A program made the translations under genes and the position numbers. The notes under the pieces were generated by a model that had not been told where the DNA came from, ran no database searches, and saw nothing but the letters and a program-made list of their open reading frames with translations. DNA of 64,000 nucleotides. Source: Pseudomonas sp. MM213 (GTDB lineage Bacteria; Pseudomonadota; Gammaproteobacteria; Pseudomonadales; Pseudomonadaceae). Shown here one piece after another: positions 1 through 64,000 of the stretch (positions are counted from its first letter, which is position 1; every line of letters begins with the position of its first letter). The DNA lies in NCBI RefSeq assembly GCF_020423045.1, contig NZ_CP081943.1, positions 248,001-312,000 on the forward strand, given 5' to 3'.

Positions 1-16
1 TAATCGATGGGTACAT
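1..16 (-). CDS. Possible first codons of the next nir gene (partial)
   Basis: An ATG reading leftward off the window edge starts at 16, with an AAGGA Shine-Dalgarno six bases upstream; only Met-Tyr-Pro-Ser-Ile is visible. It lies 52 bases after the nirJ stop on the same strand. In P. aeruginosa nirJ is followed by nirE, so nirE is the syntenic guess, but five residues cannot confirm it. The bases between this start and nirJ hold nothing else recognisable. Confidence 0.3.
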
Positions 17-68
17 GGGACGTCCTTGGTTCTTCATCAGGTTGGCCGGGGCTTGCCAGGCGGATGCT

Positions 69-1247
69 TCAGTGCATGACGCAAGGGATTGTCGTGATGG
101 GCGGCACACCGATTTCTTCATCGCTGAGGTGGCAACCGGGGTCCTGCCCCCACAGATCGCCTTCGGCCCAGGCGCGGGTTCGGGTGTTGCCGTTGCAGAT
201 GTCCAGCCAGCGGCATTGGCCACAGCGGCCGCCGACGGCGCGCGGATGCGCCCGCAGCTGTTGCAACAAAGTGTCCGGCCGGTCCAGCCAGAGCGTGCGA
301 AACGGCGTGTGCCGCACGTTGCCCACCGAGTGCTGCCACCAATAGGTGTCCGGGTGCACTTCGCCGGTGTTGTCGATGTTGGCGATGCCGCTGCCCGAGG
401 CATTGCCGCCCCAGGCGCGCAGCATGTGCTCCAGTCGCGGGTAATGTTCGGGCAGATGCAGCCCCACCCATTGCAGCAACAGCACTGCGTCGGCATCGTT
501 GTTGCCGCTGACGAAATCGCTGTCGCGACCCTGCGCGATGTCTTCCCAGGCGCGTTCGAAAATCTGCGTCATCGCCTCGCGGCTCATCTGTTGCCGGGCG
601 TCGAGCTGGCGGCTGCGTTTGCCGCGACCGCTGTAGTTGAGGTGTGACAGGTAAAACTTTTGCACGTCGTACTCGCGCATCAGCGCCAGCAATTGGGGAA
701 GCTGCGTATGGTTTTCCTGGGTCAGGGTGGTGCGCAGGCCGACCCGAATACCTTGTTCGCGACAAAGGCGGATCGCCCGCATGGAACTGGCAAAACTGCC
801 CTTGAGTTGGCGGAAGGCGTCATGGGTGGCTTCCAGTCCATCGATGCTGATCCCGACATAGTCGAAATTCGCCGCACGGATCTGCGTGATGTTGTGCTCA
901 TCGATCAGCGTGCCGTTGGTGGACAAGGCAACAAAGAAACCCTTGGCGCGGGCATAGGCGCTGAGCACAAACAGATCATCGCGCAGCAGCGGTTCACCGC
1001 CGGACAGGATGAGCACCTTCACCCCGGCAGCGCGCAGATCATCGATCACGCTCAGTGCGGCGGGCGTATCCAGTTCATCGCGAAAAACGCTGTCGGCCGA
1101 GGTTGCGTAGCAGTGTTTGCAAGTCAGGTTGCAGCGCCGCAGCAGGTTCCAGATCACCACGGGCGGCCGGTTGCTGCCCGGTGGGCTGGTTCTGGGGGCG
1201 GGCGCCTGGCCGGCCAGCGCACGCAGGTATTGGCTGATCCTTAACAT
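69..1247 (-). CDS. nirJ: Heme d1 biosynthesis radical SAM protein NirJ
   Basis: A 392-residue radical SAM protein for a late step of heme d1 synthesis, in which propionate side chains of the didecarboxysiroheme intermediate are removed. The CxxxCxxC motif CNLTCKHC lies near residue 40, followed by the SGGEP SAM-binding motif. A C-terminal Cys-rich SPASM-like segment (CGQCRWLDIC) could hold auxiliary Fe-S. The ATG at 1247 follows AAGGAGAGTTGC, a good ribosome site. It is the last complete gene of nirSMCFDLGHJ. The reading frame of nirH runs 173 bases into it, see nirH. Confidence 0.95.
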   Translation of the reverse strand: MLRISQYLRALAGQAPAPRTSPPGSNRPPVVIWNLLRRCNLTCKHCYATSADSVFRDELDTPAALSVIDDLRAAGVKVLILSGGEPLLRDDLFVLSAYARAKGFFVALSTNGTLIDEHNITQIRAANFDYVGISIDGLEATHDAFRQLKGSFASSMRAIRLCREQGIRVGLRTTLTQENHTQLPQLLALMREYDVQKFYLSHLNYSGRGKRSRQLDARQQMSREAMTQIFERAWEDIAQGRDSDFVSGNNDADAVLLLQWVGLHLPEHYPRLEHMLRAWGGNASGSGIANIDNTGEVHPDTYWWQHSVGNVRHTPFRTLWLDRPDTLLQQLRAHPRAVGGRCGQCRWLDICNGNTRTRAWAEGDLWGQDPGCHLSDEEIGVPPITTIPCVMH

Positions 1248-1776
1248 GCAACTCTCCTTGAGTCGGCGCGCCTTCAGTGCGTTGCGGGTGGCAGGCGCAA
1301 TCCGGTTTTTTCAGGATGCGGCTGCTCACCAGCATCTCGTCGGCGGCACAGGCATCGCCCAGCAAGTAGCGCAGGTGTTCGCGGTAGCTGTCGATTTCCT
1401 CGCTGCTGCGACCGTGCACCATGGCAAACAGGTTGTAGCGCCAGTCCTCACGGCGCGGGCGTCGATAGCAATGGCTGACGAAGGGCTGCGCACCGATCAG
1501 CGCACCGAGGCGCGGCATGTCGGCGTCGCGCACATCCCAGACCGTCATGCCGTTGTAGCGATAACCCAGGCGATAGTGGTTGGGGACGGCGGCGATGCGC
1601 CGGATGGCGCCCTCTGCCTGCAAGCGCTTGAGCAAGTCCAGGGTGGATTCGATGCTCAAGTCCAGCTGCTCGGCGAGCCAGGCCCAAGGGTCGTCCAGTA
1701 AGGGCAGGCCGGTCTGGGTCAGCTCGATCAGGCGATGGGCCAGGGTGTCTTCAGACCGGGAAATACAAACCGACAT
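1075..1776 (-). CDS. nirH: Siroheme decarboxylase subunit NirH, probable 3' frameshift
   Basis: Lrp/AsnC-fold protein of the NirDLGH siroheme decarboxylase set, which converts siroheme to didecarboxysiroheme. The signature CYRRPRREDWRYN is near residues 100-115. As read, the frame is 233 residues, far over the roughly 170 usual for NirH, and its last 57 codons overlap nirJ out of frame. One extra A (or a -1 slip) in the A6 run at plus 1306-1311 would give RILKKTGLRLPPATH and a TGA at 1274-1276, just before the nirJ ribosome site. The normal product is therefore probably 1274-1776. The start ATG at 1776 follows AGAGGAGACC. Whether the shift is real, programmed or a sequence error cannot be seen. 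Confidence 0.85.
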   Translation of the reverse strand: MSVCISRSEDTLAHRLIELTQTGLPLLDDPWAWLAEQLDLSIESTLDLLKRLQAEGAIRRIAAVPNHYRLGYRYNGMTVWDVRDADMPRLGALIGAQPFVSHCYRRPRREDWRYNLFAMVHGRSSEEIDSYREHLRYLLGDACAADEMLVSSRILKKPDCACHPQRTEGAPTQGELHVKDQPIPACAGRPGARPQNQPTGQQPAARGDLEPAAALQPDLQTLLRNLGRQRFSR

Positions 1777-2194
1777 GGTAGGTCTCCTCTTTGGGCAGAT
1801 TCAGCAGCGGCAAGCCGGTCAGGGATTCAATGCGCTGCAGGGTCTCGGCAATGCCTTGTTCGGTCGGGCAACCGAGCACAAACCACATGTTCCAGGGGTG
1901 TTCGCGTCGATAGTTGTGGGCCACTTCCGGCAGGGCGTGCAGTTGTTCGGCGACGTCTTCGAAGCGTTCTTCCGGCACCGCCAGCGCCGCGAGCGTGAAG
2001 GCACCGCCCAGCCGTTCAATGTCGAACATCGGGCCGAAGCGCGTGAGTACGCCGTCTTCCAGCAGTGCGTGGAGCCGATCGAGCAGTTCGCTGCTGCTGC
2101 TTTGCAGTTCGGCGGCCAGTACTTTCCAGGGATGGCGCACCAGCGGCAGGCCCAATTGCAAGCGGTTGATCAGTCGACGGTCGAGGTCATCCAC
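1751..2194 (-). CDS. nirG: Siroheme decarboxylase subunit NirG
   Basis: Lrp/AsnC-fold subunit of the heme d1 precursor decarboxylase, 147 residues with a GTG start at 2194. I preferred this GTG because CAGGAG lies nine bases upstream and it overlaps the nirL stop by only 8 bases; a longer frame from a TTG at 2224 has no ribosome site. An N-terminal winged-helix part is followed by YRREHPWNMWFVL, the NirD/NirG-type signature. It overlaps nirH by 26 bases, so translation is probably coupled along nirDLGH. Confidence 0.92.
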   Translation of the reverse strand: MDDLDRRLINRLQLGLPLVRHPWKVLAAELQSSSSELLDRLHALLEDGVLTRFGPMFDIERLGGAFTLAALAVPEERFEDVAEQLHALPEVAHNYRREHPWNMWFVLGCPTEQGIAETLQRIESLTGLPLLNLPKEETYHVGLYFPV

Positions 2195-2702
2195 GGTCGG
2201 AGGCTCCTGTTGATGAAGGCGCAAAGCGCCCGCCGCATTGTTTGAAGGCGTGGGTGCTGAACAGCAGTTGGTGGGGCAGGTCGCTCAGCAGGTGTTCTTC
2301 GAGCAGCGCCTGAATGTGCGCCGCGACTTGATCGCGTTGGCGACCGTGAACCATGCAGAACAGGTTGTATCGCCAGTCAGGCAGGCGTCGCGGCCGCTGA
2401 TAGCAGAGGGTGATGCCGGGCGCTCGCCCCAGGCGCTGGCCGACTTCGTCGATCAACGCGTCCGGAATGTCCAGCACCAGCATTGCGTTGGCGGTAAAGC
2501 CCAGTGCGCGATGGTTGAGCACCAGGCCAACCCGGCGGAACAACCCTTGTTCGTGCCACTGGTGCATTTGCGCGAGCACCTGGTTTTCCTCGGCGTTGAC
2601 CCGTTCGGCGAGTGCCTGATAAGGACGCGAGACCAGCGGCAACCCGCCTTCCAGGTGCCGACGCAGGGCCAGTGCCTGTTTGGGATTCAATGGCGCTTTC
2701 AT
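2187..2702 (-). CDS. nirL: Siroheme decarboxylase subunit NirL
   Basis: A 171-residue Lrp/AsnC-fold subunit of the heme d1 decarboxylase set. The ATG at 2702 overlaps the nirD stop as ATGA, which fixes the start; the frame is open further upstream but only inside nirD. It carries CYQRPRRLPDWRYN, the NirL/NirH-type signature, and the C-terminal LLFSTHAFKQ stretch typical of this branch. NirL with NirD, and NirG with NirH, would be the two pairs, judging by the alternating signature types. Confidence 0.93.
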   Translation of the reverse strand: MKAPLNPKQALALRRHLEGGLPLVSRPYQALAERVNAEENQVLAQMHQWHEQGLFRRVGLVLNHRALGFTANAMLVLDIPDALIDEVGQRLGRAPGITLCYQRPRRLPDWRYNLFCMVHGRQRDQVAAHIQALLEEHLLSDLPHQLLFSTHAFKQCGGRFAPSSTGASDRG

Positions 2703-3157
2703 CGGCTTTCTCCCAGGGCAAAGCCGAGGTCGATGCGGTAAGCGGTCAACATCGGCAGGTCCAGTGGGGTGAGGCCGGTGTCGTGCTCCAGTTCTTCGAG
2801 AATGCGCTCGATGTGTTGGCGATCGGGCCCGGTCAACACAAACCACAGGTTGTAGTGATGCTCGCGCGCATAGTTGTGATTGACCTCGGGGTACTGGCTG
2901 ACGCGCTCGGCGACCTGATGCAGGCGTTCGGCGGGCACGGCGAGGGCGGCGAGGGTGCTGGCGCCGGCACGGCTGTGGTCGAACACCGGGCCGATCCGCG
3001 ACAAGGCCCCGGCCAGTTCCAGGCGTTGCAGGCAGGCGATCACTTGCGACTCGCTGCAACCCAACACCTGGGCCATTTCACGATAAGGTTCCGGACACAG
3101 CGGCATGCCATGCTGGAAGCGATCGATCAGTTGGCAGGCAAGCAGGTCGAGGTCCAT
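2699..3157 (-). CDS. nirD: Siroheme decarboxylase subunit NirD
   Basis: A 152-residue Lrp/AsnC-fold protein, first of the four tandem siroheme decarboxylase genes. It has an N-terminal helix-turn-helix-like part and the signature YAREHHYNLWFVL near residues 85-97. In this family the fold serves catalysis rather than DNA binding. The ATG at 3157 lies one base after the nirF stop and the end overlaps nirL as ATGA, so nirF-D-L form one translationally coupled stretch. Confidence 0.94.
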   Translation of the reverse strand: MDLDLLACQLIDRFQHGMPLCPEPYREMAQVLGCSESQVIACLQRLELAGALSRIGPVFDHSRAGASTLAALAVPAERLHQVAERVSQYPEVNHNYAREHHYNLWFVLTGPDRQHIERILEELEHDTGLTPLDLPMLTAYRIDLGFALGESR

Positions 3158-3158
3158 T

Positions 3159-4337
3159 TCAATAGCCCATTTTTTGTGCGCGGCTGCTGAAGAAGATGCC
3201 GCTCGGTGCAGTGGCCGGCAGGGTGCTCAGCTGTTTCAGGCTGTACGGGTCCCAGATCTGTACCTGATTGCCGTCGCGTAACGACAGCCACAGCTGATCG
3301 CCGCGCGCGGTGAATTCCATGTGCAGCACCGCCGGGCCCGGTCGCAGGTCGGCGACCACGGCGTGGGTTTCGGTGTCGATCACCTGGACCCGATCGTTGT
3401 CCGGGTAGGCGAAATTGACCCACAGTTGCCGACCGTCCGGGCGCGAGGTGACGAACACCGGTTGGCCGGCCACGGGGATCACGGCGCTCTGCTGCCAGGT
3501 GCGCGAATCCATCACCAACACTTGATGGCGACCGACAGCGGGGACGAAGGCCTGATGGTCGGCGACGGCCCAGCCCTCAAGGTGCGGCATTTTGTAGACC
3601 GGCAGTTTTGCCTGGCCGCGTCCGTAATCACCGAGCACCCGCTTTACCCCACGCTCTGGATGCCAGAGGTCGAGTTGCGCCATGCCGTCTTCGCCGAACA
3701 GGCCGGCCATGTAGTAGCGCCCGTCCGGGGTGATCAGCGCGTCGTAGGGTTGCTCGCCGATGTCGGTGAAGCGGCTGATCTGCGGGGTGGTACCCTGGCT
3801 GAAATCCAGGGTCCAGATCTCGCCGGTGTCGAACAGGCTGAACACAAAACGCTGGCCAGGCGCGTCGACCAGGCCGACCACACGGGAACGCTTGCTGCCA
3901 TCGGCCAGCGGGGTGGCGGGAATGTCGGCCACCAGCTGTAAGGTCTGCGCATCAAAAACCTTGACCCCGCCCGGCACATAGTTGGAGACCGCGATCAGCT
4001 TGCCGTCCTGACTGATGGCGCCGCCGATGCTGTTGCCGCCCTGGATCACTCGGTGATCGATGCGTCGGGTCAGCAGGTCGATCTTGCTCAGACCGCCGTC
4101 GCGGCCGAACACATAGGCATAGCGCTGGTCGCGGGAGAACACCACCGAGGCGTGGGACAGGTCGCCCAACCCTTCGAGCCGGGCCAGCGAAGTGCGGTTG
4201 TCGCTTTCGATGATTTGCAGGCTGCCGGTGGCGCGTTCCACCACCACGCCCAAGTCGCCGGTGCCACGCAAGGGTGGCTGAGCGCAGGCGGACAATAACA
4301 GCCCGGTCGCCGCTGACAGCAGGATTGAACGGATCAT
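3159..4337 (-). CDS. nirF: Heme d1 biosynthesis dehydrogenase NirF
   Basis: A 392-residue periplasmic protein of heme d1 synthesis, related to the eight-bladed d1 propeller of NirS and assigned to a late dehydrogenation step. The start MIRSILLSAA is followed by a lipobox ending at Cys18 (LLSAC), so it is probably a lipoprotein facing the periplasm. The ATG at 4337 overlaps the nirC stop as ATGA; a much longer open frame upstream lies antisense to nothing but inside nirC and is ignored. It precedes nirD by one base. Confidence 0.95.
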   Translation of the reverse strand: MIRSILLSAATGLLLSACAQPPLRGTGDLGVVVERATGSLQIIESDNRTSLARLEGLGDLSHASVVFSRDQRYAYVFGRDGGLSKIDLLTRRIDHRVIQGGNSIGGAISQDGKLIAVSNYVPGGVKVFDAQTLQLVADIPATPLADGSKRSRVVGLVDAPGQRFVFSLFDTGEIWTLDFSQGTTPQISRFTDIGEQPYDALITPDGRYYMAGLFGEDGMAQLDLWHPERGVKRVLGDYGRGQAKLPVYKMPHLEGWAVADHQAFVPAVGRHQVLVMDSRTWQQSAVIPVAGQPVFVTSRPDGRQLWVNFAYPDNDRVQVIDTETHAVVADLRPGPAVLHMEFTARGDQLWLSLRDGNQVQIWDPYSLKQLSTLPATAPSGIFFSSRAQKMGY

Positions 4338-4660
4338 GGTGCGGGATATCCCTGGAGAAGAAGATCGATCAGCCAACGGATGTCGGCGGTGCTGAGCAGC
4401 GGGGCCCAACCGGGCATCGCGGTGCCGGGCCGGCCATGGGTGACGGTGGCGATCAGGCTGTCCCTGGACTTGCCCGCCAGCGCTGTGCGGGTCAGTTCGG
4501 GGCCGAGGCCGCCGGTCATGTGCAGCCCATGGCAGGCGCCGCAGTCCTGGGCCAGCAGGTGTTCGAGTTGCGCCTGACGCTGGGCGTCGGGCGCGGCAAC
4601 CGTGGTTGCGCAAATGAGGAGGAGGGCCGCCAGAACCAGAGCCTTTCGATAAATCATCAT
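4334..4660 (-). CDS. nirC: Periplasmic c-type cytochrome NirC
   Basis: A 108-residue mono-heme cytochrome c with a signal peptide (about residues 1-23) and heme-binding CGACH at residues 40-44; Met in GTAMPGW is the likely sixth ligand. NirC is known as an electron shuttle for NirS maturation or nitrite reduction. It is followed by nirF with a 4-base overlap and lies 16 bases after nirM. Confidence 0.93.
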   Translation of the reverse strand: MMIYRKALVLAALLLICATTVAAPDAQRQAQLEHLLAQDCGACHGLHMTGGLGPELTRTALAGKSRDSLIATVTHGRPGTAMPGWAPLLSTADIRWLIDLLLQGYPAP

Positions 4661-4676
4661 GGCGCCCTCCAGGCGG

Positions 4677-4991
4677 TTATTTGAGTGTCAGGACCCAGGT
4701 CGCGAGAATCTTCGCTTCCTCATCCGTGACCGGGTTTGCCGGCATCGGCATCGGTCCCCAATTGCCCTGTGTGCCGTTTTTGATATGACTGGCCAGGGTG
4801 TCCGCGGCCCCGGCTACGCCCGCATTCTTGGCTGCTACATCCTTGAGTGCCGGGCCGACCAGTTTGGTGTCGATGGAGTGGCAGGCGGCGCAGGGTTTGC
4901 TTTTGAACAGCTCCAGCGCGTCCTGGGCCATGGCCGGTTGCACGCTCAGCGCAGCGGTCAGGGCGAACAGTGAAAGCAGAGTATTTTTCAT
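4677..4991 (-). CDS. nirM: Cytochrome c-551, electron donor to NirS
   Basis: A 104-residue precursor with a signal peptide ending at AMA (residue 22) and a mature protein starting [16 protein letters not shown], very like Pseudomonas cytochrome c-551. Heme attaches at CAACH, residues 34-38; the Met of GPMPMPAN is the axial ligand. It donates electrons to NirS in the periplasm. The ATG at 4991 follows AAGGAAACACC; an in-frame ATG five codons upstream lacks a ribosome site. Confidence 0.96.
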
Positions 4992-5015
4992 GGTGTTTCC
5001 TTGCATTGATGGAGC

Positions 5016-6776
<1,761 letters not shown>

Positions 6777-6802
6777 CTATGCCCGAGCAGGCCAATGCCC
6801 GC

Positions 6803-6816
6803 TTGACGGCGATCAA
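6803..6816. promoter_or_regulatory. ANR/DNR box between nirS and nirQ
   Basis: TTGACGGCGATCAA matches the FNR-family half sites TTGAY-N4-RTCAA. It lies 105 bases before nirS and 82 bases before nirQ, so one box may serve both divergent operons. A start about 41 bases from its centre fits nirS near 6768. Confidence 0.85.
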
Positions 6817-6897
6817 GTTTGTCGGCCATGTCACTTGCCAGGTTGTCGCAGGGGTCCGTAGCGTGTCCCTCAATTCTGTTGTTGAATCAGGTGCCCC

Positions 6898-7701
6898 ATG
6901 GACCATCTCCCGTCTGGCGAACACAAGGCCGAACCCTTCTACCAACCGCTCAACAATGAGGAGGCGCTGTTCGAGCAGGCCTGGCAACACGGCATGCCGG
7001 TGCTGATCAAGGGGCCGACCGGTTGCGGCAAAACCCGTTTCGTCCAGCACATGGCGCATCGGTTGAACTTGCCGCTGTACACCGTGGCGTGCCACGACGA
7101 CCTGAGCGCGGCTGACTTGATCGGTCGCCATCTGATCGGTGCCCAGGGCACCTGGTGGCAGGACGGACCGCTGACCCGCGCTGTGCGTGAAGGCGGCATC
7201 TGTTATCTCGACGAAGTGGTCGAGGCGCGCCAGGACACCGTGGTGGTGTTGCATCCGCTGGCCGACGATCGTCGCGAGTTGTTCCTGGAGCGCACCGGCG
7301 AGGTGTTGCAGGCGCCGCCGTCCTTCATGCTGGTGGTGTCCTACAACCCCGGTTACCAGAACCTGCTCAAAGGCATGAAACCCAGTACCCGACAACGCTT
7401 CGTGGCGATGCGTTTCGATTACCCGCCGGTGGCCGATGAGGAGCGCATTGTTGCCCGCGAGGCTCAGGTGGACAGCGCGCTGGCAGCGCAAGTGGTCAGG
7501 CTGGGGCAGGCGCTACGCCGGCTCGATCAGCATGATCTGGAGGAAGTCGCTTCGACGCGGTTGCTGATTTTCACCGCACGAATGATCCGCGCCGGCATGA
7601 GCCCGCGTGAGGCGTGCATGGCCTGCCTGGCTGAACCATTGAGCGACGATCCGCTGACCGTTGCGGCGCTGATGGACGTGGTTGATGTCCACTTCGGTTG
7701 A
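6898..7701 (+). CDS. nirQ: AAA+ ATPase NirQ, activator of NO reductase/nitrite reductase
   Basis: A 267-residue MoxR-type AAA+ ATPase (NirQ/NorQ family). Walker A GPTGCGKT is at residues 39-46; Walker B-like ICYLDEVVEAR is near residue 100. With NorD it is thought to help insert the non-heme iron or otherwise activate the NorBC complex. It is divergent from nirS and followed by nirO with an overlap of 17 bases. Confidence 0.95.
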   Translation: MDHLPSGEHKAEPFYQPLNNEEALFEQAWQHGMPVLIKGPTGCGKTRFVQHMAHRLNLPLYTVACHDDLSAADLIGRHLIGAQGTWWQDGPLTRAVREGGICYLDEVVEARQDTVVVLHPLADDRRELFLERTGEVLQAPPSFMLVVSYNPGYQNLLKGMKPSTRQRFVAMRFDYPPVADEERIVAREAQVDSALAAQVVRLGQALRRLDQHDLEEVASTRLLIFTARMIRAGMSPREACMACLAEPLSDDPLTVAALMDVVDVHFG

Positions 7702-8272
7702 GCCCGGCGGCGTCGCGCCCAGGCATTTGCCGGGCGATCTGGCGATGTGGTTTTTCATTCTCGCCGAGCTGTCGGTGTTTGCCATTCTGATTCTGGCGTT
7801 CGCCGTGACCCAGGCGCTCAAGCCGCAGCTGTTCAGCGAAAGCCGTCTGTTGCTGAACACGTCGACCGGTCTGGCGATGACCCTGAGCCTGCTGACCGCC
7901 GGGCTGTTCGCGGCGCTGGCGCAGGCGCAAGTCAGGCGCTCACGGCCTCGCCACGGTGCTGTCTGGCTGTTGGCCGCGTTGTTCGTCGCCAGTGTCTATG
8001 TGGTGTTGAAAGTCACCGAGTACCGACACTTGCTGGGCTCGGGGCTGGGGATGGAGCACAACACGTTTTTCACGCTGTACTGGATCCTCACCGGGTTTCA
8101 TTTTCTTCATGTGTTGCTTGGCATGTTCATCCTCGGATGGCTGGCCGAGCGTTGCCGTCGTGGGTTGTACGACGCCAGTAATCGCAGCGGATTTGAATCC
8201 GGCGTGTTGTATTGGCACATGGTTGATCTGATCTGGGTGGTGTTGTTTCCGCTGGTTTACGTGCTGGGTTGA
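7685..8272 (+). CDS. nirO: Cytochrome c oxidase subunit III-like protein NirO/NorE
   Basis: A 195-residue polytopic membrane protein of the heme-copper oxidase subunit III family with about five transmembrane segments; the motif WFFILAELSVF early in the protein is typical of NorE. It is not catalytic but supports NO reductase function in relatives. I chose the ATG at 7685 over the TTG immediately before it. It overlaps the end of nirQ and is followed by nirP after 10 bases. Confidence 0.9.
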   Translation: MSTSVEPGGVAPRHLPGDLAMWFFILAELSVFAILILAFAVTQALKPQLFSESRLLLNTSTGLAMTLSLLTAGLFAALAQAQVRRSRPRHGAVWLLAALFVASVYVVLKVTEYRHLLGSGLGMEHNTFFTLYWILTGFHFLHVLLGMFILGWLAERCRRGLYDASNRSGFESGVLYWHMVDLIWVVLFPLVYVLG

Positions 8273-8282
8273 TGAGGTTTTC

Positions 8283-8540
8283 ATGTCTGCTTCCAGGTTC
8301 TTGTTTGTCTGCTGGGCAGCGCTGGCCACGCTGAGCGTAAGCACTGTGTTGCTGGCGCAGTCGGGTGCGACAGGGGTGTTGTCCGTGGCCATTTTGCTGG
8401 TGGCGGTCGTCAAGGCCTGGTTGATTACTGATGGCTTTATGGAAATGCGCCATGCGCCGCGATTGTGGCGTCGGTTGTTGGTGAGTTGGGCGTTGGTGTT
8501 GGCGGTGGTTGTGGGGGGGATGTTGGTGGTGGTTGATTGA
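8283..8540 (+). CDS. nirP: Small membrane protein NirP/NorF
   Basis: An 85-residue protein with three predicted transmembrane stretches and the central motif KAWLITDGFMEMRHAP, typical of the cytochrome oxidase subunit IV-like NorF/NirP family. It closes the nirQ-nirO-nirP operon and probably assists NorBC, its role being inferred from position. GAGG lies just upstream of the ATG. The composite repeat begins right at its stop codon. Confidence 0.88.
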   Translation: MSASRFLFVCWAALATLSVSTVLLAQSGATGVLSVAILLVAVVKAWLITDGFMEMRHAPRLWRRLLVSWALVLAVVVGGMLVVVD

Positions 8541-9315
8541 GTACATATCCGTTTCTGTGGTGATGGCGGCTATTGGTTTCGCCCTTACGGCGAGTCACTT
8601 GGAAAAGCCCCAAGTAACCAAGGGCTCTTGCCCCTTTCGTTCGGTGCCTCGCCTAGGCTCGGCATGCCCTCGCTCCGGTCCTGCTCCGTGGGCCCGCCGC
8701 CATCGGCCATCCCTGGCCGGGGGCGGCTAACCCGGCATCCATGCCGGGTTGCCCACTGCGCAGAACCTCCACTCGGCCTCTCGAGGGGGCGCTCAGATCA
8801 AAAGCTGAAGGCGAGCTAACGCTCGGCCTGATGAGTGGTGAAAGTCAAAAGCGTACGCCGATCCCTGTAGGAGCCGGCTTGCTGGCGATAGCGGTGGGTC
8901 AGTTAGCGTATGTATTGGCTGGGCAGACGCCATCGCCAGCAAGCCGGCTCCTACAGGGGAGCGGTGTACATGTCCGGAATGAGTGAACACATCAAAGAAG
9001 GACAACGCGGACAACTGAAGAGCCAGGTCGGCTTTCAGGCCGCCTCGGCGGCTGTGGCGGTAGTCGCCCCCTCGAGAGGCCGAGTGGAGGTTCTGCGCAG
9101 TGGGCAACCCGGCATGGATGCCGGGTTAGCCGCCCCCGGCCATGGATGGCCGATGGCGGCGGGCCCACGGAGCAGGACCGGAGCGAGGGCATGGCGAGCC
9201 TAGGCGAGGCACCGAACGAAAGGGGCAAAAGCGCTTTGGTTACTTTCGCGCTTTTCGAAAGTGACTCGCCGTAAGGGCGAAACCAATACCAGCCATCACC
9301 GCAAAAACGGATATG
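8541..9315. repeat. Composite palindromic repeat, copy A
   Basis: Left arm about 8544-8791 and right arm about 9065-9314 are near-perfect inverted copies of a 250-bp unit running from the terminus ACATATCC to CTCGAGGGGGCG. The arms contain nested hairpins (CCCGGCATccATGCCGGG; CCATCGGCCATC..GGCCGGGGGCGGC). Between them lie a type-1 inner segment (left), one REP pair and a type-2 inner segment (right). Copies B-E carry the reverse order and two REP pairs. Open frames across the arms look like translated repeat, not genes. Confidence 0.85.
8863..8958. repeat. REP pair (REPIN-like) inside copy A
   Basis: CCCTGTAGGAGCCGGCTTGC followed about 50 bases later by its inverse complement ending GGCTCCTACAGGG. 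This is the common intergenic REP of fluorescent pseudomonads. Confidence 0.85.
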
Positions 9316-9411
9316 CCCCCCCCCTTCAAAAAAACAAACCACCTGACACAAAAACGCTCCCGCATTCGATCTGCGCCATCGGCAATACCCGAGCAAAACC
9401 ATCGGAGTTTC

Positions 9412-9425
9412 TTGATCGCCATCAA
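9412..9425 (+). promoter_or_regulatory. ANR/DNR box and promoter of norCB
   Basis: TTGATCGCCATCAA is a perfect FNR/DNR palindrome. A -10-like TATCAT lies at 9449-9454, placing the start about 41 bases from the box centre, which is a class II activation layout. norC starts at 9483. Confidence 0.9.
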
Positions 9426-9482
9426 GCAGGTTTCAACCCTTCGCTTCCTATCATGGACGGGCCAAGCAAAGAGGAAGCGACC

Positions 9483-9923
9483 ATGTCAGAGACCTTCACC
9501 AAAGGCATGGCCAGGAACATCTACTTCGGGGGAAGCATCTTCTTCTTCCTGGTATTCCTGGCCTTGACCTACCACACGGAACAGACCTTCCCGGTGCGCA
9601 GTAACGAAGCGCAGTTAACCGAATCAGTGATTCGCGGCAAAACAGTCTGGGAGCAAAACAACTGCATCGGCTGCCACACGCTGCTGGGCGAGGGCGCCTA
9701 CTTTGCGCCTGAGCTGGGCAACGTCTTTCAGCGGCGCGGCGGGGAGCAGGGCTTCAAACCTTTCCTGCATGCCTGGATGAAAATGCAGCCGCTGGGCGTA
9801 CCGGGCCGGCGCGCGATGCCTCAGTTCAAATTGAGTGACCAGGAGGTGGATGACATCGCCGAGTTCCTCAAATGGAGCTCGAACATCAACACCAATGGCT
9901 GGCCGCCAAACAAGGAGGGCTGA
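9483..9923 (+). CDS. norC: Nitric oxide reductase cytochrome c subunit NorC
   Basis: A 146-residue membrane-anchored cytochrome c that passes electrons to NorB. One transmembrane anchor spans about residues 12-30 and the heme motif CIGCH is at residues 61-65; the axial Met is probably in RRAMPQFKLS. The ATG at 9483 follows AGAGGAAGCGACC. norB starts three bases after its stop. Transcription is expected from the DNR box at 9412. Confidence 0.97.
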   Translation: MSETFTKGMARNIYFGGSIFFFLVFLALTYHTEQTFPVRSNEAQLTESVIRGKTVWEQNNCIGCHTLLGEGAYFAPELGNVFQRRGGEQGFKPFLHAWMKMQPLGVPGRRAMPQFKLSDQEVDDIAEFLKWSSNINTNGWPPNKEG

Positions 9924-11354
<1,431 letters not shown>

Positions 11355-11378
11355 GCCTGCATAACGGCTAGAAAAGGT

Positions 11379-11409
11379 CGGCCCGGCTGAGACAGCGGGC
11401 CGTTTTTTT
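11379..11409 (+). terminator. Intrinsic terminator between norB and norD
   Basis: CGGCCCG at 11379-11385 pairs with CGGGCCG at 11396-11402 and is followed by seven T. It lies inside the norCB-norD gap, 25 bases after norB and 24 bases before norD, so it could limit read-through into norD. Confidence 0.8.
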
Positions 11410-11432
11410 GCTTTGAAAAAAGGGCAACTACC

Positions 11433-13274
11433 ATGGCCTTTACCGTTGAACTGGAAGAGTGGGTCGGCAGTGTCTGGCACCGTTTCATCACCCGGCGCGC
11501 CAGCGCGGATTTCCCCGAGGCACGCGTTGAGCTGATCAGCCAGCAACGCCCGCTGGCGCTGTTGTTTCGCGCCATGGGCGGTGCCAACGGTGTCGGCGTC
11601 GAAGCCGCCAGCGACCGCGATCTGCTGCTGCGGCGCAACGTGTTGCAGCAGATCGCCGGCACTTGCAAACAAGTGCCGTTGGCGTGGTGCGACGACGCAA
11701 ATCTACGGCTGCCGTCGAGCCTGGCGGTGTTTCCTGACGTTGCTCTGAACGAGGAGCTCTATCGTTGGCTCGCGCTGCTGGCGGCGCAGGCCGGGCCGAT
11801 GCGTCACTGGGGGCGGGACAATCAGCGCTGGACGCAACAGCTGTTGCAGCGCTTCCCTGCGTTGCGCGTCCGCTATCAACGCCTGGTCGATGCGCATCTG
11901 CAATTACGCCCGGATCCGGCCTCGTTGAACCGCAGCGAAGCCGCGCTGGAACGGGCGTTATGCCAGGCGTTGCGTGAGCCGGGCAGTGTCGAGCATTTTC
12001 CTCGTAGCGAACGTGCAGCCTGGCCGCTGCCATTGTGGTTGTACCCGCCGCAAAATTTCGCCAGCGCGCAGGCAGCCGATCTGGGCGATGAATCCGAAGA
12101 GTCGTTGACCACGCCACCCGGAGAACAGAAAAGCGGACGCAAACGTGCCACGCGGATCGATGAAAGTACCCGTGATGGCGGGCTGTTGGTGGTGCGCCTG
12201 GAGAACCTGTTCAGTTGGACCGAACACGTGGATCTGGATCGCTGGTCGGACGACAGCGAAGACCCGGACGCCGCCCGGGTCGCCGATGACCTGGACGAAC
12301 TGACGCTGTCGCGCACCCGTCTGCGCAAGGGCGGTGGCCTCAAGCTGCACCTGGATCTGCCGCCGGCCGATGTCGACGATATTCCCTTGGGCGAGGGCAT
12401 CAAGTTGCCGGAGTGGGACTATCGCAAGCAACGGATGCAGGACAGCTTCGTCAATCTGCAAATGATGGTGCCGCGCGACTGTGAAGCGCAGCCGTTGCCG
12501 CCACGACTCAATGCTTCGGCGCGACGTTTGCGTCGTCAGTTCGAGCACCTGCGCAACGACCGCCAGTGGTTACGCCAGCAACCCCAGGGCTCTGAACTGG
12601 ACATGCAGGCCTGGCTGGATTTTCACGTTGAACGCGAGCATGGCGAGTGCGCCGAACGGGGTTTGTTCATGGAACAACGCCAGACCCGCCGCGACCTCGC
12701 GTGCCTGCTGCTGGCCGATGTGTCGATGTCCACCGACGCCCATCTCAACGATGAACATCGTGTCATCGACGTCATCCGCGACAGCTTGCTGCTGTTCGGC
12801 GAAACCCTGTCGGTGCTGGGTGATGATTTTGCCCTGTACGGGTTTTCCTCATTGCGTCGCCAGCAAGTGCGCATGCAGGAACTCAAGTCGTTCACCCAGC
12901 GTTATGACGACAACACCCGAGGTCGCATCCAGGGGCTCAAGCCGGGTTATTACACACGCATGGGCGCCGCCATTCGCCAGGCCACCAAACTGCTGGGCAC
13001 CAGCAAACGACGCAGCAAATTGTTGCTGCTGCTGACCGACGGCAAACCGAATGATCTGGATTTGTATGAGGGCCGCTACGGTGTCGAAGACACCCGCGAG
13101 GCGGTGCGGGAGGCGCGGCGCCAGGGGTTGACGCCGTTCTGCATCACGATTGATCGCGAGGCCGGGGATTACTTGCCGTACATGTTCGGCGCCAATGGCT
13201 ACACCTTGATCCGCCAGCCCGAACAACTGCCTTTGCGCTTACCGCAGTTGTATCGCCAGTTGACCCAGCCTTGA
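11433..13274 (+). CDS. norD: NO reductase activation protein NorD
   Basis: A 613-residue cytoplasmic protein with a C-terminal von Willebrand A domain. The MIDAS motif DVSMS is near residue 430 and the TDGKP segment follows near 535. NorD works with the AAA+ ATPase NirQ (a MoxR/vWA pair) to mature NorBC. The middle (about residues 200-310) is charged and probably less ordered. An ATG at 11433 follows AAAAAAGGGCAAC. It converges with the zinc-ribbon gene on the other strand, 8 bases apart. Confidence 0.93.
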   Translation: MAFTVELEEWVGSVWHRFITRRASADFPEARVELISQQRPLALLFRAMGGANGVGVEAASDRDLLLRRNVLQQIAGTCKQVPLAWCDDANLRLPSSLAVFPDVALNEELYRWLALLAAQAGPMRHWGRDNQRWTQQLLQRFPALRVRYQRLVDAHLQLRPDPASLNRSEAALERALCQALREPGSVEHFPRSERAAWPLPLWLYPPQNFASAQAADLGDESEESLTTPPGEQKSGRKRATRIDESTRDGGLLVVRLENLFSWTEHVDLDRWSDDSEDPDAARVADDLDELTLSRTRLRKGGGLKLHLDLPPADVDDIPLGEGIKLPEWDYRKQRMQDSFVNLQMMVPRDCEAQPLPPRLNASARRLRRQFEHLRNDRQWLRQQPQGSELDMQAWLDFHVEREHGECAERGLFMEQRQTRRDLACLLLADVSMSTDAHLNDEHRVIDVIRDSLLLFGETLSVLGDDFALYGFSSLRRQQVRMQELKSFTQRYDDNTRGRIQGLKPGYYTRMGAAIRQATKLLGTSKRRSKLLLLLTDGKPNDLDLYEGRYGVEDTREAVREARRQGLTPFCITIDREAGDYLPYMFGANGYTLIRQPEQLPLRLPQLYRQLTQP

Positions 13275-13282
13275 CCCTGGCT

Positions 13283-13465
13283 TCAGCGCGGCAGCCAGAA
13301 AAACATCGCCACGCAAAAGATCGTCAGGCCGATGCAGAACCACATGAACCGATGCTGCCGACGCTCCCCGGCGCGTTCGGCCAGCGCCGGCAGGGGCATG
13401 CCGCAGTGGCGGCATTCGGTTTCTTTGGATGGGTTGACGTGTTGGCAATACAGGCAGACGGGCAT
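13283..13465 (-). CDS. DnrP-like zinc-ribbon membrane protein
   Basis: A 60-residue protein: an N-terminal zinc ribbon with CLYC and CRHC Cys pairs, a basic linker, and one C-terminal transmembrane helix (about residues 40-57). Similar small proteins sit next to dnr in other pseudomonads and are annotated DnrP; the function is not known. It follows dnr directly: a GTG at 13474 overlaps the dnr stop as GTGA, but the ATG at 13465 has GAG eight bases upstream and was chosen. Confidence 0.8.
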   Translation of the reverse strand: MPVCLYCQHVNPSKETECRHCGMPLPALAERAGERRQHRFMWFCIGLTIFCVAMFFWLPR

Positions 13466-13470
13466 GGCGC

Positions 13471-14154
13471 TCACTCGAACTGTTCCAGGCGTGGACGATC
13501 AAGAATGGCGATCTGGCGGCCGTCCTGGGTAATGATTTTTTCATCGATCAGGCGGCGGATGATGCGCGAAAACGTCTCCGGCTGGATCGACAGGTGCCCG
13601 GCAATCAGTTGCTTGGCCATCGGCAGTTCGAATTGACTGTCGATGGTTTGCTGGCGCACCAGTTGCGTCAGCAGATAGCGCACGACCCGGTGAGTGGCGT
13701 TTTTCAGTGACAGGGTTTCGATTTCGTTGACCCGCTGGTGCAGGCGAACGCAGAGCTTGCCCAGCAGCGCGAAAGTCAGCCGGCTGTTGTTCTGCAGCAA
13801 GCGCATGTAGGTGCTGTTGGATAACCGGTAGAGCTGGGTAGGGCAGACCGCTTCGGCCGAGGCCACATAGTTGGGGGTGTCCATCAGCATCATCGCTTCG
13901 GCGAAGGTTTGCCGATCGCTGAGAACCTCGAATACTTTTTCCTGCCCGTCGGGTGTCAGGCGGTAGATCTTCACCGCCCCGGCAATCACGAAATAAAACG
14001 AATCGGCCGGCTCGCCCTGACGGAACAACGGCTCGCCTTTGTCGATGCTCAGCAGTTGGCTGGTACTCATCAATTCATCCAGCTGTTCTTCATTCAACGG
14101 CTCGAACAAGTGATGACTGCGCAGAATCTGGTGATGGACGCGATGAAGCACCAT
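13471..14154 (-). CDS. dnr: Crp/Fnr-family NO-responsive regulator DNR
   Basis: A 227-residue regulator: an N-terminal cyclic-nucleotide-fold sensor domain (about 1-125), a dimer helix, and a C-terminal helix-turn-helix with IAGHLSIQPETFSRIIRRL, whose recognition helix fits TTGAY-N4-RTCAA sites. It lacks the N-terminal Cys cluster of FNR/ANR, as expected for the heme-based NO sensor DNR. The likely targets here are nir, nor, nar and nrdD. No ANR box is visible in the 190 bases upstream; the nearest promoter signal is the sigma-54 element at 14331-14347 beyond a 29-codon frame. Confidence 0.92.
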   Translation of the reverse strand: MVLHRVHHQILRSHHLFEPLNEEQLDELMSTSQLLSIDKGEPLFRQGEPADSFYFVIAGAVKIYRLTPDGQEKVFEVLSDRQTFAEAMMLMDTPNYVASAEAVCPTQLYRLSNSTYMRLLQNNSRLTFALLGKLCVRLHQRVNEIETLSLKNATHRVVRYLLTQLVRQQTIDSQFELPMAKQLIAGHLSIQPETFSRIIRRLIDEKIITQDGRQIAILDRPRLEQFE

Positions 14155-14197
14155 GGGAATTCATCCTGAAGGTTGAGGAGTGGCTTGCGATCAAGAA

Positions 14198-14287
14198 TCA
14201 GACAAGGCCCAGGGAGATGCCGCTGGCTACCGCCAGGACGGAGGTCAACACCACAAACCAGGCCAGTGGCTGGACGACTTTTTTCAT
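14198..14287 (-). CDS. 29-residue single-pass membrane peptide upstream of dnr
   Basis: ATG at 14287 with GGGAG six bases upstream; the product begins MKKVVQPLAWFVVLTSVLAV and ends SLGLV, one clear transmembrane helix with a basic N-terminus. It is the first frame downstream of a sigma-54-like promoter (14331-14347) served by three NorR-type sites, and dnr starts 43 bases after its stop. No family is recognised. It may be a real NO-induced small protein or a leader peptide. Confidence 0.55.
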   Translation of the reverse strand: MKKVVQPLAWFVVLTSVLAVASGISLGLV

Positions 14288-14330
14288 GAGGACTCCCGGG
14301 ATCGAGTTTGCTTTGAGTTCCCGAGGCTTG

Positions 14331-14347
14331 AGCAAAACGCGGGCCAT
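14331..14347 (-). promoter_or_regulatory. Sigma-54-like promoter toward the small peptide and dnr
   Basis: On the minus strand the element reads TGGCCCGCGTTTTGCT, with GG-N10-GC spacing as for RpoN; one mismatch to TGGCAC-N5-TTGC. It lies 44 bases before the peptide start and about 42 bases from the nearest NorR-type site. Confidence 0.6.
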
Positions 14348-14386
14348 GCCTGAAGGCCTTTGTTTATTGGGGTTGTAGACGGACAG

Positions 14387-14443
14387 GGTAAAAAAGACCC
14401 ATGCATTTAGGGTAAAAACAACCTTCAAATGGTCATTTTTACC
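14387..14443. promoter_or_regulatory. Three NorR-type enhancer sites (GGT-N7-ACC)
   Basis: GGT-N7-ACC occurs at 14387-14399, 14411-14423 and 14431-14443, spaced 24 and 20 bases start to start (about two helical turns). This is the upstream activator pattern known for NorR in Ralstonia. A sigma-54 element lies on each side: plus strand at 14499-14514 toward nnrS and minus strand at 14331-14347. Confidence 0.8.
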
Positions 14444-14498
14444 CTGCATCAGCTACCGTTACAGCTAGGAAGTGCCGCCAGCCGTTGATCTGGAGCGG

Positions 14499-14514
14499 GG
14501 GCACGGCCCTTGCA
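14499..14514 (+). promoter_or_regulatory. Sigma-54 promoter of nnrS
   Basis: GGGCACGGCCCTTGCA: GG at 14500-14501 and GC at 14512-14513 with ten bases between, a close match to TGGCACG-N4-TTGCA. An imperfect ANR/DNR box, TTGATCTGCGACAA, lies at 14518-14531, overlapping the expected start. The nnrS ATG is about 100 bases downstream. Confidence 0.8.
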
Positions 14515-14624
14515 CACTTGATCTGCGACAAAGGCAATTGCTCGGCAATACCCGATGATTGCACCCGGAATTACCTCGCGCGCTGGTTGGCGCCAGGTCA
14601 GCAACAAGGTAGAGGAGTGGCTTT

Positions 14625-15815
14625 ATGCAAGTGCTTGACCGCCGTAAAGCGATGGCCATCGCGCCGCTGTTACGTCTGGCCTTTCGGCCGTTCTTCCTCG
14701 CGGGCGGCCTGTTGGCCGTGCTGGTCATCCCGCTTTGGCTGGCAGCCTTCAGTGGTTCGTTGTCCGCGTGGCAGCCGGCCGGTGGTTGGCTGGGCTGGCA
14801 TCGGCATGAATTGCTGTTCGGGTTCGGGCTGGCGATTATTGCGGGCTTCCTGCTGACGGCCGTACAGACCTGGACCAGTCGCCCCGGCCTCAGCGGCAAA
14901 CCGTTGGCCGCGCTGGCGCTGCTGTGGTTGGCGGCGCGCGTGGCGTGGCTGGTCAATGCCCCGTGGCCGCTGCTGGTGGTGCTGGAAATGGCGTTCCCGC
15001 TGGCGGTGGCGGCGTTGATGGGCTTCACGTTGTGGAAGGTGCGGCAAAAGCGTAACTACCCGATTGTGGTGGTCCTGCTGTTGCTGGCCGGGGCCGACGG
15101 GTTGTCCGTGTCGGGGCTGGTCGCAGGTCATGAAGGCTGGCAGCGTCAGGGCGTGCTGACCGGCATCTGGCTGGTGGCGGCCATGATGGGGTTGATCGGC
15201 GGGCGCGTGATTCCGTTCTTCACCCAGCGCGGCCTCGGCCGGGTTGACGCTGTTGCCCCTTGGCCATGGCTGGATTGGCTGCTGCTGATTGGCTCGCCAC
15301 TGGTGGCGTTGCTGTATGCCGTCGGCCCTGCGCTCAACGCCAATGTCTGGGTAGGTTTGTTGTTCGCGATGCTGGGGGCTGGGCATCTGGTGCGCCTGGT
15401 GCGCTGGCAAGATCGCGGCCTGTGGCGCGTGCCGTTGTTGTGGTCGCTGCACCTGGCTTACGGCTGGCTGGCGGTGGCTTGTCTCGGCATGGCGCTGTGG
15501 CATTTCGGCGTACCGCTGAACCCGAGCCTGGCAGTGCATTGCCTGACAATCGGCGCCATGGGCGGTCTGGTGCTGGCGATGATCGCGCGGGTAACGCTCG
15601 GGCATACCGGCCGTGCGCTGGAGCCACCGTCGGGCATGACCTTGGCGTTCATTTTGCTCAACCTGGCGTGTCTGAGTCGGGTCGTGTTGATTGTGTTTTT
15701 CCCTTTGCCGGCGCTGTGGCTGGCCGGTCTGTGCTGGACGCTGGCGTTTGCGCTGTACGCCTGGCGTTATGGGCCGATGCTGCTGCGGGCCCGGGTCGAC
15801 GGTCATCCGGGATGA
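14625..15815 (+). CDS. nnrS: NnrS family membrane heme-copper protein
   Basis: A 396-residue protein with about twelve transmembrane helices, of the NnrS family that protects cells from NO stress in denitrifiers and pathogens. The N-terminal FRPFFLAGGL motif and conserved WHRHELLFGF and PFFTQRGL motifs are present; His in such motifs binds heme and copper in relatives. GAGGAG lies eight bases before the ATG. It follows the NorR sites and sigma-54 element and precedes a copD-like gene 25 bases later. Confidence 0.93.
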   Translation: MQVLDRRKAMAIAPLLRLAFRPFFLAGGLLAVLVIPLWLAAFSGSLSAWQPAGGWLGWHRHELLFGFGLAIIAGFLLTAVQTWTSRPGLSGKPLAALALLWLAARVAWLVNAPWPLLVVLEMAFPLAVAALMGFTLWKVRQKRNYPIVVVLLLLAGADGLSVSGLVAGHEGWQRQGVLTGIWLVAAMMGLIGGRVIPFFTQRGLGRVDAVAPWPWLDWLLLIGSPLVALLYAVGPALNANVWVGLLFAMLGAGHLVRLVRWQDRGLWRVPLLWSLHLAYGWLAVACLGMALWHFGVPLNPSLAVHCLTIGAMGGLVLAMIARVTLGHTGRALEPPSGMTLAFILLNLACLSRVVLIVFFPLPALWLAGLCWTLAFALYAWRYGPMLLRARVDGHPG

Positions 15816-15840
15816 GCAGGCCAAAGAATGGAGGCGGGCG

Positions 15841-16281
15841 ATGATGTATCCCTTTTTGTTGATTACGCATTTGCTGGCAGCCATCGCCTTCATCGGCACG
15901 CTGTTTTTCGAAGTGGTGATCTGGCACCGCGCCCGCCAGCCGCTGGCAGAAGCGGCGCGAGTGACGGCGGATCAGGCGATTGCCGTGCGCTCGCGCAAGG
16001 TGCTGCACGGTGTGGTGTTGCTGTTGTATGGCGCCGGCATCGCGCTCGCCTGGCAACACCGCGGTGTTTTGAGCCAGCCGCTGGCCAGCAGTTTTGGCAC
16101 TTTGCTGAGCCTGAAAATCATCCTGGCCCTGAGCATCATCGGCCATTACCTGCTGCTGGCGTATTGGCTGAAAAGCGCGCGGCTGTCCACGACCCGCGCG
16201 ACCTGGATTCGCCGCAGCATCCTCGGGCACATGGTGTTGATCGTGATCCTGGCCAAGGCGATGTTCTATTGGCACGGCTGA
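15841..16281 (+). CDS. CopD-like four-helix membrane protein
   Basis: A 146-residue protein with four transmembrane helices and His residues at helix ends (THLLAAI, HGVVLLLYG, IIGHYLLL, GHMVLIVIL), like the CopD/YfiM-type membrane family. A role in copper or heme handling next to NnrS is inferred from position only. GGAGG lies six bases before the ATG. Co-transcription with nnrS is likely; the REP pair after its stop probably ends the unit. Confidence 0.8.
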   Translation: MMYPFLLITHLLAAIAFIGTLFFEVVIWHRARQPLAEAARVTADQAIAVRSRKVLHGVVLLLYGAGIALAWQHRGVLSQPLASSFGTLLSLKIILALSIIGHYLLLAYWLKSARLSTTRATWIRRSILGHMVLIVILAKAMFYWHG

Positions 16282-16318
16282 TGGCGCTGGAACACCGGTA
16301 GTTCTGAGGTGGCGCCAT

Positions 16319-16381
16319 TCGCGAGCAAGCCCGCTCCCACAGGGGAATGTTGATCCCTGTGGGAGCGAGCCTGCTCGCGAA
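16319..16381. repeat. REP pair between copD-like gene and dnrN
   Basis: TTCGCGAGCAAGC..CTCCCACAGGG and its inverse complement, separated by nine bases. It lies between the convergent ends of copD-like (16281) and dnrN (16390) and could fold as a bidirectional stop. Confidence 0.85.
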
Positions 16382-16389
16382 AAGTGTGA

Positions 16390-17064
16390 TCAGTGGTGTG
16401 GGTTCAGGGCGTTGATGAACAGCACGTTGTTTTCCAGGTGAATGTGTTGCATCAGGTCGTCCTTGAATTCCAGCAACCCGCGATAGAGTGCGCGCCAGGT
16501 GTTGCAGGCATCCGCCGGCGGAGTGATGTGGTGGGTCAGGGCGAGCATCTGTTCCAGCGCTTCGCCATGTTGATCATGTTCGAAACGCAGCACCTGGATC
16601 GGCGGTGCGGCCTGCGGGCCGATGCCTTGTTGCAGCATCGGGAAGAGCACTTGTTCTTCCTTGAGCATGTGGCCTTCGAGTTCTTGCTGCATGTCGCTCA
16701 GCAGATCGGCCAGGCCGTTGGGACAGGTGCTGCGCGCCCCGTGCACTTGCTCGACGCGTCGGGCCAGGCGGATCAGTTCCGGCAGTTGCTCGCGGTGGCG
16801 GGCGTGGTAGCGCGTCAGGAGGTGGGCAATCAACGCCTCGGACGTTTCGGTGCGCCAGTCGTGCTGGGTTTCGCCGGTGTCTTGCAGGGTTTCCAGGGCA
16901 TCGGCAATCAGCAGCGGATCGAGGTCTTTGCCAAGGGCCGCTTCCCGCAGGCTTTTATGCCCGCCGCAACAGAAGTCCAGTTTGAAGTTGTGAAAGATTC
17001 GGGTGGCGCCGGGAATGTCGCAGGCCAGTTGGCCGAGGCTTTGTTCCAGTAGGGTCTGGCTCAT
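16390..17064 (-). CDS. dnrN: Iron-sulfur cluster repair di-iron protein (ScdA/YtfE/DnrN)
   Basis: A 224-residue RIC-family protein that repairs Fe-S clusters damaged by NO. The N-terminal ScdA domain carries the LDFCCGG motif near residues 29-35; the C-terminal hemerythrin domain has His/Glu ligands in RYHARHREQL, EGHMLKEEQVLFP, RFEHDQHG and HIHLENNVLF. It is divergent from norR and preceded by a sigma-54 element, an IHF-like site and three NorR-type sites, so NO induction through NorR is expected. Confidence 0.93.
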   Translation of the reverse strand: MSQTLLEQSLGQLACDIPGATRIFHNFKLDFCCGGHKSLREAALGKDLDPLLIADALETLQDTGETQHDWRTETSEALIAHLLTRYHARHREQLPELIRLARRVEQVHGARSTCPNGLADLLSDMQQELEGHMLKEEQVLFPMLQQGIGPQAAPPIQVLRFEHDQHGEALEQMLALTHHITPPADACNTWRALYRGLLEFKDDLMQHIHLENNVLFINALNPHH

Positions 17065-17106
17065 CAGGGTTTCCTTGCTTGGGTTTCAACGGTTCCCCTG
17101 GCTTGT

Positions 17107-17123
17107 TGCATCCGGCATGCCAT
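17107..17123 (-). promoter_or_regulatory. Sigma-54 promoter of dnrN
   Basis: On the minus strand ATGGCATGCCGGATGCA: GG and GC are separated by ten bases (17121-17120 and 17109-17108). It lies 43 bases before the dnrN start. Confidence 0.75.
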
Positions 17124-17126
17124 ATT

Positions 17127-17139
17127 TAACTGATTGATA
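17127..17139 (-). promoter_or_regulatory. IHF-like site between sigma-54 promoter and NorR sites
   Basis: On the minus strand TATCAATCAGTTA is an exact match to WATCAANNNNTTR in an AT-rich stretch. Its place between promoter and enhancers is the usual DNA-bending position in sigma-54 systems. Confidence 0.65.
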
Positions 17140-17162
17140 AATATGAATTTATTTTTAGTTGT

Positions 17163-17219
17163 GGTGATGCGCACCCTGACGCATTAGGGTGAATCCCACC
17201 ATAGAGGGTAATTAAAACC
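17163..17219. promoter_or_regulatory. Three NorR-type sites between dnrN and norR
   Basis: GGT-N7-ACC at 17163-17175, 17188-17200 and 17207-17219. The last ends one base before the norR ATG and covers its ribosome site, so NorR could also repress its own gene, as known for E. coli NorR. Confidence 0.8.
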
Positions 17220-18749
17220 ATGCTGCGTGAAAGCCTGGCGGCCGACCTGATTGTCGAGTTGCCCAATGCCGTACGGTTGCAACGACTGGTCCAGACCCTG
17301 CGCCAATACTTCAACAGTGGCGCGGTGGGTTTATTGCGTCTGGATGACGACAGCCTCAGGCCCGTGGCGACGGTGGGGCTGGTGCATGAAGCGTTGGGGC
17401 GCCGGTTCGTCATTGCCCAGCATCCCCGGCTGGCGGCGATCATGGCCTCGCGCGAACCCGTCTGGTTCGAGCCCGACAGTCGCCTGCCGGATCCTTACGA
17501 CGGATTGCTCGACAACCACATCGGCGAACCGCTGCCGGTGCATGACTGCATGGGCGTGAGCCTGTATGTCGAGGGGCGGATCTGGGGCGCGATCACCCTT
17601 GATGCGCTGCACGCCGGAACCTTCGACAGCCGCGCACGGGAGGAGCTCAAGCGCTGCACCTTGCAGATCGAAGCAGCCGTACGGGTCACTCGCCTGGAAC
17701 AGGAAAACCGCAGCTTGCGCCTGTCCCGCAGCGATCCTCAGGATTTGCGAATGCCGGTCGAGGAGGGCGAGATCCTCGGGCAGAGTGAGGTGTTGCATCA
17801 GCTACTCAATGAGCTGGACGTGTTGGCCGACTCCGATCTGCCGGTGTTGCTGCTGGGCGAAACCGGCGTTGGCAAAGAACTGTTCGCCCGGCGCTTGCAT
17901 CGTCTGTCGCGGCGCAGCCACAAGCCGCTGATTCAGGTCAACTGCGCGGCCCTGCCCGAGTCGTTGGCGGAAAGTGAATTGTTCGGACACGTCAAAGGCG
18001 CCTTCTCTGGCGCCACGGGTGACCGTGCCGGGCGCTTCGATGCGGCCAACGGTGGCACGCTGTTCCTCGATGAAGTCGGTGAGTTGCCATTGAGTGTGCA
18101 AGCGAAATTGCTGCGCACCTTGCAGAACGGCGAGATCCAGCGCCTGGGCGCGGACAAGCCGCTGCATGTCGATGTGCGCATCATCGCCGCCACCAATCGG
18201 CACCTGCCGGACAGCATTCGCGATGGCCTGTTTCGGGCCGATCTGTATCACCGGCTCTCGGTGTACCCGGTGCCGATCCCGTCGTTGCGCGAACGCGGCA
18301 ATGACGTGTTGATGCTGGCCGGGCATTTCCTTGAGCTCAATCGGGCGCGGCTCGGCCTGCGTGGCTTGCGTCTGTCGCCGGCGGCGGAACGCGCGTTGCT
18401 GGCGTATACCTGGCCGGGCAACGTGCGCGAGCTGGAGCATGTGATCAGTCGTGCCGCCTTGAAGCAGCTCAGTCGCGGCAGCAGTCGTGCGTTGATCATG
18501 ACGCTGGAGCCCGAGATTCTTGATCTCGACAGTGCTCCGAGCGCACCGCAGGTTGTTACTGAGCCTTGCGACGCCGCTCCGGCTGATCTGCCATTCCAGC
18601 CGCTGGGTGAAGCCGTCGACGATTATCAACGCAAGAAAATTCTCCAGGCCCTGAGCCTGTCCGGGGAAAACTGGGCCAGCGCGGCGCGGATTCTGGAAGT
18701 CGATCCGAGCAATTTGCACAAACTGGCGCGGCGTCTGCGGCTCAAGTAA
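17220..18749 (+). CDS. norR: NO-responsive sigma-54 activator NorR
   Basis: A 509-residue enhancer-binding protein. An N-terminal GAF domain (about 20-165) would hold the NO-sensing iron; a AAA+ domain follows with Walker A GETGVGKE near residue 214 and the sigma-54 loop GAFSGA near 261, a conservative variant of GAFTGA. Walker B is GGTLFLDEVGEL. A Fis-type helix-turn-helix is at the C-terminus (SGENWASAARILEVDPSNLH). It is divergent from dnrN; matching sites flank dnrN and nnrS. Confidence 0.95.
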   Translation: MLRESLAADLIVELPNAVRLQRLVQTLRQYFNSGAVGLLRLDDDSLRPVATVGLVHEALGRRFVIAQHPRLAAIMASREPVWFEPDSRLPDPYDGLLDNHIGEPLPVHDCMGVSLYVEGRIWGAITLDALHAGTFDSRAREELKRCTLQIEAAVRVTRLEQENRSLRLSRSDPQDLRMPVEEGEILGQSEVLHQLLNELDVLADSDLPVLLLGETGVGKELFARRLHRLSRRSHKPLIQVNCAALPESLAESELFGHVKGAFSGATGDRAGRFDAANGGTLFLDEVGELPLSVQAKLLRTLQNGEIQRLGADKPLHVDVRIIAATNRHLPDSIRDGLFRADLYHRLSVYPVPIPSLRERGNDVLMLAGHFLELNRARLGLRGLRLSPAAERALLAYTWPGNVRELEHVISRAALKQLSRGSSRALIMTLEPEILDLDSAPSAPQVVTEPCDAAPADLPFQPLGEAVDDYQRKKILQALSLSGENWASAARILEVDPSNLHKLARRLRLK

Positions 18750-18827
18750 TCGACACTGTTGATGGCGGTCAAGGTCGGTTGGTGCAGTGCCTCGCACACT
18801 GAGCAAAACCTTCCGGAGATCACTGTC

Positions 18828-19475
18828 ATGCCGCTTTCCCTGGCCCAAATGCGCCGCAACTACACCCTGTATGGTTTGCAGGACGAGCATGCGCTGGATG
18901 ACCCTTTGGTGATGTTTCGCCAATGGCTGCAACTGGCCCGCGACACCGAGAGCGCGCCTGTCGAAGCCAATAGCATGATGCTGGCGACGGTCGACAGCGA
19001 AGGGCGGCCGCACTGTCGTGTCCTGTTGCTCAAGGGCTTGAGCGAGGAAGGGTTTACGTTCTTCGGTCATTACCAGAGTGACAAGGGGCAGCAACTGGCC
19101 GCCAATCCCTATGCCGCCATGACGTTTTTCTGGCCGGGGCTGGAGCGGCAGGTGCGAATCGAAGGTCGCGTCTCGAGGCTGGATCCGGCGTTGTCGGATG
19201 AGTACTTTGATTCCCGGTCCATGGCCAGTCGTCTCGGTGCCTGGGCTTCACCGCAAAGCCGTCCGCTGGCGAGTAGGGCAGCGCTTGAATTGCTGTTGGC
19301 TGACACGATCAAACGCTTCGTCGGGCAGACTGTGTCGAGACCTGAGCAATGGGGTGGGTACTGCCTGCATCCTGAGCGCCTGGAGTTTTGGCAGGGGCGT
19401 GCGGACCGGTTGCATGACCGTATTGACTATCGCTTGCATGAGGGTGTCTGGAAACGGAGCCGTTTGGCGCCTTGA
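18828..19475 (+). CDS. pdxH: Pyridoxamine 5'-phosphate oxidase
   Basis: A 215-residue FMN enzyme forming pyridoxal 5'-phosphate. Family motifs are in order: [48 protein letters not shown] and [11 protein letters not shown], ending in R-L-A-P. The ATG at 18828 has GGAG nine bases upstream; an upstream in-frame ATG at 18759 would add 23 unconserved residues. It lies 78 bases after norR and is not obviously part of the denitrification set. Confidence 0.95.
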
Positions 19476-19844
19476 GTCTGATGGGAAATGGTGGGGGGCT
19501 TTGTTGGTGTGTATATCCGTTTCTTCGGTGATGGCGGCTATTGGTTTCGCCCTTACGGCGAGTCACTTTGGAAAAGCCCCAAAGTAACCAAAGGGCTCTT
19601 GCCCCTTTCGTTCGGTGGCTCGCTAATGCTCGGCATGCCCTCGTTCCGGTCCTGCTCCGTGGGCCCGCCGCCATCGGCCATCCATGGCCGGGGGCGGCTA
19701 ACCCGGCATCCATGCCGGGTTGCCCACTGCGCAGAACCTGCGCTCGGCCTCTCGAGGGGGCGACTACCGCCACAGCCGCCGAGGCGGCCTGAAAGCCGAC
19801 CTGGCTCTTTGCTGCGTTCACTCATTCCGGACATGTACACCAAT

Positions 19845-19955
19845 CCCCTGTAGGAGCCGGCTTGCTGGCGATAGCGTCCGTCCAGCCCATACATACGTGA
19901 CTGACCCACCGCCATCGTCGGAACGCCGCCCGCAGCAAGCCGGCTCCTACAGGGG
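19845..19955. repeat. REP pair 1 inside copy B
   Basis: CCCCTGTAGGAGCCGGCTTGC and, 65 bases later, the inverse complement ending GGCTCCTACAGGGG. Confidence 0.8.
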
Positions 19956-19985
19956 ATCGTATTTATCCAAACACATATGCACTTC

Positions 19986-20091
19986 CCTTGTAGGAGCCAG
20001 CTTGCTGGCGATGGACGTCAACGATAACGCGGGCTGTCTGAATAAACGCGTTGTTCGGACGTTTTTCGCCGGCAAGCCGGCTCCTACAGGG
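19986..20091. repeat. REP pair 2 inside copy B
   Basis: CCTTGTAGGAGCCAGCTTGC, a spacer with GGACGTCAACGATAACGCGG, then GCCGGCTCCTACAGG. The same spacer recurs in copies C, D and E. Confidence 0.8.
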
Positions 20092-20465
20092 ATCGGCGTG
20101 CGCTTTTGATTTTCACCACTCATCAGGCCGAGCGTTAGCTCGCCTTCAGCTTTTGATCTGAGCGCCCCCTCGAGAGGCCGAGCGCAGGTTCTGCGCAGTG
20201 GGCAACCCGGCATGGATGCCGGGTTAGCCGCCCCCGGCCATGGATGGCCGATGGCGGCGGGCCCACGGAGCAGGACCGGAGCGAGGGCATGGCGAGCATT
20301 AGCGAGCCACCGAACGAAAGGGGCAAAAGCGCTTTGGTTACTTTCGCGCTTTTCGAAAGTGACTCGCCGTAAGGGCGAAACCAATAGCCGCCATCACCGC
20401 AGCAACGGATATGCCCCCCAACAAACCCATCCCCCCATCAGCCAGAAATCCATGCGCCCGAGAGG

Positions 20466-20481
20466 TACCTCCTTGGAGGAA
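20466..20481. promoter_or_regulatory. NarL-type 7-2-7 site upstream of moaB
   Basis: TACCTCC-TT-GGAGGAA fits the inverted heptamer pair of NarL (TACYYMT type, two-base gap). It lies 65 bases before the moaB start and is nearly identical to the narK1 and dnrE sites in this window. Confidence 0.65.
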
Positions 20482-20545
20482 TAGGCTCATCAAGGATTCC
20501 GGTTCAGGCTTGGGCCCATACCCTCATCTACGGGAAAACCTGGAC

Positions 20546-21100
20546 ATGGCCCATCTGGCGCAACGCACATTTGAACCCCTGAACATTGCCGTGCTGACCA
20601 TCAGCGATACACGCACCTTCGACACAGACACCTCAGGACAGACCCTCACCGATTTGCTGCAAACCGCCGGGCATGTGTTGATCGATCGTGACCTGGTCAA
20701 GGACGATATCTATCAGATCCGCGCCACCGTTTCCCGGTGGATCGCCGACCCCGAAGTACAAGTTGTGCTGATGACCGGCGGCACCGGTTTCACCGCTCGC
20801 GACAACACGCCGCAGGCTGTCCTGCCGCTGCTGGACAAACACGTGGAAGGCTTCGGCGAATTGTTCCGTCAGGTATCCCTGGAGGAAATCGGCATGTCCA
20901 GCCTGCAATCCCGGGCACTGGCCGGCATGAGCAACGGCGTGCTGGTGTGCTGCGTACCCGGTTCGCCGGGTGCCTGCCGGACGGCCTGGAACAAGATCCT
21001 GCTCGAACAACTGGACAGTCGCACCGGCCCCTGCAATTTCGCCCCGCATTTGAAACCTCAGGCCCAGCGCGTCATTGATGCCTGCGAGACACGCTCATGA
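20546..21100 (+). CDS. moaB: Molybdenum cofactor biosynthesis protein MoaB
   Basis: A 184-residue MoaB/Mog-domain protein that adenylates molybdopterin before Mo insertion. Motifs VLTISDTRT, MTGGTGFTARD and CVPGSPGACRTAW are clear. The ATG at 20546 is the first before the conserved domain; the ribosome site is weak. Its stop overlaps the moeA start as ATGA. The NarL-type site upstream fits a need for Mo cofactor when NarG is made. Confidence 0.95.
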   Translation: MAHLAQRTFEPLNIAVLTISDTRTFDTDTSGQTLTDLLQTAGHVLIDRDLVKDDIYQIRATVSRWIADPEVQVVLMTGGTGFTARDNTPQAVLPLLDKHVEGFGELFRQVSLEEIGMSSLQSRALAGMSNGVLVCCVPGSPGACRTAWNKILLEQLDSRTGPCNFAPHLKPQAQRVIDACETRS

Positions 21101-22332
21101 CCGGCCGGGTGTGCGACCTCGGCAACCTGATGCCGGTGGACGAGGCCATCAGCCGCCTGCTCGATCAGGCACCGCCGCCGCCCCTGGTGCAAATGATCCG
21201 CCTGGATCAAGCGATGGGGCGCGTGCTGGCAGCGGATATCCATTCCCCGGTGAACCTGCCGGCCTGGGACAACAGCGCCATGGACGGTTACGCCCTCAGG
21301 GCCGTCGACCTGCCCGAGGAGGGTGGCTGGCTGTTGATCGGCGGGCGAATTGCGGCGGGGGATCAGGCGTGCGCACCGTTGCTCGCGCAACAAGCGGTGC
21401 AGATTTTTACCGGTGCACCCTTGCCTCCGGGCGCCGACACCGTCGTGCCGCAAGAGCGTTGCCGGGTCGACGGCGAGCGTGTCTGGTTGCCGCCCGCAAG
21501 CGTTGGCGATCACGTGCGCAAAGAGGGTGAAGAAGTTCGTCGCGGGCACCTGCTGCTCAAGGCGGGAAAGCGCCTGCGCGCACAGGAAATCGGGTTGCTG
21601 GCTGGCGCCGGAATTGCGCGGATCGAAGTCTATCGACCGTTGCAGGTGTGTTTGCTCAGCAGCGGCAATGAACTGCGCGAGCCGGGCGATCCCTTGGCGC
21701 CGGGGCAGATCTACAACAGCAATCGCTACTGTCTGGCGGAGCTGTTGCGTGGCTGGGGCGTCGAGGTGCATGACTACGGCGTGATGGCCGATGAGCTGGC
21801 GGCCAGTCGGCACGCCTTGAGCCTGGCGTCGTCGGAATGCGACCTGTTGCTGAGCAGCGGCGGCGTTTCGGTCGGCGAGGAAGATCATCTCAAGCACGCC
21901 ATCGAGGAACTGGGCAGCGTCGATTTCTGGCGCATCGCCATGCAGCCGGGCAAACCGCTGGCCTTTGGCGAAGTGGCGGGCAAACCGTGGATCGGCGTGC
22001 CCGGCAATCCTTCGGCGGCATTGATAACCGCGTTGGTGGTGGTGCGACCGTTCTTGCTCCGGGCCCAGGGTATGACGGACGTGATGCCACGGCCACTGGC
22101 CGTGCCCGCCGGGTTCGACTGGTTGCAACGCAACAAGCGCCGGCAATACCTGCGAGCCAGGTTGACGCCCGGCGCCGGCGGCCAGTTGAGCGTGGAATTG
22201 CACCCTCAGCAAAGCTCGGCGATGTTGACGGCCGCGTGCTGGGCTGACGGGCTGGCAGTGATCGACTGCGAGCAGCAAGTGCTCAAGCACGACAACGTGA
22301 TGTTCCTGTCCTTTGCCGACCTGATGCAGTGA
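21097..22332 (+). CDS. moeA: Molybdopterin molybdenumtransferase MoeA
   Basis: A 411-residue enzyme inserting Mo into adenylated molybdopterin. Motifs: PAWDNSAMDGYAL, IFTGAPLPPGADTV, SSGNEL, SSGGVSVGEEDHLK and GVPGNPSAALI, then a C-terminal beta domain. It is coupled to moaB by a 4-base overlap and followed 78 bases later by ubiU. Confidence 0.96.
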   Translation: MTGRVCDLGNLMPVDEAISRLLDQAPPPPLVQMIRLDQAMGRVLAADIHSPVNLPAWDNSAMDGYALRAVDLPEEGGWLLIGGRIAAGDQACAPLLAQQAVQIFTGAPLPPGADTVVPQERCRVDGERVWLPPASVGDHVRKEGEEVRRGHLLLKAGKRLRAQEIGLLAGAGIARIEVYRPLQVCLLSSGNELREPGDPLAPGQIYNSNRYCLAELLRGWGVEVHDYGVMADELAASRHALSLASSECDLLLSSGGVSVGEEDHLKHAIEELGSVDFWRIAMQPGKPLAFGEVAGKPWIGVPGNPSAALITALVVVRPFLLRAQGMTDVMPRPLAVPAGFDWLQRNKRRQYLRARLTPGAGGQLSVELHPQQSSAMLTAACWADGLAVIDCEQQVLKHDNVMFLSFADLMQ

Positions 22333-22410
22333 GGGCAATTGATTGCCGTCAAGGCAGTGCCTGCCGGTCTGACTAGACTGGCAGCGCCGCTTTTTTCATG
22401 AGGATTACCC

Positions 22411-23406
22411 ATGCAACTGGTCTGCCCGGCAGGGAACCTGCCTGCGCTCAAAGCGGCGGTGCGCCAAGGCGCCGATGCCGTTTATGTCGGTTTTCGCGAT
22501 GACACCAACGCCCGGCATTTCGCGGGGCTGAACATGGACGACAAACAGTTCGACGCCGCCGTCGCCCACATCCGTCAGCATCAACGCAAACTCTATGTCG
22601 CCGTCAACACCTACCCGCAACCCAAGGGCTGGGAGCGCTGGCAGCGGGCGGTGGATCGTGCTGCCGATTTCGGTGTGGATGCGCTGATCGCCGCCGACCC
22701 CGGGGTGCTCAACTATGCCAGCCAGCGCCATCCGCAACTGGCGTTGCACCTCTCGGTCCAGGGCTCGGCGACCCACGCCGCCGCGTTGGCGTTTTACGCG
22801 CAGCGCTACGATATTCGGCGCGCCGTGCTGCCACGGGTGTTGTCGTTGGCGCAGGTGCGCCAGGTGGCCGCCAGCAGTCCGGTGCCCATTGAAGTCTTCG
22901 GCTTCGGCAGCCTGTGCATCATGGCCGAAGGGCGTTGCCACCTGTCGTCCTACATCACCGGCGAGTCACCGAACCTGTGCGGCGTCTGTTCGCCGGCCAA
23001 GGCGGTGCGCTGGAGCGAGGACGCGGAAGGGTTGAGCGCGCGGCTCAGTGAAGTCCTGATCGACCGCTACACCCCCGACGAACCGGCCGGTTACCCGACC
23101 TTGTGCAAAGGCCGTTTCCTGGTCGACGGCAAACGCTTTCATGCCCTGGAAGAACCCACCAGCCTCGACACCCTGGACCTGCTGCCGGAGCTGACGGCCA
23201 TCGGCGTCGAAGCCGTGAAAATCGAAGGCCGCCAACGCAGCCCGGCTTATGTCGAGCAAGTCACCCGGGTCTGGCGCGCCGCGCTGGATGCCCATCGCGG
23301 TGCGCCGGGTGCTTTTCGGGTCAAGGAAGAATGGCGTCAGGTGCTGGCCGGGTTGTCCGAGGGCAGCCAGACCACCCTGGGTGCTTATCATCGATCATGG
23401 CAATGA
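22411..23406 (+). CDS. ubiU: O2-independent ubiquinone hydroxylase subunit UbiU
   Basis: A 331-residue peptidase-U32-family protein (YhbU). In E. coli UbiU and UbiV form a 4Fe-4S heterodimer that hydroxylates the quinone ring without oxygen. Conserved Cys are in AEGRCHLSSYITG, NLCGVCSPAK and YPTLCKGRFL. The start MQLVCPAGNLPALKAAV is typical. Anaerobic ubiquinone is needed for the nitrate-to-NO chain here. ubiV starts 11 bases after its stop. Confidence 0.94.
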   Translation: MQLVCPAGNLPALKAAVRQGADAVYVGFRDDTNARHFAGLNMDDKQFDAAVAHIRQHQRKLYVAVNTYPQPKGWERWQRAVDRAADFGVDALIAADPGVLNYASQRHPQLALHLSVQGSATHAAALAFYAQRYDIRRAVLPRVLSLAQVRQVAASSPVPIEVFGFGSLCIMAEGRCHLSSYITGESPNLCGVCSPAKAVRWSEDAEGLSARLSEVLIDRYTPDEPAGYPTLCKGRFLVDGKRFHALEEPTSLDTLDLLPELTAIGVEAVKIEGRQRSPAYVEQVTRVWRAALDAHRGAPGAFRVKEEWRQVLAGLSEGSQTTLGAYHRSWQ

Positions 23407-23417
23407 GGGGACGCGAC

Positions 23418-24308
23418 ATGAAGCTCAGCCTGGGACCGGTCCTGTTTTATTGGGACAAGGAGCAACTCAGCAACTTTTACGCCGAGATGTCGGCCATGCC
23501 CCTGGACGTGATTTACCTGGGGGAAACCGTGTGCTCGAAACGCCGGGCCTTTTCACTGGATCAGTGGCTGGGACTGGGGCGCGAGTTACAGGAGTGCAGC
23601 CGGGCGCAGTTGGTGCTCTCCAGCCTGACGCTGATCGAAGCAGCGTCGGAACTTTCCAGCCTGCGCCGGCTGTGTGACAACGGCCAACTGTTGGTGGAGG
23701 CCAATGACATGGGCGCGGTGCAGTTTCTCGCCGAGCGCCAGTTGCCGTTCGTGGGTGGCCCGGCCCTCAACCTGTACAACGGCCACTCGCTGGCGCAGCT
23801 GCTCGACTGCGGAATGACCCGCTGGGTGCCGCCCGTGGAGTGTTCGGCGGCGCTGATCCGCGACGTGATCGGGCAGGTCCGCGAACTGGGCCGAGCGGTG
23901 CCGGAAGTTGAAATTTTTGCCTATGGGCATTTGCCCCTGGCCTATTCCGCCCGCTGTTTCACTGCCCGTGCGGAAAACCGACCCAAGGACGACTGCCAGT
24001 TTTGCTGCATCAACTACCCCGACGGCATGGCGCTGACCAGCCAGGAAGGGCAGCCGCTGTTTACCCTTAACGGTATTCAGACCATGTCGGCCGAAGTCAC
24101 CAATTTGCTCGCCGATTATTCCGGGCTGGTGGACTGCGGTGCAGATCTGTTGCGCCTGAGCCCGCGTGCGCAGGGCATGGCTGAGGTGATTGACAGTTAT
24201 CAGCGGGTTCGTTCGGGCGAGATGCCGCCGTTGTTTGTCGAAGGGTGCAATGGCTACTGGCATGGCCAGGCCGGCATGTTGCGCGTCGAGGAGGTTGGCC
24301 TGTGCTGA
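23418..24308 (+). CDS. ubiV: O2-independent ubiquinone hydroxylase subunit UbiV
   Basis: A 296-residue U32-family partner of UbiU (YhbV). Fe-S Cys are Cys in GETVCSKRR and in YSARCFTARAENRPKDDCQF followed by CCINYPDG. The ATG at 23418 has GAGGGG seven bases upstream; an ATG at 23403 overlaps the ubiU stop but lacks a site. It overlaps ubiT by 7 bases. Confidence 0.94.
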   Translation: MKLSLGPVLFYWDKEQLSNFYAEMSAMPLDVIYLGETVCSKRRAFSLDQWLGLGRELQECSRAQLVLSSLTLIEAASELSSLRRLCDNGQLLVEANDMGAVQFLAERQLPFVGGPALNLYNGHSLAQLLDCGMTRWVPPVECSAALIRDVIGQVRELGRAVPEVEIFAYGHLPLAYSARCFTARAENRPKDDCQFCCINYPDGMALTSQEGQPLFTLNGIQTMSAEVTNLLADYSGLVDCGADLLRLSPRAQGMAEVIDSYQRVRSGEMPPLFVEGCNGYWHGQAGMLRVEEVGLC

Positions 24309-24772
24309 ACCGAAAAAAGTGGCTGCTCAAAGGTGCCGACCGGTTGTTGCCGCTGGTGCGTCGGGTGCCGTTTGCCGTGCAGCGCCTGGCGTTGCAGCAG
24401 GCGCTCAATCGCTGCCTCGCCGAGCCGTTGCGTGATGGTGAGTTTGAGGTGTTGCGCGGGCGTTGGTTGTGTCTGCGGATTCCGGATCTGGGGTTGTCCT
24501 GGTACTTGACGCTCAGTCGCCAGGGGTTGCGGATTGCCGAGCATGCTACGGCGGCGGTGACGATCAGCGGGAACTGGCGTGAGTTTTTACTGTTGGCCAG
24601 TCGTCAGGAGGATCCTGATACGCTGTTTTTTCGTCGGCGTCTGGTGATTGAGGGTGATACTGAGTTGGGGCTGGCGTTGAAGAATCTGATCGACAGTCTT
24701 GATCCTGATGTGTTGCCGGTCTGGTTGTGGCGGAATCTGGAGCGGGCGGGGAAGGGGCTGGCGGCGGGGTGA
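24302..24772 (+). CDS. ubiT: Anaerobic ubiquinone accessory lipid-binding protein UbiT
   Basis: A 156-residue SCP2 sterol-carrier-domain protein (YhbT family), thought to carry hydrophobic quinone precursors in the anaerobic pathway. I chose the GTG at 24302 because GAGGAGG lies seven bases before it. The motif LVIEGDTELGLALKNLIDSLD is the family's C-terminal hallmark. It ends the moaB-moeA-ubiUVT run; copy C of the palindrome follows 48 bases later. Confidence 0.9.
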   Translation: MLNRKKWLLKGADRLLPLVRRVPFAVQRLALQQALNRCLAEPLRDGEFEVLRGRWLCLRIPDLGLSWYLTLSRQGLRIAEHATAAVTISGNWREFLLLASRQEDPDTLFFRRRLVIEGDTELGLALKNLIDSLDPDVLPVWLWRNLERAGKGLAAG

Positions 24773-25149
24773 CCGGTATTGCTTGCCGGCGATGGCTGTG
24801 TGTCGAGTTTTTTGATGGTGTACATATCCGTTGCTGCGGTAACGGCCGCTTATGGTTTCGCCCTTACGGCGAGTCCCTTTTTCAAACGCCAAAAAGGAAC
24901 CAAAAGGCTTTGCCCCTGACGTACGGCCCTTCGCCTAGGCTCAGGGTACCCTCGCTCCGGTCCTGCTCCGTGGGCCCGCCGCCATCGGCCATCCCTGGCC
25001 GGGGGCGGCTACCGCGGCATCCTTGCCGCGGTGCCCACTGCGCAGAACCTCCACTCGGCCTCCCGACGGGGCAGATCAAAATCAAAAGCCAAAGCAAAGC
25101 AAAAACGAGGCGGCCTGCCAGCCGACCTGTCTCTATGATCGTACGCATT

Positions 25150-25244
25150 CCCCTGTAGGAGCCGGCTTGCTGGCGATAGCGTCCGTTCAGTCAATAAATA
25201 TGTTGGATGACCCACCGCTATCGCCAGCAAGCCGGCTCCTACAG
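25150..25244. repeat. REP pair 1 inside copy C
   Basis: CCCCTGTAGGAGCCGGCTTGC and the inverse complement GCAAGCCGGCTCCTACAG. Confidence 0.8.
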
Positions 25245-25277
25245 TTGATCGTATTTATCCAAATACATATGCATTTC

Positions 25278-25383
25278 CTTTGTAGGAGCCAGCTTGCTGG
25301 CGATGGACGTCAACGATAACGCGGGCTGTCTGAATAAACGCGTTGTCCGGACGTTTTTCGCCGGCAAGCCGGCTCCTACAGGG
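25278..25383. repeat. REP pair 2 inside copy C
   Basis: CTTTGTAGGAGCCAGCTTGC, the GGACGTCAACGATAACGCGG spacer, and GCCGGCTCCTACAGGG. Confidence 0.8.
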
Positions 25384-25737
25384 AATCGCGCTTGCTTTTG
25401 ATTTTCACCACTCATCAGGTCGAGCGTTAGCTCGCCTTCAGCTTTTGATCTGAGCGCCCCCTCGAGAGGCCGAGTGGAGGTTCTGCGTAGTGGGCAACCC
25501 GGCATGGATGCCGGGTTAGCCGCCCCCGGCCATGGATGGCCGATGGCGGCGGGCCCACGGAGCAGGACCGGAGCGAGGGGACCCTGAGCCTAAGCGAAGG
25601 GCCGAACGAAAGGGGCAAGAGCCCTTGGTTACTTGGGGCTCTTCCAAGTGACTCGCCGTAAGGGCGAAACCATTAGCCGCCGTTACCACAGCAATGGATA
25701 TGTACCCCATCAAAAAACTCGTCAGCCGAAACACAGC

Positions 25738-25768
25738 CATCGCCAGCAAGCCGGCTCCTACAGGGAAT
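25738..25768. repeat. Single REP half after copy C
   Basis: CATCGCCAGCAAGCCGGCTC then CTACAGGGAATG, an unpaired REP immediately before the end of the DGC gene. Confidence 0.75.
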
Positions 25769-25779
25769 GTTCGCTGCCC

Positions 25780-26166
25780 TCAAACCCGGCTTTCATGCTG
25801 CCGGGTATCACTGACAATCAACCCCCTGATCCCCTCAAACAACTCATCGCTCTGCGCCTCGGTGCAATCCTCGCCATAACGCTTACGCAACCCGTAATGA
25901 CTCAGAATCAAATGCACATCCGCATGCAATCCATGCTGCTTCAGACAGTTCTCGACACATTGCAGCGGGCAACCATCCAGCGCAAAAATCCGCCGCCCCG
26001 ACCGCGCCTTGTTGACCAGCGCGGCCACATGCCCGCCGACACCGGCAATGCAGGACATTTCAGCAACGCCACTGCGATCCAGGCGCACAGCCAATGTGTT
26101 GGCCAGTTGCGCAACATTGGAACAGCCGGAACAGGCATAGACCAGAGGCAAAGTCGAAGGGGGCAT
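25780..26166 (-). CDS. DGC-domain putative zinc-binding protein
   Basis: A 128-residue protein of the DGC family: YACSGCSNVAQ near residue 10, EMSCIAGVGG near 36, and the name-giving DGCPLQCVENC near 64. The Cys pattern suggests zinc or Fe-S binding; no reaction is known. The ATG at 26166 follows GGAGAGC. An ANR/DNR-type box (26221-26234) lies about 61 bases upstream, and dnrE precedes it on the same strand, so it belongs to the anaerobic set. Confidence 0.85.
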   Translation of the reverse strand: MPPSTLPLVYACSGCSNVAQLANTLAVRLDRSGVAEMSCIAGVGGHVAALVNKARSGRRIFALDGCPLQCVENCLKQHGLHADVHLILSHYGLRKRYGEDCTEAQSDELFEGIRGLIVSDTRQHESRV

Positions 26167-26220
26167 TGATGCTCTCCGTTGATGGGGTGTTCAAGTGTGC
26201 AAGGCACGGGGCATTGCGCA

Positions 26221-26234
26221 TTGATGGCAGTCAA
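26221..26234 (-). promoter_or_regulatory. ANR/DNR box upstream of the DGC gene
   Basis: On the minus strand TTGACTGCCATCAA, a full FNR-type palindrome. A start 41 bases from its centre falls near 26186, 20 bases before the gene. Confidence 0.75.
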
Positions 26235-26240
26235 TTCCGG

Positions 26241-26915
26241 TTACTGGAACGCCGCCAGGTCCTCTTCCGCGAGGATGCTGATGTGGCGTCGCTCCATGGC
26301 GATCAGGCCGCTGTCCACCAGGCGATGCAAAATCCGCGAAAAGGTTTCCGGCTGAATCCCCAGCTTCGACGCCACCAGGCGTTTGGACATCTGCAAGACA
26401 ATCTGGCCGGTGACCGGGTTGCGTTCCTGAAACAGGAAATTGATCACCCGGCGGCTCGCGCTCGCCATGGTCAAGGTGTCGATGTCCCGCAGCCGCAAGT
26501 GCAGGTGCACGCTCATACTCGCCAGAATCGCCAGGCAGACTTTCGGCTGGTCCTCCAGCGCATTGCGATAGTGGGTGCCCTCGATGCTGACCAGCACGCT
26601 GTCCTTCAACGCGGTGGCGCTCACCGGGTAGAGCCGGGCCTGGCTGAACAGCAGCGCTTCGGCAAAGGTTTGCCCGGGCTGGATGATCTCCACCAGGTTT
26701 TCCTGGCCTTCGCCAGTGAGCCGGTACAACTTGACCTGGCCGCTGACCAGCAGAAAAAAGCGTTTGGCCGGATCGCCCTGATGCATGAGCGTGCTGTGAC
26801 AGGGCAGGCGCTTGAGCATGGCCAGGGCACAGACTTCCTCGAAGACTTTCTCCGGCAATTGGCTGAACAGATGATGACGACGCAACGTTAAAACGATGGA
26901 AGGGTGGGTCAGCAT
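26241..26915 (-). CDS. dnrE: Crp/Fnr-family regulator DnrE (second DNR-type)
   Basis: A 224-residue regulator with the cyclic-nucleotide fold and a C-terminal helix-turn-helix (VASKLGIQPETFSRILHRL) almost identical in its recognition part to dnr (SIQPETFSRIIRRL), so it should read the same TTGAY-N4-RTCAA boxes. No N-terminal Fe-S Cys are present. In P. stutzeri the nitrate-induced DnrE lies next to narXL, as here. GGAGG lies six bases before the ATG. Confidence 0.85.
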   Translation of the reverse strand: MLTHPSIVLTLRRHHLFSQLPEKVFEEVCALAMLKRLPCHSTLMHQGDPAKRFFLLVSGQVKLYRLTGEGQENLVEIIQPGQTFAEALLFSQARLYPVSATALKDSVLVSIEGTHYRNALEDQPKVCLAILASMSVHLHLRLRDIDTLTMASASRRVINFLFQERNPVTGQIVLQMSKRLVASKLGIQPETFSRILHRLVDSGLIAMERRHISILAEEDLAAFQ

Positions 26916-26979
26916 GGCGTACCTCCGCTGACGGTCATAGTAGAGAGCGCAGGCCGGTTGACCTATGCCTCTGCAGGCC

Positions 26980-26995
26980 TACCTCCAAGGAGGCA
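26980..26995 (-). promoter_or_regulatory. NarL-type 7-2-7 site upstream of dnrE
   Basis: TACCTCC-AA-GGAGGCA on the plus strand. It is centred about 57 bases before a start predicted from the minus-strand -10-like TACTAT at 26937-26942, consistent with activation of dnrE by NarL. Confidence 0.6.
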
Positions 26996-27001
26996 TGGCC
27001 G

Positions 27002-27649
27002 TCAGCCCGCACTGCGCAGATGCTCCATGGCCCACACCGCCGCCTCGACCCGCGAGCGCAAACCGAGTTTGTGCAGCAGGTTCTTGACGTGAACCTTGAC
27101 CGTCCCTTCGGTGATGCCCAGCTTGTGCCCGATGACCTTGTTGCTGAAGCCGCTGGCGATGGTTTTCAACACCTGGCGTTCGCGCTCGGTCAGTTCAACC
27201 ACCGCCTGGCGTGGCGGCGAGCGCAACGCCTGGGCCATGACCTGGGTCAGGCCGGGGCTGATGACCAATGCACCGTCCAACGCTTCGCGGATGTACTGGA
27301 TCAACAGTTCGGGCTCCATGTCCTTGAGCAGATAACCGTCGGCATCCAGGCGCAACGCGTCGCGAATATCGTCTTCGGCGTCCGACACGGTGAACAGCAA
27401 CACTTTGCCGGTGTAGTGCATCGCGCGCAGTCGACGCAGGGTTTCAATGCCGTTCATTTGCGGCATGTTGTTGTCGAGCAACACCAGGTCCGGTTGCAGC
27501 GGTTCGATCAGGCTGAGCGCTTCCTCGCCATGGTTGGCTTCGCCGACGATCAGGAAGTCATCTTCCAGTTCGAGCATTTGACGGATGCCGCGACGCATCA
27601 TGGGATGGTCGTCTACCAGCAGGATTCTATGGTGTGGGGACGGGTTCAT
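27002..27649 (-). CDS. narL: Nitrate/nitrite response regulator NarL
   Basis: A 215-residue two-component regulator. The receiver domain has acidic DDHPMM near residue 12 and the phospho-Asp in LLDNNMPQMNG near 58. A LuxR-type helix-turn-helix follows (LTERERQVLKTIASG, ITEGTVKVHVKNLL). The ATG at 27649 overlaps the narX stop as ATGA. Three near-identical 7-2-7 sites in the window are its likely targets. Confidence 0.95.
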   Translation of the reverse strand: MNPSPHHRILLVDDHPMMRRGIRQMLELEDDFLIVGEANHGEEALSLIEPLQPDLVLLDNNMPQMNGIETLRRLRAMHYTGKVLLFTVSDAEDDIRDALRLDADGYLLKDMEPELLIQYIREALDGALVISPGLTQVMAQALRSPPRQAVVELTERERQVLKTIASGFSNKVIGHKLGITEGTVKVHVKNLLHKLGLRSRVEAAVWAMEHLRSAG

Positions 27650-29448
27650 GTGACGCTACCTTCTGTGTGCTGTCCGAGAAATTCCGGGTGGAATTCCAGC
27701 TGGACGAGGGTGCCTTGAGGCTCCCTGGAAAATATGTGCAAGTGGCCGCGCAAGCTCCGCGCCCGCTCATCCATGATGTTCAGGCCGTGATGTTCGCGCT
27801 GGTCAACGTCGCCGCTGAAGCCGCGCCCGTCATCCTCGACCGAAAGCCTCACGGTTTCGCCGTCCTGACGCAGTTCCAGCCAGGCGTTTTGCGCGTGGGC
27901 GTGGCGCAGGCAATTGGAAAGCGCCTCGCGGGTGATCTGCAGGATGTGGATCTGCTCGCTGGCCGAGAGTTGAAAGGCCAGCGCATCGACGTGCAGGTGC
28001 ACCTGGAATTCGCCACGACGGGAGAATTCTGCGGCGGTGTCCTTGAGTTCCTGCACCAGCCCGGCATCGTTAATCTGCAAGCGGAAAGTGGTCAGCAGTT
28101 CGCGCAATTGGCGGTAGGCATTGTTCAGTCCTTCGCGCAATTCGGCGGTGACGTTTTCCAGGGTCTGCACCGGCTCGCCCCGGCGCATCAGGGTCTGCAT
28201 GCGGCTGACTTGCAGCTTCATGTAGGACAGGGCCTGGGCCAGTGAGTCGTGCAGTTCGCGGGCGATGATCGTGCGCTCTTCCAGCAACAGCAGCCGATGA
28301 TCCTGTTCCCGTTGACGCTTGAGTGAGAGCGAAGTGCCGATCAGGTTGGCCAGGGCCTGGATCAGTTGGGTTTCCCAGGCTTGCGTGGGGTGGCCGTCGA
28401 CAAAGTAAGCCTTGAGTTCACCCAGTTCGCTGCCCTGGTTGCTGATGCTGAAGGATTGCGGCCTCGCGTCGTGGTGTTTCTGGCACGTGGCGCAATCGCT
28501 GCTGGCGCAGACGTCGCGGATGTTGGCGCCATGCAGGGCGATCAGTTGCTGGGCAGGCGCCTGCGCCTGGCCCTGCAAACACAGCGACAGGCGCAGGCCC
28601 GGCAGGCGTTGCTGGAAGCGCCGGATCAACTCGTCCAGCCCTTCGGCATTGGCCAGGCGTGTGGCCAGGCTGCGGCTGCTTTGATACAGCAGCTCCAGCG
28701 CAGCGTTGGCTTGTTGCAGGTTCAGGGTTTTTTGCCGGACCTGACTTTCCAGCGTGCGGTGCGACTCTTCTATCGTTTCGGCCATGGCGTTGAAGCTCGT
28801 GGCCAACTGGCCCAGTTCGTCCTGGGACTGATGGTTGACCCGCACCTTGAAATCACCGCGTCGAAAGCGCTGGGTTGCGTCCACCAATTCCTTGAGGGGC
28901 GTGACGACGCCGTACTGCAACTCGTACAAACCGATCAGCAGGACAATCATGGTGGTGAACAGCGCCATGCCCTGGATCACTTGTTGCCAGCCCTGCTTTT
29001 GCTCGCTCTGGCGCTGGAGCAGGCTGACGAACTGGTTCAGTTGCTCAACGAACGGCCGGGCCTGGGCTTGAAACGCCACGGCATCGCCGCGTTCCAGCGC
29101 CGGGCGCAACGCTTCGTTCCATTGTTGCTGGAGTTGCCCATAGCTGGTTTGCAACGCGGTGGTCGGGCCATCTTCCAGCACGGCCTTGAGTGACTGGCTG
29201 TTGAGGCGACGTTGCAGGCTTTCAGTGATGCCGATGATTTCTTCATCGGTGGCACCGGCGGCGAGTTTCCAGCTCAGGTGGTAGGTTTCCATGCGCACCG
29301 AGCCCGCGGTATTGATGGCGGCGGCATCGCCCTGGCTGAACCAGGCGATCAACCCGGCACTCAACGAGCTGGCGAGCGCGAGCACGGCGATCAGGATCAC
29401 CGCGAGCCCGGCGCGGGCGGGCAGGGAGCTGCGCAACCAGCGAATCAT
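27646..29448 (-). CDS. narX: Nitrate/nitrite sensor histidine kinase NarX
   Basis: A 600-residue membrane kinase. A transmembrane helix (about 14-35) is followed by the periplasmic P-box for nitrate (INTAGSVRMETYHLSWKL), a second transmembrane helix near 165-185, HAMP, and a central module with Cys cluster CASSDCATCQKHH. The HisKA_3 motif is RELHDSLAQALSYMK and the ATPase has NCLRHAHAQN and DDGRGF. It is coupled to narL by a 4-base overlap. Confidence 0.95.
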   Translation of the reverse strand: MIRWLRSSLPARAGLAVILIAVLALASSLSAGLIAWFSQGDAAAINTAGSVRMETYHLSWKLAAGATDEEIIGITESLQRRLNSQSLKAVLEDGPTTALQTSYGQLQQQWNEALRPALERGDAVAFQAQARPFVEQLNQFVSLLQRQSEQKQGWQQVIQGMALFTTMIVLLIGLYELQYGVVTPLKELVDATQRFRRGDFKVRVNHQSQDELGQLATSFNAMAETIEESHRTLESQVRQKTLNLQQANAALELLYQSSRSLATRLANAEGLDELIRRFQQRLPGLRLSLCLQGQAQAPAQQLIALHGANIRDVCASSDCATCQKHHDARPQSFSISNQGSELGELKAYFVDGHPTQAWETQLIQALANLIGTSLSLKRQREQDHRLLLLEERTIIARELHDSLAQALSYMKLQVSRMQTLMRRGEPVQTLENVTAELREGLNNAYRQLRELLTTFRLQINDAGLVQELKDTAAEFSRRGEFQVHLHVDALAFQLSASEQIHILQITREALSNCLRHAHAQNAWLELRQDGETVRLSVEDDGRGFSGDVDQREHHGLNIMDERARSLRGHLHIFSREPQGTLVQLEFHPEFLGQHTEGSVT

Positions 29449-29520
29449 CGGCGCAGGTCCCGGGGTAAAGCAGAAAGCAGAGCATGTATAGCTCCAGAGT
29501 GAGGTTGTTTGTTATGGCCT

Positions 29521-29612
29521 CTTCGCGGGCAAGCCTCGCTCCTACAGGATTGGGTCCGGCTGCCGAAAATGGGAACGACTTCAATCCTGTAGGAGCGAGG
29601 CTTGCCCGCGAA
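29521..29612. repeat. REP pair upstream of narX
   Basis: CTTCGCGGGCAAGCCTCGCT then CCTACAGGATT, and the inverse complement ending GCTTGCCCGCGAAG, separated by about 35 bases. Confidence 0.85.
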
Positions 29613-29727
29613 GGCGATCCAGAGGTGCGCTACCTCTAAAGAGTTGTCGACGGCTCCCTGTCGACAGAACACTGGGTGGAAAAAGTTAAAACGCTGATAA
29701 ACAAGGGGTTTTAAGCATTCTCCGGTC

Positions 29728-29743
29728 TACCTCCTTGGAGGTA
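29728..29743. promoter_or_regulatory. NarL-type 7-2-7 palindrome upstream of narK1
   Basis: TACCTCC-TT-GGAGGTA is a perfect 7-2-7 inverted repeat, centred about 53 bases upstream of the ANR box, the arrangement expected for joint nitrate and anoxia control of narK1K2GHJI. Confidence 0.8.
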
Positions 29744-29781
29744 GGCAGTGCAAGCATAGGCTTGGGCCCGCTTGGGCTTCG

Positions 29782-29795
29782 TTGACGTGGATCAA
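29782..29795 (+). promoter_or_regulatory. ANR box of the narK1 operon
   Basis: TTGACGTGGATCAA fits TTGAY-N4-ATCAA. The expected start is near 29830, 24 bases before the narK1 GTG. Confidence 0.85.
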
Positions 29796-29853
29796 GTTTT
29801 TACGGGGTTGCTCTCTCTAGTCTGCCGCCATGGCTAACTGACTGGAGAGCATT

Positions 29854-31158
29854 GTGACCCAACCCCGTGTACGACAAGGCTTGGTGCTGGGCATGAGCAC
29901 GCTGGCCTTCACTGTATGTTTCATGGTCTGGATGATGTTTGCCGTGCTCGGTGTGCCGATCAAGGAACTGCTCCAGCTCAACGAAACCCAGTTCGGCCTG
30001 CTGGCCGCGACCCCGGTCTTGACCGGCTCGCTGGTGCGTTTGCCGCTGGGGCTGCTGACCGACCGCTTTGGCGGGCGCAGCGTGTTCTTTCTGCTGATGC
30101 TGTCTTGCGTCGCACCGCTGTACCTGATCAGCCACGCCACCGCTTATTGGCAGTTTTTGCTGCTGGGCCTGTTCGTCGGTTTGGCCGGCGGCTCGTTCTC
30201 GGTCGGGATTGCCTACGTCGCCAAGTGGTTCGACAAAGAGAACCAGGGCTTCGCCATGGGCATCTTCGGCGCCGGTAACGCCGGGGCTGCGGTCACCAAG
30301 TTTCTCGCCCCGGCCCTGATCGCCGCCGGCAGTTGGCAGCTGGTGCCGAAAGTCTTCAGCGCCATCCTCTTTATCACTGCGCTGTCGTTCTGGTTCCTCA
30401 GTGCCGAAAACAAGGACCACCGCAGTGCCTCGGGCGCCACGCTGCGTGAGCAACTGCGTTCGCTGAAAGATCCTGCGGTGTGGCGCTACTGCCAGTACTA
30501 CTCGATTGTCTTCGGCGGTTATGTGGCCCTCGCGCTGTGGATGACCAAGTACTACGTGCAGGAATACGGTTTCAGCCTGCAAAGCGCGGCGCTGCTGGCG
30601 GCGTGTTTTTCCCTGCCCGGTGGCGTGCTGCGTGCCGTCGGTGGCTGGATGTCGGATCGCTGGGGCGCGCAAAGCGTGACCTGGTGGGTGTTGTGGGTCA
30701 GCTGGATCTGCCTGTTCCTGCTCTCGTACCCACAGACCCAACTGCAAGTGCAGACCATCAACGGCACCGTGGATTTCCACATCGGCCTCAATCCCGCGCT
30801 GTTCACCGTGCTGCTGTTCGTCATGGGCATTGCCTTCGCGTTCGGCAAGGCTTCGGTCTTCAAATACATCGCCAATGACTACCCGAAAAACATGGGCGCG
30901 GTGTCCGGCATCGTCGGTCTGGCCGGTGGCCTGGGCGGTTTCGTGCTGCCGATCATGTTTGGCGCCCTGGTGGACCTCACCGGCGTGCGCTCGTCCTGCT
31001 TCATGTTGATGTACGGCGTGGTCTGGGTCTCCCTCACCTGGATGTACTTCAGCGAAATGCGCAAAAGCCCGGTGCTTGGTAAAGCGCCGACGCTGACCCC
31101 GTCCCCGATTTCCAGCATTGCCCAAGGAGAACAACATGTCCGTTCTGCAAAAGCCTGA
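29854..31158 (+). CDS. narK1: Nitrate transporter NarK1
   Basis: A 434-residue major facilitator of the nitrate/nitrite porter family, first of a tandem pair. RLPLGLLTDRFGGR (loop 2-3) and the nitrate signature GIFGAGNAGAAVTKF are present. The NarK1 branch is thought to be proton-nitrate symport. The GTG start at 29854 follows GGAGAGC. It overlaps narK2 by 23 bases. Confidence 0.9.
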   Translation: MTQPRVRQGLVLGMSTLAFTVCFMVWMMFAVLGVPIKELLQLNETQFGLLAATPVLTGSLVRLPLGLLTDRFGGRSVFFLLMLSCVAPLYLISHATAYWQFLLLGLFVGLAGGSFSVGIAYVAKWFDKENQGFAMGIFGAGNAGAAVTKFLAPALIAAGSWQLVPKVFSAILFITALSFWFLSAENKDHRSASGATLREQLRSLKDPAVWRYCQYYSIVFGGYVALALWMTKYYVQEYGFSLQSAALLAACFSLPGGVLRAVGGWMSDRWGAQSVTWWVLWVSWICLFLLSYPQTQLQVQTINGTVDFHIGLNPALFTVLLFVMGIAFAFGKASVFKYIANDYPKNMGAVSGIVGLAGGLGGFVLPIMFGALVDLTGVRSSCFMLMYGVVWVSLTWMYFSEMRKSPVLGKAPTLTPSPISSIAQGEQHVRSAKA

Positions 31159-32533
31159 AAAAGGGCCGGTCATTCATGACTGGCGCCCCGAGGACCCTGC
31201 GTTCTGGGGAAGCAGCGGCAAACAGACCGCCACGCGCAACCTGTGGATCTCCATTCCCGCGCTGCTGTTGGCCTTCGCGGTGTGGATGGTCTGGAGCACG
31301 GTGATCGTGCGCCTGAACGCCATCGGCTTCACCTTCACCACCGACCAGTTGTTCTGGCTGGCGGCGTTGCCGGGCCTGTCCGGCGCGACCTTGCGCGTCT
31401 TCTATTCCTTTATGGTGCCGATCTTCGGTGGCCGGCGCTGGACCGCCCTGAGCACCGCATCGTTGCTGGTGCCATCGATCTGGATGGGCTTCGCGGTGCA
31501 GGACCCGGGCACCCCGTACAGCGTGTTCGTATGGATTGCCTTGCTCTGCGGTTTTGGCGGCGGCAACTTCGCCTCGAGCATGTCCAACATCAGTTTCTTC
31601 TATCCAAAGTCCCAGCAAGGCACGGCCCTGGGCCTCAACGCCGGGTTGGGTAACCTGGGCGTCTCGGTGATGCAGTTCTGCGTACCACTGGTGATCACCT
31701 TCGGCGTGTTCGGCGTCATGGGTGGCAATCCGCAAACCCTGCCGGACGGTGGCCAATTGTGGCTGCAGAACGCCGGGTTCATCTGGGTGCCGTTCATTGT
31801 TTTGGTGACGGTGCTGGCCTGGTTCGGCATGAACGATTTGTCCAGTGCGCGGGCCTCGTTCAGCGAGCAAGCGGTGATCTTCAAACGCAAGCACAACTGG
31901 CTGATGTGCTGGTTGTACCTGGCGACTTTCGGTTCGTTCATCGGTTTTTCCGCTGCGTTTCCATTGCTGATCAAAACCTCGTTCCCTGATGTGATCGCGC
32001 TGAAATTCGCCTTCCTCGGCCCGTTGGTGGGTGCGCTCGTGCGTCCATTGGGCGGCTGGCTGGCGGACAAGCTCGGCGGCGCAAAAGTGACCTTGTGGAA
32101 CTTCGTCGCGATGATCGTGATGGTCTTCGGTGTCATGCACTTCCTGCCGCAGAACGGTACGGGCGGCAACTTCTACGGCTTCCTCGGCATGTTCATGCTG
32201 CTGTTCATCACCACCGGCGTGGGCAACGGCTCCACCTTCCGCATGATCCCGGTGATCTTCCGCACCCAGCATGAAAAAGCCGCTGCCGGAAAATCTCCGG
32301 CCGTACGTGAACAAGCACTCAAGAATGCCGGCAAAGAGTCCGCCGCCGTCCTGGGCTTCAGTTCGGCCATGGGCGCCTTCGGTGCGTTCTTCATTCCCAA
32401 ATCCTTCGGCACTTCGATGGCCCAGACCGGCGGACCGGAGATGGCCTTCTACATGTTCGTCGGTTTTTACCTGAGCTGCATCGTCGTGACCTGGTGGTGG
32501 TACGCGCGCAAAGGCGCCGCGACACCCTGCTGA
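31136..32533 (+). CDS. narK2: Nitrate/nitrite antiporter NarK2
   Basis: A 465-residue nitrate/nitrite porter, second of the pair. The N-terminal HDWRPEDPAFW and the nitrate signature GLNAGLGNLGVSVMQF mark the NarK2 branch, generally a nitrate/nitrite exchanger. The ATG at 31136 follows AAGGAGAACAAC, inside the end of narK1. narG follows after 69 bases. Confidence 0.9.
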   Translation: MSVLQKPEKGPVIHDWRPEDPAFWGSSGKQTATRNLWISIPALLLAFAVWMVWSTVIVRLNAIGFTFTTDQLFWLAALPGLSGATLRVFYSFMVPIFGGRRWTALSTASLLVPSIWMGFAVQDPGTPYSVFVWIALLCGFGGGNFASSMSNISFFYPKSQQGTALGLNAGLGNLGVSVMQFCVPLVITFGVFGVMGGNPQTLPDGGQLWLQNAGFIWVPFIVLVTVLAWFGMNDLSSARASFSEQAVIFKRKHNWLMCWLYLATFGSFIGFSAAFPLLIKTSFPDVIALKFAFLGPLVGALVRPLGGWLADKLGGAKVTLWNFVAMIVMVFGVMHFLPQNGTGGNFYGFLGMFMLLFITTGVGNGSTFRMIPVIFRTQHEKAAAGKSPAVREQALKNAGKESAAVLGFSSAMGAFGAFFIPKSFGTSMAQTGGPEMAFYMFVGFYLSCIVVTWWWYARKGAATPC

Positions 32534-32602
32534 GACGACCCGAATCCAACCATTGCGTGGGCGGGGCACAGAACCCCGCAGCAAGCCTGAGAGGACTACA
32601 CC

Positions 32603-35600
32603 GTGAGTCATTTACTGGATCAATTGCGGTTTTTCAATCGCAAGCAAAACGAGTTTTCCGAGGGTCATGGAGAGACCCGCAAAGAGTCGCGCGACTGGGA
32701 GAACGTCTACCGTTCGCGCTGGCAGTACGACAAGATCGTGCGTTCCACCCATGGGGTGAACTGCACCGGGTCTTGCTCGTGGAAGATCTACGTGAAGAAC
32801 GGACTGATCACCTGGGAAACCCAGCAGACCGACTACCCGCGTACCCGCAACGACCTGCCCAACCATGAGCCTCGTGGCTGCCCGCGCGGCGCCAGTTACA
32901 GCTGGTACATCTACAGCGCCAACCGGCTCAAGTACCCGAAAATCCGCAAGCCGTTGCTCAAGCTCTGGCGCGATGCGCGCCAGACCATGGCACCGGTCGA
33001 AGCCTGGGCCAGCATTGTCGAGGACAAGGCCAAGGCCGACTCCTATAAAAGCAAGCGCGGCATGGGCGGCTTCATTCGTTCCAGCTGGGACGAAGTCAAC
33101 GAGATCATCGCGGCGTCCAACGTCTACACCATCAAACAGTACGGCCCCGACCGGATCGTCGGGTTCTCGCCGATCCCGGCCATGTCGATGGTCAGCTACG
33201 CCGCAGGTTCGCGTTACCTGTCGCTGATCGGCGGTGCCTGCCTGAGCTTCTATGACTGGTACTGCGACTTGCCACCGGCCTCGCCGATGGTTTGGGGCGA
33301 GCAGACCGACGTGCCGGAATCGGCCGACTGGTACAACTCCAACTACATCATTGCCTGGGGTTCCAACGTTCCGCAGACCCGTACCCCCGATGCGCACTTC
33401 TTCACCGAAGTCCGTTACAAGGGCACCAAGACCGTGGCGATCACTCCGGACTATTCGGAAGTCGCCAAGCTCACCGACCTGTGGCTGAACCCCAAGCAGG
33501 GCACCGACGCGGCGCTGGCGCAGGCCTTCAACCATGTGATCTTCAAAGAATTCCACCTGGACAAACCGAGCGCCTATTTCACTGACTACGCCAAGCGTTT
33601 CACCGATCTGCCGGTGCTGGTGCTGCTCAAGCAAATGGCCGACAAGGCGCCGGGCGCCGGTTACCAGCCGGACCGCTTCCTGCGTGCCAGCGACTTGACC
33701 GACAACCTCGGCCAGGAAAACAACCCGGAATGGAAAACCATCGCCCTGGATACCAGCGGCGAACTGGTGTCCCCTCAGGGCTCCATCGGTTATCGCTGGG
33801 GCGAGAAGGGCAAGTGGAACATTCTGCCGCGTGAAGGCGGCGAAGGTCGCGAGATCGATCTGAAACTGAGCCTGATCGGCGATGACGTGGCCGAAGTGGC
33901 GTTCCCGTATTTTGCCGGCGAGTCCCACGAGCACTTCCAGCACGTGGCCGGCGATGCCGTGCAATACCGTCGTGTGCCGGTGCACAGCCTCGTTCTGGCT
34001 GACGGCAGCGTGGCCAAAGTCGCCACCGTGTTCGACCTGTCGGCCGCTAACCTGGCGATCGACCGTGGCCTGGGTGGCGAAAACGTCGCCAAGGATTACA
34101 ACGACGCCTCGGTGCCCGGCACTCCGGCCTGGCAGGAGCAGATCACCGGCGTCAGCCGCGAGAAAGCGATCCAGATTGCCCGTGAGTTTGCCGATAACGC
34201 CGACAAGACCAAGGGCCGCTCGATGATCATCGTCGGCGCGGCGATGAATCACTGGTACCACATGGACATGAACTACCGCGGGCTGATCAACATGCTCATG
34301 CTCTGCGGGTGTGTTGGCCAGACCGGTGGCGGTTGGGCGCACTACGTCGGCCAGGAAAAACTCCGTCCGCAATGCGGCTGGCTGCCCCTGGCGTTCGGCC
34401 TGGACTGGAACCGTCCGCCACGGCAAATGAACGGCACCAGCTTCTTCTACGCCCACAGCTCGCAGTGGCGCCACGAGAAGATGAGCATGCACGACGTGCT
34501 CTCGCCATTGGCCGACAAGTCGCAATTCCCCGAGCATGCGCTGGACTACAACATCCGCGCCGAACGCGCCGGCTGGTTGCCTAGCGCACCGCAACTCAAC
34601 ACCAACCCGCTGCACATTTGCCGTGATGCCGCTGCTGCCGGCATGGAACCGAAAGATTACGTGGTCAAGTCGCTGCAGGACGGTTCGCTGCGCTTCTCTT
34701 GCGAGCAACCGGACAGCCCGGTGAACTTCCCGCGCAACATGTTCATCTGGCGCTCCAACCTGCTGGGCTCCTCGGGTAAGGGCCACGAGTACATGCTCAA
34801 GTACCTGCTCGGCACCAAGAACGGGGTGATGAACGAAGACATCGGCCAGGTCGGCGACTGCAAACCGGAAGAAGCCGAATGGGTGGACGAGGGCGCCATC
34901 GGCAAGCTCGATCTGGTGACTACGCTGGACTTCCGCATGTCCTCGACCTGCGTCTATTCCGACATCGTCTTGCCGACCGCGACCTGGTACGAAAAAGACG
35001 ACATGAACACCTCGGACATGCACCCGTTCATTCACCCGTTGTCGGCCGCGATCGACCCGGCGTGGGAATCGCGTTCCGACTGGGAAATCTACAAAGGCAT
35101 CGCCAAGGCGTTTTCCAGCATGGCCGAAGGGCACCTGGGCGTCGAAAAGGATCTGGTGACCATTCCGCTGATGCACGACAGCGTCGGCGAACTGGCCCAG
35201 CCGTTTGGCGGCACCGACTGGAAAAGCGAAGGCGTGGCACCGGTGCCGGGTAAAAACGCACCGAACCTGCACGTGGTCGAGCGCGACTACCCGAACATCT
35301 ACAAGCAGTTCTCGTCCCTCGGGCCATTGCTGGAGAAACACGGCAACGGCGGCAAGGGCATCAACTGGAACACCGAGGCCGAAGTGAAGTTCCTCGGTGA
35401 GCTCAACCACCACGAACGGGACGCCGGTATCAGCCACGGCCGTCCGAAAATCGACTCGGCCATCGATGCCGCGGAAGTGATCCTGTCGCTCGCACCGGAA
35501 ACCAACGGTCACGTAGCGGTCAAGGCCTGGGCCGCGCTGTCGGAATTCACCGGTATCGACCACAGCCATCTGGCGGTGGGCAAGGAGCATGAGGCGATTC

Positions 35601-36376
35601 GCTTCCGCGACATCCAGGCGCAGCCGCGCAAGATCATTTCCAGCCCGACCTGGTCGGGTCTCGAAGACGATCACGTCAGCTACAACGCCGGTTACACCAA
35701 CGTTCATGAAGCCATTCCATGGCGCACCATCACCGGTCGCCAGCAGTTCTACCAGGATCACCCGTGGATGCAGGCGTTCGGCGAGCAGCTGATGAGTTAC
35801 CGGCCGCCGGTCAACACCCGGACCATCGCCGGGGTGAAAGGCAAGCGCAGCAACGGCCACAAGGAAATCGTCCTGAACTGGATCACGCCGCACCAGAAGT
35901 GGGGCATCCACAGCACCTACAGCGACAACCTGCTGATGCTGACCTTAAGCCGTGGCGGCCCGATTGTCTGGCTGTCGGAGAACGACGCGAAAAGCGCCGG
36001 TATCGAAGACAACGACTGGATCGAGTGCTTCAACGCCAACGGTGCGCTGACCGCCCGTGCGGTGGTCAGTCAGCGGGTCAAGGACGGCATGGTGATGATG
36101 TACCACGCCCAGGAACGGATCGTGAACGTGCCCGGATCGGAAACCACCAAGACCCGTGGCGGCCACCACAACTCGGTGACCCGCGTCGTGCTCAAACCGA
36201 CCCACATGATCGGTGGCTATGCCCAGCAGGCCTACGGTTTCAACTATTACGGCACGGTCGGTTGCAACCGCGACGAGTTCGTCGTGGTGCGCAAAATGTC
36301 CAAAGTCGACTGGCTCGATGGTTCGTCCGGTGATGACCTGCCGCGTCCTCTGCCGACCGATATCGAGGAGAACTGA
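32603..36376 (+). CDS. narG: Respiratory nitrate reductase alpha subunit NarG
   Basis: A 1257-residue Mo-bisMGD catalytic subunit reducing nitrate at the cytoplasmic face. The N-terminal FS0 ligands are His and Cys in STHGVNCTGSCSWK and Cys in PRGCPRGASYSW. A vestigial twin-arginine-like start (FNRKQNEFSEG) is present. The Mo ligand Asp is expected in the SNYIIAWGSNVPQTRTPDAH region. GTG at 32603 has GAGAGG upstream. narH follows after one base. Confidence 0.98.
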   Translation: MSHLLDQLRFFNRKQNEFSEGHGETRKESRDWENVYRSRWQYDKIVRSTHGVNCTGSCSWKIYVKNGLITWETQQTDYPRTRNDLPNHEPRGCPRGASYSWYIYSANRLKYPKIRKPLLKLWRDARQTMAPVEAWASIVEDKAKADSYKSKRGMGGFIRSSWDEVNEIIAASNVYTIKQYGPDRIVGFSPIPAMSMVSYAAGSRYLSLIGGACLSFYDWYCDLPPASPMVWGEQTDVPESADWYNSNYIIAWGSNVPQTRTPDAHFFTEVRYKGTKTVAITPDYSEVAKLTDLWLNPKQGTDAALAQAFNHVIFKEFHLDKPSAYFTDYAKRFTDLPVLVLLKQMADKAPGAGYQPDRFLRASDLTDNLGQENNPEWKTIALDTSGELVSPQGSIGYRWGEKGKWNILPREGGEGREIDLKLSLIGDDVAEVAFPYFAGESHEHFQHVAGDAVQYRRVPVHSLVLADGSVAKVATVFDLSAANLAIDRGLGGENVAKDYNDASVPGTPAWQEQITGVSREKAIQIAREFADNADKTKGRSMIIVGAAMNHWYHMDMNYRGLINMLMLCGCVGQTGGGWAHYVGQEKLRPQCGWLPLAFGLDWNRPPRQMNGTSFFYAHSSQWRHEKMSMHDVLSPLADKSQFPEHALDYNIRAERAGWLPSAPQLNTNPLHICRDAAAAGMEPKDYVVKSLQDGSLRFSCEQPDSPVNFPRNMFIWRSNLLGSSGKGHEYMLKYLLGTKNGVMNEDIGQVGDCKPEEAEWVDEGAIGKLDLVTTLDFRMSSTCVYSDIVLPTATWYEKDDMNTSDMHPFIHPLSAAIDPAWESRSDWEIYKGIAKAFSSMAEGHLGVEKDLVTIPLMHDSVGELAQPFGGTDWKSEGVAPVPGKNAPNLHVVERDYPNIYKQFSSLGPLLEKHGNGGKGINWNTEAEVKFLGELNHHERDAGISHGRPKIDSAIDAAEVILSLAPETNGHVAVKAWAALSEFTGIDHSHLAVGKEHEAIRFRDIQAQPRKIISSPTWSGLEDDHVSYNAGYTNVHEAIPWRTITGRQQFYQDHPWMQAFGEQLMSYRPPVNTRTIAGVKGKRSNGHKEIVLNWITPHQKWGIHSTYSDNLLMLTLSRGGPIVWLSENDAKSAGIEDNDWIECFNANGALTARAVVSQRVKDGMVMMYHAQERIVNVPGSETTKTRGGHHNSVTRVVLKPTHMIGGYAQQAYGFNYYGTVGCNRDEFVVVRKMSKVDWLDGSSGDDLPRPLPTDIEEN

Positions 36377-36377
36377 G

Positions 36378-37916
36378 ATGAAGATTCGCTCACAAATCGG
36401 CATGGTGCTGAACCTGGACAAGTGCATCGGTTGCCACACTTGCTCGATCACCTGCAAAAACGTCTGGACCAGCCGTGAAGGCATGGAATACGCCTGGTTC
36501 AACAACGTCGAAAGCAAACCCGGGATCGGCTACCCGAAAGAATGGGAAAACCAGGACAAGTGGAAGGGCGGCTGGATCCGCAATGCCAACGGCTCGATCA
36601 ACCCGCGCATCGGCGGCAAGTTCCGCGTGTTGGCCAACATCTTTGCCAACCCGGACCTGCCGAGCCTCGACGACTACTACGAGCCGTTCGACTTCGATTA
36701 CCAACACCTGCACACCGCACCGCTGGGCGAGCATCAGCCGACGGCGCGCCCACGCTCGCTGGTCTCCGGCAAGCGCATGGAGAAAATCGAGTGGGGCCCG
36801 AACTGGGAAGAAATCCTCGGCACCGAATTCGCCAAGCGTCGCAAGGACAAGAACTTCGACAAGATCCAGGCGGACATTTACGGCGAGTACGAAAACACCT
36901 TCATGATGTATTTGCCGCGCCTGTGCGAGCACTGCCTCAACCCGGCGTGTGCGGCATCGTGCCCGAGCGGGGCGATCTACAAGCGTGAAGAAGACGGCAT
37001 TGTCCTGATCGACCAGGAAAAATGCCGTGGCTGGCGCATGTGCATCAGCGGCTGCCCGTACAAGAAAATCTACTTCAACTGGAAAAGCGGCAAGTCCGAG
37101 AAGTGCATTTTCTGCTACCCGCGTATCGAAGCCGGGATGCCGACCGTATGCGCCGAAACGTGCGTCGGTCGTATCCGTTACCTCGGCGTGTTGCTGTATG
37201 ACGCCGACCGCATCAGCGAAGTCGCGAGCACCGCCAATGAGCAGGATCTGTACGAAAAACAACTGGAGATCTTCCTCGATCCGAATGACCCGGCTGTGAT
37301 CCGTCAGGCCCTGGCAGACGGTGTACCGCAGTCCGTGATCGATTCCGCCCAGCGTTCGCCGGTCTACAAAATGGCCGTGGACTGGAAACTCGCGCTGCCG
37401 CTGCACCCGGAATACCGCACCTTGCCGATGGTCTGGTACGTACCGCCACTGTCGCCGATTCAAAACGCTGCAACTGCCGGCACCGTCGGCATGAACGGGG
37501 TGATTCCGGACGTCGACAGCCTGCGTATTCCGCTGAAGTACCTGGCCAACCTGCTGACTGCCGGCGATGAAAAACCGGTCAAGCGTGCGTTGAAACGCTT
37601 GCTGGCGATGCGTGCCTACAAGCGTTCCGAGCAAGTCGATGGCGTGCAAGACCTGCAAGTGCTGGCGGACGTCGGTTTGAGCGTGGACCAGGTCGAGGAA
37701 ATGTACCGCTACCTGGCCATCGCCAACTATGAGGACCGCTTTGTGGTACCGACCGCCCACCGCGAAGACGCCATGAGCGACGCCTTTGCCGAACGCTCCG
37801 GTTGCGGTTTCAGTTTCGGCAGCGGTTGCAGCGGCAGCTCCGACACCAACATGTTCGGCGCGAAAAAGGCCAACCGTCGCGACGTCCTGAAAACCGTGCA
37901 GTTGTGGGAGGAATGA
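36378..37916 (+). CDS. narH: Respiratory nitrate reductase beta subunit NarH
   Basis: A 512-residue electron-transfer subunit with four Fe-S clusters. Cys16, Cys19, Cys22 and Cys26 form CIGCHTCSITC; further groups are CEHCLNPACAASC, CRGWRMCISGC (Trp in place of the second Cys, as in the 3Fe-4S cluster of NarH) and CIFCYPRIEAGMPTVCAETC. GAGGAGAACTG precedes the ATG. It ends with a Gly/Ser/Cys-rich stretch near GCGFSFGSGC. Confidence 0.97.
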   Translation: MKIRSQIGMVLNLDKCIGCHTCSITCKNVWTSREGMEYAWFNNVESKPGIGYPKEWENQDKWKGGWIRNANGSINPRIGGKFRVLANIFANPDLPSLDDYYEPFDFDYQHLHTAPLGEHQPTARPRSLVSGKRMEKIEWGPNWEEILGTEFAKRRKDKNFDKIQADIYGEYENTFMMYLPRLCEHCLNPACAASCPSGAIYKREEDGIVLIDQEKCRGWRMCISGCPYKKIYFNWKSGKSEKCIFCYPRIEAGMPTVCAETCVGRIRYLGVLLYDADRISEVASTANEQDLYEKQLEIFLDPNDPAVIRQALADGVPQSVIDSAQRSPVYKMAVDWKLALPLHPEYRTLPMVWYVPPLSPIQNAATAGTVGMNGVIPDVDSLRIPLKYLANLLTAGDEKPVKRALKRLLAMRAYKRSEQVDGVQDLQVLADVGLSVDQVEEMYRYLAIANYEDRFVVPTAHREDAMSDAFAERSGCGFSFGSGCSGSSDTNMFGAKKANRRDVLKTVQLWEE

Positions 37917-37918
37917 GC

Positions 37919-38674
37919 ATGCAAATTCTCAAAGTGATTTCGCTGCTGCTCGATTACCCGACTGAAACGCTGATCAGCGGCCGCGACGAACTGGAGCAGG
38001 CGATCATTCAGTCGCGTGAAATCAGCCCGAAGCAGCGCGGTGCGTTGTTCGAGTTGCTGGAGCTGATCTGCGCCAATGACCTGATGGACGGGCAGGAGCA
38101 CTACGGTGCGCTGTTCGGTCGGGGGCGCGCGCTCTCGTTGCTGTTGTTCGAACACGTGCACGGCGAGTCCCGCGACCGTGGCCAGGCCATGGTCGACATG
38201 ATGGCGCAGTACGAAGACGCCGGTTTTGCCATCGGCGTCAAAGAGCTGCCGGACTACATCCCGCTGTACCTGGAGTTTCTGTCCACTCGCGAAGACATCG
38301 AGGCCCGCGAGGGCCTGGCGGATGTCTCGCACCTGCTGGCCTTGCTCGCGGCGCGTCTGGAGGAGCGTGAAAGCGCCTACGCCAGTTGCTTCCGGGCGCT
38401 GCTGCAGATTGCCGGGGCCGAACCGCATCAGGCCGTGGCCGACCTGCGTGAGCAGGTCGCGGCGGAAGTGCGCGACGACTCGCTCGAAGCCCTCGACAAG
38501 ATCTGGGAAGAGGAGGCCGTGGACTTTCTCCAGGCCGAACAGCAGGACCGTTGCGGTTCGCTGCCAAGCGCGCCGGGCAAGGCCCGGGAAGAAAGCGCGG
38601 TGCCGTTGCACTGGGTGGATTTTCAGCATGAAGGACTGGCCGCCGCGCCAGTCCAGGAGGTAGGCAATGTCTAA
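37919..38674 (+). CDS. narJ: Nitrate reductase assembly chaperone NarJ
   Basis: A 251-residue TorD/NarJ-family chaperone that binds apo-NarG for Mo cofactor insertion. It starts MQILKVISLLLDYPTETL, typical of NarJ, and is helical throughout, with an acidic C-terminal tail. The ATG at 37919 has GGAGG seven bases upstream; an ATG two codons earlier overlaps the narH stop. narI overlaps its end by 8 bases. Confidence 0.95.
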   Translation: MQILKVISLLLDYPTETLISGRDELEQAIIQSREISPKQRGALFELLELICANDLMDGQEHYGALFGRGRALSLLLFEHVHGESRDRGQAMVDMMAQYEDAGFAIGVKELPDYIPLYLEFLSTREDIEAREGLADVSHLLALLAARLEERESAYASCFRALLQIAGAEPHQAVADLREQVAAEVRDDSLEALDKIWEEEAVDFLQAEQQDRCGSLPSAPGKAREESAVPLHWVDFQHEGLAAAPVQEVGNV

Positions 38675-39347
38675 ATGGAACCTGTTGTTGTTCGGGATTT
38701 ATCCCTATATCGCTTTGGCCATTTGCCTGATCGGCAGTTGGGCCCGCTTCGACCTGTCGCAGTACACCTGGAAGGCGGGCTCCAGCCAAATGCTCAACCA
38801 GCGCGGCATGCGCGTGGCGAGCAACTTCTTCCACATCGGTGTGTTGTTCGTGCTGGCCGGGCATTTCGTCGGCCTGCTGACGCCTGCGTCGGTTTACCAC
38901 CATGTCATCAGCACTGAGAACAAGCAGTTGCTGGCGATGGTGTCCGGCGGCTTCTTCGGCCTGTTGTGCCTGATCGGCCTGCTGATGCTGGTCAACCGGC
39001 GCCTGAGCGATCCTCGGGTCCGCGCCACGTCCAGTACGTCGGACATCCTGATTCTGCTGGTGCTATTGGCGCAGTTGCTGCTCGGCCTGCTGACCATCGT
39101 TGCGTCCACCGCGCACATGGACGGTTCGGTGATGGTGATGCTCGCCGACTGGGCGCAGAACACCGTGCTGTTGCGGCCGACGGAAGCGGCGGCCTCCATC
39201 GCTCCGGTCGGGCTGACCTACAAGCTGCACGTGTTCCTCGGCCTGACCCTGTTTGTGTTGTTCCCCTTCACCCGTCTCGTACACGTGATCAGTGCACCGG
39301 TCTGGTACCTGGGACGCCGTTATCAAATCGTTCGGCAGAAATTCTGA
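38667..39347 (+). CDS. narI: Respiratory nitrate reductase gamma subunit NarI
   Basis: A 226-residue membrane cytochrome b with five helices. The two hemes are bound by His in FFHIGVLFVLAGH and in HVFLGLTLFVLFPFTRLVH. It takes electrons from quinol and passes them to NarH. An AGGAGGTAGGCA ribosome site precedes the ATG. The PPIase gene follows after 10 bases. Confidence 0.97.
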   Translation: MSKWNLLLFGIYPYIALAICLIGSWARFDLSQYTWKAGSSQMLNQRGMRVASNFFHIGVLFVLAGHFVGLLTPASVYHHVISTENKQLLAMVSGGFFGLLCLIGLLMLVNRRLSDPRVRATSSTSDILILLVLLAQLLLGLLTIVASTAHMDGSVMVMLADWAQNTVLLRPTEAAASIAPVGLTYKLHVFLGLTLFVLFPFTRLVHVISAPVWYLGRRYQIVRQKF

Positions 39348-39357
39348 GGAGACAATC

Positions 39358-40308
39358 ATGTCAGGTGGATGTGGATGTGGCGGCGGTAACGGCGGCAGCG
39401 GTGGCTGCGGATCTTCCAAACAAGTAGAGGTTGCGGTGCCGGACGATGTCGCGCCGTTTGAAGAGCTCGCGGTTGAGCCTGCGGCGGCCGATGACGCGCC
39501 GGCGCAGTTGATCGCCAGCAGCGAGCAGGAGTGGCCGATCATCAGCGTCAACGAGGTGGTGATCACCCCGGAAGCGATGGCCCAGGAGCTGCAATATCAC
39601 CCGGCCGAAAGCCGCGAAGAGGCGGTGTATCTGGCCGCCAAGGCGCTGGTGATCCGCGAGTTGTTGCAGCAGCGCATTGCCGAACTGGGCGTGTCGCTGG
39701 AGGTCGGTGCCGGTGAGAACGAAGAAGAAGCCGCCACGCGCTTGTTGCTCGAACGCGAGGTGATCGTGCCGCAATGCGACGAGCAAACCAGCCTTCGTTA
39801 CTACGAAAACAATCGCGGGCGCTTTCACAGCGCGCCGTTGCTGGCGGTGCGGCACATCCTGCTGGAGTGCGCGCCGGACGATGCCGAAGCCCGCGAGCTG
39901 GCGCATGCCCAGGCAGAAATCCTGCTGCAACGGCTGGAAGACTTCCCCGGCAGCTTCGCCGAGCTGGCGGTGAAATATTCGGCCTGCCCGTCGAAGGCAC
40001 AAGGTGGTTCCCTGGGGCAGATCAGCAAAGGCCAGACCGTGCCGGAACTGGAGCGGCAGCTGTTCACGCTGGCACCGGGGCTGGCCAGCAAACCGTTGGA
40101 AAGTCGTTATGGCTGGCATGTGGTCAGTGTCGATCAGCGGATCGAAGGCATGCCGTTGCCCTATGAAGCGGTGTCGACGGCGATCCGCACGCAGTTGCAG
40201 CAGGGCGTCTGGCAAAAGGCCCTGGTGCAATACCTGCAAACCCTGATTGGCGCGGCGGATGTTCGCGGTATTCATTTGCAGGGCGCTGACTCACCGCTGG
40301 TGCAGTGA
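39358..40308 (+). CDS. Parvulin-type peptidylprolyl isomerase of the nar operon
   Basis: A 316-residue protein whose C-terminal half is a rotamase domain (VRHILLECAPDD, KYSACPSKAQGGSLGQIS, SRYGWHVVSVDQR), resembling NifM. The N-terminus begins MSGGCGCGGGNGGSGGCGSS, a Gly/Cys-rich segment without a signal peptide, possibly metal-binding. It lies between narI and moaA, as in other Pseudomonas nar operons, so a role in folding of the nitrate reductase is likely. GAGGAGACAATC precedes the ATG. Confidence 0.88.
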   Translation: MSGGCGCGGGNGGSGGCGSSKQVEVAVPDDVAPFEELAVEPAAADDAPAQLIASSEQEWPIISVNEVVITPEAMAQELQYHPAESREEAVYLAAKALVIRELLQQRIAELGVSLEVGAGENEEEAATRLLLEREVIVPQCDEQTSLRYYENNRGRFHSAPLLAVRHILLECAPDDAEARELAHAQAEILLQRLEDFPGSFAELAVKYSACPSKAQGGSLGQISKGQTVPELERQLFTLAPGLASKPLESRYGWHVVSVDQRIEGMPLPYEAVSTAIRTQLQQGVWQKALVQYLQTLIGAADVRGIHLQGADSPLVQ

Positions 40309-40333
40309 GCCTCAAGGCTAACCGGGAGATGTG

Positions 40334-41326
40334 ATGAACGCTGTGATGCAGGATGGTTTTGGGCGGCAGATCGATTATCTGCGGATGTCGGTGACGGACC
40401 GGTGTGATTTTCGTTGTGTGTATTGCATGGCGAAAAACATGACCTTCCTGCCGCGTCAGCAGGTGCTCACGCTGGAGGAATTGCAGCGCCTGGCAACGTT
40501 GTTCGTCGGATTGGGCGTGCGCAAGATTCGCCTTACCGGCGGCGAGCCGTTGATCCGTCCCGGCATTGTCGATCTGTGTCGCAACATCGCCGCGTTGCCC
40601 GGTTTGCGCGAACTGGTGATGACCAGCAACGGCTCGCAGCTGGGCCGCCTGGCGCGGCCGTTGGTGGAGGCGGGTGTTAAACGGATGAACATCAGCCTCG
40701 ACAGCCTGGACGCGCAGAAATTTCGCGCGATCACCCGCAACGGCGATCTCGATCAGGTGCTTAGCGGCATCGAAGCGGCGCGGGATGCGGGGTTTGAGCG
40801 AATCAAGCTCAACTGCGTGGTGATGAAGGGGCGCAACTTCGATGAGGTCCCGGCGCTGGTGCAATACGCCATCGACCAGCGCATCGATATCAGTTTTATC
40901 GAAGAAATGCCGCTGGGCGACGTCGGGCGATCACGGGGCGAATCGTTTTGTTCCAGTGATGACGTGCGCACGTTGATTGCTCAGCGTCATCGTTTGCTCG
41001 ACAGCACGGAAAACAGCGGCGGGCCGGCGCGTTATGTGCGCCTGGAACGCCATCCCGAGACCCGGATCGGTTTCATTTCACCCAACAGCCACAACTTCTG
41101 CGGTACTTGCAACCGGGTGCGGATGACCGTGGAAGGCAAGCTGCTGTTGTGTCTGGGGCAGGACGATGCGCTGGATTTGAGAGGGTTGCTGCGGCGTTAT
41201 CCGCTGGATGACCAGCCGGTGATCAATGCGGTGCAAAAGGCTTTGCGCGGTAAACCGCTGCGCCATGATTTCACTCCGGAGGGGGATGTGCAGATTGTTC
41301 GGTTCATGAATATGAGTGGTGGTTGA
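40334..41326 (+). CDS. moaA: GTP 3',8-cyclase MoaA
   Basis: A 330-residue radical SAM enzyme for the first step of molybdopterin synthesis. [17 protein letters not shown] holds the CxxxCxxC cluster; GGEPLIRPG follows; the second cluster is [18 protein letters not shown]. The C-terminal Gly-Gly is at the end (MSGG), as needed for activity. GGGAG precedes the ATG; a GTG one codon earlier is possible. It ends the narK1K2GHJI-PPIase-moaA operon. Confidence 0.95.
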
Positions 41327-41698
41327 TTTGCCGTAAGTCCAAGCGCCGAGTTTCTGATGGTGTACATATCCATTCCTGCGGTAACGGCCGCTAATGGTTT
41401 CGCTTTTACAGCGAGTCACTTGGAGAAGCGCCAAGTAACCAAGCGCTCTTGCCCCTTTCGTTCGGTGGCTCGCTAATGCTCGCCATGCCCTCGCTCCGGT
41501 CCTGCTCCGTGGGCCCGCCGCGATCGGCCATCCCTGGCCGGGGGCGGCTAACCCGGCATCCATGCCGGGTTGCCCACTGCGCAGAACCTGCGCTCGGCCT
41601 CTCGAGGGGGCGACCACCGCCACAGCCGCCGAGGCGGCCTGAAAGCCGACCTGGCTCTTTGGTGCACGCGTTCCCTCATTCCGGATATGTACACCTAT

Positions 41699-41810
41699 CC
41701 CCTGTAGGAGCCGGCTTGCTGCGGGCGGCGTTCCGACGATGGTGCCCGTCCAGCCAATACATACGTCGACTGACCCACCGCTATCGCCAGCAAGCCGGCT
41801 CCTACACGGG
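41699..41810. repeat. REP pair 1 inside copy D
   Basis: CCCCTGTAGGAGCCGGCTTGC and the inverse GCAAGCCGGCTCCTACACGG. Confidence 0.8.
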
Positions 41811-41833
41811 GATTGGGTTCACACGATTCAAAA

Positions 41834-41937
41834 TTGTAGGAGCCAGCTTGCTGGCGATGGACGTCAACGATAACGCGGGGTTTCTGAATCAACGCGGTGT
41901 CTGGGCGTTTTTCGCCGGCAAGCCGGCTCCTACAGGG
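41834..41937. repeat. REP pair 2 inside copy D
   Basis: TTGTAGGAGCCAGCTTGC, the GGACGTCAACGATAACGCGG spacer, and GCCGGCTCCTACAGGG. Confidence 0.8.
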
Positions 41938-42294
41938 AATCCCATACGCTTTTGATTTCCACCACTCATCAGGCCGAGCGTTAGCTCGCCTTCCGCTTTT
42001 GATCTGAGCGCCCCCTCGAGAGGCCGAGTGGAGGTTCTGCGCAGTGGGCAACCCGGCATGGATGCCGGGTTAGCCGCCCCCGGCCAGGGATGGCCGATGG
42101 CGGCGGGCCCACGGAGCAGGACCGGAGCGAGGGTATGCCGAGCCTAGGCGAGGCACCGAACGAAAGGGGCAAGAGCCCTTGGTTACTTGGGGCTCTTCCA
42201 AGTGACTCGCCGTAAGGGCGAAACCAATAGCCGCCATCACCGAAGAAACGGATATACACACCAAAAACAAATGCTAGGCAATCACCGCCAAATC

Positions 42295-42308
42295 TTGATA
42301 TCGATCAA
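42295..42308 (+). promoter_or_regulatory. ANR/DNR box of nrdD
   Basis: TTGATATCGATCAA is a perfect FNR-type palindrome 87 bases before the nrdD start; a start near 42343 would fit. Confidence 0.85.
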
Positions 42309-42394
42309 TTGCAGATCCGCCCTTTGTACGTAACCTCCACTGCATGTTGTGTTTTTAGATGAATAAAAATCTATATGTAGTATCTGGAGGCCGA

Positions 42395-44410
42395 ATGCAA
42401 AGCACGCTGATCTCAGTAGGAAGTAACCGTCTGCACAAGCGCAACGGTGACCTGGTTGCCTTCGACGCCGACAAGATCCGTCAGGCGTTGATCGCTGCCG
42501 GCAGGGCAACCGGGGAATACACCGACGTTGAAGCCGAAGGCCTGCTCGAGGCCGTACTCGCCCGCCTGGAAGGGCTGCCGAGACTGCATGTCGAACAGAT
42601 CCAGGACCGTGTCGAACGGGTGCTGATGGACGCCGGTTTTTTCTTCGCCATGCGCGCCTACATCGTCTACCGCGAACAGCACGGACGCTTGCGCCGCGAC
42701 CGCCGGACCCTGGTCGAGGTCGCCACCTCCATGAACGAATACCTCGACCGTGAAGACTGGCGGGTCCAGGCCAACGCCAATCAGGGCTATTCCCTGGGCG
42801 GGCTGGTGCTGAACGTGTCGGGCAAGGTCACCGCCAACTACTGGCTGGACGAGGTCTACAGCGAAGCCATCGGCCAGGCCCACCGCGAGGCGGATTTGCA
42901 TGTGCACGACCTCGACATGCTCGCCGGTTATTGCGCCGGATGGTCGCTGCGCACGCTCTTGCACGAAGGGCTCAACGGTGTGCCGGGACGGGTCGAAGCC
43001 GGTCCGCCGAAGCACTTGAGCAGTGCCCTGGGGCAGATGGTGAATTTCCTCGGTACCCTGCAAAACGAATGGGCCGGTGCCCAGGCGTTCAGTTCGTTCG
43101 ACACCTACCTGGCGCCCTATGTGCGCAAAGACCAGCTGGGTTTCGAGCAGATACGCCAAGCGATCCAGGAATTCATCTACAACCTCAACGTCCCATCGCG
43201 CTGGGGCACGCAAACGCCCTTTACCAACCTGACCTTCGACTGGGTTTGCCCGCAGGATCTGCGCGAGCAGATCCCCATCATCGGCGGTGAGGAAATGCCG
43301 TTTGCCTATGGCGACCTGCAAGCCGAAATGGACCTGCTCAACCGCGCCTACATCGAGGTGATGCAGGCCGGCGATGCGAAAGGGCGGGTGTTCACCTTTC
43401 CGATCCCGACCTACAACATCACCCATGATTTTCCATGGGACAGTGAAAACGCTGACCGCCTGTTCGAGATGACCGCACGTTACGGCTTGCCGTATTTCCA
43501 GAACTTCCTCAATTCGGACATGCAGCCCAATCAGGTACGTTCGATGTGCTGCCGCTTGCAACTGGACGTGCGCGAGTTGCTCAAGCGCGGTGGCGGCTTG
43601 TTCGGCTCGGCGGAACAGACCGGATCGCTCGGCGTGGTGACCATCAACTGCGCGCGACTGGGTTATGTATTCAAGGGTGATACCAGCGGTTTGCTCAAGC
43701 GTCTGGACACGCTGATGGAACTGGCGATGGAGAGCCTGGAGGTCAAGCGCAAGGTGATTCAGCATCACATGGATGCCGGTTTGTACCCGTACACCAAGCG
43801 TTACCTCGGCACCTTGCGCAACCATTTCTCGACCATTGGCCTCAATGGCCTGCATGAAATGCTGCGCAATTTCACCGGCGACAAGGAGGGCATGCACACC
43901 GAGCACGGCCGGCAGTTTGCCCTGAGGATGCTGGACCATGTGCGCGCCACGCTCGTGCGTTTCCAGGAAGAAACCGGCCACCTCTACAACCTCGAAGCGA
44001 CGCCGGCCGAGGGCACTACCTACCGTTTCGCCAAGGAAGACCTCAAGCGCTATCCCGACATTCTCCAGGCCGGCAGCGCGCAGGCGCCGTATTACACCAA
44101 CTCCTCGCAACTGCCCGTGGGCTACACCGAAGACCCCTTCGAGGCCCTGGAACTGCAAGACGAATTGCAATGCAAATACACCGGCGGGACGGTCTTGCAT
44201 CTGTACATGGCCGAGCGGATTTCTTCGACCCAAGCCTGCAAGCAACTGGTGCGCAAAGCCCTCGGGCGGTTCCGCCTGCCGTACCTGACCGTGACCCCGA
44301 CATTCTCCATCTGCCCGGTGCACGGCTACCTCGATGGCGAGCACGAGTTCTGCCCTAAATGCGACGAGATCCTGCTGCTCAAAGAACAGCAAACCGGCAC
44401 CGTTCACTGA
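42395..44410 (+). CDS. nrdD: Anaerobic ribonucleoside-triphosphate reductase NrdD, large part
   Basis: A 671-residue class III reductase making dNTPs without oxygen. An N-terminal ATP-cone (about 15-100) is followed by the barrel with active-site Cys in RSMCCRLQLD, and the Zn motif CPVHGYLDGEHEFCPKC near the end. The usual glycyl-radical segment (RV-x-GY) is absent; the protein stops about 20 residues after the Zn site. That segment appears in the 55-codon frame that follows. I chose the ATG at 42395 (GGAGG upstream) over one at 42359. Confidence 0.93.
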   Translation: MQSTLISVGSNRLHKRNGDLVAFDADKIRQALIAAGRATGEYTDVEAEGLLEAVLARLEGLPRLHVEQIQDRVERVLMDAGFFFAMRAYIVYREQHGRLRRDRRTLVEVATSMNEYLDREDWRVQANANQGYSLGGLVLNVSGKVTANYWLDEVYSEAIGQAHREADLHVHDLDMLAGYCAGWSLRTLLHEGLNGVPGRVEAGPPKHLSSALGQMVNFLGTLQNEWAGAQAFSSFDTYLAPYVRKDQLGFEQIRQAIQEFIYNLNVPSRWGTQTPFTNLTFDWVCPQDLREQIPIIGGEEMPFAYGDLQAEMDLLNRAYIEVMQAGDAKGRVFTFPIPTYNITHDFPWDSENADRLFEMTARYGLPYFQNFLNSDMQPNQVRSMCCRLQLDVRELLKRGGGLFGSAEQTGSLGVVTINCARLGYVFKGDTSGLLKRLDTLMELAMESLEVKRKVIQHHMDAGLYPYTKRYLGTLRNHFSTIGLNGLHEMLRNFTGDKEGMHTEHGRQFALRMLDHVRATLVRFQEETGHLYNLEATPAEGTTYRFAKEDLKRYPDILQAGSAQAPYYTNSSQLPVGYTEDPFEALELQDELQCKYTGGTVLHLYMAERISSTQACKQLVRKALGRFRLPYLTVTPTFSICPVHGYLDGEHEFCPKCDEILLLKEQQTGTVH

Positions 44411-44442
44411 TTTCGATCCACTCAACCGCAAGGAGCTTCACC

Positions 44443-44610
44443 ATGATTGCATCGCAAACACTGCCCCAGGCTCAACGTCAACGCTGCGAAGTCTGGACCC
44501 GGGTGATGGGTTATCACCGTCCGGTGTCGGCGTTCAATCCGGGCAAACAGTCGGAGCACCGCGAACGGGTGCACTTCACCGAAAGCGCGGCCGTGGCCGG
44601 GCGCCAATGA
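44443..44610 (+). CDS. Separate glycyl-radical segment of NrdD
   Basis: A 55-residue protein containing CEVWTRVMGYHRPVSAFN then GKQSEHRER, which matches the C-terminal glycyl-radical loop of class III reductases (RV-x-GY...FN-x-GK...EF/H-x-xR). AAGGAGCTTCACC precedes the ATG. It starts 32 bases after nrdD and overlaps nrdG as ATGA. The simplest reading is that NrdD is split in two and the radical Gly is supplied by this small subunit. Confidence 0.8.
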   Translation: MIASQTLPQAQRQRCEVWTRVMGYHRPVSAFNPGKQSEHRERVHFTESAAVAGRQ

Positions 44611-45302
44611 GTCGAATGCTGCGGGTCGGGGGCATGGTGCCCCTGACCACTATCGACTATCCGGGACAGCTCGCTTGCGTGCTGTTTTGCCAGGGGTGCG
44701 CCTGGCGTTGTCGTTACTGCCATAACCCGCAACTGATCCCGCCTCGTGGCACCGAGGAAGTGGATTGGCGGCGGGTTATGGCGTTTCTGCAACGTCGACA
44801 GGACCTGCTCGATGCCGTGGTGTTCAGCGGCGGTGAGCCGACCTTGCAGGACGCGTTGCCCGGCGCCATGGATGAAGTGCGCGCCATGGGATTTCGCATC
44901 GGTTTGCACAGCGCCGGCATCAAGCCGGCCGCGTTCGCCAAGGCGCTGGCCGGGGCCGACTGGGTGGGCTTCGACGTCAAGGCATTGCCCGAGGATTGCC
45001 AGGCCATCACCCGCGTCGAGGGCAGCGGAACAGCCAACTGGCGCAGCCTCGAGCATCTGCTGGCCAGCGATGTCGACTACGAATGCCGCACCACCGTGCA
45101 TTGGCATCTCGTCGAACCGGCACGTCTGTTGACCCTCGCGCAGCGATTGAGCGCGCTGGGCGTCAAACGCTTCGCCGTGCAACTGGTGCGCACCGAGCGG
45201 ATGTTCGATCCGCTGCTGCCGAGCGTTTCGGCACAGGCTTTGCTACCCGATCTTTGGGAGGCGATGCGCGAGTTGTTTCCAGCGTTCGTGTTACGGGGGT
45301 AA
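44607..45302 (+). CDS. nrdG: Anaerobic ribonucleotide reductase activase NrdG
   Basis: A 231-residue radical SAM activase that generates the glycyl radical. The cluster motif is [11 protein letters not shown] near residue 30; SGGEPTLQ follows. The ATG overlaps the stop of the small glycyl-radical frame, which couples production of activase and its target. Confidence 0.93.
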
Positions 45303-45394
45303 CCGAACCTGCGAATCAACGTTCAACAGTGACATCCACCATGAATTTCAAATGCGCTGCCAATCAGGCAGGTATCAAACTGGGAGCATTTGAT

Positions 45395-47014
45395 ATGGCT
45401 AAATTAACCACGGCACAACGGATCGTCATCGGCTTTGCAATCGCGCCGCTGGCGCTGATGGGCATGGCGTTTTACGCGTTGCACGATCTGGCAACGCTCA
45501 AGGAACAGGCGGTGGTCATCGTCAAACAGGACTGGCCGAAGATCGAACCGATCATGGTCATTGCCACGGGCGTGCGCGATAACGCCAGGAACACCCGGGA
45601 CTTGCTGATCAACAAGGACAATCAGCAAGTGCAGCAGTCGATCGACGCCACCAAGAAACGCATCACCCAGGCGCTCGAAACCCTTGAGCCGCTGTTCTAT
45701 CTGCCAGAGGGCAAAGCCGCATACCTGGCCTTGAAAAAGAACCGCGAAGCCTACGTTGCCGCGTTCACCCAGGTGCAGGTCTTGATTCGGCAAGGGGCTT
45801 CCGACGATGCCATGGCCCAGCTGAAGCAGAAAGTCGTACCGGCCGAAGCCGAGGTGTATCGCAGCCTGGATGAGTTGATGGCGCTGCAAGGGAAAATCTT
45901 CATCGACCGTGAACAGTCGGCGCAGGCGCTGTACAGCGATGCCCGGCGCAACATGCTCGGGTTGTTCCTGTTCTGCCTGGCGCTGGTGATTGCCGCTGCG
46001 ATAGTCGTCACGCGCAGTGTGACCCGGCCATTGGGTGGCGAGCCGGATGATGCCGCACGGTTCTTGAGTGAAATCGCCGAGGGCGACCTGACGATTCAGG
46101 TGCCGGTGGGTGCAAGTGCCGACGGCAGTGTGATGATGAACATGCATCAGATGCAGCAAAGCCTGAATGCCATGGTCAAGCACATCGCTTCTTCGGTTGA
46201 CCGGGTGGCCAGCTCTTCCGAAGAACTGAGTGCCGTCAGCAGCCAGACCGCCAGCAACCTGCAATTGCAGGGGCTGGAGATCGAGCAGGCCGCTGCGGCG
46301 GTGAATCAGATGACGGCTGCGGTGGATGAAGTGGCGCGCAACGCGGTCAGTACTTCCGAGGCCTCCAAACAGTCCGAGCAAACCGCGCAGCGCGGCCGCG
46401 AACAGGTTCAGGAAACCGTGGTTGCCATCGGCGAACTGGCTGATGGCGTCACCGACACCTCGCAACGCATCGAACAACTGGCGGGCCGGGTGCAGGACAT
46501 CAGCAAAGTCCTGGACGTGATTCGCAGCATCGCCGAGCAGACCAATCTGCTGGCCCTCAACGCGGCAATTGAAGCCGCACGGGCCGGGGATGCCGGGCGC
46601 GGCTTTGCCGTGGTCGCCGATGAAGTGCGCGCGCTGGCGCATCGCACGCAGGAGTCCACCCAGGAAATCGAGCAGATGATCGGCAACATTCGCCAGGATA
46701 CCGGCCATGCGGTGACGGCCATGCAAAGCAGCAGTCATCTGGTGCGAGCCACCCTGGAAGTGGCGCAGCGCTCAGGTGATGCACTGGATCAGATCACCCG
46801 GTCCATCTCGCAGATCAATGAACGCAACCTGATGATTGCCAGTGCCACGGAGGAGCAGGCGTTGGTGGCGCGTGAGGTGGATCGCAATCTGGTGGGGATT
46901 CGCACCTTGTCCGAGCAAGTCTTGCTGGGTGCGCAGCACACCGACACCGCAGGCCATGAACTGGCGCAGATGGCCGGGGCGCTGCATCAGACCGTGGCGC
47001 GATTCAAGGTCTAG
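45395..47014 (+). CDS. Methyl-accepting chemotaxis protein
   Basis: A 539-residue chemoreceptor: transmembrane helix near 10-30, a helical-bundle sensor domain to about 185, a second helix ([16 protein letters not shown]), HAMP, and the signaling tip with [20 protein letters not shown] and [15 protein letters not shown]. The ligand is not predictable; its place after nrdG and near nar suggests nitrate or energy taxis, which is only inference. ATG at 45395 has GGGAG eight bases upstream; an ATG at 45342 is a possible longer start. Confidence 0.88.
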
Positions 47015-47032
47015 ACCACCCGGGCGGGTGGT
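47015..47032 (+). terminator. Possible hairpin after the chemoreceptor
   Basis: ACCACCC at 47015-47021 pairs with GGGTGGT at 47026-47032, but no T run follows. It sits between two convergent genes. Confidence 0.35.
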
Positions 47033-47047
47033 TGTGGAGGTGGGCGC

Positions 47048-48427
47048 TCAGGACCAGCCCCAGAACTGCAACCACCAGCCAACCCCGATCAAACCATTGG
47101 CCAACAGCAGGCAGGCGCTGCCCGACATGCGTCGCGCCAGAGAGCGGTTTTCGCGGCTCAGTCGCTTCCATCCCAGCAGCAAACTCCAGCCTATCGCGGC
47201 CACCAACAGGCAGGCCCTGACCGGTTGCACCCATTCCAGCAGCAAACCTTCATAGCGCAGCAGTTTCACGGTGGTTGCCGACAACCCGAGAAACAGTCCC
47301 GCACCACCCAGGGGCGTGAGTGTGAGCGCCAGGGGCCAATACAGTGCACGATCACCCGCCAGTCGAGCGGTCAGGCGCAAGAGAACCATTAGTACGGTGC
47401 CGAGCAGCACCGAACTCAAACTCAGGTAAGTGACGATGCTGAACCCGTCGAGCCAACTGAAGCTGTCGTTGAGCTGCGGGTAGTGGGTGAGCAGCCACCA
47501 GGGCGCGTTGTCTTGCAAGGCCCAGAACTGGTCGTGTTCAACCAGCCATTGGGCAAGCGTTTGTTTGAGGGCGACGAACCAGGGGCTGACCGTCCACTGG
47601 AATGCGCCCATCGCCAGGCCGATCACACCGAACAGCAGCAAGCGAGCATCCCACGGGGATAGCGTCTGCGACGTCGCGTGAAGAATCTCTTGATTGCCCG
47701 ACCGGGCGATCAACTGGACGGCACCGCGTTGCCCGCTGCAGCGCCCACAGGCATGACAATCACTGGCGCCTTGCAGGCGTCGGATATCGAGCAACGGAGC
47801 GCAGTTGGGGGGCGGCAGGCGTGGCGGGGCGTTTTCTATCCAGCGTTGTTCGTTGACCTGAAAATGCACCGGCGCCAGGCGGGCGAGCAGTGCGAACACG
47901 CCGCTGACCGGGCACAGGTAACGGCACCAGACCCGCTTGCCTCGGGCGAACAACAACCCGACGACCACCGCAGCGACAGTCGAACCACCCAGAATCAGCA
48001 GCGCCGCCTGAGCGTAGTCATAGACGCTGATCAACTGGCCATAGAGGGTCGTCAGGCAGAACGCCAGGGTCGGCCAGCCGCCCCAGCGCAACCAGCGCGG
48101 CACGCCCATGCCTTTACCGTAATGGCTGGCCCATTCGCTGAGCGAGCCTTCCGGACACAGCACGCCACACCAGAGCCGACCGAACATCACGATCGACAGC
48201 AGCACGAACGGCCACCAGATCCCCCAAAACAAAAACTGCGCAAGCAAGGTCAGGTTGTCGAGCATCCGTGCCTGACTGTCCGGCAGCGGCAGCAGCGGCG
48301 GGATCACCAGCAGCACTGCGTAAAACACCACAACCAGCCACTGCGCGGCACGAATGAACCGCGCATGGCGACGCATCCCGTCGCCCATTTGCTGGAGCCA
48401 TCGATTGTGCCAACTCAGTTCAGGCAT
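47048..48427 (-). CDS. 4Fe-4S membrane protein of the FTR1 iron system (NosR/NapH-like)
   Basis: A 459-residue polytopic protein with Fe-S Cys groups CGVLCPEGSL (about residue 85), CRYLCPVSGV, and CHACGRC. It resembles the NapH/NosR/CcoG type of ferredoxin-like membrane proteins that accompany FTR1/P19 iron importers, perhaps passing electrons for iron reduction. Start at 48427 overlaps the FTR1 end by 13 bases; the frame is open upstream only within that gene. Confidence 0.85.
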   Translation of the reverse strand: MPELSWHNRWLQQMGDGMRRHARFIRAAQWLVVVFYAVLLVIPPLLPLPDSQARMLDNLTLLAQFLFWGIWWPFVLLSIVMFGRLWCGVLCPEGSLSEWASHYGKGMGVPRWLRWGGWPTLAFCLTTLYGQLISVYDYAQAALLILGGSTVAAVVVGLLFARGKRVWCRYLCPVSGVFALLARLAPVHFQVNEQRWIENAPPRLPPPNCAPLLDIRRLQGASDCHACGRCSGQRGAVQLIARSGNQEILHATSQTLSPWDARLLLFGVIGLAMGAFQWTVSPWFVALKQTLAQWLVEHDQFWALQDNAPWWLLTHYPQLNDSFSWLDGFSIVTYLSLSSVLLGTVLMVLLRLTARLAGDRALYWPLALTLTPLGGAGLFLGLSATTVKLLRYEGLLLEWVQPVRACLLVAAIGWSLLLGWKRLSRENRSLARRMSGSACLLLANGLIGVGWWLQFWGWS

Positions 48428-49269
48428 GGGACTTTTTCCATCGTCCGTTGCCGTAGCCATCCGCCGACGACCAGCCAGTAACCGATCCATACCAGCAAGG
48501 TCAGGCCGCTGGGGGTTGCCCGATAACCGGCAAAACCGGCGAGGAAACCACCGAGCCCATGGCTGTCGCTCAGTAAGACGCTGCTGTCCCAGAACGCGTC
48601 GCCAATGACGCCGTAAACCTGCTCCGGCAGATCGAGGGCGAGCAGTTGGCCGCCGATTCGCTCGGTGCCACTGACCAGCAATGCGGCCCCGAGCATGAGC
48701 AGGATGACTTCGCTGATGGCAAAGAATCGTTGCCACGAAATGAACCGGCGACTGCTGTGCAGCAGGATGATGGTCAACGCCGACAGCACCAGCCCCATGG
48801 CGCCGCCGATGGCAAACAAACCGAGCTGCGGGCCTCGCAGTTGAGCACCGGCGCCATAGAGAAACACGACCGTTTCACTGCCTTCACGACTGACCGCAAG
48901 CATCGCCAGCAGCAACAACCCCATGCCGCCTTGCCGGGCCAGATGGCTGTCGGCGTGGCGCTGCAAATCCTGTTTGAGGGAGCGCCCGTGACGGTGCATC
49001 CAGCCCACCATTTGCACGATCAACAGGCTGGCGACCAGCGCGAGTGAGGCCTGGAACCATTCACTGGCCGACCCGCTCATGGCCTCGCCGGCAAACAGAA
49101 TCAGCACGGCCAACAGACCCGAGAGCAGCAACCCCAGCCCCACGCCGACCCACAAGTATTTGACCAGTCGATGACCCTGGTACTGCTGGCTGGCCCAGGC
49201 CTGGAGAATGCCGATCACCAGCAACGCCTCGACGCTTTCGCGCCAGACGATGAACATTGATTGATTCAT
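48415..49269 (-). CDS. FTR1-family high-affinity iron permease
   Basis: A 284-residue permease with about seven helices and two iron-binding motifs, RESVE at residues 10-14 and REGSE near 138 (REXXE family). It imports iron in partnership with P19 and the cupredoxin-like protein encoded upstream. Start ATG at 49269 lies 23 bases after the cupredoxin-like gene. Confidence 0.9.
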   Translation of the reverse strand: MNQSMFIVWRESVEALLVIGILQAWASQQYQGHRLVKYLWVGVGLGLLLSGLLAVLILFAGEAMSGSASEWFQASLALVASLLIVQMVGWMHRHGRSLKQDLQRHADSHLARQGGMGLLLLAMLAVSREGSETVVFLYGAGAQLRGPQLGLFAIGGAMGLVLSALTIILLHSSRRFISWQRFFAISEVILLMLGAALLVSGTERIGGQLLALDLPEQVYGVIGDAFWDSSVLLSDSHGLGGFLAGFAGYRATPSGLTLLVWIGYWLVVGGWLRQRTMEKVPCLN

Positions 49270-49291
49270 GAAAACTCCGTGCGCTGACAGG

Positions 49292-49624
49292 TTATTTCGC
49301 GAGGATGCCGCCCTCGGGCAGTTGCGGATTGAACTCGTCGAAAAACGGGTAGTGACCGGGCCTGAGCGGGTGAATGACGACAAAGGTGGTCACGCCCGGT
49401 GACATGACTTTTTCAACCCGCAGCGGTGTGCTCTCGAATTCGGCCGGCCCCTGACCGTTGTTTTTCAGGACGATCTTGAATCGCTGCCCGGCCGGGACCT
49501 CCAGCAAGGCCGGCGTGAAGTGACCATCGCGCAGGATCAGTTCGTAGCTCGGCAACTCGGCATGGGCGGTCAACGGCGCAAGGGCTCCAGCCACCAGCAG
49601 GCAGGCAACCTGCAGGCGTTTCAT
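49292..49624 (-). CDS. Cupredoxin-like periplasmic protein
   Basis: A 110-residue precursor with a signal peptide to about residue 22 (AHA), then a cupredoxin_1-type domain with ILRDGHFTPALLEVPAG and FFDEFNPQ. Similar proteins occur beside FTR1 and P19 in iron-uptake operons. It is directly preceded by the P19 gene with no gap. Confidence 0.85.
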   Translation of the reverse strand: MKRLQVACLLVAGALAPLTAHAELPSYELILRDGHFTPALLEVPAGQRFKIVLKNNGQGPAEFESTPLRVEKVMSPGVTTFVVIHPLRPGHYPFFDEFNPQLPEGGILAK

Positions 49625-50149
49625 TCAATAGCCACCTTTTTTGCCAATGCCGGCGTAGACGAATTCGTAGTGCAGCTCGCAGCGTTCGAACCAGGGCGCG
49701 ACACCGGTTTCCTTGTCGGTGTGGCGACCGAGAGAGGCGTGACCACCGGGTGGCAGGATGGTGAAGGTGAGTTGATATTTGCCCGGCCCCATCAGCTTCA
49801 CATTGTCGCCGTAGTGCGGACCGTCGTTGGCGACCATGGCGTGGAAATCGCCTTTGAGTTCCGGGTCTTTGCCTTGCTTTTTCAGATTGAAAGAGACGTT
49901 GAGATAGGGCACGAAACTGCCTTCCTGAAAGCCCTGGTGATTATCCGCAGTGGCGCGGATGTCGGCCTCCAGGTGCACATCCGAATCCGCAGTGGCGCGC
50001 ATCATGCCCGCCGGTTCCATCTCGATCGGTTGCAGATAAACCGCCCCGACTTCCAGCCCCGGACACAGCTGTGGTTCGCCGATCGGGTATTCCTTGGCCT
50101 GAGCCAGTGGTACGAACAAGAGCAAAGCGAGTGTGAGAGAGGTACGCAT
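49625..50149 (-). CDS. Periplasmic P19-type iron-binding protein
   Basis: A 174-residue precursor (signal peptide 1-18, ending AQA) of the Tpd/P19 family, which binds metal with His and Glu and hands iron to FTR1. Motifs MEPAGMM, DVHLEADI, DGPHYGDNV and GHASLGRHTD are present. AGGAAGAAATC precedes the ATG at 50149; a Fur-like box lies about 60 bases upstream. Confidence 0.9.
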   Translation of the reverse strand: MRTSLTLALLLFVPLAQAKEYPIGEPQLCPGLEVGAVYLQPIEMEPAGMMRATADSDVHLEADIRATADNHQGFQEGSFVPYLNVSFNLKKQGKDPELKGDFHAMVANDGPHYGDNVKLMGPGKYQLTFTILPPGGHASLGRHTDKETGVAPWFERCELHYEFVYAGIGKKGGY

Positions 50150-50206
50150 GATTTCTTCCTGGGCACTGTCGAGTAGGAACCCGAGTCTAGGAAGGTTTGC
50201 TGCGAA

Positions 50207-50225
50207 CAATAATGATTGCTATCAA
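50207..50225 (-). promoter_or_regulatory. Fur-like box of the FTR1/P19 operon
   Basis: On the minus strand CTTGATAGCAATCATTATTG; the right half ATCATTAT matches the Fur consensus fully, the left half partly. It is located between the P19 gene and the next gene. Confidence 0.6.
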
Positions 50226-50236
50226 GTTTTGAGTAA

Positions 50237-50596
50237 TTAAACCGACGGCTCGTCGCGCCGGCGAAATCGCTGGGCGCGCTCGACGCTGTGGGTCATCTGT
50301 GCCGCCGCATGGACGGTCAAGGGATGCTGGGTAAACCCGGCTCTGGGGGAAATGTAGCCGGCCATTTCCCGGGCAACGGCGAGCTGACGTTCCGAACCTT
50401 CCGCCAGCAGCGCGATGACCAGGTTTTCCAGGGCAATCACGCGGACACGCAAGTGAACCAGTTCGGCGTTTGTCAGCGCAGGCGGGGCGATAAAGGCATC
50501 GCTATCGATGGATGTTGCGGCGTCTTGATCGTCCCATGTCGACAGCGGTGGACGGTCGGGTGTCTCTGCGTTCGGGTGAGGATTTTTATTGATCAT
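50237..50596 (-). CDS. Hypothetical protein
   Basis: A 119-residue soluble protein without a recognised family. The N-terminal half is rich in Pro, Asp and Ala; a helix with VIALENLVIALLAEGSERQL spans the middle (about 55-75), and the C-terminus is basic (RAQRFRRRDEPSV). The ATG at 50596 has GGAG nine bases upstream. It lies just ahead of the Fur-like box on the same strand as the iron genes; a functional link is unproven. Confidence 0.65.
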   Translation of the reverse strand: MINKNPHPNAETPDRPPLSTWDDQDAATSIDSDAFIAPPALTNAELVHLRVRVIALENLVIALLAEGSERQLAVAREMAGYISPRAGFTQHPLTVHAAAQMTHSVERAQRFRRRDEPSV

Positions 50597-50682
50597 GAGC
50601 GACGTCTCCAAGTCTGTTCGGCCGTTATCAGCTTAGCCTCAGGATCATGATCGGGGGAGGGCAGTCACTCGATGTCGATAGC

Positions 50683-50696
50683 TTGATATCCATCAA
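50683..50696 (+). promoter_or_regulatory. ANR/DNR box upstream of the DUF3079 gene
   Basis: TTGATATCCATCAA, a perfect FNR-type palindrome 61 bases before the gene; the box centre predicts a start near 50731. Confidence 0.8.
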
Positions 50697-50756
50697 GGAC
50701 GACTTTGCACAGAGGCTGTAGGTTGGAAAAACGCCTCTCAAAGACCGGAGATCGGC

Positions 50757-50969
50757 ATGGCCAAGAATTTCCCCGACAACCCCAAACACCCCGAGCGGAT
50801 TTGCTGGGGGTGCGACCGGTATTGTCCGGCCAAGTCGTTGGCGTGCGGCAATGGCTCCGAGCGTACGATGCATCCGGCCGAGATGTTTGGCGAAGACTGG
50901 AATGTGCCCGGCGATTGGGGTATCGAGCCCCTCATCGTCACAACCAAGGCGGCGGATGACGATATCTGA
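50757..50969 (+). CDS. DUF3079 family protein
   Basis: A 70-residue protein with Cys in RICWGCDRYCPAKSLACGNG, then HPAEMFGEDW, the DUF3079 pattern. Four Cys in this arrangement could bind Zn or Fe-S; the function is unknown. CGGAG lies five bases before the ATG. The ANR/DNR box upstream suggests anaerobic induction. Confidence 0.85.
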   Translation: MAKNFPDNPKHPERICWGCDRYCPAKSLACGNGSERTMHPAEMFGEDWNVPGDWGIEPLIVTTKAADDDI

Positions 50970-51132
50970 CGCAGGTCCAACCTGGTCATAGCGCAGCATT
51001 GCGTTCCATGCCCGCAACCATCTGTCATGAAATGAAAAGCCTGTGTCGTCTGATGAGAAGCGGCTCACCAGACTGCGTCCTACAGTCCAATCAGCGCAAA
51101 TCGACGCTGTACAGACTGGAGAATAAGAAAAA

Positions 51133-52113
51133 ATGGCCAACGCCGTACGCTTCTACGAAACCGGTGGTCCCGAAGTCCTCCGTTATGAGGAGGTCGAGGT
51201 CGGCGATCCCGGTCCAGGCCAGGTTCGTCTTCGTCATGTGGCGGTGGGCCTTAATTATGCCGACACCTATTTTCGCAATGGCACTTATCCGATTCCGATG
51301 CCCAACGGCATGGGGGTTGAAGCGTCCGGTGTGGTCCAGGCCGTCGGCGAAGGGGTGACCAACGTCCAGGTGGGGGACCGCGTCACCTATACCGGTTTCC
51401 TCAACACCCTTGGTGCCTACAGCACCGAGCGGCTGATCGCGGCTGCGCCGTTGATCAAGCTGCCGGAAACCATCAGTTTCGAGACCGCTGCGGCCATGAC
51501 CATGCGCGGCCTGACGTCTTCGTACCTGATGCGCCGCATCTACGACTTCAAGGAAGGCGACAGCATTCTGCTGCACGCCGCCGCTGGTGGCGTCGGCCTG
51601 ATCGTCTCGCAGTGGGCCAAATTGCTCGGCTTGAACGTGATCGGCACGGTTTCGACCGAGGAAAAGGCCCAAATCGCCCGGGCTCACGGTTGCGACCATA
51701 CTATCAATTACAGCCATGAAGACGTCGCCGCCCGCGTTCGCGAATTGACCGATGGCGTTGGCGTCAACGTGGTGTTCGACAGCGTCGGCAAGAACACCTT
51801 CGCCGGCTCCCTGGATTCGCTCAAGCGTCGTGGCCTGATGGTGTGCGTCGGCACGGCATCCGGTCCGATCCCTGCGTTCGACCCGGTGATGCTGGCGATG
51901 AAAGGCTCGTTGTTCCTGACCCGTCCGGCCCTGGCTGACTACATCGCCGACCCTGCGGAGAAAGCCGCGCTGGCTGGTGAGTTGTTCGACCACGTCGGCA
52001 GCGGCCGGATCAAGATCGAGATCAACCAGCACTACGCCTTGCAGGATGCGGTGCAGGCTCATCGCGACCTTGAGTCGCGCAAGACCACCGGTTCGTCGAT
52101 TTTCGTCATTTAA
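51133..52113 (+). CDS. NADPH:quinone oxidoreductase (MDR superfamily)
   Basis: A 326-residue zinc-independent medium-chain reductase of the QOR (zeta-crystallin) type. GLNYADTYFRNGTYP and VGDRVTY mark the N-terminal domain; the NADPH motif HAAAGGVGL is near residue 150. It starts a plus-strand run with the TauD-like gene 13 bases later. Confidence 0.9.
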   Translation: MANAVRFYETGGPEVLRYEEVEVGDPGPGQVRLRHVAVGLNYADTYFRNGTYPIPMPNGMGVEASGVVQAVGEGVTNVQVGDRVTYTGFLNTLGAYSTERLIAAAPLIKLPETISFETAAAMTMRGLTSSYLMRRIYDFKEGDSILLHAAAGGVGLIVSQWAKLLGLNVIGTVSTEEKAQIARAHGCDHTINYSHEDVAARVRELTDGVGVNVVFDSVGKNTFAGSLDSLKRRGLMVCVGTASGPIPAFDPVMLAMKGSLFLTRPALADYIADPAEKAALAGELFDHVGSGRIKIEINQHYALQDAVQAHRDLESRKTTGSSIFVI

Positions 52114-52126
52114 GGAGCGGCCAGCC

Positions 52127-52975
52127 ATGAAAGTCGAACAATTGACCTGCAACATCGGCGCCGAACTGATCGGCGTGAACCTCGCCGACGCGGTGCATGA
52201 CGACGGTCTGTTTGCCGAGATTCGTGCCCAGTTGCTCAAGCACCGGGTGGTGTTCCTGCGTGATCAGGACATCACTCGCGACGAGCACGTGGCCTTCGCT
52301 CGCCGCTTTGGTGAGTTGGAAGACCATCCGGTGGCCGGCAGCGATCCGGATCATCCGGGGCTGGTGCGCATCTACAAGAATCCGGACCAGCCGATGGACC
52401 GCTATGAAAACGCCTGGCACACCGACGCCACCTGGCGCGAGGCGCCGCCAATGGGGTGCGTGTTGCGCTGCGTGGAATGCCCGCCGGTCGGCGGCGACAC
52501 CATGTGGGCCAACATGGTCGAGGCTTATGCGCGTTTGCCGGAAGACGTGAAGGTGAAAATCGCCGACCTGCGTGCCCGTCACAGCATCGAAGCGAGTTTC
52601 GGTGCGGCGATGCCGATCGAGAAACGCCTGGCGCTCAAGGCGATGTACCCGGACGCCGAACACCCGGTGGTGCGCACCCACCCGGAAACCGGCGAGAAGG
52701 TGCTGTTCGTCAACGCCTTCACCACCCACATCAGCAACTACCACACCTCTGAGCGGGTCCGCTTCGGCCAGGACGCCAACCCCGGCGCCAGCGAATTGCT
52801 GCGCTACCTGATCAGCCAGGCGTACATCCCCGAGTATCAGGTGCGCTGGCGCTGGAAGCCCAACAGCATCGCCATCTGGGACAACCGTAGTACCCAGCAC
52901 TACGCCGTCATGGATTACCCGCCGTGCCATCGCAAGATGGAGCGCGCCGGGATCATCGGCGACAAGACCTACTGA
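52127..52975 (+). CDS. TauD/TfdA family Fe(II)/2-oxoglutarate dioxygenase
   Basis: A 282-residue dioxygenase. Metal ligands His98 and Asp100 lie in AWHTDATW and the distal His in STQHYAVMDYP near 258. The 2-oxoglutarate-binding Arg is likely in RKMERAGIIG. Members oxidise taurine, 2,4-D or related acids; the substrate here is not identifiable. It follows the quinone oxidoreductase and precedes the BKACE gene by 87 bases. Confidence 0.9.
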   Translation: MKVEQLTCNIGAELIGVNLADAVHDDGLFAEIRAQLLKHRVVFLRDQDITRDEHVAFARRFGELEDHPVAGSDPDHPGLVRIYKNPDQPMDRYENAWHTDATWREAPPMGCVLRCVECPPVGGDTMWANMVEAYARLPEDVKVKIADLRARHSIEASFGAAMPIEKRLALKAMYPDAEHPVVRTHPETGEKVLFVNAFTTHISNYHTSERVRFGQDANPGASELLRYLISQAYIPEYQVRWRWKPNSIAIWDNRSTQHYAVMDYPPCHRKMERAGIIGDKTY

Positions 52976-53062
52976 TCGACCCTTTCTGCATACGCACTCG
53001 TAAACACGTCTGCCCGGCACGATCCCGGGTGGGCGGGACAATCATAAAAAGTGGAGTAAATC

Positions 53063-54115
53063 ATGCAATTCTTCGACGATTCCCTGCACCCGGAAAACAT
53101 GGAAAAAGTAGTCATCACCGTGGCCCCGTACGGCCCGGAATGGATGCCTGAAGATTTCCCGGAAGACATCCCGCTGACCATGGACGAGCAAGTCCAGAAA
53201 GCGGTCGATTGCTATGAAGCCGGCGCCACCGTGCTGCACCTGCATGTGCGTGAACTGGACGGCAAGGGCTCCAAGCGCCTGTCGAAGTTCAACGAGCTGA
53301 TTGCCGGTGTGCGCGAAGCGGTGCCGGACATGATCATCCAGGTCGGCGGTTCGATTTCCTTCGCCCCGGAAAGTGATGGCGAAGCCGCCAAGTGGCTGTC
53401 CGACGATACCCGCCACATGCTGGCCGAGCTGACGCCAAAACCGGATCAGGTCACGGTGGCGATCAACACCACCCAGATGAACATCATGGAGCTGTTGTAT
53501 CCGCAATACCTGGAAGGTACCTCACTGGCTAACCCGTTGATCCAGGCTGCCTACAGCGAAATGACCGTGCCGGCCGGCCCGGCCTGGGTTGCCGAGCACC
53601 TCAAGCGCCTGATGGACAACGACATCCAGCCGCACTTCCAGCTGACCGGCATGCATGCCCTGGAAACCCTCGAGCGCCTGGTGCGCAAGGGCATCTACAA
53701 GGGGCCGCTGAACCTGACCTGGATCGGCATCGGTGGCGGTTTCGACGGCCCGAACCCGTTCAACTTCTTCAATTTCATCCACCGCGCGCCGAACGGCTGC
53801 ACCCTGACCTCCGAGTCGCTGCTCAAGAACGTCATGCCGTTCAACACCATGTCGATGGCCATGGGCATGCACCCACGCGTGGGCAATGAAGACACTATCA
53901 TTGATCACAAGGGTGATCGCTTCGGCTCGGTGGCGCAGATCCAGCAAACCGTGCGCATTGCCCATGAACTGGGTCGCGAAATCGCCACGGGCAAAGAAGC
54001 CCGCGAGATTTATCGCATCGGTGTGAAGTACGACAGCATCGAGCAGACCCTGTTGGCCAACGGTATGGCCCCCAACCGCAAGGCTGGGCAAAAGGGTGTG
54101 CCGCAACGCGGCTGA
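53063..54115 (+). CDS. Beta-keto acid cleavage family enzyme (BKACE)
   Basis: A 350-residue Zn enzyme of the BKACE family (DUF849), which cleaves beta-keto acids with acetyl-CoA to give a CoA ester and acetoacetate. The metal-binding HLHVRE is at about residues 59-64 and VITVAPYG opens the barrel. The physiological substrate is unknown. It is followed by an MFS transporter 91 bases later. Confidence 0.88.
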   Translation: MQFFDDSLHPENMEKVVITVAPYGPEWMPEDFPEDIPLTMDEQVQKAVDCYEAGATVLHLHVRELDGKGSKRLSKFNELIAGVREAVPDMIIQVGGSISFAPESDGEAAKWLSDDTRHMLAELTPKPDQVTVAINTTQMNIMELLYPQYLEGTSLANPLIQAAYSEMTVPAGPAWVAEHLKRLMDNDIQPHFQLTGMHALETLERLVRKGIYKGPLNLTWIGIGGGFDGPNPFNFFNFIHRAPNGCTLTSESLLKNVMPFNTMSMAMGMHPRVGNEDTIIDHKGDRFGSVAQIQQTVRIAHELGREIATGKEAREIYRIGVKYDSIEQTLLANGMAPNRKAGQKGVPQRG

Positions 54116-54206
54116 CCGGCGGTCCGGACGAGGGGCCGCAACCTCTCGTCCACCGCACTGCAACACGCTTGATAACAACAATAAATAAAAGCATTGAGGA
54201 GGCTGC

Positions 54207-55526
54207 ATGGCCTTTCACCCAATCGCCGCTGACGATGACGACGCAGGTTGCGTCGGCGTTTCGCGCCAATATGCCTGGATCGTTTTTGCATTGACGTTCG
54301 GCCTGTTGATTTCCGATTACATGTCGCGCCAGGTGCTGAACGCGGTGTTCCCGCTGCTCAAGAGCGAGTGGGCCCTGAGCGACGGCCAGCTCGGGTTGCT
54401 CAGCGGCATCGTTGCCTTGATGGTCGGCCTGCTGACATTCCCGCTGTCGTTGATGGCTGACCGCTTTGGACGAGTCAAGAGCCTGGCGCTGATGGCGTTG
54501 CTGTGGAGCCTGGCCACGCTGGGCTGCGCATTGGCGCAGGATTACCAGCAAATGTTCATTGCCCGGTTCATGGTCGGCGTCGGTGAAGCGGCTTATGGCA
54601 GCGTCGGTATCGCCGTGGTGATTTCGGTGTTCCCGAAACACATGCGCGCCACCTTGGCCAGCGCGTTCATGGCGGGCGGCATGTTCGGCTCGGTGCTGGG
54701 CATGGCGTTGGGCGGTGCCATCGCGGCCAAGCTAGGCTGGCGCTGGTCGTTCGCCGGCATGGCGTTGTTTGGCCTGGTGCTGGCGATGCTTTATCCGATC
54801 ATCGTCAAGGAAGCGCGCATCGCACCGCAACGGGTCGCCAAGGCTGTCGCGGGGGCCAAGCGTCCGCTGCGTACGCTGTGGTCCAGTCGTTCAGTGGTAG
54901 CGACCTACGTCGCCAGCGGCTTGCAGCTGTTCGTCGGCGGCACGGTGATGGTGTGGATTCCCAGCTACCTAAATCGCTACTACGACATGCCGACGGACAA
55001 AGCCGGCGCCATGGCGGCGATCATCGTGCTGTGCAGCGGTGCGGGGATGATTGTGTGCGGCATGCTCAGTGATCGGCTGTGTCGCAACTCGCCGGAACGC
55101 AAGGTCAGCCTGGCCATCGCCTTTTGCCTGGGCAGTTGCCTGCTGCTGTCGGCGGCGTTCGCAATGACGGCAGGACCTATGCAACTGGCACTGATTTGCC
55201 TGGGCATGCTGATTGCCACCGGCACCACCGGCCCGGCTGGCGCGATGGTCGCCAACCTGACCCATTACTCGGTCCATGGCACGGCCTTCGCCACGCTGAC
55301 ATTGGCCAACAACATGCTGGGACTGGCGCCGGGGCCGTTCATCACAGGAAGGGTGTCGGACCTCATCGGCCTGCATGCCGCTTTCCAACTGGTGCCATTG
55401 GTCAGCCTCGCGGCAGCGGCCGTGTTCTTTTATGCCAAGTGTCATTACCACAAAGATATTGCCCGCCTTCAGGGTCAGCGCGTGCCTGACCCCGTCAGCC
55501 AGGCCGGGTTAGAGGTGAAGTTGTGA
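54207..55526 (+). CDS. MFS transporter
   Basis: A 439-residue major facilitator with twelve helices and the loop motif MADRFGRVKSLA between helices 2 and 3. Probably the importer of the substrate for the neighbouring dioxygenase and BKACE. GAGGAGG precedes the ATG. It overlaps the DsbA-like gene as GTGA. Confidence 0.88.
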   Translation: MAFHPIAADDDDAGCVGVSRQYAWIVFALTFGLLISDYMSRQVLNAVFPLLKSEWALSDGQLGLLSGIVALMVGLLTFPLSLMADRFGRVKSLALMALLWSLATLGCALAQDYQQMFIARFMVGVGEAAYGSVGIAVVISVFPKHMRATLASAFMAGGMFGSVLGMALGGAIAAKLGWRWSFAGMALFGLVLAMLYPIIVKEARIAPQRVAKAVAGAKRPLRTLWSSRSVVATYVASGLQLFVGGTVMVWIPSYLNRYYDMPTDKAGAMAAIIVLCSGAGMIVCGMLSDRLCRNSPERKVSLAIAFCLGSCLLLSAAFAMTAGPMQLALICLGMLIATGTTGPAGAMVANLTHYSVHGTAFATLTLANNMLGLAPGPFITGRVSDLIGLHAAFQLVPLVSLAAAAVFFYAKCHYHKDIARLQGQRVPDPVSQAGLEVKL

Positions 55527-56185
55527 GTCGTCGTCTACAGATTGATGTGTTTTTCGATTTTATCTGCCCCTGGTGCCTGATCGGCAAACGCCAACTGGAG
55601 CATGCGCAGGTACAGTTTCGCAGTCGCCATCCGGATGTGCAGATCAGCACGCAGTGGCATGGCGTGCAGTTGCTGCCGCAGTTGCCGTTGGAGGGTGAGC
55701 CCTTCGTCGATTTCTACCGCAAGCGCCTGGGCAATGCCGATGCCATGACCATGCGCCAGGCCCAGGTACAAAAGGCTGCCGCGGCGGTTGGACTGACCAT
55801 CGACCTCGGCCAGATCGAGACGATGCCCAATACCGCAGACGCCCATCGCCTGTTCGAGCGGGTCAGCGCGCTGGGCAACGCTGCCCAGAGTGAAATGTTG
55901 CTTGAGCGGCTGTTCGCCGCTTATTTCCGCAAACGCGAAAACCTTGGTTGCCGCGAGACCTTGCTCGCCATTGCCCGCTCCTGCGGCATTGATGCGCAGG
56001 TCTTGGCTGACTGCCTGACGGGCGACGCCACGCCATTTGCCGGATCACCCGAGGCGAGCAGTGGCGTACCGGGCTTTCAGTTCGATCGCCGCATGACGGT
56101 GGTGGGCGCGCAACCTGCAGCGGTGTTGCTCGGGGCCATGAGCCAGGCACTGAAAGAAAGTGATTACGAGCGGCAACCTGTATGA
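55523..56185 (+). CDS. DsbA family oxidoreductase (FrnE/HCCA-isomerase type)
   Basis: A 220-residue thioredoxin-fold protein without a signal peptide; CPWC is at residues 15-18. It resembles FrnE and 2-hydroxychromene-2-carboxylate isomerase. The GTG start overlaps the MFS stop by four bases and its own end overlaps the Rieske gene as ATGA. Confidence 0.85.
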   Translation: MSRRLQIDVFFDFICPWCLIGKRQLEHAQVQFRSRHPDVQISTQWHGVQLLPQLPLEGEPFVDFYRKRLGNADAMTMRQAQVQKAAAAVGLTIDLGQIETMPNTADAHRLFERVSALGNAAQSEMLLERLFAAYFRKRENLGCRETLLAIARSCGIDAQVLADCLTGDATPFAGSPEASSGVPGFQFDRRMTVVGAQPAAVLLGAMSQALKESDYERQPV

Positions 56186-56508
56186 CCCGGCGTATCCCCG
56201 TGCCTGCCGGCAAACACCCGCAGGTCGGCGGTCGTGCACTGTTCGAATTCGATGACAAAAGCCTGGCGCTGTTCAACGTCGAAGGTGACTTGTTCGCCAT
56301 CGACGACAGTTGCCCGCACCAGGGCGCCTCGCTGTGTGGCGGGCGTCTTGAGGGGCGAGTGATTCAGTGTTGCGCCCATGGTCTGCGCTTCGATCTGCGC
56401 AGCGGTTACCTGCTCAATTCCACCGCAGTCAAAGTCGCCAACTACCCGGTCGAGATCATCGACGGCCAGGCATTCATCGTCATTGTTCCCGAGGAGGCCG
56501 CGCCATGA
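56182..56508 (+). CDS. Rieske [2Fe-2S] ferredoxin
   Basis: A 108-residue Rieske protein: Cys44 and His46 in SCPHQG, Cys63 and His66 in CCAHGLRF. Soluble ferredoxins of this type feed electrons to oxygenases. It overlaps both neighbours by 4 bases, so the last three genes are translationally coupled. Confidence 0.9.
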   Translation: MTRRIPVPAGKHPQVGGRALFEFDDKSLALFNVEGDLFAIDDSCPHQGASLCGGRLEGRVIQCCAHGLRFDLRSGYLLNSTAVKVANYPVEIIDGQAFIVIVPEEAAP

Positions 56509-57515
56509 ACGCCATCGCTCTCACCCGTATCCACAGCCGAACGCGCGAACTGGCGCCGGGTTTTGTCGTCAGTCTGATCGTGGCGGCGGCCGCGTCCTTT
56601 TTGTCCGAGCACTACGGTGCGCCGGTGATGCTGTTTGCCTTGCTATTGGGCATGGCCCTGAATTTTCTGGCCGGCGACGGTGCCTGCAAGGCCGGCATCG
56701 AGTTCACGGCGCGCACTGTGTTGCGCATCGGCGTGGCGCTGCTGGGCATGCGCATCACTCTCGAACAGATGGCTGCGCTGGGCTGGAAGCCAGTGGCGCT
56801 GGTGGTGATTCTGGTGGTGGTGACCATCGGCGTGTCGGTGATCGCGGCCAAGGCGCTGGGCTTCCAGCGTTTGTTCGGCATGCTCACCGGAGGGGCTACC
56901 GCGATTTGTGGTGCATCGGCCGCGTTGGCGCTGGCGGCAGCGCTGCCCAATCATCCGCAGAAAGAACGCGCGACCTTGTTCACGGTGATTGGGGTGTCGG
57001 CGCTGTCGACTCTGGCGATGATCGTGTACCCGATGATTGCCAATTGGCTGCAACTGTCGCCGCAAGTGGCCGGGGTGTTTCTCGGGGCGACCATCCATGA
57101 CGTGGCCCAGGTGGTCGGCGCCGGTTACAGCATGTCGACCGAGACTGGCGATACGGCCACGGTGGTCAAGCTGATGCGGGTCGCCATGCTGCTGCCGGTG
57201 ATCGTCACCGCCGCGATGATCACCCGCATGCAGGGCGCCGATCCGACCGGCAAGCGACCGCCGTTGCTGCCGTGGTTCGCCGTCGGTTTCCTGTTGCTGG
57301 CGTGCATCAACAGCACCGGCTGGGTGGCCCCGGTGGTGCAGGGCTCGATCAATGAGCTGTCGCGCTGGTGCCTGGTGGTGTCCATCAGTGCCCTGGGCAT
57401 GAAGACCCAGCTCAAGGAGCTGGCGGCGGTGGGTATCAAGCCGATCCTGTTGATGGTGGGGGAGACGGTGTTTCTCGTCGTGCTGGTGCTGTTGTTGCTG
57501 CACTGGGGCTTTTGA
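56505..57515 (+). CDS. YeiH family putative sulfate/sulfite exporter
   Basis: A 336-residue membrane protein of the YeiH/UPF0324 family, with about nine helices and motifs GMALNFLAGDG, GGATAICGASAALALAAALP and GATIHDVAQVVGAGYSMS. Related proteins are annotated as sulfate exporters; with a TauD-like enzyme upstream, export of sulfite or sulfate is a reasonable guess. GAGGAGG precedes the ATG. Two terminators follow. Confidence 0.88.
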   Translation: MNAIALTRIHSRTRELAPGFVVSLIVAAAASFLSEHYGAPVMLFALLLGMALNFLAGDGACKAGIEFTARTVLRIGVALLGMRITLEQMAALGWKPVALVVILVVVTIGVSVIAAKALGFQRLFGMLTGGATAICGASAALALAAALPNHPQKERATLFTVIGVSALSTLAMIVYPMIANWLQLSPQVAGVFLGATIHDVAQVVGAGYSMSTETGDTATVVKLMRVAMLLPVIVTAAMITRMQGADPTGKRPPLLPWFAVGFLLLACINSTGWVAPVVQGSINELSRWCLVVSISALGMKTQLKELAAVGIKPILLMVGETVFLVVLVLLLLHWGF

Positions 57516-57585
57516 CACCCGACGCATAACGCTTTTTGACAGAGGGCTGCACCGCGGTTGACTCCTCACTGTGGTGGTGTCCTCG

Positions 57586-57612
57586 ACCGGTGTCGACAAC
57601 ACCGGTTTTTTT
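57586..57612 (+). terminator. Terminator 1 after yeiH-like gene
   Basis: ACCGGTGT (57586-57593) pairs with ACACCGGT (57599-57606), followed by seven T. Confidence 0.85.
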
Positions 57613-57644
57613 CGGCGACTGTGCCAGCAGTCGCCGTTTTTTTT
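57613..57644 (+). terminator. Terminator 2 after yeiH-like gene
   Basis: CGGCGACTG (57613-57621) pairs with CAGTCGCCG (57628-57636), followed by eight T. It starts immediately after the first terminator. Confidence 0.85.
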
Positions 57645-58127
57645 GCCCGGTGCAAGCTCGCCAGGGAAGGGCCAGAGGCCAAGCTTCCCACGTCATCGTT
57701 GACCTCCGTCGGTGTCTTTGCCGACGTTGATCCATGCTGTGTCAAAGCTTGTGGGGGATTGTTGTCTGAGTACATATCCATTGCTGCGGTGATGGCGGCT
57801 ATTGGTTTCGCCCTTACGGCGAGTCACTTTCGAAAAGCGCGAAAGTAACCAAAGCGCTTCTGCCCCTTTCGTTCGGTGGCTCGCTAATGCTCGCCATGCC
57901 CTCGCTCCGGTCCTGCTCCGTGGGCCCGCCGCCATCGGCCATCCCTGGCCGGGGGCGGCTAACCCGGCATCCTTGCCGGGTTGCCCACTGCGCAGAACCT
58001 GCGCTCGGCCTCTCGAGGGGGCGACCACCGCCACAGCCGCCGAGGCGGCCTGAAAGCCGACCTGGCTCATTTGCGTACGCGTTCTCCTTCTCTGCTGCGC
58101 TCACTCATTCCGAGCATGTACACCGCT

Positions 58128-58224
58128 CCCCTGTAGGAGCCGGCTTGCTGGCGATAGCGGTGGGTCAGACAATTAATGTGTTGGTTGGACGGACGCCATC
58201 GCCAGCAAGCCGGCTCCTACACGG
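58128..58224. repeat. REP pair 1 inside copy E
   Basis: CCCCTGTAGGAGCCGGCTTGC and GCAAGCCGGCTCCTACACGG. Confidence 0.8.
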
Positions 58225-58246
58225 GATCGGGTTCACACGGTCAAAA

Positions 58247-58350
58247 TTGTAGGAGCCAGCTTGCTGGCGATGGACGTCAACGATAACGCGGGCTGTCTGA
58301 ATGAACGCGGTGTCCAGACGATTTTCGCCGGCAAGCCGGCTCCTACAGGG
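58247..58350. repeat. REP pair 2 inside copy E
   Basis: TTGTAGGAGCCAGCTTGC, the GGACGTCAACGATAACGCGG spacer, and GCCGGCTCCTACAGGG. Confidence 0.8.
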
Positions 58351-58724
58351 AATCCCATACGCTTTTGATTTCCACCACTCATCAGGCCGAGCGTTAGCTC
58401 GCCTTCCGCTTTTGATCTGAGCGCCCCCTCGAGAGGCCGAGCGCAGGTTCTGCGCAGTGGGCAACCCGGCATGGATGCCGGGTTAGCCGCCCCCGGCCAT
58501 GGATGGCCGATGGCGGCGGGCCCACGGAGCAGGGCCGGAGCGAGGGCATGCCGAGCCTAGGCGAGGCACCGAACGAAAGGGGCAAGAGCGCTTGGTTACT
58601 TGCCGCTTCTGCAAGTGACTCGCCGTAAGGGCGAAACCCATAGCGGCCGTTACCGCAGGAATGGATATGTACACCTGAAAGAGATTGGTCGGCTGTCTGG
58701 CTCACTCCTACAACAGGCGCGATA

Positions 58725-59768
58725 TCAGTAGGGTTTGGGCGGGGCAGCGTCCGTCGGGGCTTTTGCCGAACCTTGCTTTTGCACCCGCCACGTCGCCGGC
58801 GGCATGCCGAACTGGCTGATGAACCACCGCGTAAACGAACTCGCCATCGAGTAGCCAAGCATGTCGGCAATGCGACCGAGCGTGTAATTCGGGTTGTCCA
58901 GATAACGCAGCACCAGGTCGCGGCGCACATCGTTGATCACATCGTTGAACGCACAGCCATCATCCTTCAGGCGACGTTGCAGGGTGCGAACGTTCATGCC
59001 CTGGCTCTGCGCGACTTGCTCGATGGTGGCGCGGCCCATGGGCAGCAGCAGGTAGATGGCCTTGCGCACTTCGAACAGCATCGAAGTGCCTTGGTGGCTT
59101 TGCAGCGAATCGAGGTAGCTCTGGGCGTAGCGGGCCATGGCCGGGTCGGCATTGGCGTTGGTCATGTCCAGACTGGCACCTGCGCAGACGATGCCGTTGA
59201 ACTCACTGCCGAACTCCAGGGTGCAGCCGAACAGGCGACGATGCAGTTGAAGGTTGTCGGGGGGCTGGTGAGTGAAATTGACGCTGTAGGGATGCCAGTG
59301 AGAGCCGAGCAGGGCGGCGCACAGTCGGAACATCACGCCGATGGCAAGCTCGGTGGCCTGTCGACTGGGCATCGGCGAGTCGGTGACCACCTCTTCGCGA
59401 ATGATCACCATCTTGCCGGCCTCTTCAATGAAGATGGCCAGCGAATCATTCATCAAGTGCCGGTAATGCACCACCACCTGCAAGGCATCACGCAGCGTGC
59501 GCTGATGGCTGAGCAGCAGGCTGACCACGCCGAAGTCCGAGAGCTGGCGCGACTCGGCCATGCTCAGGCCGAAGTTCTGGCAGCCGCTGGCGGCGGCTGA
59601 ATCCTCCAGCAGACGCACGGCGGCATCGATGGGAATGCGATGTTCAGGGGCTTGCAGCAGGGCTTTGCTCAAGCCGACGCCGGCCAGTACATCGCGCGGG
59701 TTGAACCCCAGGTATTGAGTAACCTCCAGGTAGTTGGTCAAGACGGCGGCGCGAACAAGCTTGGGCAT
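58725..59768 (-). CDS. AraC family transcriptional regulator
   Basis: A 347-residue regulator: an N-terminal arabinose_bd-type effector domain (about 20-210) and a C-terminal AraC helix-turn-helix pair (TIEQVAQSQGMNVRTLQRRL and YTLGRIADMLGYSMASSFTR). The ATG at 59768 lies at the edge of a 355-base divergent region; the DUF1302/DUF1329 genes may be targets, by position only. Confidence 0.9.
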   Translation of the reverse strand: MPKLVRAAVLTNYLEVTQYLGFNPRDVLAGVGLSKALLQAPEHRIPIDAAVRLLEDSAAASGCQNFGLSMAESRQLSDFGVVSLLLSHQRTLRDALQVVVHYRHLMNDSLAIFIEEAGKMVIIREEVVTDSPMPSRQATELAIGVMFRLCAALLGSHWHPYSVNFTHQPPDNLQLHRRLFGCTLEFGSEFNGIVCAGASLDMTNANADPAMARYAQSYLDSLQSHQGTSMLFEVRKAIYLLLPMGRATIEQVAQSQGMNVRTLQRRLKDDGCAFNDVINDVRRDLVLRYLDNPNYTLGRIADMLGYSMASSFTRWFISQFGMPPATWRVQKQGSAKAPTDAAPPKPY

Positions 59769-60123
59769 GCGAAGGTCTTTCCTGGGCCGGTTGCGATTCA
59801 GATGAGCGTGGCGACTATATCCAGCACATCAGCGATTGAACAGTTGTGATGTTGTCGAGGGCGCTCGCCAGTTTCTGTCCGCAATCACCTCCGTTGTCGT
59901 GGAGCAATCGACGCACACCCATTGATTACAGTGAGCTGCAGAGAACCTGTGGGGATTTTCGACCAGTGGTCGGCGCGCGCCAATACCTGGAAATCTGTCA
60001 TGAAAAGAAAAGTGCCTGACGTCCAATGAAAAGCGCCTGGGGTGGGCGCTCTTTAATGTCAGTCCTACAAAAAGCCCCTGGCCACAGAGCCAGTCGAGTC
60101 ATCGAGAAAGCGTAGGTGCTGAA
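59769..60123. other. Divergent gap between araC-type gene and hydrolase
   Basis: A 355-base region with no convincing gene. A short hairpin AGCGCC (60032-60037) with GGCGCT (60045-60050) and an imperfect direct repeat of GAAAAGYGCCTG (near 60006 and 60029) are visible. No ANR, NarL or NorR-type site was found. Confidence 0.6.
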
Positions 60124-60690
60124 GTGGACAAACTGCAAACTGCCGCAACCGTTCTGATCGTACCGGGCCTGCGCGAGCACGTTGCCGAACATTGGCAGAC
60201 GTTGCTTGAAGCCAAGCTGAGCAAGGTACGTAGTGTGCCGCCGCAGGAGACCGACAAGCTCGATTGCAACAAGCGCGTGCAAGCGATCCAGCACGCGCTG
60301 GAGCAGATCGACGGGCCGGTGATCCTGGTCGCCCATAGCGCCGGCGTACTGATGGTCGCGCACTGGGCCGCGCACTACCGCCGGCCGATCAAGGGCGCGC
60401 TGCTGGCCGCTCCACCTGACCTCGATGCCCCTTGGCCGTCAGGCTACCCATCGCCTGAAACCCTGCGTAGCCAGGGTTGGGACCCTCTACCCAATGGCCC
60501 GCTGCCATTCCGCAGTCTGGTGGCCGCCAGCACCAACGATCACCTCGCCAGCCTGGAAGCTGTCACGCACATGGCCGAAGGCTGGGGCAGCGAACTGCTC
60601 AATCTGGGTGACGTCGGTCATCTCAATCCTGCTGCCGGGTACGGGCACTGGCCGCAAGCCGAAGCCCTCATCCTCGAGCTGGATCGCTAG
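60124..60690 (+). CDS. RBBP9/YdeN family alpha/beta hydrolase
   Basis: A 188-residue small serine hydrolase. The nucleophile Ser72 is in VAHSAGVLM; the catalytic His is in VGHLNPAAGYGHW and the Asp probably in TNDHLAS. The oxyanion loop begins VPGLREHVAEHW. The substrate is unknown. GTG start at 60124 is the first in-frame start before the domain. Confidence 0.85.
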   Translation: MDKLQTAATVLIVPGLREHVAEHWQTLLEAKLSKVRSVPPQETDKLDCNKRVQAIQHALEQIDGPVILVAHSAGVLMVAHWAAHYRRPIKGALLAAPPDLDAPWPSGYPSPETLRSQGWDPLPNGPLPFRSLVAASTNDHLASLEAVTHMAEGWGSELLNLGDVGHLNPAAGYGHWPQAEALILELDR

Positions 60691-60818
60691 TTCAGGCGCC
60701 GGTTGGCTCGCGCCATCCGGCATTTGCCCTCACTCCTGAAAAACGCAAACCCCTGGAACAAGAGGGTGCGCGAGGGCGGCTGCGCTTAAAACAAATACAA
60801 AATGGCGGAGACAACGCA

Positions 60819-62822
60819 ATGCACAACAATAAGAGTCACGGGTTCACCGCTTCACGCTACACCTTGCTGGCCTCAGCCATTCTCGCGGCAACGGTGCCGA
60901 TGGCCCATGCGGCAGAGATCGAGACAGGTAACCCGGACTGGACCGTTCGCCTGGATAACACCATCAAGTACAACTATGGCGTACGCACTGAAAGCGCGGA
61001 CAAGCGCATGTTGGGCACGCCGAACAACAACGACGGCGACTACAACTTCCGCAAGGCCGGGACCAACATCACCAACCGCGTCGACCTGTTGACCGAGATG
61101 GACGTGGTGTACCAGAACCACATGGGCTTTCGCGTCAGCGCCGCCAGTTGGTACGACAAGGCCTACGAGAACACCGGTTCCAATTCGAACCCGTTCGTCA
61201 ACGGCAACGGTTCAACCTCGGGCCTGGTCGCCAACGACCCGCGCCTGGCCGGGGTCACCAATGACAACGTCGGCAACGGCAGCCCGCACCTGAGCAACTA
61301 TGCCCAGCGTTACTACACCGGCCCGTCCGGCGAAATCCTCGACGCCTTCGTGTTCTACAGCACCGAAGTGGGCGAGGAGTCGATGCTGAGCTTCAAGGCC
61401 GGCCAGCACAACGTGTTCTGGGGCGAGACCATTCTCAACCCGGTGCATTCGATCAGCTACGGCCAGTCCGGCCTGGACCTGGCCAAGCTGGCCGCGTCGC
61501 CGGGTACCGAAGCCAAGGAGCTGTTCGTTCCGCGCAATCAGCTGTCGATGTCCTTCACGATCAATCCCGAACTGACCGTGGCCGCCCAGTACTTTCTCGA
61601 CTGGGACGCCGCACGCCTGCCGGAAGCCGGCACCTACTACGGCGGCTCCGACCTGGTCGGTTTCGGCGCGCAGTCGTTCCTGCTGGGTAACACTAATGCT
61701 GTCGTGCCTGGCAGCCCTCTGGGTTGCGGCCTGGCGCCGTGCAACGGCTTGACCAACGTGCGTCGCGGGCATGACCTGACGCCGGACAAGCGCGGCGACT
61801 GGGGCCTCATGGCCAAGTGGTCGCCAGCCTGGCTGGACGGCACCCTCGGCGTTTACTACCGCGAAACCTCGGAAATCCTCCCGCAAGCCTGGCTGGATGC
61901 CCGAGGCCTGAGCTCGGCCAACCCGAACGGAACTCGCCCGGCAGGGCAAGTGCCCGCAGTGATCAATACGCTCAACTCGCTGAGCACCGCCACCTATCAA
62001 ATGGCCTATGCCGACAACATCAAGATCGTTGGCCTGAGCCTGTCCAAGGATGTGGGCGGGGTGAGCGTGGGTTCGGACCTGAACATTCGTCACAACATGC
62101 CGCTGGCGAGTATTCCGGCCGTTGTCAGCACTAACAGTCCGCTGGGCCTGGGCGCGGGTCTTGGCCTGTTGCCGGCGCGTACGGCTGCCACCGGCGTGGT
62201 TTATGACACCCCGCAGAAGGGCGACAGCATGGCCGCCACCGGCGACACCTTGCACTGGACGCTCAACGGTCTGATGACGATTGCCAAAACGCCTGTATTC
62301 GATTCGGCAACCCTGCTTGGCGAGTTGTATTACAGCAACCTGCTCAAGCTCGATAGCAAGAATGAGGCGCTCTATAAGGGCAAGGGTACCTACCACGGCA
62401 TCGACGCGCCGACCCGGGACAACTGGGGCATCGCGGTCAACTTCACACCGACCTGGTACCAGGTGTTTCCCGGTGTCGACCTCAACGCGCCGATGTCCAT
62501 CAACGTCGGTCTCGATGGCGTTTCACCGGTCTCCGGTGGCGGTGCCAAAGACACCGGTAACTACGCCATCGGTCTCGGGGCCGTTGTGTACAACAAATAC
62601 TTTGTCGACCTGAAGTACGTGGACTCTTTCGGCAAGACCGACAAGTGCAATGTCAGTGGTGTGAGTACCGGCCCGACCGGAGGTGACGGCGCTGCGCCGA
62701 ACGCCTTTAGCGGTAACGAAAACTACGCCTGTTTCGCCGGTGGCTACTCAGCCTTTTCCGGTGGTGGTGCAACGACTGAGGACCGTGGCGCCGTTTACCT
62801 GACGATGAAAACCACTTTTTGA
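60819..62822 (+). CDS. DUF1302 outer-membrane protein
   Basis: A 667-residue precursor with signal peptide ending AHA (about residue 31) and a beta-rich DUF1302 domain. It ends in MKTTF with C-terminal Phe, as outer-membrane barrels do. NITNRVDLLTEMDVVY and SFKAGQHNVFWGET are family motifs. In pseudomonads DUF1302 and DUF1329 genes are paired, often beside RND-type transporters. AATGGCGGAGAC precedes the ATG. Confidence 0.88.
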   Translation: MHNNKSHGFTASRYTLLASAILAATVPMAHAAEIETGNPDWTVRLDNTIKYNYGVRTESADKRMLGTPNNNDGDYNFRKAGTNITNRVDLLTEMDVVYQNHMGFRVSAASWYDKAYENTGSNSNPFVNGNGSTSGLVANDPRLAGVTNDNVGNGSPHLSNYAQRYYTGPSGEILDAFVFYSTEVGEESMLSFKAGQHNVFWGETILNPVHSISYGQSGLDLAKLAASPGTEAKELFVPRNQLSMSFTINPELTVAAQYFLDWDAARLPEAGTYYGGSDLVGFGAQSFLLGNTNAVVPGSPLGCGLAPCNGLTNVRRGHDLTPDKRGDWGLMAKWSPAWLDGTLGVYYRETSEILPQAWLDARGLSSANPNGTRPAGQVPAVINTLNSLSTATYQMAYADNIKIVGLSLSKDVGGVSVGSDLNIRHNMPLASIPAVVSTNSPLGLGAGLGLLPARTAATGVVYDTPQKGDSMAATGDTLHWTLNGLMTIAKTPVFDSATLLGELYYSNLLKLDSKNEALYKGKGTYHGIDAPTRDNWGIAVNFTPTWYQVFPGVDLNAPMSINVGLDGVSPVSGGGAKDTGNYAIGLGAVVYNKYFVDLKYVDSFGKTDKCNVSGVSTGPTGGDGAAPNAFSGNENYACFAGGYSAFSGGGATTEDRGAVYLTMKTTF

Positions 62823-62863
62823 TTCAACACTGATTTGCTCAATGCAAGCAGGAGAATAACAAG

Positions 62864-64000
62864 ATGAAATTCGCAAAAACCGTGTTGGCCGCTTCGCTGG
62901 CCATGGTCCTGGCCGCTCAGGCACAGGCCGCTGTTTCAACCCAGGACGCTGCCAAGTTGGGCAGTAGCCTGACCCTGGTGGGCGCCGAAAAGGCCGGGAA
63001 CGCTGATGGTTCCATCCCCGCCTACGACGGTGGCCTGACCACGCCGCCGGCCAGTTTCAAATCCGGTGACAGCATGCGCCCGGATCCGTATGCCAGTGAA
63101 AAACCGTTGCTGGTGATCGACGGCAAAAACGTCGATCAGTACAAGGGCATGCTCAGTGCTACCACGGTGGAACTGGCCAAGCGTTTCCCGACTTACCGTG
63201 TCGATGTATACCCGACCCACCGCACCGTTTCGCTGCCAAAAGCCATCCTCGATAACGGCGTGAAGAATGCCAGCGGCGCCAAGTCCCTCGAAGGCGGTCT
63301 GGCCATCGATAACGTGCTGCCGGGCGTACCGTTCCCGATCCCGCAATCGGGCAGCGAAGCGATGTGGAACTTCCTGCTGCGCTATCAAGGCGTGAGCATC
63401 AACTCCAAGTACGACTCCTGGAACGTTGACTCCGCCGGCGTGCCGAGCCTGGCCACCACCGGGCAGGCGTTCATCTCCTACCCGATCTACGAAAACCTGG
63501 CGCAGCCGATCAGCAGCGCCGACGTGTACTACCAGATGAAGCTGTCGTACACCGGCCCTGCGCGCCGGGCCGGTGAAGCGGTGATGCTCAAGGACGCCGC
63601 CAACCCGCTGCAGCAACCGCGCCGTGCCTGGCAGTACTTGCCGGGTCAACGTCGGGTCAAACTGGCACCGAACCTGGCTTACGACACGCCTAACCCAGGC
63701 ACCGCCGGCGCGGGCACCTACGACGATGTTTTCGTATTCAACGGTGCGCTGGACCGTTACGACTGGAAGCTGGTGGGCAAGCAGGAAATGATTGTGCCCT
63801 ACAACACCTACAAGCTGACCTACGCCCAGGATCCGAAGTCGCTGACCACCGCCAATCACCTGGCACCGGACTTCGTGCGCTGGGAAAAACACCGCGTCTG
63901 GGTGGTGGAGGGCAACCTCAAGGCCGGCTCCCGCCACATTTATCAGAAGCGCCGCTTCTACCTTGATGAAGACAGCTGGACCGCTCTGGCCTCGGATCAA
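62864..64000 (+). CDS. DUF1329 outer-membrane lipoprotein-sorting-like protein (partial)
   Basis: 379 codons are visible and the frame runs off the window; the family is usually about 450 residues. The signal peptide ends AQA (about residue 22). Motifs GGLTTPP, YDDVFVFNGALDRYDWKLVGK and YQKRRFYLDEDSW are typical of DUF1329, which has a LolB-like fold. AGGAGAATAAC precedes the ATG. It lies 41 bases after the DUF1302 gene and is probably its partner. Confidence 0.9.
   Translation, partial: MKFAKTVLAASLAMVLAAQAQAAVSTQDAAKLGSSLTLVGAEKAGNADGSIPAYDGGLTTPPASFKSGDSMRPDPYASEKPLLVIDGKNVDQYKGMLSATTVELAKRFPTYRVDVYPTHRTVSLPKAILDNGVKNASGAKSLEGGLAIDNVLPGVPFPIPQSGSEAMWNFLLRYQGVSINSKYDSWNVDSAGVPSLATTGQAFISYPIYENLAQPISSADVYYQMKLSYTGPARRAGEAVMLKDAANPLQQPRRAWQYLPGQRRVKLAPNLAYDTPNPGTAGAGTYDDVFVFNGALDRYDWKLVGKQEMIVPYNTYKLTYAQDPKSLTTANHLAPDFVRWEKHRVWVVEGNLKAGSRHIYQKRRFYLDEDSWTALASDQ

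Follow-up and report, generated by a model that had tools for sequence, protein, structure and literature searches.

Is dnr, the gene for an NO-responsive regulator of the CRP/FNR family, switched on in soil pseudomonads by low oxygen only, or also by NO itself? The question is raised by the region between dnr and nnrS in a 64,000 nucleotide stretch of the Pseudomonas sp. MM213 genome. This whole stretch is referred to as the window, and all coordinates are given within it. Three NorR-type sites were found in this region, flanked on either side by an outward-facing sigma-54 element. The dnr gene in these soil Pseudomonas is probably switched on by NO itself, and not only by low oxygen. The reading favoured here, with a probability of roughly 85%, is that a shared NorR enhancer serves two sigma-54 promoters and places NorR and Dnr in a relay.

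The NorR-type array and its sigma-54 elements

The dnr gene (13471..14154, minus strand) encodes a protein of 227 aa with the Pfam domains cNMP_binding and HTH_Crp_2. No Dnr model was among the NCBIfam hits for this product, and the name Dnr therefore rests on synteny with norCBD; norCB and norD were themselves identified from translation and synteny. The divergent nnrS gene (14625..15815, plus strand) was assigned by Pfam PF05940 (E 1.5e-107). It is followed by ytfE/ric (16390..17064, minus strand), dnrN-like and encoding an iron-sulphur repair protein (NCBIfam YtfE equivalog, 326 bits, cut-off 254), and by norR (17220..18749, plus strand), encoding the NO-sensing sigma-54 activator with GAF and Sigma54_activat domains (NCBIfam NorR equivalog, 686 bits, cut-off 476). 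Near-identical peptides, e.g. PCRVAHCAEP, recur in ORF translations from either side of the cluster (about 8740-9400 and 19490-20400), pointing to repeated intergenic DNA.

The three NorR-type sites, all GGT-N7-ACC, are located at 14387..14399 (dnr-proximal), 14411..14423 (middle) and 14431..14443 (dnr-distal), with spacings of 24 and 20. A sigma-54 promoter match, GGGCACGGCCCTTGCA (14499..14514, plus strand), faces nnrS with a predicted start at about 14525. A second one, TGGCCCGCGTTTTGCT (14331..14346, minus strand), faces dnrO*-dnr, lies 53 nt from the dnr-proximal site and has a start predicted from geometry at about 14320. The sites and both outward elements were positioned as in the preliminary description of this DNA. 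Sigma-54 elements were scored at 12 positions against the consensus TGGCACG-N4-TTGCW, with GG and GC obligatory. Both elements scored 11/12 and were the sole sites in the window, on both strands, scoring at least 11; seven sites scored 10. The dnr-facing element had been described as slightly weaker and as TGGCCC-N5-TTTGCT. Its spacer is N4 (TGGCCC-N4-TTTGCT), the two scores are equal, and it is the dnr side that is better supported by conservation.

The loose sigma-54 pattern occurred in the window at chance level (109 found, 109 expected), and a REP-like sequence, TGGGAGCGAGCTTGCT, imitates a sigma-54 element at a score of 9. The lower limit for all Pseudomonas locus counts was therefore set at 10, and 9 was accepted only in the comparison of dnrN-dnrO-dnr loci from genus g36 described below. 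Genome-wide, TGGCMCGNNNNTTGCW gave 5 matches, one of them the dnr-facing site, versus 3 for a reversed-pattern control. Single GGT-N7-ACC sites were common, with 39 in the window versus 13.7 expected. Pairs of sites 5-14 nt apart were found at 17 places in the genome versus 3 in the control, and triple arrays (overlapping pairs) at only two, the nnrS/dnr intergenic region and the one between ytfE and norR (17163..17219; sites at 17163, 17188 and 17207), beside which a two-mismatch sigma-54-like element faces ytfE (17107..17122, minus strand). As the sigma-54 pattern was not clearly enriched and single sites are common, the signal lies in the array, in the combination of elements and, above all, in conservation. 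The window thus holds the parts of a NorR/sigma-54 promoter, i.e. tandem GT-N7-AC repeats (three), a -24/-12 element downstream in both directions and norR in the genome. A lone GGT-N7-ACC pair at 27161/27188 (27161-27200), which has no third site, looks like coding sequence and probably is.

Conservation of the dnr-facing promoter

A comparison of this intergenic region across denitrifying pseudomonads had been proposed in the preliminary description, and it was carried out on 81 loci (the best 80 of 161 Dnr relatives plus the window). The dnr-facing sigma-54 element, at a score of at least 10/12, was conserved in 69 of these 81 loci, leaving out L063 and L064, in which the element and its sites face ytfE. 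At least two perfect sites were present 40-110 nt upstream of the element in 64 of the 69; the array stood 216-218 nt away in L075, L097 and L098, and no perfect sites were found within 110 nt in L076 and L091. The distance from the element to the nearest perfect site (65 loci) was 53 nt in 42 loci, 54 nt in 13, 55 nt in one, 77-79 nt in six and 216-218 nt in three, whereas the distance from the array to the nnrS element drifted from 50 to 293 nt (59 loci). With near-fixed spacing on the dnr side and variable spacing on the nnrS side, the array is coupled more tightly to dnr than to nnrS. The 12 promoter positions had a mean majority frequency of 0.96 among the 61 in-register loci; at other offsets the mean was 0.57 and the highest value 0.75.

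These figures bear on an alternative in which nnrS is the sole target of the array, the match facing dnr is accidental and ANR or Dnr drives dnr through an FNR-type box. Such a box, the ANR/Dnr-type sequence TTGATCTGCGACAA with two mismatches (14518..14531), does occur between nnrS and dnr; it lies upstream of both, 94 nt from nnrS and 377 nt from dnr. The earlier claim that no ANR box is found upstream of dnr is correct close to the gene, since the window has no box with at most one mismatch in the 350 nt before dnr, and is incomplete further away, where a conserved imperfect box stands by nnrS. Among the 62 NorR-type loci holding nnrS, a TTGTC-N4-ATCAA-like box was found at most 200 nt from nnrS in 56, and a box with at most one mismatch within 350 nt of dnr in two. 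The box started 17 nt from the nnrS promoter start in 28 loci and 38-100 nt from it in another 28. The centre of the window's box coincides with the predicted nnrS sigma-54 start, which suggests dual or competing control of nnrS. Despite its two mismatches and its distance of 377 nt, the box could also act on dnr and provide ANR input.

Loci in which dnr has no NorR/sigma-54 promoter offer further support for an FNR-type box, as 11 of 12 carried one 76-299 nt before dnr (420 nt in L056; none in L086). At these loci dnr may have come to depend on the FNR-like box once NorR control was lost. The dnr gene of P. aeruginosa has been described as activated by ANR and NarL (PMC5703892), and in a study predicting Anr boxes dnr was among the genes common to P. 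aeruginosa and P. extremaustralis (PMC6588701). However, conservation is far higher in the dnr-facing element than around it, its spacing to the array varies less than that of the nnrS element, and it is absent from all 16 dnr genomes without full-length NorR. Control of nnrS alone is therefore considered improbable.

The small ORF and DnrO

An ORF of 29 aa (14198..14287, minus strand) lies between the dnr-facing promoter and dnr, as had been described. It is predicted to form a single membrane helix and is a shortened DnrO N-terminus. The ORF was present in 75 of the 81 loci (best 80 of 161 plus the window), and in 67 of these its length was exactly 29 aa. A rough dN/dS of 0.28 was obtained from 73 distinct sequences, with synonymous sites near saturation. 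Longer forms, of 50-64 and 170 aa, were found in the P. borbori branch and at one more locus. The 29-aa ORF matches the start of the 170-aa proteins, of whose 26 relatives three are named DnrO, two of these from Stutzerimonas stutzeri. Pfam and NCBIfam models gave no match to either the 29-aa or the 170-aa form at E values up to 1. The DnrO N-terminal stretch MKxVxQPLAW is present in the 29-aa ORF, and the DnrO domain with its invariant PLR-x-GM, C and DA-x-LH (25-row alignment) is absent. Since the ORF ends before this domain, it is a remnant or a derived microprotein and not full DnrO.

The position, conservation and constraint of the ORF could mean that the DnrO remnant is the true target of the promoter and that dnr is merely read through. 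Just two of the 69 loci with the promoter were without the ORF, L093 (P. donghuensis) and L099 (P. wadenswilerensis), and in these the promoter was retained 72 and 67 nt before dnr. The ORF was also absent from L180, from another genome, where the array and promoter stood 53 nt before dnr. Retention of the promoter directly before dnr at these three loci indicates that dnr, and not the ORF alone, is the target, which makes the read-through explanation very unlikely. At one locus (L011, genome G032) dnr was gone and a norB fragment abutted the small ORF, with the array, both promoters and nnrS kept; this is apparently a recent deletion.

Co-occurrence with NorR

Dnr was found at E 1e-50 or better in 88 of 398 genomes of the genus. 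NorR matches in the 398 genomes formed three identity classes, 78-100%, 62-67% and about 53%; in addition, G325 had a 76% fragment. To count as a unit, a sigma-54 element had to score at least 10/12 and to have two or more perfect sites 30-300 nt upstream. A direct dnr unit was present in 70 of the 72 dnr genomes with full-length NorR (at least 78% identity) and in none of the 16 others (Fisher p 1e-15, a value that overstates independence, as the unit label changes only about two to three times on the tree). The 88 genomes are related to one another and overlap with the named loci. Eight rows were set by hand, with the unit taken as present in L156, L157, L158, L160, L164, L182 and L175 (the last on one perfect site plus promoter) and as absent in L165; L146, L186 and L188, in which the unit precedes ytfE, were not counted as direct. 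The two NorR-bearing exceptions, and G325 among the 16, have ytfE ahead of dnr and the unit ahead of ytfE.

On a norB+dnr tree of 77 loci, the unit label required three changes, or about two, as read off the tree, if L063 and L064 are relabelled; both had been labelled as having the unit although it faces ytfE. An independent-pairs test on this tree comprised three pairs only and had no statistical power. In L063, L064 and L096 a NorR-like gene near ytfE was 70-76% identical over its last two thirds, and no unit was found at dnr. This argues against a simple rule of no NorR, no unit, and "without NorR" is to be read as without the full-length class. In L063 and L064 the unit faces a ytfE-like gene just before dnr, and an FNR-like box specific to dnr stands at -76; L146 has the same layout, with the unit before ytfE.

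Another NorR-like activator, an FhpR-like paralogue of about 53% identity, could in principle use the array. NorR matches at E 1e-120 or better were found in 383 of the 398 genomes, mostly of this weaker class, and the sites of the paralogue may be similar to those of NorR. Twelve dnr genomes lacked both full-length NorR and the 62-67% class; all of them had at least one weaker match, and none had a direct dnr unit. The paralogue is thus disfavoured as the driver and barely credible in this role.

Expression data and the proposed NO relay

Published RNA-seq data are available for P. donghuensis P482 exposed to tomato exudate, a treatment interpreted by the authors as NO stress (PMC10256816). 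Log2 changes were +3.23 for dnr, +4.99 for nnrS, +4.19 for norD, +4.18 for norB, +4.44 for norC, +6.13 for hmp, +6.36 for ytfE and -1.67 for norR. No induction of nir genes was reported under this exudate-borne stress, and ccoNOQP and hcnAB decreased. Cells were grown in orbitally shaken plates, for which the accessible text gives no oxygen level. Harvest was in early stationary phase, at 28 h with exudate and at 33 h for the controls, so that growth times differed. As genes with Anr boxes in other pseudomonads include hcnA and ccoN (PMC6588701), the decrease of ccoNOQP and hcnAB makes ANR activation an unlikely cause of the rise in dnr. The layout of P. donghuensis was read from strain HYS and the expression data are from strain P482. 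In its accessible part the P482 paper notes the gene cluster and proposes no NorR control of dnr (PMC10256816). The rise in dnr could also be caused by Dnr autoregulation or an unseen sigma-70 promoter.

A perfect FNR/Dnr box, TTGATCGCCATCAA (9412..9425, motif match), is located upstream of norCB in the window and is the likely point of Dnr action there. All 72 loci compared had an FNR box with at most one mismatch in the 1000 nt upstream of norB; a NorR pair was found there in none of the 72 and a lone sigma-54-like match in four. With an FNR box throughout and no NorR pair, the NO response of norCB most likely runs through an FNR-type regulator, and Dnr is a plausible intermediary.

The suggestion in the preliminary description that NO sensing by NorR feeds into dnr is supported by the conserved element, the fixed spacing, the co-occurrence with NorR and the survival of the promoter after loss of the ORF, all of them sequence comparisons, and NO induction of dnr fits the RNA-seq data from a species with this layout (PMC10256816). 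In the proposed mechanism, the three-site NorR enhancer would serve the divergent promoters of nnrS and dnrO*-dnr. NorR would bind the array, sense NO and open sigma-54 polymerase at both promoters, and newly made Dnr, an NO sensor too, would then act at FNR-box promoters such as that of norCB. NorR and Dnr would together form a two-step NO relay for which ANR is not required.

Dnr sets the timing of nir, nor and nos and hence N2O production or consumption. If NO raises Dnr through NorR without ANR, denitrifying pseudomonads in soil could prepare for NO reduction while some oxygen is left, for instance close to roots releasing NO. Models in which dnr is gated by oxygen alone would then be wrong for such pseudomonads, and it would be clear why NO stress induces norCB, despite its lack of NorR sites, but not nir.

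Stutzerimonas-type clusters and origin

DnrO of S. stutzeri was matched in 65 of 248 genomes of the family. The best 30 of the 65 matches, all from genus g36 (probably Stutzerimonas), were compared. In all 30 loci norR and dnrN-dnrO-dnr pointed away from each other. Three sites were present, together with a sigma-54 element scoring 9-11 that lay 53 nt (11 loci) or 54 nt (19 loci) from the array. This uniform arrangement makes the link between NorR and dnr look old, and the layout in the window may be a rearranged form of an operon of the dnrN-dnrO-dnr type. NO induction of P. stutzeri dnrN and dnrO has reportedly been described by Vollack and Zumft in 2001. Eight further g36 loci had been chosen for a short or stop-bearing DnrO match; six had DnrO cut to 45-71 aa with the N-terminal helix kept. 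Near norR, L238 among the eight had two perfect sites; L239 lacked an element scoring at least 10. The helix repeatedly outlives the rest of DnrO, which suggests a function of its own.

A wider proposal is put forward tentatively and is judged rather doubtful as a whole: NorR-to-Dnr would be the ancestral denitrification wiring in the family and the ANR-centred dnr of P. aeruginosa derived, NO would be sensed possibly with oxygen present, and the shortened DnrO helix would be a working membrane microprotein tuning Dnr or NO handling.

Comparison with known systems

No statement of NorR control of dnr was found in the literature covered, which is weak evidence of absence, as subscription journals were mostly outside this coverage. 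The genome paper of P. fluorescens F113 names NorR2 and a dnr gene, with no link drawn between them in its accessible part (PMC3570484). The locus is probably a real circuit, under-described and made of known parts. The nnrS genes of P. aeruginosa and V. cholerae are predicted to be NorR-regulated, like nnrS in the window, although an array held in common with dnr is not mentioned in the accessible part of that work (PMC1274295). The dnr gene of P. aeruginosa encodes the same kind of regulator as dnr in the window, but is the one described as ANR- and NarL-activated (PMC5703892).

In P. stutzeri, NorR sites and a sigma-54 promoter were predicted upstream of dnrN in dnrN-dnrO-dnrD (PMC1274295, in whose main text dnrD is absent). 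A review places P. stutzeri ric under DnrD and not NorR, which counts against the NorR reading (PMC9268430). In the window, dnrN is instead next to norR, dnr has a separate NorR promoter, which it shares with nnrS, and DnrO is reduced to 29 aa. The norR-norVW system of E. coli has the same parts as the window, namely NorR, three GT-N7-AC sites and a sigma-54 promoter (PMC1274295, PMC2941729). Its target is an NO reductase, whereas in the window one array faces two sigma-54 promoters and one of the predicted targets is a second NO-sensing regulator.
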